Source: a bacterium
GTDB lineage: Bacteria > Armatimonadota > UBA5829
DNA length: 50,520 bases
Direction of reading: 5' to 3'
Assembly: GCA_021373255.1 (NCBI GenBank)
Contig: JAJFTD010000068.1
Coordinates: 1-50,520 of the forward strand
The translations under genes were made by a program, and so were the position numbers. The notes beneath the pieces were generated by a model. That model was given only the letters and a program-made list of their open reading frames with translations. It had not been told where the DNA came from and did no database searches. This document shows positions 1 to 50,520 of the stretch, in pieces (position 1 is the first letter of the stretch; each line of letters opens with the position of its first letter).

Positions 1-2
1 GC

Positions 3-1688
3 ATTAACCAAATTGGTTATCATCGTATAAAGCTACCGCAAGGGGTGTCTGTGTCAGAAGCCGTTCAGCGATTTAAGAACAATCCCGCTGTGGAGTATGC
101 AGGGCCTAACCACGTAATATCAATCTGCCTTGAACCTAACGACGAATACTTTCTTGACCCCTATATTGGCTGGTATTGGCAGTGGGGATTGTATTCGGAT
201 TCTTATCCCGATGCCGGAATAGATGCCCCAACGGCATGGGATATCACCACAGGTAACAGCAATATTGTTGTTGCGATGGTCGATACCGGGCTTTATACCG
301 GTCATGAGGACATCAACGGTAAGCAAGTCCCTGGAATAAATGTCATTGCCGGTGACAATCCATCAGACATCAGCGATGGCCACGGTCATGGCACTTTTAC
401 TTCGGGTATTGTGGCAGCCAATACGGATAATACTGTCGGCATCGCCGGTGTAAGCTGGGGCGCAAGGATTATGCCTATTAAGGCGCTGGATTCTACGGGT
501 TATGGCTTGGAAGATGACGCTGCAGCGGGAATTATTTGGGCAGCGGACCATGGCGCAAAAATCATCAACATGAGCATAGGCGGCTATGACAATATTCCGG
601 CTGAGCAAGCCGCCTGCACTTACGCGTGGAACAAGGGCTGCGTGCTGGTGGCGGCTAGTGGCAATGAAGGCGTAACAGATCTATTTTACCCTGCGTGTTA
701 TGATGAGGTGCTGTCGGTTGGGGCGTCCAACGAATACGCCGAGAGATGCACCGATGCGGATTGGACGGAGGGAGGGAGTAATTACGGCTCTTACCTCGAT
801 GTCGTAGCACCAGGCGGTTCTTATTCCAATGGCATAATGAGCACATGGAACGATGGCAGCTATGAAATGCTCTTTGGAACATCTGCCGCAGCACCGTTCG
901 TGTCCGGTATTGCTGCTCTGGTGTGGAGCAAGTATCCAACATGGTCAAACGCACAGGTGGTCGAGCAGATAAAAATGAGCTGTCGCGATATCAATACTGT
1001 GGGTTGGGATCAGGAGACAGGTTGGGGGCTGGTAAATGCTTACCGGGCGCTGGTTAATACACCGTTGGCGGGCCATAGAATTGGTGAGCTAAACTCCACT
1101 GCCGATGGGACAACAATAAAAGTAGATGGCGCAGTAATAACAAGTGGGAGCACCGATTTTTCTGACCGCCTGTACGTTGAGCAAGACGACAGGGCGTGCG
1201 CAATTATGCTCCCGTACACGTCTGTTCCCATAGGGTTTGCAGAGGGGGATGTCGTAGAGGTTACCGGCACTCTCTCAATACAAAAGGGTGAGCGAGCAAT
1301 TAAGGGTGCCACGATCACAAAGACTTCGCACCAAACTCCCATGAAGCCACTTGGCGTGCAGACACGATACATCGGAGGTGGCACACTGGGCTTTAGGCCT
1401 GGCGCGACCAACGGCCTGGGAATGAACAATGTCTCACTTCTGGTCAGCGTGTGGGGCAAGGTGACCGCAGTCGGCTGGACTTATTTCTATATAGACGACG
1501 GATGCCATCTGGAAGACGGATCAGGAATGTCAGGCCTCAGGATAGCTACCGGCAGCTTCAACAAGCCCATTAAAGGGTCATATGTCCGCGTTACAGGGAT
1601 ATCCAGTATAGAACAGCCGGATGGGACGACACTGTCCGTGCCTGTAGTCCGCGTGCGACGGCAGGGCGACATCGTGGCTGTTAACTGA
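3..1688 (+). CDS. Secreted subtilisin-like serine protease (S8) with C-terminal tandem module, 5' end outside window
   Basis: The frame is open from the left edge, so the N-terminus is missing. The first visible ~40 residues (IGYHRIKLPQG, then FKNNPAVEYAGPNH) look like the end of a fervidolysin/I9-type propeptide. Counting from the first codon in the window, the S8 triad is intact: Asp94 in AMVDTG, His129 in GHGHGT and Ser294 in GTSAAAP, with oxyanion Asn221 in ASGNEG. The protease domain ends near residue 355. The last ~200 residues form a separate, probably beta-rich module (YIGGG, NNVSLLVSVWGKV, final RRQGDIVAVN). The same module ends the large repeat protein at 20535-23456. It is probably exported, but the signal peptide lies outside the window. 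A GTG at 45 is only an internal start candidate. Protease assignment is firm; substrate is unknown. Confidence 0.93.
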   Translation: MNQIGYHRIKLPQGVSVSEAVQRFKNNPAVEYAGPNHVISICLEPNDEYFLDPYIGWYWQWGLYSDSYPDAGIDAPTAWDITTGNSNIVVAMVDTGLYTGHEDINGKQVPGINVIAGDNPSDISDGHGHGTFTSGIVAANTDNTVGIAGVSWGARIMPIKALDSTGYGLEDDAAAGIIWAADHGAKIINMSIGGYDNIPAEQAACTYAWNKGCVLVAASGNEGVTDLFYPACYDEVLSVGASNEYAERCTDADWTEGGSNYGSYLDVVAPGGSYSNGIMSTWNDGSYEMLFGTSAAAPFVSGIAALVWSKYPTWSNAQVVEQIKMSCRDINTVGWDQETGWGLVNAYRALVNTPLAGHRIGELNSTADGTTIKVDGAVITSGSTDFSDRLYVEQDDRACAIMLPYTSVPIGFAEGDVVEVTGTLSIQKGERAIKGATITKTSHQTPMKPLGVQTRYIGGGTLGFRPGATNGLGMNNVSLLVSVWGKVTAVGWTYFYIDDGCHLEDGSGMSGLRIATGSFNKPIKGSYVRVTGISSIEQPDGTTLSVPVVRVRRQGDIVAVN

Positions 1689-1689
1689 A

Positions 1690-2226
1690 TCAGTTCGCCC
1701 TACTATGAGCGAGTTCCATTACCTTTGCGGGAGTTTTGCTCTTGAAACTGGTTCCGATCTTTGCCAGTTCTTCCAGATGCCTGATTTCCTCGTCTACGTT
1801 TACAGCATCGACTTCGCGGCGGTCCAGAGCTTGGATGATTCGTTCCGCAGCTCTTATCGCACCTAAAACCAGCATCTCATTCTCATACTCTACATAGACA
1901 TGGAAACGTCCTTTGGGGTCTACACGCCAGTTCCATTGAGTTTCACCTTTCAGAGTACCTGATCGTTGTACCTGTCCCTGAAGTTCGATTATCAGGTGCT
2001 CAAACAGGTGAGGAATCTCAGTAGCCTGGCACTCACGGCGAAATGAATAGCCATTCTCATTCTCGCAGCGATGACGCGCCAGGTGAGGAAACAGCTTGAA
2101 CAGCAGTTTGGGTATGTGGGGAGCATGCTTGGTGGAATAGCAATTCGGATCCGGCATCTCAACCACAAGCTTCACGTGATTGCTGTCGTAAAACAGGATC
2201 TCTACTACCTTCAATTTCCGTAACAC
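1690..2226 (-). CDS. Stand-alone cyanophycin-synthetase N-terminal-like domain protein
   Basis: A 178-residue soluble protein with no signal peptide. Its pattern resembles the N-terminal domain that precedes the ATP-grasp and Mur-ligase parts of cyanophycin synthetase: LFPHLARHRC, then an acidic/aromatic stretch, IPHLFEHLIIELQGQ, and a beta strand VYVEYENE followed by helix AAERIIQAL. Neither the ATP-grasp nor the Mur ligase domain is present here or next to it, so cyanophycin synthesis is not claimed. Residues 145-178 are a charged helical tail. The start is GTG at 2226 with only a weak upstream purine stretch. It converges on the protease gene, with one base between the stops. Homology is by eye; function is unknown. 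Confidence 0.6.
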   Translation of the reverse strand: MLRKLKVVEILFYDSNHVKLVVEMPDPNCYSTKHAPHIPKLLFKLFPHLARHRCENENGYSFRRECQATEIPHLFEHLIIELQGQVQRSGTLKGETQWNWRVDPKGRFHVYVEYENEMLVLGAIRAAERIIQALDRREVDAVNVDEEIRHLEELAKIGTSFKSKTPAKVMELAHSRAN

Positions 2227-2479
2227 CTCGAGATCTGAACTGCATCTCTAACCCGGCTGACGGGTAGGAGTCTGCCTGCTATTTGCGATGAGGGTTGTCT
2301 TCGCTGGGTGTATGTAACACAACTCACTGGAGATATCGGCAAACAACACCTGTAGATGGTAGACAACGCCTTTCGTGATTTTATTCTATCACCAGATCAT
2401 ACATCTGTAAAGCGGCAGGCACGTTTTTGTCGCGTATCTTTATGAATTAGACAACAAGCTCGGCTGTTCCACTCAAAAT
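2227..2479. other. Intergenic stretch
   Basis: About 315 bases separate the starts/ends of the two minus-strand genes here. Apart from the hairpin terminator at 2480-2512, I see no ORF, RNA gene or convincing promoter hexamers. The part nearest 2226 must hold the promoter of the cyanophycin-synthetase-like gene. Confidence 0.4.
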
Positions 2480-2512
2480 AAAGGCTCTCGCAAATTAATC
2501 ACGAGAGCCTTT
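2480..2512 (-). terminator. Rho-independent terminator of the STN-domain gene
   Basis: Perfect 11-bp inverted repeat (AAAGGCTCTCG / CGAGAGCCTTT) around an 11-nt AT-rich loop, 30 bases past the stop of the STN-domain gene. Read on the minus strand it runs into TTTATTTTG, a usable U-tract. Confidence 0.75.
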
Positions 2513-2542
2513 AGCTTCCCTGGTAGCTGTTTCACTTAATTT

Positions 2543-3292
2543 TTAATAGCTCGGTGTAAAGTATGGCTGCGCTCTAGTCGCATAACTGCCCCTTAAGAAT
2601 CTCAGAGCCTCGGGACTTACCCACCCAGGAGGTGGAGGAAATCCAGGGCCATAGTTCATAACATATGTGTCACTACCGGCAAATGTCACAGGTGGCCAGC
2701 CATACATAAACCGCAAGTTCCCAGCTTGGTAATAAGGCGGAGGATAACCATAGGCTGGTATTCCCCCACCCTGCTGTCCATAATATACAGGAGCCTGCTG
2801 ATTCACAAACACCTGATTCTGCGAATTGCCTTGTGGCGCAGGCTGAGCAGCGGGAGCTTCCGCGATCTCAGCCGCGGGTGGCTGTGCCGCTTGTGGTTGA
2901 ACTGCGCTCGGTTTCGTACCAGAGACAGCAACTGGAACCGCCTTTATAGGCTTGGATTGTTTAACCGGATTTATGACATAGACGCCATCCTTCACCGTAT
3001 AGGTAAGTTCCGCGGCGTCTGTTAATGCCTTCAATGCTTGCTCAAAGGTCACGCCCCTGAGTTTCAACTCCACGATTCTGCCGCTAACTCCCGGCAAAAT
3101 CTGGTATTTCAACCCCCGTCCTTCAAACAGGGCGGCTATTCCCTCATCTATTGGGACATTTTTGAGTTCAAGGTTCACCGTCGACGCATTTACTTGCGCT
3201 GGTGTATCCCCCTGTGCGTATAACGTCACAGGCGCGGTCAAAATAACCGCAACCGCCATAAGAGCAAACCCAGCCATTCCTATTTTTAACAT
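2543..3292 (-). CDS. Secreted STN-domain (secretin/TonB short N-terminal) protein
   Basis: 249 residues. Residues 1-27 are a signal peptide ending ...TLYAQG. Residues ~38-110 match the STN fold found at the N-terminus of secretins and TonB-dependent transducers: VNLELKNVPIDEGIAALFEGRGLKYQILPGVSGRIVELKLRGV in short blocks, then FEQALKALTDAAELTYTVKDGVYVI. The rest is an Ala/Pro/Gln linker and a Tyr/Pro/Gly-rich tail, with no secretin channel or TonB barrel. It may act as a periplasmic adaptor for a secretion or transport system encoded elsewhere. It lies 140 bases downstream of the envC-like gene on the same strand and has its own terminator. Confidence 0.75.
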   Translation of the reverse strand: MLKIGMAGFALMAVAVILTAPVTLYAQGDTPAQVNASTVNLELKNVPIDEGIAALFEGRGLKYQILPGVSGRIVELKLRGVTFEQALKALTDAAELTYTVKDGVYVINPVKQSKPIKAVPVAVSGTKPSAVQPQAAQPPAAEIAEAPAAQPAPQGNSQNQVFVNQQAPVYYGQQGGGIPAYGYPPPYYQAGNLRFMYGWPPVTFAGSDTYVMNYGPGFPPPPGWVSPEALRFLRGSYATRAQPYFTPSY

Positions 3293-3432
3293 TCTGACGC
3301 CCCCCTCTCCGGCCCGGACTAGGGGCCAATGTTCATCCTATCAACATTATACCCCAGATTTAGGCCAACAAGCGTGGGAGCTTTACATTTTAAGTTATGC
3401 GTTGCGCGTTAATGCGTTTTGCGCTGATGAAT

Positions 3433-4581
3433 TTACAACGGGTTTACGGGGGTGCCGTTTACGCGCTTTTCGAAGTGGCAGTGTGGGCCAGTGGAGTAGC
3501 CAGTGCTTCCTGAACGAGCGATTACATCGCCACGGGAAACCTTTTGACCGACTCGGACCAGTACTCTTGAATTGTGACCATAGAGGGTTGATACGCCGCC
3601 GCCGTGGTCGATAACGACTGCGTAGCCATACGCGCCCATCCAACCGGCGAGGATAACTTCACCATTTGCCGCCGCATGTATCTGTGTACCGGAACGAACA
3701 CCAATGTCAACACCAGTGTGCAGTTTGTATACATGGGTGACTGGATGGACCCTGTAGCCGAACGTTGAGGTGATGCGTCCCGAGCACGGCAAAGATAATC
3801 CGCCTCTGAACGCGCGTCTCATTCTTGCACGTCCGCGCGGGGTGCGCTGTAAACTCTGAATCCTCGAGGCAATGGCACGGGACTGCGCTTCCAACTCGTC
3901 GAGCGCCCGCTCCATCAGATCTTTGCTGTTCTCGATCTGGTCAAGTATATCCCGCTTGGAATCGGCAAGACTTACAATCTGGTCGCGTTGGCCGATCAAC
4001 TGCATCTGCAGATTAGCAATCTGAGATACACGCTGCATCTGATGTCTCTTATCGGCCTCGATAGCTCTCTTATCTGATTGAATCTGGCTAATGAGCTCTG
4101 TATCAGAGTCCAATATCTGTTGCAGATAATATGCCCGCGTGAGGAATGACCACATATCGGTCGCGCCCAGAACAACGTTGAGGTAGTCCATCCTCTCGCC
4201 CTGGTAAATATCAACCACACGCCGCCGTAAAAGCATCTCGCGTCTGGCAAGCTGCCGCTTTGTCCGCTCAAGCCGCCGAATGATTGCATCTAAATCAGTT
4301 TGTGCATCTAGTAGCCTCAACTTGTTATCTGAGAGCTTGGACTGTGTTTTCTGCAGTTTAAGGTCTGTAGAGCTCAGATCAGCCAACACACTGCGCTGCT
4401 GGTGTTCCTTTACCTTTATCTCTTTCCGGAGATTCCTTATCTTGCTCTGGACAGATCCGAGGTCTGATCTCAACTTACGGGAGGATGTACGCGCAGCCAT
4501 AACCGGCGACACTGATATCAGCACCGATGCGATAAGAATAATCGCCGTCGACCTAGTTTTAGATGCAAAAAAACTCAGCAT
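3433..4581 (-). CDS. EnvC-like murein hydrolase activator, M23 (LytM) domain
   Basis: Signal peptide (residues ~1-30), then ~200 residues of heptad-like coiled coil (LGSVQSKIRNLRKEIKV..., LTQ/SKLSDNKLRLLDAQ), then a LytM domain over the last ~108 residues. Counting from the ATG at 4581, all usual metal/active-site residues are present: His288 and Asp292 in HTGVD, His336 in YGH, and His367/His369 in PHCHFE. The domain might therefore hydrolyse peptidoglycan itself, unlike E. coli EnvC, which lacks these residues. A TTG five codons upstream (4596) is an alternative start. It sits 39 bases downstream of ftsX, the expected ftsE-ftsX-envC order, where FtsEX would drive its activity at the septum or side wall. 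Confidence 0.88.
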   Translation of the reverse strand: MLSFFASKTRSTAIILIASVLISVSPVMAARTSSRKLRSDLGSVQSKIRNLRKEIKVKEHQQRSVLADLSSTDLKLQKTQSKLSDNKLRLLDAQTDLDAIIRRLERTKRQLARREMLLRRRVVDIYQGERMDYLNVVLGATDMWSFLTRAYYLQQILDSDTELISQIQSDKRAIEADKRHQMQRVSQIANLQMQLIGQRDQIVSLADSKRDILDQIENSKDLMERALDELEAQSRAIASRIQSLQRTPRGRARMRRAFRGGLSLPCSGRITSTFGYRVHPVTHVYKLHTGVDIGVRSGTQIHAAANGEVILAGWMGAYGYAVVIDHGGGVSTLYGHNSRVLVRVGQKVSRGDVIARSGSTGYSTGPHCHFEKRVNGTPVNPL

Positions 4582-4620
4582 AAAAAAGATACTCAAAGAA
4601 ACAGAACGGGATAATGCAGG

Positions 4621-5499
4621 CTAATCGGTCAGGAACCGCCTGATCGACACCATACTTCCGACAGCTCCTATCGCTGCGCCGGTTATCACGAGGTATACTG
4701 CCAAAGCCGAAGGCTCGACACCACTAGACGCACGTCCGAGCAGTGGGGTAATCCTTTCCACCGCATGCGCAAGATACATAGAGCCCAATCTCAACAAACA
4801 CCATGCAACCAGTGCGCCAGCCGTGCCAAACACAATACCTTCTATAAATAGAGGAAGCCTGATGAATCGGTTTGTGGCGCCTACAAGCTGCATAATGCGT
4901 ATCTCGCGCCGCCTTGCATAGAGCGTGAGCCTGATGGCGTTGCTGATAATGAATGCGGTGGTCACGAGCAGCATAATAGCCCCCGCAACACTTACAATAG
5001 ACACAACTTTTGCCACTGCCATCACTCTGTGGAATGTCTCCCGGCCCTCAATCACCGTATCAACACCGCCCAGCACGCGGACTTTTGATGCAATTGTCGG
5101 GAGCTTGTTTGGATCGGAGACTTTGACATCCATAGCATAAGGTAGCACATTAGTAGGCAAACCTGCTGAATCGATATTCGGATGCTGCCTCTTAAAATCA
5201 AGCCATTCCTGGTCACGGTCACGCACTTCCACACTGCCCACACCAGTCATCTTTCTAATTTGGCTGGCAACGTCATCAGTACGTGATCTATTAGCTTCGC
5301 CCCTCATAAAGACCGCTATCTGGAACTGCCCGATCTGGGTTCTGGCGAAATGCGTAGCTCCAAGGGCCGCCATGACAAATGCACCCAGCACTCCGAGTGA
5401 GAGGGCTATTGTGGATATCGACGCAAAAGCCATAAGGCCATTTCGCCATATCCCTGTAAAGGATTCCTGTATAATAAATTCGACATTCCTAAGCTTCAC
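4621..5499 (-). CDS. ftsX: Cell division ABC transporter permease FtsX
   Basis: Typical FtsX plan: a short cytoplasmic N-terminus (FIIQESFTGIWRNG), TM1 (FASISTIALSLGVLGAFVM in two halves), a ~120-residue extracytoplasmic domain, then three TM segments in the C-terminal half with the cytoplasmic YARRREIRIMQLVGAT loop that contacts FtsE. I place the start at GTG 5499, overlapping the ftsE stop by 11 bases, with AAGGGG upstream. A GTG at 5529 would add ten residues unlike the family. With FtsE it should form the type VII ABC mechanotransmitter that controls the EnvC-like protein encoded next. Confidence 0.93.
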   Translation of the reverse strand: MKLRNVEFIIQESFTGIWRNGLMAFASISTIALSLGVLGAFVMAALGATHFARTQIGQFQIAVFMRGEANRSRTDDVASQIRKMTGVGSVEVRDRDQEWLDFKRQHPNIDSAGLPTNVLPYAMDVKVSDPNKLPTIASKVRVLGGVDTVIEGRETFHRVMAVAKVVSIVSVAGAIMLLVTTAFIISNAIRLTLYARRREIRIMQLVGATNRFIRLPLFIEGIVFGTAGALVAWCLLRLGSMYLAHAVERITPLLGRASSGVEPSALAVYLVITGAAIGAVGSMVSIRRFLTD

Positions 5500-6178
5500 A
5501 GTGTTCGTACATCCCCTTGTTAACGTCACGGACCACCACGCCGGCCTCCAGTTGGATGACCCTCTTCTTCATACGGTCCACAATCTGGCTATCATGCGTA
5601 GCAACAAGGACAGTGGTCCCACGAACGTTGATCTGCTCTAAAAGCTGCATGATCTCCCAAGACGTCGCAGGATCGAGGTTACCGGTGGGTTCATCGGCAA
5701 TCAAAAGAGTAGGATGGTTGATAAGTGCTCTGGCAATAGCAGCTCTCTGCTGCTCACCACCGGACATTTGATGCGGGAACGAATCACAACGATGGGTAAG
5801 GCCGACCAATTCCAGCACATCACCGATTCTTCTGCGAATTTCTCTGGGGTCGGTCCCAATTACTCGGAGGGCAAATGCCATATTCTCCCAGACATTTTTC
5901 TGTGGGAGGAGCTTAAAGTCCTGAAAGACTATCCCCAGCTTGCGGCGTAAATACGGTACAGCCGACGGTTTTAGGCTTGTAATATCCTCTCCATCAACAA
6001 CAACCTTGCCTTGGGTGGGCAGCATTCCGCGGTAGAGAAGACTTAGAAAAGTGGACTTACCACTACCAGTGGAGCCCACTAGAAAGATAAATTCACCTTT
6101 ATATATAGAAATACTAACGTCCTTGAGGGCTCGCACCCCATTAGGGTACTCCACAGAAACGTTTTCTAGATGTATCAT
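5489..6178 (-). CDS. ftsE: Cell division ATP-binding protein FtsE
   Basis: 229-residue ABC ATPase with Walker A GSTGSGKST, the Q-loop in FQDFKLLPQ, signature SGGEQQR, Walker B LLIADEPTGNLDP and H-loop ATHD. The frame stays open for another 110 codons upstream, but that extension is low-complexity and unlike any FtsE. ATG 6178 (MIHLENVSVEYP) has AGGTGAT just upstream and fits the family length. It energises FtsX and so septal peptidoglycan hydrolysis. It is transcribed divergently from the lptF/G-type gene. Confidence 0.95.
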   Translation of the reverse strand: MIHLENVSVEYPNGVRALKDVSISIYKGEFIFLVGSTGSGKSTFLSLLYRGMLPTQGKVVVDGEDITSLKPSAVPYLRRKLGIVFQDFKLLPQKNVWENMAFALRVIGTDPREIRRRIGDVLELVGLTHRCDSFPHQMSGGEQQRAAIARALINHPTLLIADEPTGNLDPATSWEIMQLLEQINVRGTTVLVATHDSQIVDRMKKRVIQLEAGVVVRDVNKGMYEHCEA

Positions 6179-6300
6179 ATCACCTGTTCCTCGTGAACCA
6201 TTATAGCCCATCACTGCAGGAGGGTGCAAATCTTTCGAGACAGTCGAAACAGTCGAGCGTCTTGCGTCACGCGTCATTATCTGTTGTCTCTTCGTCTCTT

Positions 6301-6335
6301 TTTCGCGTTTTCGCTCCTTCGCGCTGTCGCGATTA
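6301..6335 (+). repeat. Dispersed TTTCGCG-rich repeat, copy 1
   Basis: 35-base intergenic stretch (TTTCGCG...CTTCGCGCTGTCG) matching 31 of 35 positions with the reverse complement of 30113-30147. It lies in the ftsE / lptF divergent gap; a partial related copy is at 30347-30380. Confidence 0.6.
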
Positions 6336-6371
6336 GAACACTCGCGATTGCCTTGGATCGAATAGATTTCC

Positions 6372-6400
6372 TTGGCTCGCACACGTTGACGTGTTATAAT
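6372..6400 (+). promoter_or_regulatory. Sigma-70-type promoter of the lptF/G-lptD genes
   Basis: TTGGCT at 6372-6377, 17-bp spacer, perfect TATAAT at 6395-6400. Initiation would fall near 6407, giving a leader of only ~10 bases before the ATG at 6417. Confidence 0.65.
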
Positions 6401-6416
6401 CGAAACGAGCGCAAGA

Positions 6417-7496
6417 ATGAAGACACTTGATAAATACGTTGCCAGGGAGATGCTGGTTCCTTTCTTTGCCGGTTTTTCGGTGGTGCTGGTTCTCCTCATC
6501 GGTAACATAATTTACAATAATATCGCAATTATAGTGAGCCGAATTCAGCAGTGGCCCAGTCTGCTGTATTACATTTTGCTCCAAACCCCTTATTTCGTCT
6601 TGCTCGCGCTGCCCTCGGGAGCTTTGTTCGGATGTTCACTTGCGATCAGCAGGCTTACACGCGACAGCGAAACGACAATGATGCGCATGGCTGGTATAAG
6701 TGTGATGCGCATTTTTCTTCCTATCTTTGTGTTCGGGTTCCTAATAAGTATGGTTGCCTACGTATTTCAGGAGAAGGTGACTTCGTGGGCAGAGAGCGAA
6801 AGCACGCGAGTACTTCGCAAACTTTGGCTGGCGCCAGGTCCGCCGCCTGTGGAAGCGAATGTGTTTTTCAAGGCGGAAAACTGCTACTTCTACGTAAACA
6901 CCGTTGAGCATCACGGCAATAAGCTCCAACTCGGAGATGTTATGGTCTACGAGCCACCAGTGGGGAAAGGCTTTCCCACGCTTACCACAGCGAAATCCGC
7001 CTCTGAGGATAACCATGTATGGATGCTTTACGATGGGGTCACTTATCGAGTTAACAGAGATGGTGATCCTGAGCTTATCGGCCATTTCAAGAAGATGAAA
7101 CTTGATCTCCGGCAGGCCATTTCCGATTATATAAAGCAGCAGCAGAAGACTCCCAAGGGCATGACCATAGCCGAACTGCGAGGAGAGATGGGTCGGCTCG
7201 CGAAAAGCGGACTCAAAACTGATACCTATCAGCTCGAATATGGATATAAGTTGGCAATCCCGCTAAGCTCACTTGTACTGCTCTTCTGCGTAGCGCCTCT
7301 CAGCCTGCGATTTGGACGTGGGGGCGGCTTTATGGGCGTGCTCATCGGAATAGGCGTGCTGTTCTTCTATTGGAATGTCATACTCTTCAGCCGGGTACTC
7401 GGCGAGACCGGAGGTCTACCGCCTGTAATTGCCGGATGGAGCGAGGTTATTATCTTCACTGTGCTCGGCGCTGTGCTTATGTGGAAGGTAGAATAG
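6417..7496 (+). CDS. LptF/LptG-family LPS export permease
   Basis: 359 residues with the YjgP/YjgQ arrangement: an N-terminal MKTLDKYVAREMLVPFFAGF block, three TM helices in the first ~120 residues, a ~150-residue periplasmic beta-jellyroll-like domain, and three C-terminal TM helices (PLSSLVLLFCVAPLS, GVLIGIGVLFFYW, EVIIFTVLGAVLM). The family forms the inner-membrane part of LptB2FG, which extracts LPS and feeds the Lpt bridge. Only one such gene is here, so I cannot say whether it is F, G or a homodimer. The lptD-type gene follows after 56 bases. Confidence 0.9.
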   Translation: MKTLDKYVAREMLVPFFAGFSVVLVLLIGNIIYNNIAIIVSRIQQWPSLLYYILLQTPYFVLLALPSGALFGCSLAISRLTRDSETTMMRMAGISVMRIFLPIFVFGFLISMVAYVFQEKVTSWAESESTRVLRKLWLAPGPPPVEANVFFKAENCYFYVNTVEHHGNKLQLGDVMVYEPPVGKGFPTLTTAKSASEDNHVWMLYDGVTYRVNRDGDPELIGHFKKMKLDLRQAISDYIKQQQKTPKGMTIAELRGEMGRLAKSGLKTDTYQLEYGYKLAIPLSSLVLLFCVAPLSLRFGRGGGFMGVLIGIGVLFFYWNVILFSRVLGETGGLPPVIAGWSEVIIFTVLGAVLMWKVE

Positions 7497-7552
7497 GCTC
7501 GCAAGCAGAAGTTTATAAGAGTGGTTGATTCACTTGAGAGGTTTGTTCTGCA

Positions 7553-9943
7553 ATGCGGGCTATCTTGTATGTGGTGATGCTGGCTTGGGGAGTTGTTGGG
7601 ATACCTTGCGCTTGGGCGCAGGATCAGCCCGCAACAGCCGTACCTGCGCCGGACAACACACCTGTGTTAGCACCCGCCCCAGTTACCGAGGGGCCAATCC
7701 CACCCGCTCCGCAGCTCACTGTGCCGGTCCCCGAACAGGCAATCCCCGGTCCTATTAAACCGTCTGAACCACCAACCGATTATACCACGCCGCCAACCGC
7801 GCCTCCAATACCCGTGCTACCTGAGAATTTCATCAATGTTTCAGGAGATTCCGTGAGGACGCAGCTCGAAGAAGGGCAAGCGGTGCTTACTGTCGCTCAG
7901 GGAAATGTCCGGGCGCATTATCGTAATATTATCATAACGGCCAACAGCGGTCAGGTTGATTATAGAACAAACATTGCCACGTTCCAGGGTAATGTCGTTT
8001 TCAGGATTGACTCTCAGGAGGTCTACGGAAACCAGATCAGCCTCAATCTTGAATCAGGTGAATGGACCAACGAAACCGCTAGTACTATGATTACGCCGGA
8101 ATATGCAAAAGGTTATCTGCGAGCACCTGTTTTTGCCAGGGCGAGGACTATCCAGGGATACAGACGCCGCTGGATTATCCTGCAGGGAGCTGAGGTCACT
8201 ACATGCAACCTGCCAGTGCCGCACTATGACCTTGTGGCGCGAACGGTGCAGATATTCCCCGGCAGCAGGATCATACTGCGCAATGTGACTTTTTATGCGC
8301 TCGGCCACAGGATATTCAGCCTGCCTCGACTAGTCTTTCCGCTGCGCCAGATTCAAAGACGCACGAACCTCATTCCTAATGTCGGTCAGACGCAAGAGGA
8401 AGGGTTCTATCTGAAGACTTCATACGCCTACCAGGCAACCCAGACTCAATCCGGGTTGTTGAACCTGGACTTGATGAGCAACAAGGGGTTCGGACAGGGT
8501 ATCCGGCAGGATTATACCTTAGGAAATGGAACAGGCGAGCTGCGGCTATACCACCTGTTCGATCAAAATATAAATGAGCAAACATTCACCGGCCACCTCA
8601 ATCATGGTCAACAGTTTGGCACGGTGAAGTTTAATCTGACTTCGGATCTCAGGTCGAATAGCTACTTATACGCTCCTCAAAGCACATCACTCACTAATCA
8701 GGCAACATTCACACGAAACAGAGGCACAGCTAACACGTCGCTGGTCCTGAGCGAAAATATGAATGATGTGTTTTTGCGAACCTCGAACATGAATGGAATC
8801 CTGCGGCACACCCAATTGTTCGGGAAAGACACTGTATGGGATACTAACTTCGACTACACATCATATAACGGTGTCACAGACACAGCACGGCTTAACTCGA
8901 AAACCAGCTTTGCCGTTAGAGAAGATAAGTTTGATTGGACTTTGTCGGCACAGCAATTGACCGATTTGAGTGATGAGGCTTTTGTGGGCGGGGGAGGGTT
9001 CGGCGGAATTAATACCCTGCCTGAAGTTGCTCTCGCGTCGGATACAACAAGATTGGGGCGTGTGCTTCCATTCGGACTACCTGCGCAATTGAAGTTCAGC
9101 GTAGGAAACTATGCCGAGCTTCCGACAAGTGATTACATCGGTAGGTCGTTCTTTGAGATTGACACACCCGTAAACCGCCGTCAGATAGGCGGCGGCTGGG
9201 CATTGTCAGGAGGCGCTGGATTCAGGCAGTATGTATATAGCGATGATACAGCCCAATACTCTGTAGATACCAGCGCACAGTTGAGAAAAGATATTGCTCC
9301 GGACTCGTCAGTCACCCTCACATATCGCTTTCAACGCCCCCAGGGGTTCACACCGTTCAGATTTGATTATGTGCCCAACTACAACATAATTAACGGTGCC
9401 CTGAACATCAAAGAGGGCCAACGGTTCAAGCTGAGCTTGTTGAGTGGCTATAATTTTCAGCAAAAACAATATCCCTGGCAGGACGCTACGCTCAGGTTTT
9501 CAGTCCAACCGACAAACAGCCTGATGTTATACACATCCACGGGATACGACTTTAACAACTCTCGCTGGCGCAACTTGATCAACCAGGTGCGTATAAGATC
9601 CAGCAAAGACTTCAAGCTGGACATAGGCACAAACTACAACACCACCCAGAGCAAACTCGCAACCGCTCGCGCACAGCTCGATACCAAGGTGGGCAGCAAA
9701 AATCGCGTGCAGGCAGTGGCTGGTTATAACGGATTTACAGGCAAGTTTGACTACCGTAGCTTTAGAATCACCCGCGACCTGCACTGTTGGGAACTGTCGG
9801 TAATATACACCAATCAGTCTGGATTCTACGAAGACCAGGGAATCAGGATCAACCTGAGAATTAAAGCGCTGCCGCTGTTCGAGGACTTCGGAGTCGGTGC
9901 ATTCGGGCAGGCGCTGGATACCAGTGTGGGCGAGGTTTATTAG
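7553..9943 (+). CDS. lptD: LptD/OstA-family LPS assembly outer-membrane protein
   Basis: 796 residues, close to the usual LptD size. Residues 1-22 are a signal peptide (...CAWAQ). A Pro-rich linker follows to ~residue 90, then an OstA/LptA-like jellyroll at ~95-180 with repeated GNV strands (AQGNVRAHY, FQGNVVFRI). The rest is a long run of alternating beta strands typical of an outer-membrane barrel (VTLTYRFQRPQ, FKLSLLSGYNF, MLYTSTGYDFNNS). ATG 7553 has GAGAGG 11 bases upstream. It should receive LPS from the Lpt bridge and place it in the outer leaflet. Its stop overlaps the stop of the convergent PEP-CTERM gene. Confidence 0.87.
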   Translation: MRAILYVVMLAWGVVGIPCAWAQDQPATAVPAPDNTPVLAPAPVTEGPIPPAPQLTVPVPEQAIPGPIKPSEPPTDYTTPPTAPPIPVLPENFINVSGDSVRTQLEEGQAVLTVAQGNVRAHYRNIIITANSGQVDYRTNIATFQGNVVFRIDSQEVYGNQISLNLESGEWTNETASTMITPEYAKGYLRAPVFARARTIQGYRRRWIILQGAEVTTCNLPVPHYDLVARTVQIFPGSRIILRNVTFYALGHRIFSLPRLVFPLRQIQRRTNLIPNVGQTQEEGFYLKTSYAYQATQTQSGLLNLDLMSNKGFGQGIRQDYTLGNGTGELRLYHLFDQNINEQTFTGHLNHGQQFGTVKFNLTSDLRSNSYLYAPQSTSLTNQATFTRNRGTANTSLVLSENMNDVFLRTSNMNGILRHTQLFGKDTVWDTNFDYTSYNGVTDTARLNSKTSFAVREDKFDWTLSAQQLTDLSDEAFVGGGGFGGINTLPEVALASDTTRLGRVLPFGLPAQLKFSVGNYAELPTSDYIGRSFFEIDTPVNRRQIGGGWALSGGAGFRQYVYSDDTAQYSVDTSAQLRKDIAPDSSVTLTYRFQRPQGFTPFRFDYVPNYNIINGALNIKEGQRFKLSLLSGYNFQQKQYPWQDATLRFSVQPTNSLMLYTSTGYDFNNSRWRNLINQVRIRSSKDFKLDIGTNYNTTQSKLATARAQLDTKVGSKNRVQAVAGYNGFTGKFDYRSFRITRDLHCWELSVIYTNQSGFYEDQGIRINLRIKALPLFEDFGVGAFGQALDTSVGEVY

Positions 9944-10566
9944 CCCACTGCTTTTCTGCGGTTGTGTTTGAACGCTACGGTGCCGGTTAGGCCAAGAATC
10001 AAGATGCCAAGGCTGCCTGGCTCGGGGACGAACCATCCATCCACTTGTACACTCAAAGGCATGCCTAAATATCTCCATGTCTGGCCATAGTCGCCGCTGC
10101 CTAAGCCTAAATATGCTGCGCCTGGTTTATATGCATAGGACACTGCACCGCTGAAGCCGTCACAGTTCGGGGTGATCACTAGAGCGTATACTTGATTTGC
10201 GCGTAATAAAATCGGTGACTCCGCCTCACCATAATAATAAGTGGTAGCTGTGCCCGTGGGTGTCAATGTCCAATGAGCAATGGCGGATGATGGGACATTA
10301 GAGAGAGTTGTGGTGAGATAGACATCAAACCCTGCACCGGGGATATAATTCATACGATATAATGCAGTGCCGAATCTGGTTCCGTAGGCATCGCTGTTCA
10401 GCATAAACCGAGCGGCCGCCCAAGTTGTCGTTGAATTATTAGTTAATATCGGACCGTTACCTGTAGGCGATCCGCCATCATAAATCAGCGCATGGCATGG
10501 TGCCGCGTTCAGTAGAAGTATAAGTAATGGTAGAAAACCAATCAAGCGGCGGGTTTTATTCGGCAT
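9940..10566 (-). CDS. PEP-CTERM secreted protein
   Basis: About 208 residues: signal peptide MPNKTRRLIGFLPLLILLLN..CHA, a beta-rich middle with Asn/Thr-rich segments, and a C-terminal sorting signal of VPEPGS, hydrophobic helix LGILILGLTGTVAF and basic end KHNRRK. Proteins of this type are processed by exosortase (EpsH); no exosortase gene is in the window. ATG 10566 has AGGAAA seven bases upstream, so the longer frame starting at 10629 is rejected. Body function is unknown. Confidence 0.85.
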   Translation of the reverse strand: MPNKTRRLIGFLPLLILLLNAAPCHALIYDGGSPTGNGPILTNNSTTTWAAARFMLNSDAYGTRFGTALYRMNYIPGAGFDVYLTTTLSNVPSSAIAHWTLTPTGTATTYYYGEAESPILLRANQVYALVITPNCDGFSGAVSYAYKPGAAYLGLGSGDYGQTWRYLGMPLSVQVDGWFVPEPGSLGILILGLTGTVAFKHNRRKAVG

Positions 10567-10622
10567 TTTGTGTTTCCTATGTAGTAGAAGTTGATTTCCA
10601 GGGACTACTATGTGCAATTTTC

Positions 10623-10652
10623 TTGCCATACTGTCCAGCTCTCTGATATAAT
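10623..10652 (+). promoter_or_regulatory. Promoter of the pspA operon
   Basis: TTGCCA (10623-10628), 18-bp spacer, TATAAT (10647-10652) preceded by TGA, i.e. an extended -10 (TGnTATAAT). It lies ~80 bases before the PspA start. Confidence 0.65.
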
Positions 10653-10734
10653 CCCCGCAAGGTTTGCAGGTAAAGCAGTTTTGATGGCGAAACAGTATTA
10701 AGTTATGGCGCGACGTTGCGCCGGGAGGATGCGT

Positions 10735-11538
10735 ATGTTCGGTAGAATGTGGCGCTACTTTAAGGCTTTATTGCTCGGGAAGTTGGATGAACTGGAGAAT
10801 CCGGAAATCCTGCTTCAGGAAGCGGCAAGGGAAATGCGGGAGAACCTGGCGGCGAACCGCCAAAGGGCCGTTACCGCAATAACCCAGAAAAACAACCTCA
10901 AAGCTATGCTCGATGAGCAGGAGAAACGTGTGGCGCAGTTGGGGGCGCAGGCTGAAGTAGCTGTGAAGAACGGCGACCGTGACCTGGCTCGCAGAGTTCT
11001 TCGCGAGAAACTGACTTTTGAAGAGACAATGGCGCAGACACGGGTAAGTTACGAACAGGCGGTCGAAGCGTCGGAGGCTATCAAGGTTGCCATCAGACGG
11101 CAGGAAGAGACCGTCCGCCAGCGCACCGCTGAGTCACTCGCAAAGCGCGCGCAGTGGAAGCAGGCCCAGATTCAAATCGAAATCGATAAGGCGCTTAATG
11201 GGCTTACTTTCGAGGACGAGTCTTCGGCTTGGGAACGCGCTGGGGAGAAGATACGCTCGGCACAGTCTGAAGCCTCGGCTCGCGCTGAGCTTGCACAGGC
11301 AAGCATTCAAGCGAAGATTGCAGGTCTGCAGGATGATGCTGTAGATGCGCAAGCAGACAAAGCCTTACAGGAGCTTGAGCAGAGAATGGCGGGAGCCGCA
11401 CCAGTGGTCGAGCCACAGCAGATGGTGCAGGCCGGGCAGAGCGACGTAGAAAGCGAACTGGCTGAACTCGAAGCCAAACTCGGGACCAGTGCTCCGTCAG
11501 AGACGCCAGCGCAAGAGGAACAGCCAAAGCAGGAATAA
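10735..11538 (+). CDS. PspA/IM30-family phage-shock protein
   Basis: 267 residues from ATG 10735, which has GGGAGG six bases upstream; an earlier ATG (10705) lacks one. The N-terminal helix MFGRMWRYFKALLLGKLDELENPEILLQEA is the PspA/Vipp1 membrane-binding signature, followed by long coiled coils to ~residue 215 and an acidic Pro/Glu tail. The family forms ESCRT-III-like scaffolds on stressed inner membrane. It is first of three genes, immediately followed (0 bases) by a membrane coiled-coil protein and a J-like protein. No PspF-type activator is present. Confidence 0.88.
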   Translation: MFGRMWRYFKALLLGKLDELENPEILLQEAAREMRENLAANRQRAVTAITQKNNLKAMLDEQEKRVAQLGAQAEVAVKNGDRDLARRVLREKLTFEETMAQTRVSYEQAVEASEAIKVAIRRQEETVRQRTAESLAKRAQWKQAQIQIEIDKALNGLTFEDESSAWERAGEKIRSAQSEASARAELAQASIQAKIAGLQDDAVDAQADKALQELEQRMAGAAPVVEPQQMVQAGQSDVESELAELEAKLGTSAPSETPAQEEQPKQE

Positions 11539-12351
11539 ATGTCTGATCCAAGATGGCGCAATTTCGGCCTTGTTCTGAAGAAAGCCCTGAGGATGCCGTT
11601 TCCGGTGATTGTCCTCATGGCTGGGGTATTGTTTACGCTTATCAGCCACAACTTTACGGGACTTGCTATTTTTGTGGTGGCTGTTGTGGTGTATGTGCTG
11701 CTAAAGCTCAGGGACGAACAGTTCATCCGCGATACGATCCATGAGGCAAGCAGCGCAAGACATGCAGACGATGTAATGACTCGCACGTTTCAGGTTGAAC
11801 AGCTCGATGAGGAAAGCCGTATACGGATGAAGGCTATTATACGGCTTCATGACGAGATTGCTCACGATGTGCAGACCTCGCAAGTCGATGCGATTGCGAC
11901 AGGGCTTGCAGGCACTATCGACCAGACACAAGAGCTTGTAGGGCGCGCGTTGGAACTCTCCCAAAGCAGGCGCGATTTGCTGCGATATCTTCGCGCGACG
12001 GATGAACAGTCCATTGAGACGCGAATTGGGGATGCTGAATCCAGACTGCAGGATGAGCCGGATGAGTCGCTTCGCGCTCAGATCCAGACTGGAATTAAGG
12101 CAAGGCAGCGAGAACTCGACGATTATCGAGCTATCGAACAGGCAGCAGGCAGGATTCTGGACCAGCTAGATGCCGTTCAATCATCATTTGCGGGGCTGCG
12201 AGCGAGGCTGGTGCGGGTTAAATCTACTGATATAGCAGACTGGGTCGCAGCCAATAACGAACTGCAAGTCCAGATCGGCAGCCTGAACATTGCTGTGGAC
12301 GCAGTGGAGCAGAGTGTAAGCGAGGTGCTTAATATTGGGCATTCGGAGTGA
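11539..12351 (+). CDS. Two-TM coiled-coil protein of the pspA operon
   Basis: 270 residues, not assigned to a named family. Residues ~16-52 hold two closely spaced membrane helices (FPVIVLMAGVLFTLISH and LAIFVVAVVVYVLLKL). The remaining ~210 residues are charged and helical with heptad character (LDEESRIRMKAIIRLHDEI, ALELSQSRRDLLRYL). Its ATG abuts the pspA stop, implying translational coupling. The shape, a membrane anchor with a cytoplasmic coiled coil beside PspA, suggests a PspA partner, but that is inference from context only. Confidence 0.7.
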   Translation: MSDPRWRNFGLVLKKALRMPFPVIVLMAGVLFTLISHNFTGLAIFVVAVVVYVLLKLRDEQFIRDTIHEASSARHADDVMTRTFQVEQLDEESRIRMKAIIRLHDEIAHDVQTSQVDAIATGLAGTIDQTQELVGRALELSQSRRDLLRYLRATDEQSIETRIGDAESRLQDEPDESLRAQIQTGIKARQRELDDYRAIEQAAGRILDQLDAVQSSFAGLRARLVRVKSTDIADWVAANNELQVQIGSLNIAVDAVEQSVSEVLNIGHSE

Positions 12352-12354
12352 GAT

Positions 12355-12780
12355 TTGAGCCTGTTTCGTCGGATATCCATGATCATCAAAGGCTGCGTGA
12401 GTTCAGCCGGTGACCGCATTGAGCGCATTGCCGCCGAGGAGGAGCTTCGGCTCGCTCAATCACAGCGTGATGCAGCCAAAGAACTGGCTAATATCGATCC
12501 TACCCCACCCCATAACACACCTGCGCCGAAACCTATGACACCCAGCAGCAAACTAACTGCGGATTACCGTTTGCTTGGAGTTAGGTCAGATGCCGATTTA
12601 TATGAAGTAGAGGCAGCGTGGCGGCGGCTTGCTCAGAGAGCGGACCCCAAGCGCTTTCCATCAGGCTCTGAAGAAGAGAAGCGGGCGGCGGAGATATTGA
12701 GCTCCGTCAACCACGCCTACGAATGTATTCGAGAAGAGCTTAACCCCACTGAGGGCAGGTTTGGACAATTAGAGCTTTGA
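12355..12780 (+). CDS. Degenerate J-domain-like protein of the pspA operon
   Basis: 141 residues starting at TTG 12355, three bases past the upstream stop. An N-terminal helical segment and Pro-rich linker (PTPPHNTPAPKP) precede a ~60-residue J-like domain: DYRLLGVRSDADLYEVEAAW, RRLAQRADPKRFP, AAEILSSVNHAYE. The HPD tripeptide needed to stimulate Hsp70 is replaced by ADP (R-A-D-P-K), so classic co-chaperone activity is unlikely. It resembles J-like domains used as protein-binding modules. Third and probably last gene of the pspA operon. Confidence 0.7.
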   Translation: MSLFRRISMIIKGCVSSAGDRIERIAAEEELRLAQSQRDAAKELANIDPTPPHNTPAPKPMTPSSKLTADYRLLGVRSDADLYEVEAAWRRLAQRADPKRFPSGSEEEKRAAEILSSVNHAYECIREELNPTEGRFGQLEL

Positions 12781-12792
12781 GGCCGTACGGCA

Positions 12793-12822
12793 CTGTAGCC
12801 CCCGGAAAACCGGGGGCTACAG
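12793..12822. terminator. Perfect 13-bp hairpin between convergent genes
   Basis: CTGTAGCCCCCGG / CCGGGGGCTACAG around an AAAA loop, between the ends of the J-like gene and a PEP-CTERM gene. Neither strand has a clear T-tract, so it may be a weak bidirectional terminator or a REP-like palindrome. Confidence 0.55.
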
Positions 12823-12850
12823 TCAGGATGACTTGGGCGAGTCAAGGGAG

Positions 12851-13441
12851 TTATACCCTAGCTTGTTTCACCCTTAAACAGCCCAGCATAAAAATTCCAA
12901 GAAAAATGTTGAGCATACATCCCGGCTCCGGCACTTGAGGCACATCGTACCACGTTTTGCCGTTGCTGCACTCATAAGCGATCCACTTCCCTTTGTGCTG
13001 TCCATCAACCGCACCTATATGCGCCAGGAAAACGGGGCTGCCACCGGTAGGCCCGCCTATATTCACCAACGGCTTATTCGGATCTACTTTGTAATGAAAC
13101 TGCAGTGTCTCTCCCGGCTCCAAAGCTGGGCCACCCACAGTGTATTTGTCGCTTTTATCAGAAACTTCGAATCTCTGCCATCCACCATCATCACGCCAAT
13201 TCCATCCGTCAGGACATGCGACCGACAGTGGCTCCGATATCTGAAACGGCTCCAAAGTCCACACAAGCAGATCATATCCAAGATCAGGATCAGGCTGATT
13301 TAAGACGGTGAAAATATATTCCCCGGCAGTGTAGGTCCAGGTGACATCCAGCATGCCATAGCTCGAGGCTGAATTCCAACTCTGTGCCTGAGCTGTGGTT
13401 ATGGACAACACGAGAATAACGGCGATCATAAATATACGCAT
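12851..13441 (-). CDS. PEP-CTERM-like secreted protein
   Basis: 196 residues from ATG 13441 (GGGAG 11 bases upstream). Signal peptide MRIFMIAVILVLSITTAQAQ, a beta-rich body with Trp/Tyr/Gly (WTYTAGEYIFTVLNQPD, ACPDGWNWRDDGG), then VPEPGCMLNIFLGIFMLGCLRVKQARV, a PEP-CTERM-type tail with PEP, hydrophobic helix and basic end. The sorting tail is slightly degenerate (Cys-containing helix). Function of the body is unknown. Confidence 0.75.
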   Translation of the reverse strand: MRIFMIAVILVLSITTAQAQSWNSASSYGMLDVTWTYTAGEYIFTVLNQPDPDLGYDLLVWTLEPFQISEPLSVACPDGWNWRDDGGWQRFEVSDKSDKYTVGGPALEPGETLQFHYKVDPNKPLVNIGGPTGGSPVFLAHIGAVDGQHKGKWIAYECSNGKTWYDVPQVPEPGCMLNIFLGIFMLGCLRVKQARV

Positions 13442-13511
13442 GTGGCATAACGCTCCCATGTGTGTGCTATGCCGTTATTCCGTGTGTGTATCGGATTGTG
13501 AGACAGAACTT

Positions 13512-14513
13512 TTATCTTACTGATTCGGCTATTTTTCGGACCTCATCGGGAAGAATATCCGCAACAACAACAACGGTCTTGCCATCCCGGCGAACTTGGC
13601 CTAGCCTCGCAATTTGTGATTCACGCATCATGCACGTGCCGCCGTCCATATTGCAGGAAATCGACTTACACTTCACCTCCGGGGTCTGGAAGACAGATAT
13701 TGTGTTGAGACCATTGGTGTAGGTCAACTGAGCCGCATGATGACCACAGGAGCACTGGTAGCGGAGCAGATAACTGCCCTCTAGTTTATAACCCTCTGGC
13801 ACATATGATGGCTTGTTCACCGATATATGCAGGGTGGACTCCAATTGATCCAGGCGCATAGGGACAGCAATAGTAACCGGAGTGGCGCCATTTGGGCAAG
13901 CAACATCGAACTTCGATGGGCTGCACCGGAAATTATAATTTATGTTGGTAACCTGCATCTCCGACAGTGGCTCGCCTTTAATGGAATAGTCTATAGACTT
14001 GAGTATAGTGTAATACTCACGGTCGATCCATATCTTTTTAGAGGGACCATTGCCGGTAAGTGGCTGCAATGATATCTGGTAGGTTGGTCGACCCGCAATG
14101 GTGCCCGTGCCCTCGATGCGGGCTGAGTAGTTATGCAGCAGTGTCTTGACTTTTTCTGCATCCGGTAGGCATACGTCAGAAGTACTGGACAGGAACTGCT
14201 TGCGGTTTGGGAGATATGTATGAGTGGTATTACCCACGGTTGTGACCCACATGCCTTTTTGCATAGGACTAAGATAATCAATCCGCTCGCTGCTGCCATC
14301 CCTTAACACGCGCGCGCGGCTCTTGACGATCTTTCCAGCGTAACGCGTGGATGTAATGATCTCTGCTTTATACGAACCGGTGTTTCGCTTCAACATGGTT
14401 TTGGAGACCAATATCGCTCCGTTATGCCACTGTTTCAACCATCCGTAGCGACAAGCGAATATGGCCAGTATGGCTATTAGAATAAGAATTGAAAAAGATA
14501 CAAATTTTCTCAA
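13512..14513 (-). CDS. RseB/MucB-like sigma-factor regulatory protein
   Basis: 333 residues: an N-terminal membrane helix (FSILILIAILAIFAC), then a LolA/RseB-like domain (~45-210: SYKAEIITSTRYAGKIVKSR, THTYLPNRKQFL, TYQISLQPLTGNGPSKKIWIDREYYTILKS). A C-terminal domain (~220-333) carries CSCGH and a second Cys pair (CKSISC). RseB-type proteins bind the anti-sigma factor in the periplasm and sense envelope damage. Its start overlaps the anti-sigma stop by four bases, giving sigma, anti-sigma and sensor in one operon. The Cys-rich C-terminal part is unlike E. coli RseB. Confidence 0.78.
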   Translation of the reverse strand: MRKFVSFSILILIAILAIFACRYGWLKQWHNGAILVSKTMLKRNTGSYKAEIITSTRYAGKIVKSRARVLRDGSSERIDYLSPMQKGMWVTTVGNTTHTYLPNRKQFLSSTSDVCLPDAEKVKTLLHNYSARIEGTGTIAGRPTYQISLQPLTGNGPSKKIWIDREYYTILKSIDYSIKGEPLSEMQVTNINYNFRCSPSKFDVACPNGATPVTIAVPMRLDQLESTLHISVNKPSYVPEGYKLEGSYLLRYQCSCGHHAAQLTYTNGLNTISVFQTPEVKCKSISCNMDGGTCMMRESQIARLGQVRRDGKTVVVVADILPDEVRKIAESVR

Positions 14514-15013
14514 TGTGTCTGCTCGTCCTCTGACTCCTGCGAGAATGTGATTAATGAGACGTACCCGGCACGATCGGCAAGGGGGCTCTGGCTCACACTG
14601 TAGGCGTGAGCTTGGATGTATCTGTTATCAGCGGTAGTCATACGAAGATCCGACCCGGGAGATTGATGCACCGGGCTGAAAAACAGACCCACCACAATAG
14701 CCAGCGCCGCGGCGCCAACTCCGGCAGCATGTATAGGAATCCGCAGCCACTGCTGTATTTTGCCAAACACAGGCACAGGCTGCTCAGGGCTTGTGATTTT
14801 GTTATAAACACCGTTCCAGAGACCCTGTGGAGGTGTGTAATCCGGCACATTAGACTCCACCAGCGCCATTACCGCGTCAAACTCATTCAGCTCACGAGCG
14901 CAGTCCGAGCACGCGGCAATATGCTCCTCAATCTCACGATTCTTTCGGGGGCTAAGTATATCACTGCGATATTCAGCCAGCAGTTGCCTGACATTCTCAC
15001 ATTTCATTAACAT
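14510..15013 (-). CDS. Membrane anti-sigma factor with zinc-finger (zf-HC2) domain
   Basis: 167 residues. The N-terminal ZAS-type zinc site is Cys5 (MKCENV) plus H-x3-C-x2-C (HIAACSDC, ~residues 31-38). A single TM helix (GVGAAALAIVVGLFF, ~residues 97-112) separates a cytoplasmic sigma-binding part from a ~50-residue periplasmic tail. It overlaps the sigma-factor stop by one base (TAATG). A second ATG two codons later is equally possible. It should hold the ECF sigma factor inactive until released. Confidence 0.88.
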   Translation of the reverse strand: MLMKCENVRQLLAEYRSDILSPRKNREIEEHIAACSDCARELNEFDAVMALVESNVPDYTPPQGLWNGVYNKITSPEQPVPVFGKIQQWLRIPIHAAGVGAAALAIVVGLFFSPVHQSPGSDLRMTTADNRYIQAHAYSVSQSPLADRAGYVSLITFSQESEDEQTH

Positions 15014-15612
15014 TATGTCTCCACCAGATGGGCTAGCTTTCGCTTCAATTCAGCGCGAGCGCGAGCCAGCCTGCTCTTGATTGTCCCCACAGGGCTGTTT
15101 AGTGTCTTGGCGATCTCATTAACCTCTGCTCCGTCTACATAGAACAGCACGACCACCTCTCGGTAGTCCAGCGAAAGCGAGGATATGGCTTTTTGCACAA
15201 TCTTGCACGTCTCTCTCTTGTCCATGGAGCGCTCTGGATTGTGTGACCAATCTTCTATCTCACGCTGGAGACAGTCGCCATCACCCGTTTCGATCAGTTT
15301 GTCCAGCGATTGCACGCTCGCCGTTCTCACACGTTTCCTGAGGGCATCCCTACACATGTTCACTGCGAGGGTCTTGAGCCAACCCACGAACGCGGCATCC
15401 GACTTCAGGCTCTTGATCGATTTATATGCCTTTACGAACACATCTTGAGTAACGTCAGCGGCTTCTGCCTCGTTGTTCAGTATCTGCAGGCAGATGTTGT
15501 ATACACGCCTTTGATGGCGAGCAAAGAGCTCTTCAAAAGCTGTGACGTCGCCCTCTCTGATACGGCGCACCAGGTCGTTATCAACATATGTCACCAAGCC
15601 TTCTTTTGCCAA
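15013..15612 (-). CDS. ECF-family RNA polymerase sigma factor
   Basis: About 199 residues with sigma region 2 (LVRRIREGDVTAFEELFARH, QDVFVKAYKSI, FVGWLKTLAVNMCRDALRKR) and region 4 (ISSLSLDYREVVVLFYVDG, EIAKTLNSPVGTIKSRLARAR). No regions 1.1 or 3. I prefer TTG 15612 because AGGAG sits five bases upstream; GTG 15627 gives five more residues. It is co-transcribed with its zinc-finger anti-sigma and an RseB-like regulator, which points to an RpoE-like envelope-stress role. Confidence 0.92.
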   Translation of the reverse strand: MAKEGLVTYVDNDLVRRIREGDVTAFEELFARHQRRVYNICLQILNNEAEAADVTQDVFVKAYKSIKSLKSDAAFVGWLKTLAVNMCRDALRKRVRTASVQSLDKLIETGDGDCLQREIEDWSHNPERSMDKRETCKIVQKAISSLSLDYREVVVLFYVDGAEVNEIAKTLNSPVGTIKSRLARARAELKRKLAHLVET

Positions 15613-15768
15613 TACCGCTCCTATCACGTATCTAAAGACGCATTGCCATGAGCACTGGTTGCGTGTATTTCAGCACCCGGCATAAGATATTTTAGCATAG
15701 TAAAGTCTATTTGCAGGGCATACATGTGTAAGTCGAGCGATATTCTTTGTTTTTTTGTTCGGATTGTA

Positions 15769-15797
15769 TTGACAGACGAATTTTCAGCACGTATTAT
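15769..15797 (+). promoter_or_regulatory. Strong sigma-70-type promoter of the metY-like locus
   Basis: Perfect TTGACA at 15769-15774, 17-bp spacer, TATTAT at 15792-15797. It would start an RNA with a ~120-base leader before the GTG at 15927. Confidence 0.75.
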
Positions 15798-15824
15798 AGA
15801 TATGTCAGAATTGAAACAGGCTAA

Positions 15825-16868
<1,044 letters not shown>

Positions 16869-16984
16869 GATTGGTCCAAGTAACAGCTAAAAACTAGTGA
16901 GAATGTCAATACAACCCAGCATCCTGAGTTCCGTAGCTCCGTAGAAGGGTGCGGTTAAGTTTCATCACATGTTTCTTCGAAGCC

Positions 16985-17012
16985 GCACGCTTCGACAGGC
17001 TCAGCATGCTCG
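16985..17012. repeat. Palindromic CTTCGACAGGCTCAGC-type repeat
   Basis: GCACGCTTCGACAGGCTCAG followed by CATGCTC lies in the gap between the metY remnant and mnmA. From memory this motif recurs between genes of many unrelated bacteria. Only one copy is in the window, so calling it a repeat rests on that recollection. The rest of the 218-base gap shows no other feature. Confidence 0.4.
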
Positions 17013-17086
17013 CGTTGTACTCATCAAGAATGAGCTGCAATTGGTTCACGAAGGTAGAATAAAACGACACGAGCAAGTATATATTT

Positions 17087-18229
17087 GTGAATACTGATAG
17101 CATTAACACAAAAATGAAGCTCTCTCCGCCGACGCTGCAGCCGTGGGTCGGTGGAGAGGACAATAATAAAGACATAATCGTCCTGATGAGTGGTGGGGTC
17201 GATAGCAGCGTTACTGCTTTGCTTTTGAAGCAGGCGGGCTGGAACGTGCTGGGGATTACTATGAAGATACCCCTGGCGAAGAAGTGTGATGTCCACCGCT
17301 CGTGCTGCGGAATGGAAGCAGCTTATTTGTGCAAGGATTTGGGGATTCCTCACTACTACCTGGACATTCGAGACGCGTTCCAGCGGCTGGTGGTGGAGCC
17401 GTTCAGAGAGTCCTACGCCAGAGGCGAGACACCCAGCCCGTGTATCGATTGCAACACTCTGTTTAAGTTCTCACTGGTGTGGGACTTTGTGGAGGAAGCG
17501 TTTGGAGTAGAAAACCTGGCTACGGGGCATTATGCGCGGGTGGTGCATTCTGAGAGCGGCGCTAGGCTTGCGCGAGCAAATGACCTCCATAAAGATCAGA
17601 CATATTTCTTGTATGGAATACCACGCAGGCGACTGGGGCATTTGCATCTTCCTTTGGGGGATTACACGAAGGAAGAAGTCAGGGAGCTTGCACGCGAGGC
17701 CCGACTTCCGGTGGCAAGGCGGCCGGAGAGTATGGAGCTTTGCTTTGCTGGTGAAGGTGACTATCGCAACGCACTTGGCGAAACTGCCGCACGCAAAGGC
17801 CCGATATTGGACACTTCGGGCAATGTGATAGGGGAACACGACGGTATCGAGTATTTTACTGTTGGCCAGCGGCGCGGGCTGCGCGTAGCGATGGGCAAGC
17901 CGTTGTATGTGATAGGAATCGATCCAGTGAAGAATGCCGTGATTGCAGGGAGCTGGGATGATGCCCTGCGGAGCGATGTGAGCGCACGAGAGGTGAATGT
18001 GCTTATCCCCGAAGCGCTTCACGCAGGAGCGAGGCTTTTTGGCAAGATACGCTCACAGGGAAACCCGTCAGCTTGCGCGGTTCGGGAAACCAGCGAGGAC
18101 GGGATCAGCGTAGTGTTTGATGAACCACAATTCGCCCCCACCCCAGGGCAGAGGTTGGTAATATATGATGCCGATGGAAATGTCGTTGCAGGCGGGACCA
18201 TTGTGCCTAGAGAAGGCAGAGAGCAGTGA
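17087..18229 (+). CDS. mnmA: tRNA-specific 2-thiouridylase MnmA
   Basis: 380 residues. PP-loop SGGVDSS (35-41) binds ATP. Cys119 in SPCIDCN and a later Cys in ELCFAGEGDYR match the pair that relays persulfide sulfur to U34 of tRNA-Lys/Glu/Gln. The FTVGQRRGL block and C-terminal beta-barrel (KNAVIAGSWDDAL, FGKIRSQG, RLVIYD) complete the family plan. CDVHRSCCG near residue 67 is an extra Cys cluster. GTG 17087 and ATG 17114 are both possible; neither has a clear Shine-Dalgarno. Its stop overlaps the larE start by four bases, coupling two sulfur-insertion enzymes. Confidence 0.9.
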   Translation: MNTDSINTKMKLSPPTLQPWVGGEDNNKDIIVLMSGGVDSSVTALLLKQAGWNVLGITMKIPLAKKCDVHRSCCGMEAAYLCKDLGIPHYYLDIRDAFQRLVVEPFRESYARGETPSPCIDCNTLFKFSLVWDFVEEAFGVENLATGHYARVVHSESGARLARANDLHKDQTYFLYGIPRRRLGHLHLPLGDYTKEEVRELAREARLPVARRPESMELCFAGEGDYRNALGETAARKGPILDTSGNVIGEHDGIEYFTVGQRRGLRVAMGKPLYVIGIDPVKNAVIAGSWDDALRSDVSAREVNVLIPEALHAGARLFGKIRSQGNPSACAVRETSEDGISVVFDEPQFAPTPGQRLVIYDADGNVVAGGTIVPREGREQ

Positions 18230-19053
18230 GCCTAACATCAGGATGCAAAGAGAAACTTGAGAATCTGAGACAAATTCTGCGAGACACTGGCGGGTGCGCA
18301 GTTGCTTATTCGGGCGGCGTTGACAGTTCGCTGCTGCTGGCAGTAGCGCGAGAGGTGCTGGGCGATAAGTGTTTGGCGATTATTGCGACATCGTCCACTT
18401 ACCCAAAGCGAGAGTTTGAATCAGCGATTAGATGGGTTGAGGATCAGTGTATCCCGCACGTAGTGATCGTGTCCGAAGAGTTAGATATAGCGGAGTTCAG
18501 GGATAATCCACCTAACCGTTGTTATTACTGTAAAAAGGAACTCTTCACCAAGATCAAGAACCTGGCAAAGGAGCACGGGCTGGAATACGTGGCTGATGGA
18601 ACTAATGCGGATGATAAAAATGACTTCCGCCCCGGCAGCCGGGCTGTGCAAGAGTTGGGTATTCTGACACCGCTCAAGGACGCAGAGTTGACAAAAGCCG
18701 AGATCCGGTTGATAGCAAAAGTGGCTTATGATTTACCTGTGGCTGATAAGCCATCGATGGCGTGTCTGTCATCGCGCTTCCCTTACGGGTCGGAGATTAC
18801 TCGAGAAAAGCTAAAACAAGTAGAGGCGGTTGAAGACTTCTTGTTTGACAAAGGCTTTCGGGTGATTCGTGCCAGGCATCATGGGAACATGCTGCGATTG
18901 GAACTTGGTGAAGATGAGATGCGCTTGATCAACGAATCCAAGACTCGCACGGCTTGTGTAGAGTTTGCAAAGCAGCAGGGGTTTACGTATGTGACGCTCG
19001 ACCTGGAAGGATTCAGGTCCGGCAGCATGAACGAAGTTCTCAAGCATTCATAA
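18226..19053 (+). CDS. larE: LarE-type ATP-dependent sacrificial sulfur transferase
   Basis: 275 residues: PP-loop SGGVDSS (29-35), NPPNRCYYCKKELF with Cys99/Cys102, and Cys180 in MACLSSRFPYG, the position that donates sulfur in lactobacillar LarE. Together with Cys99/102 this could be the three-Cys type that carries an iron-sulfur cluster. LarE makes the thiocarboxylates of the nickel-pincer cofactor, but larB, larC and larA are not in the window, so another sulfur-transfer role is possible. GTG start inside the mnmA stop (GTGA). The last codons (MNEVLKHS) are repeated 245 bases downstream. Confidence 0.85.
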   Translation: MSLTSGCKEKLENLRQILRDTGGCAVAYSGGVDSSLLLAVAREVLGDKCLAIIATSSTYPKREFESAIRWVEDQCIPHVVIVSEELDIAEFRDNPPNRCYYCKKELFTKIKNLAKEHGLEYVADGTNADDKNDFRPGSRAVQELGILTPLKDAELTKAEIRLIAKVAYDLPVADKPSMACLSSRFPYGSEITREKLKQVEAVEDFLFDKGFRVIRARHHGNMLRLELGEDEMRLINESKTRTACVEFAKQQGFTYVTLDLEGFRSGSMNEVLKHS

Positions 19054-19054
19054 G
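19024..19054 (+). repeat. Direct repeat, copy 1 (3' end of larE)
   Basis: 31 bases covering the last larE codons and stop. They match 28 of 31 positions with 19269-19299 (differences at three sites). The two copies bracket the MITE-like element. Confidence 0.75.
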
Positions 19055-19067
19055 CCATGTCATCGGA

Positions 19068-19255
19068 GTTTCGGGAAAAGGGTTCGCTCAAACTCAGATA
19101 AGGTACTGACGACATACAAGATTATGCTTCGTGACTGCTTTTCGTCCCGAAGCACTTCGAAGAGCCGGGACTTCGGGACGAAAAACTTGTCCCGAAGTAT
19201 CGTGTTCTGGGAGATTGTACCTAAGATAAGTTAGAGCGAAAGGGTTTCCCGAAAC
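19068..19255. mobile_element. MITE-like palindromic element between larE and cysK
   Basis: Imperfect ~39-base terminal inverted repeats: 19068-19106 begins GTTTCGGGAAA and ends AGGTAC, while 19217-19255 begins GTACCTAAG and ends CCCGAAAC. The two match at about three quarters of positions. Inside is a perfect 14-bp inverted repeat, TTTTCGTCCCGAAG (19139-19152) / CTTCGGGACGAAAA (19171-19184). No ORF for a transposase. Flanked by the 31-base direct repeats from the end of larE. Confidence 0.55.
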
Positions 19256-19268
19256 AACCTTGGTTAAC

Positions 19269-19299
19269 AGTATGAACGAAGTTCTCAAGCATAAATAAG
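19269..19299 (+). repeat. Direct repeat, copy 2 (duplicated larE 3' end)
   Basis: Encodes a stray MNEVLKHK-stop peptide matching the LarE terminus MNEVLKHS, just ahead of the cysK ribosome site (GGAG at 19303-19306). Confidence 0.75.
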
Positions 19300-19314
19300 A
19301 AATGGAGCGAAACG

Positions 19315-20283
19315 ATGAGCAGCAATTTGGGAGATAGGAAAGTATGGCCGAAGATAGCGGATTCGCTTATTGAAGTCATTGGAAATACGCCTTTGGTTCG
19401 ACTGGGAAAAGTGAACCAGGGAGGCGCGGATGTGGTCGCAAAAATCGAGAAGAATAACCCATGGGGCAGCGTTAAAGATCGAATCGGCTTGTATATGATC
19501 GAGGAAGCTGAAAAGCAGGGGCTAATCGATAGCGACACAGTCATCATTGAGCCTACCAGCGGTAACACCGGCATCGGACTGGCTGGGGTCGCGGCTGCCA
19601 AGGGCTACAAGCTAGTGCTTACAATGCCCGACACAATGAGCATTGAGCGACGAAAGCTGTTGGCGGCGCTGGGGGCGGAGATTGTTCTGACTCCGGGCGC
19701 GCTGGCGATGAAGGGCGCGATTGCTAAAGCTGAAGAACTTGCCGCAGAGTATCCCAAATCGTTCATTCCTCAACAGTTCAACAACCCCGCAAATCCTAAA
19801 GCGCACGTGGAAACTACGGCAGTCGAGATATGGGATGACACTGAGGGTCGTGTGGACATCATCGTGGGCGGAGTCGGGACAGGTGGAACCATCACCGGCA
19901 TCGGTAAGGCTATCAAGACTGTAAAGCCGGAGTTGAAGATTGTGGCTGTGGAGCCGTCGGATTCGGCTGTGCTTTCGGGTTGCGCACCTGGGTCGCATAA
20001 ACTTCAGGGGATTGGTGCTGGGTTTGTGCCTGAAGTGCTGGATAGAGATATTGTTGACGAGATATTTCAGGTCACAGGTGATCAGGCTTACCAGACTGCT
20101 CGCGACCTTGCCAGGCGCGAAGGGTTATTAGCCGGCATATCCGGTGGAGCAGCGACATATGCCGCTCTGCAACTGTCGCAAAGGCCGGAGAATCAGGGCA
20201 AACTCATCGTTGTCATACTTCCCGATTCCGGCGAACGCTATCTTAGCACGGCATTATTCGATTACGCGGATGACGTGATCTAG
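19315..20283 (+). CDS. cysK: Cysteine synthase A (O-acetylserine sulfhydrylase)
   Basis: 322 residues, standard length for fold-type II PLP enzymes. Lys54 in NPWGSVKDR is the PLP-lysine (NPGGSVKDR in most CysK). PTSGNTG binds the substrate carboxylate and [11 protein letters not shown] the phosphate. [11 protein letters not shown] and GGAATYAA are conserved. It makes cysteine from O-acetylserine and sulfide. ATG 19315 follows GGAG with about eight bases between. A small YezD-like gene follows after five bases, and the damaged metY upstream belongs to the same pathway. Confidence 0.94.
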
Positions 20284-20287
20284 ACTT

Positions 20288-20482
20288 ATGGCAGACACGA
20301 AGAAAGACGCATTAAGAGAGCAGATAGCCCTGCAAGAAATTCGTAAGGCGCTGCGAGGGCTCCGGTTTGGATCGCTTACCGTGATCGTTCAGGACGGGAT
20401 AGTGGTCCAAATCGACAAAACGTCCAAATCCAGGGTAGATTACTCCTCAATGGACCGTATCTCCGAAGGCGAGGGAATATAA
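20288..20482 (+). CDS. YezD-family small protein (DUF2292)
   Basis: 64 residues with the DUF2292 pattern: helix ALREQIALQEIRKALRGLRFG, then a beta hairpin LTVIVQDGIVVQIDKTSK. The family often sits with sulfur-assimilation and cysteine genes, which fits its place five bases after cysK. The reaction or partner is not known. Confidence 0.75.
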   Translation: MADTKKDALREQIALQEIRKALRGLRFGSLTVIVQDGIVVQIDKTSKSRVDYSSMDRISEGEGI

Positions 20483-20488
20483 GTATAA

Positions 20489-20517
20489 GGGTGGCGGTAT
20501 TTTATTTGCCGCCACCC
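20489..20517. terminator. Bidirectional terminator between convergent genes
   Basis: GGGTGGCGG / CCGCCACCC (9 bp) around an 11-base AT-rich loop, placed 7 bases after the yezD-like stop and 18 bases from the end of the convergent gene. The T-tract is weak on both sides. Confidence 0.65.
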
Positions 20518-20534
20518 ATCTTTGAGGGAGAACC

Positions 20535-23456
20535 TCATTTTATTACGACTATATCCTCTTGTTCTCTGAGCCTTATAGCGCGGCTGATCGTGCCGCCATT
20601 TGCATCACAGGTGCTGATGCCGGTTATAACTACGAACTTGCCGGTGAGAGGCTGCGTAAGTGTGCCGCTTTTAACCTTAACGTTTGTGCCTGTCGATACT
20701 TCTATGGTGAAGCTATTGGCTCCATTAGCCACCACTTTTCCCCATGTAGTAATGAGCAAGCCGATGTTGTTCGCGCCATAGCCGCCTGTAATGCCAGGAG
20801 TGTAGCTGTTTAGCTTACCACCACCGATCCAGTCACCCCTGATCCCAATGGCACGAAGCGGGTCTGATGCAACACCCAAAGCTGTGGATTCGCTTGCGTT
20901 TATCTGCCGTTCACCATCGCAGACAGACAACGTGCCCATTACATCCACCAATGTACCAACGACAGCATCTTCGCTAGAGACGACTTTAATTCCGCTGGAT
21001 CTGTCCGACTCCTCAATATAGAAGAACCCTGGGAATACTGCCGTCACTATCTTTCCACTCAACCTAACCAAACTACCTGCGGGGAGATCTTTTGCAACAG
21101 ATATTCTATCGACCTCCTGAGTCTCCTGATCAGTGAGCGTGACGGCCATCGTGCAGTTGACAAAATTATTGAGCCTGGAGTAAAACAGCATCCCTGAGCC
21201 AAACACACGCGGTTTGAGCTGTGGATACATGTCGGATACCAGAGCAGTCTCTGGAGAGGCCACAACCGCTCCATCAGCGCCAACGGTGGTGAAGTATATA
21301 TCTGAGTTGCCGTATTGGGACGATCTGTAGTCTTCCCATACAACTCGATATGCTGATCCGTTCCAGGACACACTTGGGGCGGTCTTCTGTACCGGTCCAG
21401 TGTTGATAGAAATACCATTAGTATCGAGTTTTACTCCTGCAGGCGTTATCCTGCAGCCAGAGATTGCGTAGTAGTCAGACCAGGTAACAAAGTAATTTCC
21501 CCCACCAAAGCATACATCTGGAACAGTCTGGTTAATGCTGGTGGCAGGGAAAAGAATCCCTGTAGTGTTCTGTACTACTCCCGCAGATGTTATGCTGATC
21601 CCATATATTTCAGAACTTCCGGTGGATGTGCCATTACGATAGTCTTCCCACACGGCGAAGTAGTTAGTGCCATCAGAGGCTACTCTGGGATTGAGCTGAT
21701 TTCCAGCTTTAGTATTGACTGACATAGAAGCAGGAATTGTGCCGGTGGAACTGATAATGGCGCCGTATATGTCCCTGGTATAAGGTGTGGTATTCGTCTG
21801 AATATCTTCCCATAGAACAATGAAATTGTTATTATTAGATGTAGCACAGGGGTGAACTTGGTCTTCATCATTGGTGCATATGGGTATCGTTTCCGTTGAG
21901 ATGGTGTTGAGGCTGCTATCCAGCAAATAGCCGCGTATATCGCGTGCTGTTTCTGTATAGGTTTCACTCCCCGACCATACCACGAGGTATTTCGACCCAT
22001 TCCATGCAATTGATGGCTGAATCTGGTTTCCTGCTAATTCACTTGTTATGTTCACAGGAACCTCGTTTAGCGGCTCACCAGATGCGGATATCTGTGCTCC
22101 AAGTATTTTGTTGACGCCACTAACCGGCTGAGACCACACAACGGTGTAGACATTGCCATCGAATACCACAGAATAGTCTTGCTCATTATCAAGCCCGATA
22201 GAGATGGTGGTTCCACCCTTGTTGACTACCGAGCCGCTATCGGTTATTGCTGCAGCTACCGCATCGGTATTTGAAGCATTCAGGGTGCCCCAGCCAACTG
22301 CAAACTTGCCGGAAATCGCAGCTACTCCAATGCCAGTGGACCCCGCTGTTGTTCCAGAAACTTTGATACTCACAGGGTCTAGGATTCCACCCTCTATGCT
22401 CATTCTTGTAGCTTTTACGTATCTATCCGACCGGCTTCTCCATGATACCAACAGCTTTGAGCCATCGTAAGCGACGCAGGGCATTTCATCATCTCCCGAC
22501 GCTGTACATATAGCGATTCCGCTTTTATCTACCAATGTACCAGCGTAGTTGATTCTTGCCCCATAAATATCCTTATTGATCTTGTTCACACGCATATCTT
22601 CCCAGACTGCCATGAAACTGGTGCCAATGGCGCATATCCTTGGGTTGAGCTGCGCGCCAGCCGCGCCTGCCGTGCTCCCGGCAGAAGATATCAACGCATC
22701 GGCTGTCATACGTATTCCGAGCTTAGATACGCGGCATCCATAAATATCAGTATCAGTACTATCAGAATTGCGATAATCGCGCCATATAACCATATAACTG
22801 GAGCCGTTGTATGCCAAGGCAGGAGACTCTTCATTATCGGCGTGTGTGACGATTCCATAAATCCTGCCCACAATGCCAACGCTGCTGACAGCGCATCCAT
22901 AAATATCGTTGGACGACCCCCGGGTATCCTGCCACACCACCAGGCAGCCGCTGGTGTCAGAAGCAACCTTTGGAGCTATTTGATTGGCTACCGTTCCTGA
23001 TAGTAGAATTCCACCTGGGTCCAATACTTCACCCGTGGGGCGAACTCGGGCTGCATATATATGAGAAAGCGACTCACGCTTATCTGTCCACACGACCAAA
23101 TACTCCTGCCCGTTCCATGCAACAGAAGGGTCTATCTGGTCACCATTCACAGTGCTGATAGATATTCCCATATTGTCCAGCACTTCGCCATTAGGGCCTA
23201 ACCTGCAGCCGAAGATATCGCTACCATTCTGGCTACGGGTATCCTGCCACACTGCCAGATAGCCATTTGAGCCACCGGCTATCTCCACACCATCCTGATT
23301 GCCCGGTACTGGACCATAAGTGGGGCATACCGGTGTCTCTGGTCCCACAACAGGAGCCGTGTCAGCATTTGCACGAGTCCAAACAGTTGCTAAAAGCAAC
23401 AGAAATACAATAATTGACAAAAATACGCGGCGCATGCGTTGTAAATGGGTCGTCAT
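20535..23456 (-). CDS. Large secreted protein with 13 WxD-type repeats and C-terminal tandem module
   Basis: 973 residues from ATG 23456 (GGGAGG 11 bases upstream); the frame is open 22 codons further, but that part is not a signal sequence. Signal peptide MRRVFLSIIVFLLLLATVWTRANA. I count 13 repeats of ~55 residues over ~40-745 with the form P-x-V-A-x-N-G-x-x-Y-x-V-V-W-x-D-x-R...DIYG-x-R-V, likely a multi-bladed beta-propeller. The last ~190 residues (FYIEESDRSSGIKV, GTLSVCDGERQI, WIGGG, GANNIGLLITTWGKV, REQEDIVVIK) match the C-terminal module of the S8 protease at 3-1688. Probably surface-exposed or secreted; binding partner unknown. Confidence 0.8.
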   Translation of the reverse strand: MTTHLQRMRRVFLSIIVFLLLLATVWTRANADTAPVVGPETPVCPTYGPVPGNQDGVEIAGGSNGYLAVWQDTRSQNGSDIFGCRLGPNGEVLDNMGISISTVNGDQIDPSVAWNGQEYLVVWTDKRESLSHIYAARVRPTGEVLDPGGILLSGTVANQIAPKVASDTSGCLVVWQDTRGSSNDIYGCAVSSVGIVGRIYGIVTHADNEESPALAYNGSSYMVIWRDYRNSDSTDTDIYGCRVSKLGIRMTADALISSAGSTAGAAGAQLNPRICAIGTSFMAVWEDMRVNKINKDIYGARINYAGTLVDKSGIAICTASGDDEMPCVAYDGSKLLVSWRSRSDRYVKATRMSIEGGILDPVSIKVSGTTAGSTGIGVAAISGKFAVGWGTLNASNTDAVAAAITDSGSVVNKGGTTISIGLDNEQDYSVVFDGNVYTVVWSQPVSGVNKILGAQISASGEPLNEVPVNITSELAGNQIQPSIAWNGSKYLVVWSGSETYTETARDIRGYLLDSSLNTISTETIPICTNDEDQVHPCATSNNNNFIVLWEDIQTNTTPYTRDIYGAIISSTGTIPASMSVNTKAGNQLNPRVASDGTNYFAVWEDYRNGTSTGSSEIYGISITSAGVVQNTTGILFPATSINQTVPDVCFGGGNYFVTWSDYYAISGCRITPAGVKLDTNGISINTGPVQKTAPSVSWNGSAYRVVWEDYRSSQYGNSDIYFTTVGADGAVVASPETALVSDMYPQLKPRVFGSGMLFYSRLNNFVNCTMAVTLTDQETQEVDRISVAKDLPAGSLVRLSGKIVTAVFPGFFYIEESDRSSGIKVVSSEDAVVGTLVDVMGTLSVCDGERQINASESTALGVASDPLRAIGIRGDWIGGGKLNSYTPGITGGYGANNIGLLITTWGKVVANGANSFTIEVSTGTNVKVKSGTLTQPLTGKFVVITGISTCDANGGTISRAIRLREQEDIVVIK

Positions 23457-23732
23457 AACACCAATAGCCTCCCTGATCATCATCTCCGCCATTGCACTAT
23501 ATGCCTGCCTGCGGAGAAACACAGGTGAATATACCCTACAGTTTGCTTGCTTAATCTGAAGTATGACATTTTATCCTGCAGCCGTTACTAGCTCTACCAT
23601 TAATTACACATTTATGGCAGAGCTGATCAATTTCTTTGCAACCTCAGGCGAATTCTGGCATCTATCTTGCACACACTGCTTGCAGGTGTTTGTGAATTCG
23701 AGGCAGAGTAAAGCAATGGAGGGCTTAACACT

Positions 23733-24275
23733 ATGCGAGCAATAATTATCGCCACCTCAATGATCATCATTCTGTGTTGCTGCACAGCGGCCTGGTGCCA
23801 AGACCCAGACACACCGTCATACAGCGCGCGAGTTATTGGGACGCGGTTGGACGTGGCGGGGAGTTGCGTGTGGCAGTACACACTTCTGAACAGCAGCATT
23901 GATCCGAGTTACACTGTGTGGCTCCTCGGAATATCAGTGAATGAGGAAGCCAGCGCAATAAGTGCCCCTGAATTTGAAGGTTGGGTATCGGATGTTGAGA
24001 CCGATCCCCATTTCATTACCTGGATGTATGGAACCGGCGAGCTTGCGGCTGGAGAATCTGAGAATAGATTCATTGTGGAGTTCGATACGGAACCCGTTAC
24101 ACAAAGTTGGACAGTGTTATTCAACTACACCACCCCCGAAGGTAATGTTGAGATGGCTTCTGAGGTCGGGGATGTCCAAGTGCAGGTTACCGAGACTCCT
24201 GAACCAGGCAGCATTGCAGCGTTGGCTTTGGGATTGATGACAATGGGAGTTGGTTTCATAAGAAAACGTAGATAG
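23733..24275 (+). CDS. PEP-CTERM secreted protein
   Basis: 180 residues: signal peptide MRAIIIATSMIIILCCCTAAWCQ, a beta-sandwich-like body (WQYTLLNSSIDPSYTVWLLGI, FITWMYGTGELAAGES, WTVLFNYTTPEGNVEM), then TPEPGSIAALALGLMTMGVGFIRKRR, a good PEP-CTERM sorting tail. GGAGGG lies nine bases before ATG 23733. It ends at a strong terminator, so it is probably monocistronic. Similar in size and layout to the protein at 12851-13441. Confidence 0.85.
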   Translation: MRAIIIATSMIIILCCCTAAWCQDPDTPSYSARVIGTRLDVAGSCVWQYTLLNSSIDPSYTVWLLGISVNEEASAISAPEFEGWVSDVETDPHFITWMYGTGELAAGESENRFIVEFDTEPVTQSWTVLFNYTTPEGNVEMASEVGDVQVQVTETPEPGSIAALALGLMTMGVGFIRKRR

Positions 24276-24296
24276 ATTGCCTGACACCTCTCCTAC

Positions 24297-24336
24297 GCCC
24301 GGCGGGTTTCCACCCCGACCGGGCTTTATTTTTATT
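24297..24336 (+). terminator. Rho-independent terminator of the PEP-CTERM gene
   Basis: GCCCGG (24297-24302) pairs with CCGGGC (24319-24324), extended inward by GGGT/ACCC, followed by TTTATTTTTATTT. Confidence 0.85.
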
Positions 24337-24349
24337 TATAAGAGGAAAC

Positions 24350-24363
24350 TGTAACCGGTTACA
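24350..24363. promoter_or_regulatory. LacI-type palindromic operator candidate
   Basis: Perfect 14-bp palindrome TGTAACCGGTTACA with central CG, the classic form bound by LacI/GalR-family repressors. It lies 186 bases upstream of the SDR gene that starts the sugar operon. No LacI-family gene is in the window. Confidence 0.55.
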
Positions 24364-24409
24364 CGAAGATAATATTGTGCAGAATCTCATATGCATAACG
24401 CGTATTCAT

Positions 24410-24477
24410 GAGTAAGACATGGTGAGATCGGAAATCTCATTTTGCCTTTCGGTGCAGATCAGAGATCTGACCGAACA
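24410..24477 (+). repeat. Structured intergenic repeat, copy A
   Basis: Two hairpins in a row: GTGAGATC..ATCTCAT, then TTCGGT-G-CAGATC-AGA-GATCTG-ACCGAA. Strong similarity to 30195-30265, including paired changes in the first stem (A-T to G-C). It lies between the operator and the SDR gene start. Confidence 0.7.
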
Positions 24478-24548
24478 ATATATTATTCGCGATTGAATTC
24501 CCTTCTGCATAAATTTACTAGATCTAATTCAACAGGAGATGTATTATC

Positions 24549-25370
24549 ATGCAATTGTTTTCGCTTGAGGGTAAGAACGCTGTGGTGTTGGGAGGAGCCG
24601 GAATACTTGGCACATCCATAACCAAAGGTATCGCGGCCGCGGGAGCATCGGTGGCCGTGGCGGATATATCGGAGGAGAGGTCAGTCAGGCTAGCCTCAGA
24701 ACTGAAAGCTGGGGGCACTAATGCTCGTGGATATGTAGCCAACGCAATGGATGAGTTGGCCTTACAGGAGACATGTGACAAGATTTATGCTGACTTTGGC
24801 CACGTAGATATTCTTATCAACGCAGTCGGTGGTAACAGAGCGGATGCGACTTGTATGGATGCTGACACATTCTTCACCACACCAGCTTCCGCGCTACAAA
24901 GTGTGGTTAACTTGAACCTGTTCGGTGGAGCTATACTGCCGTCACAGATATTCGGCAGGCGAATGTCCTCTAATTCCAACGGCGGCTCGATTATCAACAT
25001 TTCGTCGATGTGTGCGTTTCGGCCTTTGACAAGAGTAGTCGGCTATTCGGCAGCGAAGGCGGCAGTGAGCAACTTTACGCAGTGGCTTGCGGTATGCCTC
25101 GCGCAGGGGGGATACCCGAACGTTAGAGTGAACGCGATAGCACCTGGATTCTTCCTCACCGAACAGAATCGCTTCCTGCTCACTGATAAGGACACTGGGG
25201 AACTCACCGCCCGTGGGCATAGCATTCTTTCACATACGCCAATGGCTCGTTTTGGTGAACCAGAAGACTTGAATGGCACCGTGGTATGGCTGGCATCGGA
25301 TGCCTCTAGATTTGTTACTGGAATTGTTGTACCTATTGACGGCGGTTTTTCCGCGTTCTCAGGAGTATAG
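24549..25370 (+). CDS. Short-chain dehydrogenase/reductase (sugar-acid oxidoreductase type)
   Basis: 273 residues, classical SDR: nucleotide-binding GGAGILG (15-21), Asp39 in VADIS favouring NAD(H), NAVGG at 91-95, and catalytic Ser152/153, Tyr166 and Lys170 (GYSAAK). The ending VVPIDGGFSAFSGV is typical of the family. Similar proteins are often called D-mannonate/fructuronate oxidoreductases; the substrate cannot be fixed from sequence alone. The zinc dehydrogenase follows after six bases. ACAGGAGATG precedes the start region. Confidence 0.82.
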   Translation: MQLFSLEGKNAVVLGGAGILGTSITKGIAAAGASVAVADISEERSVRLASELKAGGTNARGYVANAMDELALQETCDKIYADFGHVDILINAVGGNRADATCMDADTFFTTPASALQSVVNLNLFGGAILPSQIFGRRMSSNSNGGSIINISSMCAFRPLTRVVGYSAAKAAVSNFTQWLAVCLAQGGYPNVRVNAIAPGFFLTEQNRFLLTDKDTGELTARGHSILSHTPMARFGEPEDLNGTVVWLASDASRFVTGIVVPIDGGFSAFSGV

Positions 25371-25376
25371 GATAAT

Positions 25377-26501
25377 ATGATTACCAAAGAGCAGATTCCT
25401 TCGACAATGCAAGCCGTAATCTTGGAGAAACCAAGGACACTTACGTGCCGCGAGATACCGGTTTGGCCTGTGGAGTCATACGGCGACCCAGATATGGTGC
25501 TGATTAAAGTGGCGGCGTGCGGTGTTTGTGGCTCCGACTTTCGGTATTATGCTGGTGAAAATCCATGGGCGCAGCATACGCTGGGCAGGCACATGGATAA
25601 CCCGCCCAATATCGCCCTCGGCCATGAGTTCGCCGGTGAAGTGGTAGCCGTAGTCAGTGAGAAAAATGCACACTTGCTGGGCAAGAGAGTTGCGCCGATA
25701 TGCTCTAAGACCTGCGGAATGTGCCCCGACTGCAGAGCGGGACGTACTGAACTGTGCCCCAACACTGTTCACCTGGGGCATGGCCAGGGATGGGGCAAGC
25801 AGGATTTCTTCCCGGGAGCTTATGCTCAATATGTGCCCGCTTGGGCATCGAGTTGTTATGAGATACCATCGGAAGTCTCATATGAAGAAGCAGCTATGAT
25901 GGATATCCTTGCGGTTTGCGTTCACGTTGCACACAAAGGTGATATTCAACCGGGCAGACCGATCCTTATGATGGGCGCTGGACCTGCCGGCAATGGCATC
26001 GCCCAGTCGGCGCGTCATCTTGGCGCGAGCAAAGTAATAGTGACGGACATGTCTGACACTGCACTGAATCTTGCACGCAGCCAGGGTATAGACCATGTAG
26101 TCGATGTTCGGGGCAAGTCAACGCAGGAGTTAACCGAAGAACTGGCGAATCTGTCTAGTGGGCTGGGATATGGAAGCGTGTTCGATAGCATCGGCACACA
26201 GGACAGCCTTAGCATCGGTCTCAAGGTGTTGGGAAAAGCAGGAACGCTGGTCAATATGGCAGTGCACGACCAGTCAATGCCGATCAACTTCCTGAGCCTC
26301 GGCAGCGAGCGCAAGATAACGACGTCGTGTAATTTCGCAACCGGTGACTATCCGCTGGCGCTCTCTTGGCTGGAAAGTAGTAGATTTGGTGTAAAGCCGT
26401 GGCTCACCCGGATAGAACTGCGTGACATACCGAGGGTGTTTGCCGAGCACGAAGACCAGCAGACCGGCACGCAGCCATTCAAATTAGTAGTTAAATTCTG
26501 A
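25377..26501 (+). CDS. Zinc-dependent MDR alcohol/polyol dehydrogenase
   Basis: 374 residues. Catalytic zinc ligands Cys51 (GVCGSD) and His83/Glu84 (GHEFAGEVV). Structural zinc Cys113, Cys116, Cys119 and Cys127 (KTCGMCPDCRAG, ELC). Rossmann part with GAGPAGNG and VTDMSD. The family covers sorbitol, threonine and galactitol-type dehydrogenases. Paired with an SDR six bases upstream, it probably oxidises a sugar alcohol or sugar acid in the same pathway. The maf gene follows after 11 bases. Confidence 0.85.
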   Translation: MITKEQIPSTMQAVILEKPRTLTCREIPVWPVESYGDPDMVLIKVAACGVCGSDFRYYAGENPWAQHTLGRHMDNPPNIALGHEFAGEVVAVVSEKNAHLLGKRVAPICSKTCGMCPDCRAGRTELCPNTVHLGHGQGWGKQDFFPGAYAQYVPAWASSCYEIPSEVSYEEAAMMDILAVCVHVAHKGDIQPGRPILMMGAGPAGNGIAQSARHLGASKVIVTDMSDTALNLARSQGIDHVVDVRGKSTQELTEELANLSSGLGYGSVFDSIGTQDSLSIGLKVLGKAGTLVNMAVHDQSMPINFLSLGSERKITTSCNFATGDYPLALSWLESSRFGVKPWLTRIELRDIPRVFAEHEDQQTGTQPFKLVVKF

Positions 26502-26512
26502 GGAACATAATA

Positions 26513-27088
26513 GTGGATGTAATACTAGCGTCAGCATCACCCCGTCGAAAGGAACTGCTCTCACTCATATTCGAGACATTTAGAGTAATTCCAAGCGAGT
26601 TCGATGAGTCACTTGTGCCGGGGGATCTGCCGCCAAAGGAGCACGTTGTTTACTCCTCTCTGATGAAAGCGCGAGATGTGGCAGCGAGGCACCCGGACTC
26701 ACTGGTGATTGGTGCGGATACGGTCGTTGTTGCAGATGAGACTATTCTCGGCAAGCCTACTGACGCAGGTGATGCCGGATGCATGCTGAGATTGCTCAGC
26801 GGTAGGACCCATCAGGTCTACACGGGGTTTACGGTAGTGTATGGCGGGATTGAGCGGACTGGTCACGAGTGCACGGATGTCACGTTCAGAGAGCTTAGCG
26901 ATGAGATTATCTCGCGATATATTGCAAGTGGAGAACCGATGGACAAAGCTGGAGCTTATGCAATTCAAGGCAAAGGCGCGGTGCTGATTACATCTATAAA
27001 TGGGGACTACTTCAACGTGGTCGGATTACCTATATACAAACTCAGCAGCATACTTGAAGAATTCGGGGTAGAGGTGCTGGGCGGATAG
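26513..27088 (+). CDS. maf: Maf-family nucleoside triphosphate pyrophosphatase
   Basis: 191 residues with N-terminal LASASPRRKELLSLI, the catalytic-site block VIGADTVV, and KAGAYAIQGKGAVLI near the end. Maf proteins hydrolyse non-canonical or specific NTPs (dTTP/UTP or m7GTP types) and were first linked to septum formation. GTG 26513 with GAGGAA upstream. Its position behind sugar dehydrogenases is probably just transcriptional convenience. Confidence 0.92.
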   Translation: MDVILASASPRRKELLSLIFETFRVIPSEFDESLVPGDLPPKEHVVYSSLMKARDVAARHPDSLVIGADTVVVADETILGKPTDAGDAGCMLRLLSGRTHQVYTGFTVVYGGIERTGHECTDVTFRELSDEIISRYIASGEPMDKAGAYAIQGKGAVLITSINGDYFNVVGLPIYKLSSILEEFGVEVLGG

Positions 27089-27115
27089 AAAGCTCAATAT
27101 CCAAAAATGATTATT

Positions 27116-27150
27116 ATCCCTCCCGGAGCTATTCCAGGAGGGATATTTTT
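27116..27150 (+). terminator. Rho-independent terminator after maf
   Basis: ATCCCTCC (27116-27123) pairs with GGAGGGAT (27137-27144), followed by ATTTTTG. It lies between convergent maf and GH130 genes and may also stop minus-strand transcription. Confidence 0.8.
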
Positions 27151-27152
27151 GT

Positions 27153-28148
27153 CTACAGTCTGGAATTCTCTTTAACAAACTGCAGCAGTTCATCCACTTG
27201 AGTGAATGCCAGACCGGTAACCGTGTCAGCCGCTCCATAATAGATGGCAATACGGCCGCTGGGGGCATCAGTCAGTGCAGCACACGGGAATACCACGTTC
27301 GGCACATCGCCTATGCACTCATAAGTCTCCTGTGGACTGATCAGATAAGGTGATGTGCGATACATCACTTTCCAGGGCTCATCAAGATCAAGAAGCGCAG
27401 CTCCTGCACTGTAGCAGAAACCGTTGCAACACGTGATCACACCATGATAGATGAGCAACCAGCCCTCGGTGGTCTCAATCGGAATGGGACCGGGTCCGAT
27501 TTTTGTGGACTGCCAGCCACCATTAGGGCCCATTACGTATCTGTGGTGGCCCCAATGTTCCAGATCAGGGCTTTCTGAGTAATATATGTCACCGAATGGG
27601 GTGTGACCGTTGTCGGACGGGCGGCTTAGCATGGCATATTTGCCATTGATCTTGCGAGGAAACAAAACCCCATTACGGTTGAACGGCAGGAATGCGTTCT
27701 CCATTTTATGGAATGTCTCGAAGTCGAGAGTCCATGCTATACCGATAGTTGGACCGTGGTAGCCATTGCACCAGGTAACGTAATATCTGTCCTCTATCCA
27801 GACAACTCTGGGGTCATAACCATATTCCCAACGCAGAACCTCGGGATCATCGTTATCGGAGACGAACTTAATCCTTTCAGGATTTATATTCCATTTCAAA
27901 CCGTCTTTGCTCTTGCCTGTATGAATCTGCATAAACCGCTGGGTGTCGTCACAGCGGAACACTCCCCTGAACTCACCCTTGTAAGGCACCACTGCACTGT
28001 TGAAAATCGAATTTGATGTAGGATTAAGGTCGCGCGGTATGACGGGGTTCTTGCTGAACCTCCACATCACGTTGTCGCAACCCTTAGGTCTGTTTTCCCA
28101 CGGCATATTAGGTAATGCTTCGCCGATGATTATGGGTTTTCTGCTCAT
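27153..28148 (-). CDS. GH130-family glycoside phosphorylase
   Basis: 331 residues arranged as a five-bladed propeller of the GH130 type (mannoside phosphorylases/hydrolases): [17 protein letters not shown] near residue 50, [17 protein letters not shown] at ~110, [19 protein letters not shown] at ~220, and a final [14 protein letters not shown]130 enzymes split beta-mannosides with phosphate to give mannose 1-phosphate. Cytoplasmic (no signal peptide). GAGAGGG precedes the ATG. Together with the Gfo/Idh and ThuA genes upstream on the same strand it suggests mannan/hexose breakdown. Confidence 0.87.
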
Positions 28149-28305
28149 TTTTAGCCCTCTCGTTTTTGTTCTAGCGGCATCTATACTTAAACGTTACACG
28201 TCTTTATGTGTTTCCCCTCCTTGTTCTACAAAGAAAGGGGATATTTTTACGATGGGCTGTATTTTGGTTAGCAGTTTTGTTGTCTATTCGACACACCTGG
28301 CACCC

Positions 28306-29406
28306 TCATTCATCCAATATGCCCATTCTTAATCCCAGCGGGAGAGGAGCGGGTTTGGCGCAGGTGCTTTGCAGGTCAATTGCCCTACCCTCGTTGGACG
28401 CATCGTGGAACGCTTGCATGATGTCTAGGACATGGTAAGCAAGATCGCCACTTGCCCGGTGTGGCCTGCCTGAACGTAGAGCATATGCCATATCTGCCAC
28501 GCCTATTCCACGGCTGTTGTCAGCGTAGATATGGCTGAGCGGCATATCTACCCATCCGCTGCCAGGACGCATCAGCTTTACAGGCCCACCAAAACCGTTC
28601 GGATCAGGCACACTGAGAGAGCCTTCGGTGCCGTAGATTTCGATGTAGGGAAGCTCCGCGCCCCATACATCAAAGCTGGTGATTATAGTACCGATGGCGC
28701 CATTCTCAAAGTCCATCATCCCAGCCACGTGTGTGGGAACGTCAACCTTAATCTTGGTGCCACACTTCGGCTGGCTGGTTATGGTTCGTTCCGGGAAAGT
28801 CGCGCGGGTGAAACCGGTCACGCGGCGGACAGGCCCCATGAGGTTGACCAGAGCCGTAAGGTAATATGGCCCCATATCGAACATCGGGCCACCACCAGCT
28901 TTGTAGTAGAACTCAGGATCGGGGTGCCAGCTCTCGTGACCGTGACAGGTCATAAATGCCGTGGCAGCAATCGGCTCTCCAATCCATCCGTCTTCAATGA
29001 TCTTCCTGCAGGTTTGAATACCTCCACCCATAAATGTGTCAGGTGCGGAACCGACTCGCAGACCTTTTGCTTTGGCCAGGTCGATCACTTTCTTGCCGTC
29101 CTCACGAGTCACAGCGAGCGGTTTTTCACCGTGAACATGTTTGCCCGCCTCAAGGCACGCCAGAGCCACTTCAGCATGCACTTTTGGAATGGTTAAATTT
29201 ACAACGATCTCGATATCAGGATCCGCGAGAAGTTCGTCTACCGTGCACGCTTTTGGAATATTAAACTCATCCGCACGAGCCTGTGCGCGTTCTTTTACGA
29301 TGTCTGCGGCAGCTACAATCTCCAATATCTCAAAATTGCTGCCTGCCTGAAAATATATGCTGCTGATATTGCCGCAGCCAATAATGCCTATCTTTGTTGT
29401 CTTCAC
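28306..29406 (-). CDS. Gfo/Idh/MocA-family oxidoreductase
   Basis: 366 residues: N-terminal Rossmann fold [10 protein letters not shown] (6-15), conserved EKPLAV at ~95-100 (Lys for catalysis), and a second domain with [17 protein letters not shown], the usual substrate-site region (D-x3-H replaced by D-x3-Y). The family oxidises or epimerises sugars with NAD(P). Its stop lies 157 bases from GH130, and the ThuA-like gene starts 10 bases upstream, so ThuA, Gfo/Idh and possibly GH130 form one operon. Confidence 0.87.
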
Positions 29407-29416
29407 GGTAATACTC

Positions 29417-30061
29417 CTACTTCGCCGCCCAGATAGCGCCTCTTCTCACTAATTCTTTCACTTCAGGCACATCGAAATCCTTGGCGACATGGCCGAGAGA
29501 AGTGTAAAATACCCTGCCCTCTCCCCACATCCGCTTCCACACAACCGGCATAACACAGCCAGCCGTCCACGGAGCGTCGGCACCGGAGAACGTGGTGGTA
29601 GCAAGAACCTCATTAGATGGGTCTACGTGCATGTAATACTGCTCAGAGTTCATCTTAAAGTCGTTTATACCAGCAGTAATCGGGTCTTCTTTATTGATGA
29701 TGTTTACAGTGTACTCAGTAATGCCGCCAGGGTGTGCAACCCACTGCCCGCCTACCATCCACTGATATTCGGTGTTGTTCCTGAATGAGTCACCCATTCC
29801 ACCATGCCACCCTGCAACTCCAACGCCGCTCTTGATCGCATCAAGTAGGCCTTTTTCTTGCTCGCCGGTGATATTTCCCATAGTCCATGCGGGGATAATC
29901 ACGTTAAACGACTTCATCTTGTCTGAATCCAAATAAACGTCCAGAGTATTGGATATTTCTACCTGAAAGCCATCAGCTTCCAACACAGGCGCTATAATAT
30001 CCACGCATTGCTTTGGCTCATGACCATCCCATCCGCCCCACACGAAAAGTGCTGATTTCAT
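29417..30061 (-). CDS. ThuA-like domain protein (trehalose-utilisation type)
   Basis: 214 residues of the ThuA fold (class I glutamine-amidotransferase-like, without the catalytic Cys): [12 protein letters not shown] at the start, [16 protein letters not shown] at ~90-105, GITEYTVNI and [16 protein letters not shown], then [15 protein letters not shown]. ThuA proteins help modify or break down sugars, often with a Gfo/Idh/MocA partner, and here that partner is 10 bases downstream. Exact reaction unknown. Confidence 0.85.
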
Positions 30062-30112
30062 ACTAATCTCCTAAGCTCAATAGCATTCATTTAACGCATA
30101 CGAAAGAACTCT

Positions 30113-30147
30113 TAATCACGACAGCGCGAAGAGGCGAAAGCGCGAAA
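30113..30147 (-). repeat. Dispersed TTTCGCG-rich repeat, copy 2 (inverted)
   Basis: Reverse complement matches 31 of 35 bases of 6301-6335. A partial copy in the other direction lies at 30347-30380, so copies bracket the structured repeat at 30187-30280. Confidence 0.6.
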
Positions 30148-30186
30148 ATGAATTTCGGTTGGGCTGGATCTCTGATGCCATAGCGT

Positions 30187-30280
30187 GTAATCAAGAGTAG
30201 GACGTGGTGGGATCAGGAGATCCCACTTGGCCTTTTTCGGCGCAGATCAGAGATCTACCCGAACATTAGTATTTGATTAC
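30187..30280 (+). repeat. Structured intergenic repeat, copy B, bounded by inverted ends
   Basis: The core 30195-30265 matches copy A at 24410-24477: GTGGGATC-AGGA-GATCCCAC, then TTCGG..CAGATC-AGA-GATCT..CCGAA. The ends are GTAATCAA (30187-30194) and TTGATTAC (30273-30280), an 8-bp inverted repeat, giving a 94-base unit. No ORF. Confidence 0.7.
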
Positions 30281-30286
30281 TTGGTT

Positions 30287-30310
30287 GCTTCGGCATCCTG
30301 ATGCCGAAGC
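30287..30310. repeat. Perfect 11-bp hairpin
   Basis: GCTTCGGCATC / GATGCCGAAGC with a two-base centre, seven bases past the structured repeat. It has no T-tract, so it is more likely part of the repeat cluster than a terminator. Confidence 0.5.
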
Positions 30311-30346
30311 CGCCGGACTCACCATGTCATACTGTACCAATTCCCT

Positions 30347-30380
30347 TTTCGCATTTTCTATATTTCGCGTTTTCGCGATG
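30347..30380 (+). repeat. Dispersed TTTCGCG-rich repeat, partial copy 3
   Basis: TTTCGCATTTTC... then TTTCGCGTTTTCGCGATG. The second half matches the start of copy 1. The whole 500-base gap 30062-30560 is occupied by these repeats and a terminator; I see no gene. Confidence 0.45.
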
Positions 30381-30497
30381 AAATCCCCTTCTATCTGACT
30401 TAATGAACCGTATTGGGGTTAGCGCATGAATTCGGCTTATCCTTCAAATATTTGCATGATTATGGATATTTATATAGTGGTGTTCTGGTACAACAGC

Positions 30498-30529
30498 AGA
30501 GGGCGCCGGAAATAAAACCGACGCCCTCT
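30498..30529 (-). terminator. Terminator of the 30561-30989 gene
   Basis: AGAGGGCG (30498-30505) pairs with CGCCCTCT (30522-30529), with a further CGG/CCG pair inside an AT-rich loop. It lies 32 bases past the stop. The T-tract is poor. Confidence 0.6.
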
Positions 30530-30560
30530 TGGCTGGAAAGGAGAGGATCGAGCGGAGGTA

Positions 30561-30989
30561 CTATGTATTCATAGAATCGCCTTTGTGCGATTCCAGAGAA
30601 CCTGAAAGCTTCTTTAATATCTGGATCCTGCGCCTCAAGGCCCGTTTCCTCAGATTGAGCATCTCAGCCTCCATATCAAGACCACGAAGCTGGTCTTCGA
30701 CGGCTTTAAGTGTCGCGTCCACCCCATTATCTGAACGTTCGGGCATATTAGCATCGCTGCCTGACAGGCGCGCATACTCACAAATCGTCTGCAATAATGG
30801 CTCGCGAATTCCCAGCGCGTCCATGTCCTGCATCGAAAGACCAAACGCCATAAGTTTGCGTACAGACTCAACTATTGTGCACTGCTGCAGTTCGGAACCC
30901 GGGTCACCAACGAGCATCTTTTGTTCAGCTATATCGGCTGCATTGGCTCTGACAACGCACGGGGTTGATATTTCTTTACGTGACTTCAA
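30561..30989 (-). CDS. Hypothetical small helical protein
   Basis: 142 residues, not recognised. No signal peptide or membrane helix. Residues ~40-75 (VESVRKLMAFGLSMQDMDALG, LLQTICEYARLSG) could be a compact helical domain. Residues ~90-130 form a strongly basic/acidic coiled coil (LKAVEDQLRGLDMEAEMLNLRKRALRRRIQILKKL), suggesting dimerisation or nucleic-acid contact. It is alone on the minus strand with its own terminator and divergent from the M48 protease gene. Confidence 0.6.
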   Translation of the reverse strand: MKSRKEISTPCVVRANAADIAEQKMLVGDPGSELQQCTIVESVRKLMAFGLSMQDMDALGIREPLLQTICEYARLSGSDANMPERSDNGVDATLKAVEDQLRGLDMEAEMLNLRKRALRRRIQILKKLSGSLESHKGDSMNT

Positions 30990-31194
30990 AACAGTGTTCC
31001 TCCCTCAGGCAGTATCTTCATCCATTAAAGATTATGTGCGCATAGGTGCTTGTACATTAGGTGCAGTTTGCTCTAGATCCACTTATGTTTCGCGACAACA
31101 GGCAGGGGGTATCCGATATTAATCCGCGTTGTTCATATTCACCGAATAGCGCCGATCAGCAATGGCTCCTGGTCTTGGATTGAGGTATGAAAGT

Positions 31195-32379
31195 ATGAAC
31201 GTGAGGAAGAGAATCCGTCTCATACTCATATCACTGCTGGCGCTCACATTGATGCCGGCGTTGTCCTCCTTTGGTGACCGTGTTAAGGATGAAGAGAAGC
31301 TGGGCCGTGATGCCGCAAAATCCATTGAAGAACAGGTCAAATTCGTCACTGACCCCGCCATTGTAAAGAGAGTCGAGCGCATCGGACAAAGACTTGCCGA
31401 TATAGCCAGTTCCACAGAAGTCACTGCTTCCTACGGGTCGTCGGAGATATATCCATTCAAATACCAGTTCAAAGTGATAGAGGACGATGATGTAAACGCT
31501 TTTGCACTGCCTGGTGGGTTGGTGTATGTTAACTCCGGCCTGATAGATGTGGCAAGCTCAGATGATGAGATTGCAGGAGTATTGGCTCATGAAATAGCAC
31601 ATGTTTCCCACCACCACGCGGTACGCCTGGTTAAGAGCCAGTCCAAACTTGACCGTTATGTTGCGCTAATCGCCTTAGCAGGTATACTCGGCAATGCCCG
31701 CAGCAAAGATCTAAATAACCTGCTGCTGGGAGCACAGATGTTAAAGATTGGCAGGACAAGCAGCCAGACTCAGGAAGCCGAGAAAGACGCGGACCGCACA
31801 GCCGTGGCATATATGATCGATTCCGCATACAATCCTGAGGCGCTGATTAGTTTTATGAAGAAGCTCGACACTATTCATGACCAAAATCCCACTGTGTCTC
31901 TTGGAATTTATCAAACCCACCCAGCGCCATATAGACGGGTTAATGCAATCACTCAAACAATGATAGCCATGGGTTATAAGCTGGATACACGCAAATTGAA
32001 CGACATTGCATATGCGAGATGCGTGCCCGTAAATGAGGGAAGCGAGCAGTATGAAGTGGTCATAAGCAACAGGGTGTTCTTTACACCTGCATCCGGAGCC
32101 AATAAACAAGCATCAAAAGAACGCGCAGAGACTATTGCAAAGAAGATCAATGAAGCACTGAATGCTGGGCTCACAGCCAAAGATATTCGTGAAGACGATT
32201 CAGGGACATGCCTTCTAGTTAAGGATACCCAAATCCTTAAAGTGGAACCAGAAGATGCTACAGATGATAACAACCGGGCCTTGCTCAACAAGGCCCGGTC
32301 TGCATTAGAACGTGCCGTTTGGGCCGATTGGCTATGCAACGACTGCTCGGTCGTGCAACAAATCAATGCAGATAATTAA
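31195..32379 (+). CDS. Secreted M48-family metallopeptidase (BepA-like)
   Basis: 394 residues from ATG 31195 (GAGG nine bases upstream); ATG 31162 is less likely. Signal peptide MNVRKRIRLILISLLALTLM. Zincin motif HEIAH at ~132-136 and third-ligand region EAEKDADRTA ~60 residues on. FALPGGLVYVNSGLID is typical of M48 family. Residues ~300-360 (KERAETIAKKINEALNAGLTAKDI) form an extra domain instead of the BepA TPRs. Probably a periplasmic quality-control protease. The stop overlaps that of the convergent BON gene by four bases. Confidence 0.88.
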   Translation: MNVRKRIRLILISLLALTLMPALSSFGDRVKDEEKLGRDAAKSIEEQVKFVTDPAIVKRVERIGQRLADIASSTEVTASYGSSEIYPFKYQFKVIEDDDVNAFALPGGLVYVNSGLIDVASSDDEIAGVLAHEIAHVSHHHAVRLVKSQSKLDRYVALIALAGILGNARSKDLNNLLLGAQMLKIGRTSSQTQEAEKDADRTAVAYMIDSAYNPEALISFMKKLDTIHDQNPTVSLGIYQTHPAPYRRVNAITQTMIAMGYKLDTRKLNDIAYARCVPVNEGSEQYEVVISNRVFFTPASGANKQASKERAETIAKKINEALNAGLTAKDIREDDSGTCLLVKDTQILKVEPEDATDDNNRALLNKARSALERAVWADWLCNDCSVVQQINADN

Positions 32380-32612
32380 ATAGAAACGGCCAGACGGCGA
32401 ACACGTATACGGTCAATAACTCGTCTGACACCGTATGTACCAGTCACTATTCTCAATGCGGCTATCCTTTGTTTTTCGGTATCGCACCATCCGATAAGGA
32501 CCACATCGCCGTCTTCCAGAGTCACAAATATTGTCTCGCCAGCCGTGAGTCTATCCTGACTCAATCTGGACTGGATCAGTTGGATAATTGCCTCCTCTCT
32601 TACAGTTTTCAT
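32376..32612 (-). CDS. Small BON-domain protein
   Basis: 78 residues forming one BON domain: helix REEAIIQLIQSRLSQD, strand FVTLEDGDVVLIGWCD, helix TEKQRIAALRIVTGTYGV, and strand RRVIDRIRV. BON domains bind phospholipid membranes. No signal peptide is visible. AGGAGG lies upstream of the ATG. It is convergent with a BepA-like protease. Confidence 0.72.
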   Translation of the reverse strand: MKTVREEAIIQLIQSRLSQDRLTAGETIFVTLEDGDVVLIGWCDTEKQRIAALRIVTGTYGVRRVIDRIRVRRLAVSI

Positions 32613-32792
32613 TTGTGGCCTCCTAACTTATAGCATCGAGGCCGGCTCATACGAGCAACGGTAATCCTTACTATTGATCTCCCTGTGCTTCGGAGTCTCC
32701 GAGCTTCGATGATAGCAGTATTGATGTACCACGCATAAGCACACCTATACTAATTATCTCCAACTCGCAACCATTTCAAACACGTCCAGGCA
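32613..32792. other. Intergenic stretch
   Basis: The 325-base gap between the divergent BON and LTxxQ genes holds a short hairpin (GCTTCGGA / TCCGAGC region near 32690-32707), the promoter at 32793-32821 and a CCCGC/GCGGG hairpin just before the LTxxQ ribosome site. I see no ORF or RNA gene. Confidence 0.4.
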
Positions 32793-32821
32793 TTGACAAT
32801 AATTGTGCAGGTCAAAATAAT
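32793..32821 (+). promoter_or_regulatory. Promoter of the LTxxQ gene
   Basis: Perfect TTGACA (32793-32798), 17-bp spacer, AATAAT (32816-32821). The leader of ~110 bases contains a CCCGC/GCGGG hairpin just upstream of AGGAG. Confidence 0.5.
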
Positions 32822-32937
32822 TAGCTCTACCCTGTAACCATGTGATGCCGGAGCCGTCTGTTGTATCGTAACGCAAACCCTAATCGAATTAGCCCGCATC
32901 ATTCATGAGCGGGTGAGAAAGACAGGAGTGGAATACG

Positions 32938-33594
32938 ATGAAGCTCAGAACACTACTGATTGCATGCTTATCCCTTATCTTGATTGCGGGCGCAGCTTTC
33001 GCTCAGCAAGGGAAAGTCATCGGCCAGAAAGGCCGCCAAGGCAATGGAATGCAGATGGCAGCACAAAAGCTCGGGCTTACAGCCGACCAGCAGCAGCAGA
33101 TCAAAGATATTGTAAAGCAGTTCCGCACAGATGCCGGTGATATCCGCAAGTCCAGTGCCACCACAGAAGAGAAGCAGAGTAAAATCAAAGCCTTGAGGGA
33201 AGATGTCAGCGCAAAGATCATGAATGTGCTAACTCCCGAGCAGCAGGAAAAAGCCAAGCAGATGAATCTGACAAGGCGCATGTTCAGCGGCAGACGCGGA
33301 AATCATGCGATGCTGATGAAGCAGCTAAACCTCACAAAGGAGCAGCAGACCGTTATCCGTGGAATTCTCGCAGAGGCACGCCCTCAGATTCAAGCTATAA
33401 GGCAGAACACCAGCCTCACCCCTGATCAAAAGAAGGAGCAGCTCAAGACGATTCGACAGGGCAACTTCGAGAAGATCAAGGCACAACTCACCCCTGAACA
33501 GCTTCAGAAGCTCCAGACAATCATGAGCAAGCGTGGAAATAAGGGTAACTGCAGCATAAATGGGACAAACGTGAAACCAGCAAAACGCAAGTAA
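32938..33594 (+). CDS. Periplasmic LTxxQ (Spy/CpxP-like) repeat protein
   Basis: 218 residues with signal peptide ending AGAAFAQ. Five LTxxQ motifs (LTADQ, LTPEQ, LTKEQ, LTPDQ, LTPEQ) fall in two similar halves (~40-105 and ~125-200), i.e. a tandem duplication of the helical Spy/CpxP unit. The protein is basic and Gln-rich. Spy and CpxP are envelope-stress chaperones/regulators, and this could be a target of the sigma or Psp systems in the window (inference). AGGAG precedes ATG 32938. Confidence 0.82.
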   Translation: MKLRTLLIACLSLILIAGAAFAQQGKVIGQKGRQGNGMQMAAQKLGLTADQQQQIKDIVKQFRTDAGDIRKSSATTEEKQSKIKALREDVSAKIMNVLTPEQQEKAKQMNLTRRMFSGRRGNHAMLMKQLNLTKEQQTVIRGILAEARPQIQAIRQNTSLTPDQKKEQLKTIRQGNFEKIKAQLTPEQLQKLQTIMSKRGNKGNCSINGTNVKPAKRK

Positions 33595-33610
33595 AAAATT
33601 GAACCCTAAG

Positions 33611-33680
33611 CCGCGTTATTCATTATTAGATTGAATACCACATCAAAGCCTGTGGTATTTGATTAAGGTGAATAATGCGG
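33611..33680. repeat. Long nested inverted repeat after the LTxxQ gene
   Basis: Outer arms CCGCGTTATTC / GAATAATGCGG are nearly complementary, and the inner arms AATACCACA (33634-33642) / TGTGGTATT (33651-33659) are perfect. ATCAAA/TTTGAT offers an alternative pairing. It sits before the T-tailed terminator. Confidence 0.6.
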
Positions 33681-33707
33681 ACGAGCACTCTCCATACTAC
33701 CTACTAA

Positions 33708-33739
33708 GGGGTGGAATCTTCTTCCGCCCCTACTTTTTT
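33708..33739 (+). terminator. Rho-independent terminator of the LTxxQ gene
   Basis: GGGGTGGAA (33708-33716) pairs with TTCCGCCCC (33722-33730, one G-T pair), then TACTTTTTT. It overlaps the last codons of the convergent gene. Confidence 0.75.
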
Positions 33740-34200
33740 GTCTTCCGCTGCAGAACCGGATTTTTCATTTCAAAAGTGCCATCTTTTCGGAAAATCAACT
33801 TGTACGGCGGTATATCTTTAGATATCCTGTGCCGGTCGCATTCCAACATAGCAAAATGGCCCCGTGAACCTGGGGTAGGCTTGTGATATGAGTAACTGGG
33901 CGCATTACCCGGCGATTTATCTAATGGACATCGAAGTATCGACTGATCTTTAATATACTCTTTTTTGAGCGCAAGTAAGTCTGCTGGATAGGCCTCATTG
34001 ACATCGTGATAGCGGCCAATCGCGGCGCCAATTTGGGTCATATTATCACGACACAGCACAATCCCGCGTACGGCAGGCATTCGCGAAGCGTAAAATAACA
34101 GTGCCATCAAGCCAACCAATGCAATGCCGATGGTCACCATACACCCTTTCATAGGGCGAGAACAGCCCGGCAGGTTGCCGGTATTATTTTCTAGTTCCAT
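33730..34200 (-). CDS. Hypothetical membrane-anchored pseudopilin-like protein
   Basis: 156 residues with one TM helix (MVTIGIALVGLMALLFYAS, ~20-39). The following RDNMTQIGAAIGRYHDVNEAYPADLLAL and KDQSILRCPLDK resemble the soluble part of type II secretion/DUF1559-type pseudopilins, but no prepilin peptidase motif precedes the TM helix. The start overlaps the truncated recombinase by 10 bases; ATGs at residues 17 and 21 are alternatives. Could be a divergent or decaying pseudopilin. Confidence 0.55.
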   Translation of the reverse strand: MELENNTGNLPGCSRPMKGCMVTIGIALVGLMALLFYASRMPAVRGIVLCRDNMTQIGAAIGRYHDVNEAYPADLLALKKEYIKDQSILRCPLDKSPGNAPSYSYHKPTPGSRGHFAMLECDRHRISKDIPPYKLIFRKDGTFEMKNPVLQRKTKK

Positions 34201-34697
34201 CTACAATCAATTCCCCCACCCGTACTATAACTGATTTGCCAGACATCGTCAACGATGGTTGAGTGGAGAAATATCTGGTCGGGACGGCATACTGGCAACT
34301 TAATGCTTTCCACAGGAGACGCCTCTATGACCCATTCAGCCTCAAGGTAACGAAAGAATGTGCGTAGAGTGATGTAGTAGGTTTGGACTGTACACGGACG
34401 AACCCGCTTGATCAGGTGGGCATTACGCCATCTCCCATTCGGGTCTTCATGCCCACTCGAAAGATAGGAGAAGTATTGCTTTAGCTCCAATAGCCCACAT
34501 TGGTCATAACCCTTGCTTTCGAGGAACTGGAGAAGCTGATTGATGGTGAACTTGCGGTTTTTGATGGTACGCCATGACAATTGGCGGATGTCACAATCCA
34601 TGTGCCAATATTCGTCATACCGTCTGAGGTTTTCGACGCTGATACCAGCGTCAGATTTTGCTAAAAGAAGTGCTTTGCATTTCGCCCTCCTAATCAA
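34191..34697 (-). pseudogene. Truncated tyrosine recombinase (core-binding domain only)
   Basis: 168 residues. WRTIKNRKFTINQLLQFLESKGYDQ, LELKQYFSYLSS and VQTYYITLRTFFRYLEAEWVIEASPVESIKLP match the SAM-like N-terminal DNA-binding domain of XerC/D-type integrases. The sequence then stops; the catalytic R-H-R-Y domain is absent and the last ~20 residues (YSTGGGIDCRWN) look like off-frame tail. It lies ~75 bases past the 3' end of tRNA-Val, the usual place for an integrase of a tRNA-targeting element, so it is probably an integration relic. Confidence 0.62.
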
Positions 34698-34736
34698 GGA
34701 TTAGAAGAGCGACGGAACCCTTAACGAAGCGCTTAT

Positions 34737-34769
34737 TTTGAGCACGAAACGTCGGATTTCGTGCTCAAA
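34737..34769 (-). terminator. Terminator-like hairpin downstream of tRNA-Val
   Basis: Perfect 13-bp inverted repeat TTTGAGCACGAAA / TTTCGTGCTCAAA with a seven-base loop, immediately after the tRNA 3' end. It lacks a long T-tract. Confidence 0.7.
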
Positions 34770-34770
34770 G

Positions 34771-34845
34771 TGGTGGGCGGTATTGGATTTGAACCAATGG
34801 CCTCTTCGGTGTCAACGAAGCGATCTCCCCCTGATCTAACCGCCC
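34771..34845 (-). tRNA. tRNA-Val (anticodon GAC)
   Basis: The minus strand folds as a full cloverleaf: acceptor GGGCGGT/ACCGCCC, D-stem GATC/GATC, anticodon stem CTTCG/CGAAG with loop TTGACAC (anticodon GAC), T-stem ATTGG/CCAAT with loop TTCAAAT, discriminator A and an encoded CCA. 75 bases with CCA. Confidence 0.95.
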
Positions 34846-34861
34846 GCGGGCCACGCTCAAT

Positions 34862-34890
34862 ATTATACAGGTTCCACGTCAGATTGTAAA
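34862..34890 (-). promoter_or_regulatory. Promoter of tRNA-Val
   Basis: On the minus strand TTTACA (34885-34890), 17-bp spacer, TATAAT (34862-34867), with the tRNA starting 17 bases downstream. Confidence 0.8.
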
Positions 34891-35070
34891 TAGCCCAGAC
34901 GCGAATTGCGGGTATTACAACAGGTGAAATGCAGTTCCCGACGGCGAAGTAGATCATTTGCCCGCATCTGCTCCTACTTGATGGGTAGAAAATGAAGCAA
35001 GAACACGAAAAGCGATGCTCTTCGCCGTCACATAATAAGAAGCATTGTTAGCCAATCCGTAGCGGTGTGT

Positions 35071-35286
35071 TTAGGAACTTGGTTCTACATTCTTTGCTTG
35101 AAGGCCTTTGGGTGTATCCAGCAGCTCGAACTCTACCGCTTGACCTGCGGCGAGGCTCTTGTAACCATCTTTTTGAATTTCAGAATAATGTACAAAAATA
35201 TCTTTGCCTGCGTTGGCTCCTTCTTCTGTCTGAATAAAGCCGTAACCCTTGGCATCGCTAAACCACTTCACGGTACCCGTTGCCAT
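35071..35286 (-). CDS. Cold-shock domain protein (CspA family)
   Basis: 71 residues with RNP1 KGYGFI and RNP2 DIFVHYS and the start [13 protein letters not shown], the classic single cold-shock domain that binds single-stranded RNA/DNA as an RNA chaperone. AGGAGG precedes the ATG and a good promoter lies 56 bases upstream, leaving a short leader without an obvious long cold-shock UTR. Confidence 0.95.
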
Positions 35287-35341
35287 ACTCTCCTCCTAAT
35301 GCCACAACAACTGTAAAGCAGCATGCTTGCTTAGTGGTAGA

Positions 35342-35370
35342 ATTGTATCACAATGCTCTTACGTCGTCAA
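35342..35370 (-). promoter_or_regulatory. Promoter of the cold-shock gene
   Basis: TTGACG (35365-35370 on the minus strand), 17-bp spacer, TACAAT (35342-35347). Confidence 0.75.
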
Positions 35371-35489
35371 CTATTTGGGAGAACAAATATAGAATAGTCG
35401 GTCTATAAATATCATTGGCTTGTCCGACAGTCACAATTTGTGCACTGGGTAGAGCTGTTAAGAAGTGATTAAGGATGAGGTCGTTCTTA

Positions 35490-36251
35490 CTATTGAAGTT
35501 TTTTGAGGAGTTTGTTTGCTTTTGTGAGACTATGATCAAGAAGAAGTGCTTTTCGAACCTCGACTAACGCCTCATTACGGCAACCATGCGCCGCATAAGC
35601 CGCGCCGAGGTGGTAACGCAGCTCTCCATTGTCAGGTAGAAGCTCTACTGCTCGCTTCAGAGTAAGGACAGCGGCATCATACATACCTAGTTTATACTGA
35701 GACCAGCCATAACTATCCACAATACTGCCATCTTTCGGTGCAAGCTCAACAGCACATTGAGTAAGCTCAAGAGCCTTTTGGAGTTTGATGTCGTTGTCGG
35801 CGTATAGCCAGCCCAGACCATTGAGATACTGTGGATTGTTGGGGTCCAGGGTGAGAGCGGACTCGTAAGAATGCTCGGCACGTTTTATGTCAGGGATGTT
35901 GCTGTAACAGAAGCCGAGCTGGCTGAAGATATCGGCTTTAACAAGTTTTGGCAGCTTGTAATGCAATTTACCAGATTTGTCACGCTTGATCAGTGCTTCT
36001 CCAATAATGCATGCGTCTGTGTAACGCTTGCTAGCCATATAGAGAGCCATAGACGTGACATATGCGTCGGGGTCGGACGGGTGTGCTTTTATACCGGCGT
36101 TAATCTCATTTCGGGCAGCAGAGTATTGACCTTTGCCCAGCAACCTGCCTGCGCGTTCGAAGTGGTCGCTGGAGGAACGACCGCCGGAACAGCCAGCCAG
36201 CAGCGCGCAAAGTGCAAGTGCGAATATGGCTAGAGAACTAACCCGAGGCAA
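35490..36251 (-). CDS. TPR-repeat lipoprotein
   Basis: 253 residues. Signal peptide with lipobox LLAGC (lipidated Cys at ~21), then at least five TPR-like helical pairs (AEHSYESALTLDPNNPQYLNGLGWLYA, AVLTLKRAVELLPDNGELRYHLGAAYA, ALVEVRKALLLDHSLTKANKLL). The start is TTG 36251, overlapping rfaE1 by 14 bases; no ATG or GTG is available upstream. Last gene of the long envelope operon. Probably a periplasm-facing scaffold, partner unknown. Confidence 0.8.
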   Translation of the reverse strand: MPRVSSLAIFALALCALLAGCSGGRSSSDHFERAGRLLGKGQYSAARNEINAGIKAHPSDPDAYVTSMALYMASKRYTDACIIGEALIKRDKSGKLHYKLPKLVKADIFSQLGFCYSNIPDIKRAEHSYESALTLDPNNPQYLNGLGWLYADNDIKLQKALELTQCAVELAPKDGSIVDSYGWSQYKLGMYDAAVLTLKRAVELLPDNGELRYHLGAAYAAHGCRNEALVEVRKALLLDHSLTKANKLLKKLQ

Positions 36252-37242
36252 GTTGAGTCCACGAGGCGCTCAGCAGAGCACCGATCTCCTCAATGGTAGT
36301 AGTAGCAACGCCAACCTTCCGCACAACCGCACCACCAGCGCAGTTAGCTATGGCGCCAGCCCCGGCTAAGTCGAGTCCACCGGTAAGCGCAAGAGTGAGG
36401 GCGCTCACAACCGTATCCCCTGCCCCGGCTTCATCGTAGACCTCGCTCTTTACGGCGGGTATGTGGTCTACGCAGCCATTTGATGAAAATGCGGACAAAC
36501 CCTGCGCGCCAGTAGTTATGACCAGCCCCCTGCAGCCTGTTGTGGCAAGTATCTTCCGGCCCGCTCTTTCCACATCGGAAGCGCTGCTAATATCGACGCC
36601 GGATGCCGCTGTGGCCTCGGGCCTGTTCATTGTTATTAAGCCAATATCTGTGAAGTATGAAAGGTTGCGAGGCTTGGCGTTCGAAACGCACATTTTGTTA
36701 TGGTCATTTGCGGCTTTAATGGACGCACGCACAATTTCTTTCGCGACCACGCCCTTGTCATAATCAGAAAGAAGTATAGCATCTACTATATCAGACACAT
36801 TATCTATAAACTCGATAACCCGTCTGACAATAGAAGTCGCTATCTTGCGCTTGTCTTCCCAATCTACACGCACGACCTGATGCCTATGCGAAGCCCATAT
36901 TCTGGATTTACGGGTGGTGGGACGGCTCTTATCAATGAATAGCCCATCAACTTCAACACCGGACTCCACAAGACGATCTCGAAGTATCCTGCCAGTTTCA
37001 TCGTCGCCAATCACTCCAACCACGCAGGCTTTGGCACCCAGGGCGCGAATGTTCTTTGCCACGTTTGCCGCGCCTCCGGGGCGGGCATCGGTAGAATCTG
37101 CGTTTACAACCATCACAGGCGCTTCGGGCGAGACTCTACTCACGGTGCCCCACACGTGCTCGTCCAGCATCAGGTCACCTACCACCAGAACTCTTTTTCC
37201 AGCGAAGTTGTCTAGCGCCGACAGGCAAGATTTTAGGTCCAT
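36238..37242 (-). CDS. rfaE1: D-glycero-beta-D-manno-heptose-7-phosphate kinase (RfaE domain 1)
   Basis: 334 residues of PfkB/ribokinase fold: VLVVGDLMLDEHVWG, EAPVMVVNADSTDARPGGAANVAKN, KSRIWASHRHQVVRVDWE, and the catalytic GAGDTV near residue 270. The adenylyltransferase half of HldE is absent, so that step must be encoded elsewhere. It makes heptose 1,7-bisphosphate for the LPS inner core, fitting the two GT9 heptosyltransferases upstream. The start overlaps the previous stop by one base. Confidence 0.88.
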   Translation of the reverse strand: MDLKSCLSALDNFAGKRVLVVGDLMLDEHVWGTVSRVSPEAPVMVVNADSTDARPGGAANVAKNIRALGAKACVVGVIGDDETGRILRDRLVESGVEVDGLFIDKSRPTTRKSRIWASHRHQVVRVDWEDKRKIATSIVRRVIEFIDNVSDIVDAILLSDYDKGVVAKEIVRASIKAANDHNKMCVSNAKPRNLSYFTDIGLITMNRPEATAASGVDISSASDVERAGRKILATTGCRGLVITTGAQGLSAFSSNGCVDHIPAVKSEVYDEAGAGDTVVSALTLALTGGLDLAGAGAIANCAGGAVVRKVGVATTTIEEIGALLSASWTQLASG

Positions 37243-38201
37243 TAAACAATCCCTTCCAGCTTCTCAACCACACCAGCGGCGAGAAGCGGTATCATCAACT
37301 CGTGATGCCCGGTAAGCACAAAACCCTCACCGCCTATCTCACGGACACGCGCGACTATTTGTTGGTTCGAACGATAATGCTGCACGAAATCCAGATTGAC
37401 TCCGGTCATTCCGGATAGATCACAACCTAGGTTGATAAGCATCGTAATCGCCTTGAGTACAACCTCAGGAAGCACAACAGCCGAGCCCAGGTTCGCAAGC
37501 ACACCTCCACCGCCGAGATTCCGTAGAGCTTCAGTAAGTATACGGAAATCATGCATTGATGCGTCACCAATAGCAGCTCCATTAGCCGATGGATGCATAT
37601 GAACGATATCGCAGCCGATGGAAACGTGCACAGTCAGCGGCACGTTGCACTGGTAAGCCGTGGCGAGCAGGCTGACATCGTTATGCGGCGCATTGCAATC
37701 CAGCAGCGCCTTTCCCAATGACTCGCCAAAACCAAGTCCTTCGGATTTCGCCGTGGCTGCGGCTGTGTTGAGGAAATCAGCGGTCTCAACAGCCATGCCA
37801 AACATACCCGTGTGCATGCCTTCGACCACATCCTCAGACGTTCGGCCAAATCTGGCTATCTCGGAATCGTGGATCGCACCGGCACCATTTAATGAAAGCG
37901 ACGTAATAACCCCTCTGCGCATCAGATCAGCAAGCATCGGGCTCAGTCCGCACTTGATAACATGCGCGCCCATTGTTATGGCGACAGGTTTGTCCATTTT
38001 ACGTGCAGCGACGATTTTATCAATTACTGCACGAATAGTCTGGCCGGCGAAGATATTGGGCAGGTTGTTCAGGAAGCCGGTTATCCCGCAACCGGTACAA
38101 TGCGGTGTGGCAAAATCCACTACATCCACCTTACTCTTGCGATCCTTGATCGACATTGTATTCAAGCCCGTAAGGTCAATTGACGGGTATTTTGAGGTCA
38201 T
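37242..38201 (-). CDS. Deoxyhypusine-synthase-like protein of the LPS operon
   Basis: 319 residues. GAHVIKCGLSPMLADLMRRG, SLSLNGAGAIHDSEIARFGRTSEDV and VSIGCDIVHMHP resemble the bacterial proteins grouped with deoxyhypusine synthase (NAD-dependent, Rossmann-like). The lysine-containing motif of true DHS is not evident, and bacteria lack eIF5A, so the name describes fold only. It lies between a methyltransferase (four-base overlap) and rfaE1 (one-base overlap), so a role in core/surface sugar modification is likely but unproven. Confidence 0.62.
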   Translation of the reverse strand: MTSKYPSIDLTGLNTMSIKDRKSKVDVVDFATPHCTGCGITGFLNNLPNIFAGQTIRAVIDKIVAARKMDKPVAITMGAHVIKCGLSPMLADLMRRGVITSLSLNGAGAIHDSEIARFGRTSEDVVEGMHTGMFGMAVETADFLNTAAATAKSEGLGFGESLGKALLDCNAPHNDVSLLATAYQCNVPLTVHVSIGCDIVHMHPSANGAAIGDASMHDFRILTEALRNLGGGGVLANLGSAVVLPEVVLKAITMLINLGCDLSGMTGVNLDFVQHYRSNQQIVARVREIGGEGFVLTGHHELMIPLLAAGVVEKLEGIV

Positions 38202-38977
38202 CTTTTCACTCCGTAAACAGTCAGTACATCGTTGAGTTGAATAAGCCTTGCTACACCGCTTTTTATCGCAGCGCCAGAGCTGCCAAAAAATGATCTGCCA
38301 CCCAGCACAGGTGCATAAACGAAGTCGAAGCCGGTTTTGTCCAGAAGCTTTGATATGCTCGATTTATTGAAATAGAAGATGTGTTCGGCAGGCTTTAGAT
38401 GTCGCCACTGTTCGCGCTTTATCTTAAACCTAACATGCCCCAGGTTAGGTGTGCCGATTGCCACCAAGCCGCCAGGTGAAAGCACTCGCCCTACCTCCAG
38501 CATGTGTTTTGTGGGATCAGGCACGTGCTCAAGGACGTCCCACATCGTAACACAATCGAACGCGCCATCATCATAACCGGCACCATCGAGGACTCCAGTT
38601 CGCACATCGAGGCCCAATTCTCGCGCCTCTTGCGATGCGAATGGCGATATCTCGACGCCCGACGCCTGCCAACCCCTGGTATTAGCCGCTTCTACAAAGT
38701 AGCCCAGGGAACAGCCGATATCAAGCAGCCGTCCTGGCTCTTTGATCAATTCTATGAGCCTCAGCCTGGCGTCCGCACGCTTCAGTCGGAACTGCCTCCT
38801 GCGGCGGTATAAATCGAAGTAGGATGAGTCGTACTGATCGGCTATAGATTGAGGCTGCGGATAGGTAAACGCAAGGCCGCACGAACCGCACTGATAAACA
38901 TCATGACCATTTTTGGAGACGAGAACAGACGTCACAGCGTTCCCGCACAAGTTGCAGATTATTGGGTTCAAGCTCAT
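38198..38977 (-). CDS. SAM-dependent methyltransferase with N-terminal zinc ribbon
   Basis: 259 residues. Cys pairs CNLCGN (~8-11) and CGSCGL (~31-34) form a zinc-ribbon-like start. The class I methyltransferase core follows: LLDIGCSLGYFVEAA (~83-97), VEIS, and FDCVTMWDVLEHVPDP. Such C-Mtase/Cys-Cys proteins often modify sugars or surface polysaccharides. Overlaps the LolA-like gene upstream (ATGA) and the DHS-like gene downstream. Confidence 0.85.
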   Translation of the reverse strand: MSLNPIICNLCGNAVTSVLVSKNGHDVYQCGSCGLAFTYPQPQSIADQYDSSYFDLYRRRRQFRLKRADARLRLIELIKEPGRLLDIGCSLGYFVEAANTRGWQASGVEISPFASQEARELGLDVRTGVLDGAGYDDGAFDCVTMWDVLEHVPDPTKHMLEVGRVLSPGGLVAIGTPNLGHVRFKIKREQWRHLKPAEHIFYFNKSSISKLLDKTGFDFVYAPVLGGRSFFGSSGAAIKSGVARLIQLNDVLTVYGVKR

Positions 38978-39729
38978 TTAAAAAGTGAATCAGGCAGCCC
39001 GATATTATATTTTATATCGCTCATTTCAGACGTGCCCGCCTTATCTCCATCTGGGGCATACATCTCGACCCGTGTAGGCATCCACATGTTCCCGAAAATA
39101 TTTTTAGGATTAGAGTATACCATACGCGCTTTAAGTTTGCCCTGACTGTCATACTTCTCGTATTTTTTCAGCCACAGGTTTTGCGCGTCAAGCCACGCGT
39201 AGTATACCATATCACCCTTGGGCCAGCGAAGACGCAGTTTGATTTCGCCGCAGGTGTCCGCATCTGTATCCTCCATAACCTCAATGCGGCGGTTTTCCCA
39301 CATAGTCGGAGTTACCAAGCCTACATCCAATGCGCCCTGGAGTTTAGCTGGATCATCCGGATATTCTTCCCGTTTGTTTACTTTGATCGGCGATGCTCGA
39401 AATATCTTCGTAGAACCATTAACAACATATTCCACCCTGACCATTCCGAGCTTGCCTTCCATGCGCAACCTGTCGGGGAGCTTGAGCATCACCTTTGCAC
39501 TTTTGAACTCATATAGCCGAGCGAAGTTAGGTTCCACCTCGGCAAGGGCATCTTTGTTGCTCTGCGTAACGGTTCCGGTCATGCTCAGGTCTTGGAGGTC
39601 TTTTGTTAACGCCGTGATCTTTGTTTTCAAACTCTGCTCTGTTATCTTTGCTGACGCCGCACACACTGGGCTCCTGCCCAGTAACAGAGCTACGGCCAAG
39701 GCCAATGGAAGCACCTGCACATACTTCAT
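38974..39729 (-). CDS. LolA-like periplasmic lipoprotein-carrier fold protein
   Basis: 251 residues from ATG 39729, one base after the upstream stop; the 15 codons further upstream are not a leader. Signal peptide MKYVQVLPLALAVALLLG..CAASA. Body with LolA/LppX-type strands: LSMTGTVTQSNKDA, KVMLKLPDRLRMEGKLGMVRVEYVVNGSTKIF, MVYYAWLDAQNLWLKKYEKYD, IFGNMWMPTRVEMY. The fold carries acyl chains; here it may shuttle a lipid or lipoprotein to the outer membrane. No LolB partner is visible. Confidence 0.72.
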   Translation of the reverse strand: MKYVQVLPLALAVALLLGRSPVCAASAKITEQSLKTKITALTKDLQDLSMTGTVTQSNKDALAEVEPNFARLYEFKSAKVMLKLPDRLRMEGKLGMVRVEYVVNGSTKIFRASPIKVNKREEYPDDPAKLQGALDVGLVTPTMWENRRIEVMEDTDADTCGEIKLRLRWPKGDMVYYAWLDAQNLWLKKYEKYDSQGKLKARMVYSNPKNIFGNMWMPTRVEMYAPDGDKAGTSEMSDIKYNIGLPDSLFK

Positions 39730-39730
39730 T

Positions 39731-40504
39731 CTACTTACCACCAGTCTGCTCCTCCGTGACGGCCTTTCTAGCAATCATATCCCAAAGCATAGCGTATCTC
39801 AGGGCTGACGAGCAAGCTGTAAGCACGCAAAGAACCAAACCATGCATACCATCACGGAAACCCTGCTTAAGGATATACTTTTTTAGAAATATCAGCCACG
39901 GTCTTAAAAACAAATCAGATGCGCTCACTCCAGCGCCCTCGCTCATCTTCTGCTGTGCGGCGGCTCGAGAGTAGTTGATCATCTTGCGTGTAAAATCTTC
40001 CATGCTGCGATAGCTGTAATGAATGAGATCGGAGTGCAGCATGCCACATTTACCATCGACAATAACGGACTCATGGACAAGGCGATCGGGAAAACGCAAC
40101 TTTGAACGGCGTACCAGCCTCACCACATTGTCAGGATACCAGCCGCAATGCTTGATCGGCCGCCCAAGGAAATAACTGAGCCTGGGTATGCTGTAATAAT
40201 CGAACTCACCTGTTTCAACAGCGCGCTTGATCTCGGCTGCCAACTCGTCTGTGACAACCTCGTCGGCATCAATCACCAGCACCCATTCCTCTGTCGCCAG
40301 CGCAACCGACGCATTCTTCTGGTCCGAAAACCCGGTGAACTCCCGCATGCGGATTTTATCTGTATATTGCCGGGCGATCTCAATAGTGCGATCCGAGCTG
40401 AATGAGTCCAATACCACAATCTCGTCCACAAAGTTCAAACTCTTCAGGCACTGATCTATATTGGCTTCCTCGTTATATGTTATCAGCACTGCCGAAATGC
40501 CCAA
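39731..40504 (-). CDS. GT2 glycosyltransferase, LPS core type (WaaE/KdtX-like)
   Basis: 257 residues: ISAVLITYNEEANIDQCLKSL, LDSFSSDRT, and VLVIDADEVV give the GT-A fold with its DxD. The later RFPDRLVHESV and HYSYRSMEDFTRKMINYS are typical of the WaaE group that adds glucose to the heptose core. The C-terminal part (FLRPWLIFLKKYILKQGFRDG) is membrane-associated. TTG 40504 start with AGGTGA upstream. Confidence 0.87.
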   Translation of the reverse strand: MGISAVLITYNEEANIDQCLKSLNFVDEIVVLDSFSSDRTIEIARQYTDKIRMREFTGFSDQKNASVALATEEWVLVIDADEVVTDELAAEIKRAVETGEFDYYSIPRLSYFLGRPIKHCGWYPDNVVRLVRRSKLRFPDRLVHESVIVDGKCGMLHSDLIHYSYRSMEDFTRKMINYSRAAAQQKMSEGAGVSASDLFLRPWLIFLKKYILKQGFRDGMHGLVLCVLTACSSALRYAMLWDMIARKAVTEEQTGGK

Positions 40505-40510
40505 CCCGAT

Positions 40511-41605
40511 TCACCTGTTAAGAAGCTCTTGATACAGAGCCTCGTTTGATTGCGCCATGTTATTAAGACTGTACAGCTCACGCATTCTCGCCTGCCCTGC
40601 AGCACCCATTCGTTTGGAAATATTGGGATCAGCCAGGAGCTTGCGAATAGCATCCGCAAGGGCACGCGGGTCGGCTGGCGGAACGTGATAGCCTGTAACT
40701 CCGTCAACAACCGACTCCCTTAACCCGCCTACTGCGCTGGCGATGACCGGTTTACCGGCGGCCATCGCTTCAAGGGCTGCAACGCCAAGCCCTTCGGAGA
40801 GAGAGGGCATCACAAATATATTTGTTGAGGCGAGCAGGCGAGGAGTATCGCTGAAGTAGCCGAGAAACGTCGCTCTAATACCAAGATCATTGGCTTGTGC
40901 TTCCAGGCTGACGCGACGTTCACCCTCACCGGCGATAACTAAATGCACCGGTGTGCCGAAGTCTTTGAGCAGAGATGCAGCCTCAATAAGGTAGTTGATC
41001 CCTTTGCGCTCGCTAAGAAAAGCGGCTGTGCACACAAGTGGAAAGCCATTCGCTCCAAAGGACGCTTGAAGCGTTGGGTCAGCCTGCGCCGAGGTGAATG
41101 CATCAACATCACACCCACTCCTGATGACCCGAATCTTTCCGGGATCTACACCACATTCAATCAACACATCCCTTACGGCTTCTGATATCGCTACCATCAC
41201 AGTGGTCCAGGAACCATAAGCACTGGTGTTAGGCCAAACCATGTGCACGGCGTCCTGCTGGCGGCGCGTGGCAAGCACTTTTTTTACCCCAGCAAGCCGA
41301 GCAGCGGCGCTGCCGAGGATGTGTGCGCGCGAAGCGTGAAGATGAACTACATCGGGCATCCACCAGGCCATTATAGAACGCATCTTTAGCACAGAACCAA
41401 GCGAGAGTGTGGAGCGCATACGTACTGGAATCGATTCGATGCCTTTGCTCCTCGCCCACTCTTCCAGCTTTGAACCCGGTTGGCAGATGATGGCAACTGC
41501 GTGACCCTGTTCATGAAGATAGGCGCACAGTGCGCTTACTTGCCGCTGGCCACCGCTCCAACCCATTTCGGAGTCGATATGGATAGTCCTGAGTGGTTTG
41601 ATCAT
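40511..41605 (-). CDS. GT4-family glycosyltransferase
   Basis: 364 residues, GT-B fold. N-terminal half HIDSEMGWSGGQRQVSALCAYLHEQGH. C-terminal half with LSERKGINYLIEAA, VIAGEGERR and MPSLSEGLGVAALEAMAAGKPVIAS, where the E-x7-E nucleotide-sugar site is seen. The donor and acceptor cannot be read from sequence. The ATG overlaps the GT9 stop by four bases. Confidence 0.88.
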   Translation of the reverse strand: MIKPLRTIHIDSEMGWSGGQRQVSALCAYLHEQGHAVAIICQPGSKLEEWARSKGIESIPVRMRSTLSLGSVLKMRSIMAWWMPDVVHLHASRAHILGSAAARLAGVKKVLATRRQQDAVHMVWPNTSAYGSWTTVMVAISEAVRDVLIECGVDPGKIRVIRSGCDVDAFTSAQADPTLQASFGANGFPLVCTAAFLSERKGINYLIEAASLLKDFGTPVHLVIAGEGERRVSLEAQANDLGIRATFLGYFSDTPRLLASTNIFVMPSLSEGLGVAALEAMAAGKPVIASAVGGLRESVVDGVTGYHVPPADPRALADAIRKLLADPNISKRMGAAGQARMRELYSLNNMAQSNEALYQELLNR

Positions 41606-42597
41606 CGAGCGATACCGCTTGCAAGTATGTTATCCATCGCTGCGATTACCTTACCGGAGTCTATGTCTGTCATACATTTTCGCTTATAGTTGCACTCCGT
41701 ACGCATACAGGGGCTGCAGTCCGCATCGGACCTGATCACAACATGACCTTCACCCCTCGGCCCGGTAATATTGTGATTTGAAGGGCCGTAGAGGCCAACC
41801 ACTCGAGTCCCCACAGCCGCGCCTAAATGTAGCATACCGGAGTCAACTGAGACTACAGCGCGGCTCCTGTACAACACGGCTGCAGCCTCTGCGAGGCTGG
41901 TCTTTCCGCTCAAGTCGATAATGGAACTGCACAGATCCGTAATGCCAGTTGCAGGGATCGTGCCCAGGATCACAGTTTTCACACCGCGTCCATTCAGATA
42001 ATTGCCTACATCAGCAAAACCTGAATCTGACCACTCCTTCACGCTCCGCCTGCCCGATGTGCCCGGCGAAAGAACAACTATATCATCACTCTCGCTAATC
42101 CCGAATGAAGCAAGCAGGCTTTGAGCACGACTAATATGCTCAGGCGACGGAGTTATAAGGCCTGAATAGTCAGTAGATGTTATTCTGCAGCCAATGGCAG
42201 CGACAAGGCGAAGGTTATTATCTGTTGACGGTGGGTGGGTGAAACCAACGTGTTGGTTTAATAATACGCCGAGGGACGTGTTAATGAACCCCACCCGCTT
42301 TGGAGCACCGCTCAGAAATGCCAGTAATGCGCACTCAGCACTCTGAGAAAAAACAATAGCAAGATCGTATCTTACCGATGATAGGCTGCGGATTAGTTCA
42401 TATTTGTCCAGGTTCCAGCCATTATTCCTGCACAGTATGTGGTCAGGCAGGTTTGTACATTCCAGCAATTCGCGCGCGCCAGGCCGCACCACGGACGTGA
42501 TTGAGCATCCCGTAAAACTGTCACGTATGCACTTGAGTGCAGGTAGCGAAAAGATAAGATCTCCTACCTGGTTCAGATGGAAGCAGATGATGTTCAT
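41602..42597 (-). CDS. GT9-family LPS heptosyltransferase (first of two)
   Basis: 331 residues: start IICFHLNQVGDLIFSLPALKCIRDSFTGC, C-terminal SVDSGMLHLGAAVGTRVVGLYGPSNHNITGPRG and the final DCSPCMRTECNYKRKCMTDI, all typical of WaaC/WaaF/WaaQ. Adds heptose to the inner core from ADP-heptose. Nine bases after the second GT9 gene. Confidence 0.9.
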   Translation of the reverse strand: MNIICFHLNQVGDLIFSLPALKCIRDSFTGCSITSVVRPGARELLECTNLPDHILCRNNGWNLDKYELIRSLSSVRYDLAIVFSQSAECALLAFLSGAPKRVGFINTSLGVLLNQHVGFTHPPSTDNNLRLVAAIGCRITSTDYSGLITPSPEHISRAQSLLASFGISESDDIVVLSPGTSGRRSVKEWSDSGFADVGNYLNGRGVKTVILGTIPATGITDLCSSIIDLSGKTSLAEAAAVLYRSRAVVSVDSGMLHLGAAVGTRVVGLYGPSNHNITGPRGEGHVVIRSDADCSPCMRTECNYKRKCMTDIDSGKVIAAMDNILASGIAR

Positions 42598-42606
42598 TAC
42601 GCAAGC

Positions 42607-43650
42607 CTACTCCAGCCACGATCCGACGGCGTTCTCCACATCTTGTGAAGTAATCGCTTGCATACAATCGACATTCTCACATGTTGGGTGCCTGCGGCAC
42701 GGGCTGCACGGAAAGTCCTTAGCCACCCAGATAAAGTTGTCTTTCTTCTGGAAGCACCGCCATGCGCTGGCACCGAACAGTCCCACGGTCGGCCGGTCGA
42801 GTGCAACGGACATATGCAGCAGACCCGTATCCACCCCAATTACCGCCGCACACTTGCCCATAAGCGCTCCGGCTTGCTTAAGAGTGGTCTGCCCTGCGCT
42901 CACTGTAGGCTTGCAGCGTGAACCATCCACTATTTTGCTTGCCAGTGGGATGTCAGCCTTTGAACCCAAGATCAAGGCTTTCGCATTATGCTTCTCAGCC
43001 AAGAGATCAGCCACTTGCGACCAGCCTTCGGGAGTCCAGTGCTTGTTCACCCAAGTCGTTGCCGGGCAAAACGCCACCACTTTCGCGTCATCCAAACCCT
43101 CTTTGCTGAAGAACTCATCAGCAAACCGGCGGTCATCATCACTCACGGGCATATACATGGCTGTCTGAGTAGAGTTCACGCCAAGTTTCTTGAGAAGATC
43201 GAGGTTGCGCTGCTGGGCATTGACATCGTCACCACCAGGGTCATACTTTTCATTGTAAAGGAAAACACTGCCCTCAGCACCGTCAGAAAAACCGATCCTG
43301 CGGCGGGCACCCGACGCGAGGCAAACTCCCGCGCTTCTGAGCAGCCCCTGAACATCTACGCATGCGTCAAATTTGCGTGAACGAAGCTCCTTTCGGAGCT
43401 TGCCGAACACTTTGAAGAAGTTCACGGCATCGCCAAGCACACCATTACCTTTTGTCCTGTCCCAGACAATGACTTCGTCTAGATACGGGTTTCCGAGCAC
43501 AATGTCTGCTGACTTGCGTTCTACGATCCACGCCAGATACGCGTCAGGAAACTCCTCGCGCAGCGCACGTGCAACCGGGGTCGCCATCAGCACATCGCCT
43601 ATAGCGCTCAACTTAACAATTAGAATTCTCTTAGGTGCGTCAGATACCAA
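42607..43650 (-). CDS. GT9-family LPS heptosyltransferase (second of two)
   Basis: 348 residues from TTG 43650 (AGGAAGAG five to six bases upstream). The frame opens 28 codons earlier, but that part overlaps lpxL and is not GT9-like. RILIVKLSAIGDVLMATPVARAL, FDACVDVQGLLRSAGVCLASGARRRIGF and GVDTGLLHMSVALDRPTVGLFG give a clear GT9 call, and the Cys-rich CSPCRRHPTCENVDCM end matches its neighbour. The two GT9s likely add successive heptoses. Confidence 0.9.
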   Translation of the reverse strand: MVSDAPKRILIVKLSAIGDVLMATPVARALREEFPDAYLAWIVERKSADIVLGNPYLDEVIVWDRTKGNGVLGDAVNFFKVFGKLRKELRSRKFDACVDVQGLLRSAGVCLASGARRRIGFSDGAEGSVFLYNEKYDPGGDDVNAQQRNLDLLKKLGVNSTQTAMYMPVSDDDRRFADEFFSKEGLDDAKVVAFCPATTWVNKHWTPEGWSQVADLLAEKHNAKALILGSKADIPLASKIVDGSRCKPTVSAGQTTLKQAGALMGKCAAVIGVDTGLLHMSVALDRPTVGLFGASAWRCFQKKDNFIWVAKDFPCSPCRRHPTCENVDCMQAITSQDVENAVGSWLE

Positions 43651-44623
43651 TATTCTCTTCCTTGTTGGGCGAGAGCTTCCACCGGTCGTGTATCCACAGC
43701 CACTGCGACGGATTCCGGCGGACTTCCCGCTCAATTGCTTTATTTATCAAGCCCGTAAGGTCATGAATGTCTTTTTCGTTATTGCCAGAGGGTTGAAACT
43801 CAATCTTTGGGTAAACTGTGGCACAATATCGGCCGTCTTCAGCTCTGGCGCAAAATATTGGAACCAACGGCGCTCCCGACCGCAGCGAAAGCGTCGCGGG
43901 CCCGACAGCAGTCGCCACAGGAATTCCGAAGAAGTCCACAAATATACCTGAAGAGTCGTTCTGGTCAGGCAAGATACCCAATATCTCATTGTTCTTAAGG
44001 GCCCTGAATGCGCCTATGATGGGTTGATCACGGTCGAAAACCCGATACCCGCCCTGCTCCCGGATGCGCGTTGTGATGCCGGTCATGCCGGGGTCATCAC
44101 TATCTCGCGCAATTACGTTTATCTTATAACCGAGTATAACCAGCTTACGTGCCATCAGTTCCCAATTGCCATAATGGCCGGTGATGATTATACATCCATT
44201 ACCTTTGGCCAGCGCGTTATCCAAGTGCTCCTTGCCCTGTATATTGACCATTTCGTCGATCTGCTTTTGGCTCAGGGCGAGCAGGTAGAAAAACTCGAAC
44301 GCACTTCGCGTAAAGTGGCGGAATACATTTTTGGCTATAGCCTCGATCTCGGCCCGGTTCTTCTCATTGCCAAACACCCTGGCAAGATTTTTGAGCGCGA
44401 CCGTCCGGTAGCGCTTGGAGCACACATAAAACGCAGAGCCCAACGCATTGCCGAGCCCGCGTACCGACCACGGCCTCAGAAGACCGGCGGCTTGGGTCAT
44501 CAATGCAAAGGTGATCCGGCCTATTAGTTTTATCAGCCTCTTCTTGGGCGGGAGTTTGCGTATTCTAATCGTTAATCCTGTTGGAGATGTACTCTGCAAA
44601 ACTTGCACTATCCTCAATTTCAA
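43640..44623 (-). CDS. Lipid A late acyltransferase (LpxL/HtrB family)
   Basis: 327 residues with the HxxxxE acyltransferase motif (GHYGNWE, His150/Glu155), a hydrophobic N-terminal helix region, LGILPDQNDSSGIFVDFFGIPV and final QWLWIHDRWK. Transfers a secondary acyl chain to Kdo-lipid A. The start is uncertain: TTG 44623 is listed but TTG/GTG codons at 44617, 44608 and 44599 are alternatives. All overlap the lpxK end. Confidence 0.87.
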   Translation of the reverse strand: MKLRIVQVLQSTSPTGLTIRIRKLPPKKRLIKLIGRITFALMTQAAGLLRPWSVRGLGNALGSAFYVCSKRYRTVALKNLARVFGNEKNRAEIEAIAKNVFRHFTRSAFEFFYLLALSQKQIDEMVNIQGKEHLDNALAKGNGCIIITGHYGNWELMARKLVILGYKINVIARDSDDPGMTGITTRIREQGGYRVFDRDQPIIGAFRALKNNEILGILPDQNDSSGIFVDFFGIPVATAVGPATLSLRSGAPLVPIFCARAEDGRYCATVYPKIEFQPSGNNEKDIHDLTGLINKAIEREVRRNPSQWLWIHDRWKLSPNKEENIGI

Positions 44624-45659
44624 GAGTGATCCCGAGTGTGTATAGGTCGTTTATCGCAGCTTTTCCGCTCAGGCGCGCAATGTCTTTCTCGGTGGTAACC
44701 ACTGCTCGCGCACTGTTCGCCTTGCGCTCGGTTTCAATCATCTCTATGTCCTGGTCCGAAAACGGGTGATGGTCCGGAAAATCAAGCCTTTTGACCACAA
44801 CAGCACCCAAGGACTCCAGTGTGCGCGTAAACGATTCCGGGTGGCCAATGCCACAAAACGCTACGACCTCAGCACTACGCAGCCAGTCGAGAGTGAGAGG
44901 TTCACCATCTCTCACTCGAATCAAAGTGCTGGGCGTATGAGTGCATCTATATATGTGCGTATTTGGTGCGAACTTTTGAATGCTTGCTCCTAGATCTGCA
45001 AATGCGGACTCGTCCATTTCAGAAGAATTAGTCGCAAGCACAACTCCCGCACGGCTCAGCCCGCTCAATGGCTCACGGAGATCACCCATCGGCATCACGA
45101 ACCCACTGCCGAAGGGTTTCTTCGCATCAAGCACAAGTATATCCAAATCTCGATTTAACTGCCAGTACTGCAGGCCATCATCCAGTAAAATAATATCCGG
45201 ACTAAACCGCTCGCAGGCCAGTTCGCCGGTCACGCGACGGTCTTTGCCCACAATTACCGGCACTCCCAGCAGCGAGCAAGCGAGCAGCATCGGCTCATCT
45301 CCCGATTCCGCCGCATCACACAAGATGGATGTTCCGTCTGATACGATCAGGCTGCCTTTTGCTGAACCGCCATGGCCTCGTGAAAGAACAACCACACGCT
45401 TTTCTCGCTGGGTCAGCATCCTGCAGATAGATAGCACAGCAGGAGTCTTGCCGGTCCCGCCAAACGTAAGATTTCCGACACTGATCACCGGCACGCTTAG
45501 TACATGCCTTTTGCGAAGCCCAAGGCGATATGCGGCTAGATATGCTGCCAGTCCAACCCTGTACAGCACCGAAAGCGGCCATAAAACCAGGCGGATCAGC
45601 CAGGAACACAGGCCCCGATCCTCACCCAGGACTACTCGTTCGATATATGGTCTGGTCAT
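44565..45659 (-). CDS. lpxK: Tetraacyldisaccharide 4'-kinase LpxK
   Basis: 364 residues: Walker A GGTGKTP (67-73) in VISVGNLTFGGTGKTP, LSRGHGGSAKGS, ILLDDGLQYWQLNRDLDILVLDA (Walker B), and FPDHHPFSDQDIE near residue 290. Phosphorylates the 4' position to give lipid IVA. N-terminal amphipathic/TM helix (WLIRLVLWPLSVLYRVGLAAY). ATGA overlap with waaA. Confidence 0.93.
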   Translation of the reverse strand: MTRPYIERVVLGEDRGLCSWLIRLVLWPLSVLYRVGLAAYLAAYRLGLRKRHVLSVPVISVGNLTFGGTGKTPAVLSICRMLTQREKRVVVLSRGHGGSAKGSLIVSDGTSILCDAAESGDEPMLLACSLLGVPVIVGKDRRVTGELACERFSPDIILLDDGLQYWQLNRDLDILVLDAKKPFGSGFVMPMGDLREPLSGLSRAGVVLATNSSEMDESAFADLGASIQKFAPNTHIYRCTHTPSTLIRVRDGEPLTLDWLRSAEVVAFCGIGHPESFTRTLESLGAVVVKRLDFPDHHPFSDQDIEMIETERKANSARAVVTTEKDIARLSGKAAINDLYTLGITLEIEDSASFAEYISNRIND

Positions 45660-46981
45660 CGGTCGACGGTCTTCAGTCTATGGTCATTACTATCGCGAGC
45701 TTGCTTATAAAGCTCTACAAGGGCATCTGCGGTGCGTTTTGATGCTCCTAGATTTGCATTCATCATGTTCTCACAGCGGCTTTTGATATCGTCCAGTAGT
45801 AGGCGGTTGCCTAGCATATCTGTAATACGTGCGCCGAATTCAGCTCCATCCGCAACCTCAAAACCTACTCCGGCCGCCTTGGCTTGCGCGACGAGATCCT
45901 TTGCCTTAAAAGTATATGGACCGAAGAAAACGGGCTTTCCCATTGCAATGGGCTGCAGAATGCTGTGGCAGCCGCGCGGGATAAGGCTTCCACCCACAAA
46001 GCTCACGTCAGCGATAGCATATACCTTCGCCAGCTCACCGAATGTATCCAGGATAACAACATCCTCGGCTCCGGTAATGCTCGCGGGATAACTGCGCCAA
46101 CCGCAGCTCAGGCCTTTCTCTCGTGCTATCACAGCGATTTCCTCACGACGCTCGATCTGCCTTGGCGCGACAATCAGCTTGAGGTTCTTATGCACAGCCC
46201 TTGCGGCTATAAATGCGTCTATAACGGGTCCATCTTCGCCCGGATTTGTGCTGCCGGCGACAAAGACCATCGATTCATCAGAAACTCCGAACCGCTCTCT
46301 AAGCTCACACTTTTCGGAGTCGCTCATTTGATCAACAGCTTGATCGGCTTTGCAGTTACCGGTGACGGTTACACGGGTGGGGTCAGCGCCTAACTTGATG
46401 ATCCGATCAGCATCAGCCTGCGATTGCATGCAGAACCGGTCGATATTGCCCAGCGTCCACTTATACAGCCACGGCACCTTCTTTGCTCCGGCCATGGTTC
46501 GGTCAGAGACTGTGCCATTGATCATCGCTGTTCTGACACCGCGTGCACGAGCAAGGTGACGGAAGTTAGGCCAGATTTCCGTGTCCGTGCTCGCAAATAC
46601 CACCGGCTTAACGCGCGACAATGACCTGGCAACAAATGGCACCAGATCAAATGGATAGTATAAGAATCCGTCCGCATCTTTAACAGACTTGCGCGCCATC
46701 TCCTGGCCGGTCTCGGTGGTGGTCGACACTACAACAGCCGCATAAGGCAGGGATTTCTTCAGTTCGGATACCACTGCCGCGCTGGCTACAGACTCCCCAA
46801 CAGATACCGCGTGAATCCATATACGATCTTTATTCTGAATTGCATCGGGCAATTTCACACTGCCGAACTGCTGCCGCCAGGAATTCTTTGACTTGCCGGA
46901 TACGAAAATTCTATACAGCAAAAAGAGAGCAATTGCCGGTGATAGAATTAGAAGAACAAAGTTGTATAAGAAAAAAACCAT
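45656..46981 (-). CDS. waaA: Kdo transferase WaaA (KdtA)
   Basis: 441 residues: N-terminal TM anchor (FLYNFVLLILSPAIALFLLY), catalytic Glu63 in IWIHAVSVGESVA, then STDTEIWPNF, RTAMINGTVSDRT and the GT30 C-terminal GGSLIPRGCHSILQPIAMGKPVFFGP. Adds Kdo to lipid IVA from CMP-Kdo. It starts 21 bases after the LPLAT gene. Confidence 0.94.
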   Translation of the reverse strand: MVFFLYNFVLLILSPAIALFLLYRIFVSGKSKNSWRQQFGSVKLPDAIQNKDRIWIHAVSVGESVASAAVVSELKKSLPYAAVVVSTTTETGQEMARKSVKDADGFLYYPFDLVPFVARSLSRVKPVVFASTDTEIWPNFRHLARARGVRTAMINGTVSDRTMAGAKKVPWLYKWTLGNIDRFCMQSQADADRIIKLGADPTRVTVTGNCKADQAVDQMSDSEKCELRERFGVSDESMVFVAGSTNPGEDGPVIDAFIAARAVHKNLKLIVAPRQIERREEIAVIAREKGLSCGWRSYPASITGAEDVVILDTFGELAKVYAIADVSFVGGSLIPRGCHSILQPIAMGKPVFFGPYTFKAKDLVAQAKAAGVGFEVADGAEFGARITDMLGNRLLLDDIKSRCENMMNANLGASKRTADALVELYKQARDSNDHRLKTVDR

Positions 46982-47001
46982 GGTTATCTATAATCGGTGA
47001 G

Positions 47002-47706
47002 TTAGCGCAGTGCCCCCTCACCCTGGCCCTCTCCCGCAAGGGGAGAGGGAAATAGTAATCCGTTTGCGCGGTCTTCGGCTTCGTTTATTGCCTCTTCTAT
47101 TCGCACTGCGGCGGCAGATTCATCTTCATCCGCAGATATGTACAGCGGCTCTCCGAATGCAATGACTGCACGCGAGAACGGCAGCGGAACAATGTGCGAG
47201 TCCCACGAGTGCAGTCTTTTACACGGTGCGCAAGCTACGCCCACAGGCAACACAGGGCAGCCGGACTTCTGTGCCATGTATACAGTGCCGGGCTGCACCT
47301 TTTTGGGCGGTCCCTTAGGGCCATCAGGGGTGTAGGCTAGCACTTTTCCCTCACGCAGCCGCCTTATGGCTTCAAGTAAGGCTCTTATCCCGTGCCTGGC
47401 GCTGGACCCGCGAATGGTCTCAAAGCCACGCCTGCGCAGGATGCCGTTTTGCAGTTCGCCATCGCGAGACACCGAGGCAATGGAATAAAATCCCATGTGG
47501 CGGCAATAGTAGATCGCCAGCAGCGTGGAGCCGTGCCACGGCAGTACCAGGCCACCCTTGCCGTCGGCTTTTACTTTTTGCAGCCTGTCCCAACGGTCTA
47601 TTTTGAACCGAACAGTAAGCCCGAGGCACGTAGAAATGAGCCATAATAGCCAGATAACAGCTTCCCGCTTCATACGGGTCCAACGGCTCTCCTGGATCTC
47701 CGTCAT
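47002..47706 (-). CDS. Lysophospholipid acyltransferase-family protein (DUF374)
   Basis: 234 residues. An N-terminal hydrophobic segment (VIWLLWLISTCLGLTVRF), then LVLPWHGSTLLAIYYCRH (the H-x4 site in PWHGS), GFETIRGSSARHGIRALLEAI, LAYTPDGPKGPPKKVQPGTVYMAQKSG and PLPFSRAVIAFGEPLYI: the DUF374 branch of LPLATs that sits with waaA in many LPS clusters. The C-terminal ~13 residues (SPLAGEGQGEGALR) are encoded by a dispersed palindromic repeat, so the original end was probably different. ATGA overlap with msbA. Confidence 0.85.
   Translation of the reverse strand: MTEIQESRWTRMKREAVIWLLWLISTCLGLTVRFKIDRWDRLQKVKADGKGGLVLPWHGSTLLAIYYCRHMGFYSIASVSRDGELQNGILRRRGFETIRGSSARHGIRALLEAIRRLREGKVLAYTPDGPKGPPKKVQPGTVYMAQKSGCPVLPVGVACAPCKRLHSWDSHIVPLPFSRAVIAFGEPLYISADEDESAAAVRIEEAINEAEDRANGLLFPSPLAGEGQGEGALR
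47013..47052. repeat. Dispersed palindromic repeat (CCCTCACCC...GGGAGAGGG type)
   Basis: The core hairpin is CCCTCTCCC (47027-47035) / GGGAGAGGG (47041-47049) with a five-base loop, preceded by CCCCCTCACCCTGG. From memory, sequences of this type recur in many bacterial genomes, and translated copies read SPLAGEGQGEG, as here. It lies inside the 3' end of the LPLAT gene. Confidence 0.65.
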
Positions 47707-49496
47707 CTGACCTCCTGCGTCCTGAACTGCGTCCGGTAAAGCTGTTCAAACATCCCACCCGCTTCCAGCAGGTGATCAAAAGCACCAGACTCAATCACCC
47801 GGCCATGGTCAATCACGAGGATTCTGTTTGCACTTTTCACCGTTGACAATCTATGTGCGATAACAAGAGTAGAACGGCCGCGCATCAGCCTGTCCAGCGC
47901 CTCTTGAACGACACCCTCAGAAGCGGCGTCGAGAGATGACGTAGCCTCATCGAGTATGAGAATCTTAGGGTTCTTGAGTAAGGCACGGGCAATGGATATG
48001 CGTTGGCGTTGGCCGCCTGAAAGGCCTACCCCACCCTCACCAAGCTCTGTCTCGTAGCCATTAGGCTGCTGGAGTATGAACTCATGAGCATTAGCCGCTT
48101 TAGCAACTTCGATTATATCAGCCATATCAGCGCCCGGGCGGCCATAGGAGATGTTCTCGCTAATCGTGCCGCTGAATAGTATGGTCTCCTGCGGAACCAT
48201 AGCTATCTGCTCGCGCAAACTTTTTGTGTTGATGTTGCGAATATCTATCCCCTCGACCATGATGCTGCCGCCGGTGACATCATAGAACCGTGGGATCAAG
48301 TCGGCGATAGTCGATTTTCCAGCACCACTGGGGCCCACTATAGCCACTACCTCGCCGGAGTCTATCCTGAACGAGACATTATCTAAAACTCGCTCGCCGG
48401 GGTTATATTCAAATGAGACACCCGCAAACTCCACTCGACCCTGGACATCGTGCAGAATAGCACCATTGGGATCTTCGATAAGATCGGATTTTGTGTCGAG
48501 AATTTCGAAGACTCTATCCGCCGCGCCGAGTGTTTGCTGGCGAAGGGCGTTGAGTCTGCCCAACTGCTTAGCCGAACCTGCAACAATAAACGCGAGGAAC
48601 GCAAACCGCGTAAGTGCGGGAAATGTGATCTCGCTATTTACGACCATCCACCCGCCGATTAGGATAATCACCGCCACAACTATCGCACCCATAAGCTCGA
48701 TTATCGGTGCAACCAGCGCATTCCTGCGCCAGTAGCGGAGAATTGCGGAAAGGCTTCCCTGGTTCACTCTGTCAAAGCGTTTGACTTCCTGATCCTCCAT
48801 CCCAAACGACTTTACTATGCGCACCCCCCGTATTGATTCCTCCACGACGCTGTTGACATCAGCCAGCCTGCCTTGTGTGGTTTTTGTTAGTGACTTGAGT
48901 TTCTTTGTGATTTTATCAATTACAATCACCATGGGAGGAACGAATATCAGCACGAACAATGAAAGCTTCCAGCTCAACACGAACATGCTGCCGAGCCCAC
49001 CGATGATCTTAATCGGCCCATCAATTACTTGTACAACGATCTGACTGGAGTTTTGTATAAGGGAGACATCGTTGCTCATCCGGGACATTATATCCCCCGC
49101 TCTGCTCTTGTGGAAGAAGCGCAGCGGTAGGGTCTGGATGTGCTTGTAGATGTCGAAGCGCACATCTGCTCCGAGAAGGTTAGTAACGGATGCAACCAGA
49201 TATGCGTTTGCGTAGCTAAATATGGCATTGGGAATGCTGATTACAACAATCAGAACAGCCACAACCCACATCAACGTCGATTTTACCTGAGATTGGTGTA
49301 TCCAGTGGTGCACGAGCATGAAGTTAATAATAGGATTGTCTGTGATCGGTTTGGATATCCCCGCGTCTGCGAACCACTGGATAAGTGTGCTCATCCCAAG
49401 TGTACATCCGGTCATAACAACAGCACATACACCTGCTAAAATCAGCCGCTTCCAGTAGGGTTTTATGTATCCAAGAAGGCGTTTTTGCGCGTCCAA
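47703..49496 (-). CDS. msbA: Lipid A flippase MsbA-type ABC transporter
   Basis: 597 residues: six TM helices over the first ~320 residues, then one ABC domain with Walker A GPSGAGKST, QE in the Q-loop (VPQETILF), signature LSGGQRQR, Walker B ILILDEATSSLD and IAHRLST. A half-size exporter flanked by lipid A genes on both sides. It would flip core-lipid A to the periplasmic leaflet for the Lpt machinery. Confidence 0.93.
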   Translation of the reverse strand: MDAQKRLLGYIKPYWKRLILAGVCAVVMTGCTLGMSTLIQWFADAGISKPITDNPIINFMLVHHWIHQSQVKSTLMWVVAVLIVVISIPNAIFSYANAYLVASVTNLLGADVRFDIYKHIQTLPLRFFHKSRAGDIMSRMSNDVSLIQNSSQIVVQVIDGPIKIIGGLGSMFVLSWKLSLFVLIFVPPMVIVIDKITKKLKSLTKTTQGRLADVNSVVEESIRGVRIVKSFGMEDQEVKRFDRVNQGSLSAILRYWRRNALVAPIIELMGAIVVAVIILIGGWMVVNSEITFPALTRFAFLAFIVAGSAKQLGRLNALRQQTLGAADRVFEILDTKSDLIEDPNGAILHDVQGRVEFAGVSFEYNPGERVLDNVSFRIDSGEVVAIVGPSGAGKSTIADLIPRFYDVTGGSIMVEGIDIRNINTKSLREQIAMVPQETILFSGTISENISYGRPGADMADIIEVAKAANAHEFILQQPNGYETELGEGGVGLSGGQRQRISIARALLKNPKILILDEATSSLDAASEGVVQEALDRLMRGRSTLVIAHRLSTVKSANRILVIDHGRVIESGAFDHLLEAGGMFEQLYRTQFRTQEVR

Positions 49497-49521
49497 TTAA
49501 CTAGGCCTCTTTCACCACGAT

Positions 49522-50055
49522 CTATCTTATAAATGATAACAGCCAGTTGATCGGCACCGGGCTATCAGTGAATGACATCACAGCGAACACGCTGGACGTA
49601 ATGATTGTACCAATTATGTTGATATGCTCCCGATTATGTATCATCTGCAGGAATGAGAATTTACCATAACCCTTAAGGCTGCGTGGAAACGATATGAAGC
49701 GCGGTACAGACTTGCAGTAGGTGGTAAAGTCTTCTCCAAACTTCTCTACCAGCATCTTCTCTTCATGAGCTACTGCGCCGCCGTGGAACAACCAGAACAA
49801 AACCACCGCCGGAGCAACAAGCCACGGACGATGACACATTACCACATAACCCAGGCTAATAAAGAAACTGCCCACGTATAGAGGATTTCTGCAAATGGCG
49901 AATGGCCCAGCAGTGGTAAGTTTGGACATCTTGTTCAAATAGCCTGCAGACCACATCCTGATCATCTCGCCGATTATCACCAGCGGAAGCCCGTAAAGAA
50001 AACTACGAGGCGTTGAATCTGCAATTAGAAGAACAGTCGCAGACGCCACTAACAT
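49522..50055 (-). CDS. Isoprenylcysteine-methyltransferase-like (ICMT/PEMT) membrane protein
   Basis: 177 residues with several TM helices. The C-terminal half carries the ICMT signature: TTAGPFAICRNPLYVGSFFISLGY, then HEEKMLVEKFGEDFTTYCKSVPRFI. In bacteria such proteins methylate or modify small lipids/isoprenoids; here, inside the lipid A operon, a lipid substrate is a guess. The frame is open upstream of ATG 50055 to lpxB (DIDKLIYFLFRRRTFF), which reads like native N-terminus, but no ATG, GTG or TTG is available; an AUA overlapping the lpxB stop follows GAGGGAG. Start therefore uncertain. Confidence 0.75.
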   Translation of the reverse strand: MLVASATVLLIADSTPRSFLYGLPLVIIGEMIRMWSAGYLNKMSKLTTAGPFAICRNPLYVGSFFISLGYVVMCHRPWLVAPAVVLFWLFHGGAVAHEEKMLVEKFGEDFTTYCKSVPRFISFPRSLKGYGKFSFLQMIHNREHINIIGTIITSSVFAVMSFTDSPVPINWLLSFIR

Positions 50056-50096
50056 AAAAAATGTGCGCCGTCTGAATAAAAAGTATATTAGCTTAT

Positions 50097-50519
50097 CTAT
50101 GTCAGCTCCCTCATTTCCATAACTGTTTGTGCAGCTCTCTGCACTGCTCCCGAATCGCCCAAAGCCTGCCTCACCCCGGCCAGATCCGCCTTCATTTGGC
50201 TGAGGCGGGCTTGGTCATTGAGAATACTAAGTGCGATATCAGACACTTTCTCAGGACTTGCATCATCATTTATAAGTTCCGGACAAATACCACGGTCAGC
50301 GATGATGTTAGGAAGCCCTATAAAATCTTCCAATATCGATTTACGGAACAAAAACTCGAAGCGCATTATCGCAGAACCGCGATATATGATAACCATCGGA
50401 GTTCCCAACACCGCAGCTTCTAGGGTAGCAGTTCCTGACTTGGTAATCAAGAGGTTGCTGTGCGCCATGCAATCATAAGTGCGGCCTTCGACTACCCTGA
50501 TCTGTGGAAAATTACCATC
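50097..50519 (-). CDS. lpxB: Lipid-A-disaccharide synthase LpxB, C-terminal part (5' end outside window)
   Basis: The frame is open to the right edge. The visible 140 residues (RVVEGRTYDCMAHSNLLITKSGTATLEAAVLGTPMVIIYRGS, FIGLPNIIADRGICPELI) match the last third of LpxB, a GT19 enzyme that condenses UDP-diacylglucosamine and lipid X. First visible gene of the 15-kb minus-strand operon. Confidence 0.93.
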   Translation of the reverse strand, partial: DGNFPQIRVVEGRTYDCMAHSNLLITKSGTATLEAAVLGTPMVIIYRGSAIMRFEFLFRKSILEDFIGLPNIIADRGICPELINDDASPEKVSDIALSILNDQARLSQMKADLAGVRQALGDSGAVQRAAQTVMEMRELT

Positions 50520-50520
50520 C

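Follow-up and report, generated by a model that had tools for sequence, protein, structure and literature searches.

A predicted tandem OB-fold module at the C-termini of diverse secreted proteins in one Armatimonadota class, with the same distribution as exosortase and PEP-CTERM

A window of 50,520 nucleotides from an Armatimonadota genome (UBA5829) encodes two secreted proteins that end in homologous modules, each a domain of approximately 200 residues predicted to consist of two tandem OB-fold barrels with a conserved Gly/Asn-rich linker between them. The module is a lineage-specific, mobile C-terminal unit of the exoproteome in one Armatimonadota class, where computation found it on a wide diversity of carriers, nearly all of them with Sec signal peptides, and in exactly the genomes that contain exosortase and PEP-CTERM proteins. 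Paralogs in which the module and a PEP-CTERM tail are exchanged were also identified. Our preferred explanation, held with middling confidence, is that this is a retention or sorting module whose barrels would hold secreted proteins by binding. The organization of extracellular proteins in exosortase-bearing bacteria is poorly understood and the cell biology of Armatimonadota is almost unknown; one undescribed domain, carried by several tens of the secreted proteins in a genome and co-present or co-absent with exosortase and PEP-CTERM, offers a handle on both gaps.

Carriers in the window

The first carrier is an S8 (subtilisin-family) protease at 3..1688 on the forward strand (Peptidase_S8, PF00082, E=2.6e-48, residues 86-342), the N-terminus of which is lost at the contig edge because the window is the whole of contig C129. 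Its module occupies 1065-1685 and comprises a first predicted barrel (1065..1331; five strands in residues 1-89 of AlphaFold2 model m155d28d8728c, with OB matches in the PDB), a linker conserved in the family alignment (1332..1439; PLGV..IGGG..PGATNGLGMNN) and a second predicted barrel at the C-terminal end (1440..1685; model residues 126-205; SLLVSVWGKV...VTGISS...VRVRRQGDIV). The second carrier, recognized from its open reading frame, translation and a signal peptide heuristic, is a propeller-like protein encoded at 20535..23522 on the reverse strand. Its module (20538-21113) likewise has a first predicted barrel (20871..21113; strands in residues 24-90 of model m9091ea53f202), a linker conserved in the family alignment (20757..20870; IGIRGDWIGGGKLNSYTPGITGGYGANNIG) and a second predicted barrel (20538..20756; residues 129-200). 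The N-terminal part of this protein contains thirteen repeats of approximately 53 residues with the motif YLVVWxDxR..DIYG, which weakly match the TIGR04275 beta-propeller repeat and probably form two beta-propellers. The window also encodes a PEP-CTERM protein on the reverse strand (9940..10629; PF07589, 22.2 bits, above cut-off), which has a weak match, under cut-off, to choice_anch_R (choice-of-anchor R).

BLASTP aligned the two C-termini (1047-1685, forward strand, and 20538-21140, reverse strand) over 206 columns with 32% identity and 54% positives, giving 95 bits and E=4e-29. This is far beyond chance and bears out the homology that an earlier note on the same DNA had proposed; each of the landmarks that it had named was found in both C-termini. 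The note's view that the N-terminal parts are unrelated also holds, with a subtilase domain in one protein and the thirteen-repeat, propeller-like region in the other. Two points required correction: the second protein is encoded on the minus strand, in a reading frame of 20535-23522, and the S8 gene is truncated by the contig edge.

Predicted fold

Both AlphaFold2 models (pLDDT of 94.8 for the module of the thirteen-repeat protein and 92.7 for that of the S8 protease) consist of a short helix, five strands, a linker and five further strands. In comparisons with the PDB, both models matched mostly known OB domains, with Z of 10-12.7 over 76-91 residues, and the Foldseek list was likewise dominated by OB domains; the modeled barrels are five-stranded and of OB topology, which assigns them to the OB fold at superfamily level. 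The two predictions have the same strand order and the same pair of OB barrels, not different folds, and models and PDB comparison alike agree with the earlier suggestion of two OB-like barrels. When the sequence profile of the module was compared with solved structures, the closest match to barrel 1 was YgiW (1nnx, E=0.0014); an endonuclease/exonuclease/phosphatase-family protein also matched at barrel 1, through its OB domain (9sf8), and RPA14 matched at barrel 2. The consensus of a 30-sequence alignment reads DGxxVxLxGxVVTAxF..FYIExxNRxxGIxV...GxxVxxxGxLxT..GERxI...PLGMxNKxxGGG...GxNNIGLLVxxWGKV...FxIDDGSG...YVxVTGISS...PxIRxRxxxD.

Searches of Pfam and NCBIfam with both window modules returned nothing that reached a curated cut-off, and Pfam searches with 30 members gave weak matches to OB families such as RMI2, Rep_fac-A_3, tRNA_anti and BOF. 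Families of OB type were the only consistent Pfam matches, all of them weak and below cut-off, in keeping with the earlier observation that no named domain could be recognized. Within the literature covered, which took in a minority of subscription papers, none was found that connects OB-fold C-terminal domains to Armatimonadetes or exosortase to Armatimonadota, and the single paper naming Armatimonadetes together with PEP-CTERM concerns LuxI/LuxR. The tandem-OB domain is undescribed in the library models and in the literature found.

Copy number and taxonomic distribution

A search of the host genome for further copies, which the earlier note had proposed, gave 64 module matches with a single sequence and 74 matches, including both window modules, with a profile (A1) built from 30 of those sequences. 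Twenty-four of the 28 genomes from one Armatimonadota class contained 20-100 module matches each and the other four contained none, and the sampled genomes of the phylum outside this class had zero or one weak match. When 84,980 species genomes were scanned with a query profile made from a narrower set than the 30-sequence alignment, matches were almost confined to MAGs named Armatimonadetes or Armatimonadota, including UBA5829; the further matches came from a few other MAGs and one rumen Abditibacteriota MAG. A phage or plasmid origin of the module was considered and rejected, as the phage and plasmid collections yielded no match.

Position and diversity of carriers

Most modules lie at the very end of their proteins. 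In the host genome, 41 of the 51 tandem copies end 10 residues or fewer before the stop codon and 44 of 51 end within 30 residues; the 10-residue limit holds for every one of the 16 partial or single-barrel copies. Tandem copies from the named loci behave likewise: 77 of 91 lie within 10 residues of the stop, where random placement would be expected to give approximately 5%, and overall the extreme C-terminal position is found in approximately 80-85% of carriers. Seven of the 51 tandem copies in the host genome are internal, with more than 100 residues downstream, and the internal copy inspected in detail by eye (L004/L117) keeps the conserved motifs. Intact internal copies exist, and the module is therefore not a strict terminal signal. 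Signal-peptide-like N-termini, called by a hydrophobic-segment heuristic, were found in nearly all host-genome carriers with an intact start and in 66 of 81 carriers at the named loci, a set that includes some uncertain starts.

Several variants of this arrangement were observed. Downstream of internal modules (L140:4840-9111, L143, L147:934-5016 and L148, as well as L053, L055 and L077) there is often a C-terminal region of comparable length, approximately 220 residues, which in the host genome ends ...NVTGY.DNVR.GT.DGT.VYNFE. Some large secreted proteins (L118:14280-16850, L138:3055-8112, L147:5226-8429, L151, L153, L154, L155 and L157) end precisely with a version of the module that has the first OB barrel only, and two neighboring genes (L062:1-3069 and 3139-7848) each end in three whole modules in tandem. 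The second barrel also occurs as a stand-alone secreted protein, 47% identical between two MAGs (L150:13253-13729 and L100:5759-6253, both on the forward strand). In both MAGs the gene order around it is kept, with a PEP-CTERM gene, a secreted protein of approximately 285 amino acids, the lone barrel and an opposite-strand gene, the last of which is 61% identical between the MAGs and reads like an S41-type peptidase.

The carriers include peptidases of the S8, C25, C1 (papain) and M12 types, together with GH99, a GxGYxYP hydrolase, an esterase, carbohydrate-binding and legume-lectin domains, right-handed beta-helices and propellers. BLASTP comparison sorted their non-module parts into a large cluster, another of medium size, three pairs and fourteen singletons. 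Since these parts fall into so many unrelated clusters and singletons, the module is mobile, and dozens of unrelated carriers now stand behind a property that the earlier note had deduced from two. One carrier is a C25 (gingipain-type) peptidase with a propeptide, in a genome without SprA-type type IX secretion.

This range of carriers bears on one potential explanation, namely that the module is a substrate-binding domain of the ordinary kind, for carbohydrate or extracellular DNA, directed at food and not at the producer cell. Sugars, including oligosaccharides, and nucleic acids are frequent ligands of OB folds; many carriers are hydrolases, and 9sf8 is among the profile matches. However, proteases, lectins, beta-helices and propeller proteins, which have no common substrate, carry the module alike, and its presence follows exosortase and PEP-CTERM in the class. 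We regard food-directed binding as distinctly unlikely.

Co-distribution with exosortase

Exosortase (PF09721) was identified in 24 of the 28 class genomes, and the four without it are exactly the four without the module; within the class the two profiles are identical, with agreement in 24 of 24 positive and four of four negative genomes. PEP-CTERM tails (PF07589) follow the same pattern: each positive genome has 7-45 of them, and the same four of the 28 have none. Among positive genomes the module and PEP-CTERM counts are only weakly correlated (Spearman 0.41). The Fisher value for this co-distribution (5e-5) ignores kinship and is not to be taken at face value: three of the module-less genomes belong to one genus in family f1 and one to family f2, and the joint absence amounts to two independent events only. 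Of 61 genomes sampled across the phylum, 44 encode exosortase, and most of these 44 lack the module. Because exosortase is phylum-wide and the module is limited to the class, exosortase is not dependent on the module; the module accompanies exosortase, not the reverse. A distant genome (G021, 88% complete) yielded one weak match to the module and none to exosortase. Both exosortase genes of the host genome are located in exopolysaccharide-type clusters with glycosyltransferases, which also hold a Wzz-like chain-length/kinase protein or an O-antigen-ligase-like protein.

There are several potential explanations for the joint absence in four genomes. The outer-membrane secretin (PF00263), used as a control, was present in 27 of 28 genomes, including three of the four module-less ones, and a shared dependency on secretin therefore leaves the loss unexplained. 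Simple genome reduction was also rejected, since a genome of only 2.1 Mb (G077, 97% complete) keeps 31 modules and size alone is insufficient. It is possible that shrinkage of the secretome underlies the joint absence. S8 peptidases are absent from three of the four module-less genomes, and the sole S8 protein of the fourth (G056) has another kind of C-terminal region.

An extreme C-terminal bias combined with an all-or-none distribution is what a machinery-dependent signal would give, and the module might thus be a folded outer-membrane export signal, similar in role to the type IX C-terminal domain (CTD), that is recognized by a dedicated translocon passing cargo to the surface. Cargo of diverse function with signal peptides is consistent with such a signal. 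Intact internal copies and the stand-alone and single-barrel versions argue against it, as do the secretin, whose presence does not follow the module, and the outcome of searches for machinery: no candidate translocon was found, and no type IX SprA translocon was above cut-off in the host genome (TIGR04189, best match 20 bits, cut-off 200). On balance, an export signal of this kind is unlikely.

Paralogs with exchanged C-termini

When the PEP-CTERM proteins of the host genome, with tails removed, were compared with the module carriers, with modules masked, ectodomains common to both were identified. On contig C182, a 328-residue protein consists of one propeller-like domain followed by PEP-CTERM, and its gene is located approximately 20 bases upstream of the reading frame of a module carrier. 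This carrier contains three propeller-like domains, the first of which is 82% identical over 293 amino acids to that of its PEP-CTERM neighbor, and the tandem-OB module begins 8 residues after the third. Further PEP-CTERM/module pairs were found in the host genome (L181/L159, L179/L125 and L175/L148) and in other MAGs (L077, L087 and L055), in which both genes are same-strand neighbors. A similar pattern, in which homologs differ in tail, has been reported for PEP-CTERM and GlyGly-CTERM (PMC1569441, PMC3237569). The ectodomains that the pairs share are common modular ones, and domain shuffling could have produced the pairs without functional equivalence of the tails.

Overall, four of the 29 PEP-CTERM genes in the host genome directly adjoin module genes on the same strand. 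This is a modest excess over the approximately one expected by neighbor slots among an assumed number of about 3,700 genes; a uniform-placement probability of 1.6e-5 is too optimistic, as genes are packed. The gene pairs raise the question of whether the module is a dockerin-like protein-protein adaptor that docks on the ectodomains of exosortase-anchored PEP-CTERM proteins, encoded beside some carriers. Several adjacent same-strand pairs and the shared 24 of 28 profile are in favor of docking, but most modules lack a PEP-CTERM neighbor, the counts of the two correlate only weakly, as given above, and PEP-CTERM ectodomains are too varied to offer one obvious docking partner. It is quite improbable that such docking accounts for the module.

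Proposed function

The attachment or sorting role suggested in the earlier note gains indirect support from the extreme C-terminal position and signal peptides of the carriers, from the all-or-none co-distribution with exosortase and PEP-CTERM, and from the paralogs with either tail. From these patterns we infer retention at the surface or in the matrix, the kind of ligand, any role in export and any dependence on exosortase-linked exopolysaccharide. For a retention module, the carriers would be exported by Sec and would cross the outer membrane by some further route, after which the paired barrels would keep them at the surface of the cell or within the exopolysaccharide matrix. The retention step would most likely be non-covalent binding of an envelope or exopolysaccharide glycan, a PEP-CTERM-anchored partner being a less likely target. 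In favor of this reading are the exopolysaccharide clusters that surround the exosortase genes and the match of barrel 1 to YgiW, whose relative VisP reportedly binds peptidoglycan. Given the internal and single-barrel copies, a binding domain is favored over a processed terminal signal. The module route may parallel and complement the exosortase/PEP-CTERM route, with the latter serving mostly smaller relatives of the same proteins.

A broader possibility, which we advance tentatively and judge somewhat unlikely, is that an undescribed diderm surface-targeting pathway, operating alongside exosortase and its exopolysaccharide, uses the tandem-OB domain for recognition. Such a pathway would have its own receptor or translocon and would provide a second, folded-domain route parallel to PEP-CTERM for several tens of large extracellular proteins per genome throughout the class. 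The module allows annotators to predict, for an entire class, which proteins make up the surface or matrix proteome and can serve as a search profile for the missing receptor or export component, while the natural paralog pairs, with the same propeller followed by either PEP-CTERM or the OB module, allow the roles of the two tails to be compared directly.

Comparison with known systems

Among known protein families, the BOF family (YgiW/YdeI/VisP) resembles the module in having an OB fold in exported proteins, and among solved sequences YgiW (1nnx) gives the best match to barrel 1; however, BOF proteins are stand-alone, single-barrel and periplasmic. Membership of the BOF family (PF04076) was rejected, as the modules do not reach its cut-off and one of 30 matches it, with E=0.0073. 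VisP, the Salmonella relative of YgiW, has been reported to bind peptidoglycan (PMC5636140). The OB domains of RPA14, RMI2, Ten1 and Stn1 share the fold and a weak profile similarity with the module, a likeness at the level of fold, but function in intracellular nucleic-acid metabolism.

The type IX secretion CTD, found on diverse surface-displayed hydrolases such as C25-type peptidases, is folded and C-terminal, as is the module, which also has a C25 carrier. The fold of the CTD is an Ig-like beta-sandwich, in contrast to the OB barrels predicted here, and with no SprA above cut-off the module was rejected as a type IX CTD.

The PEP-CTERM/exosortase system provides another close parallel. The PEP-CTERM tag is a motif of approximately 24 residues with a transmembrane helix and a basic tail, whereas the module is a folded domain of approximately 200 residues that lacks a transmembrane segment and may also occur internally. 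The true PEP-CTERM proteins encoded by the host genome end ...VPEPGS..[TM]..RRRK; module carriers end inside the second barrel and are devoid of the motif, helix and basic tail, and the module was rejected as a form of this tag. In both systems, as described for PEP-CTERM (Haft et al. 2006, PMC1569441), there are many copies or none per genome, located at the extreme C-terminus of proteins with signal peptides, on diverse ectodomains rich in Ser/Thr/Asn and with a link to exopolysaccharide, and in this class the two are found in the same genomes.
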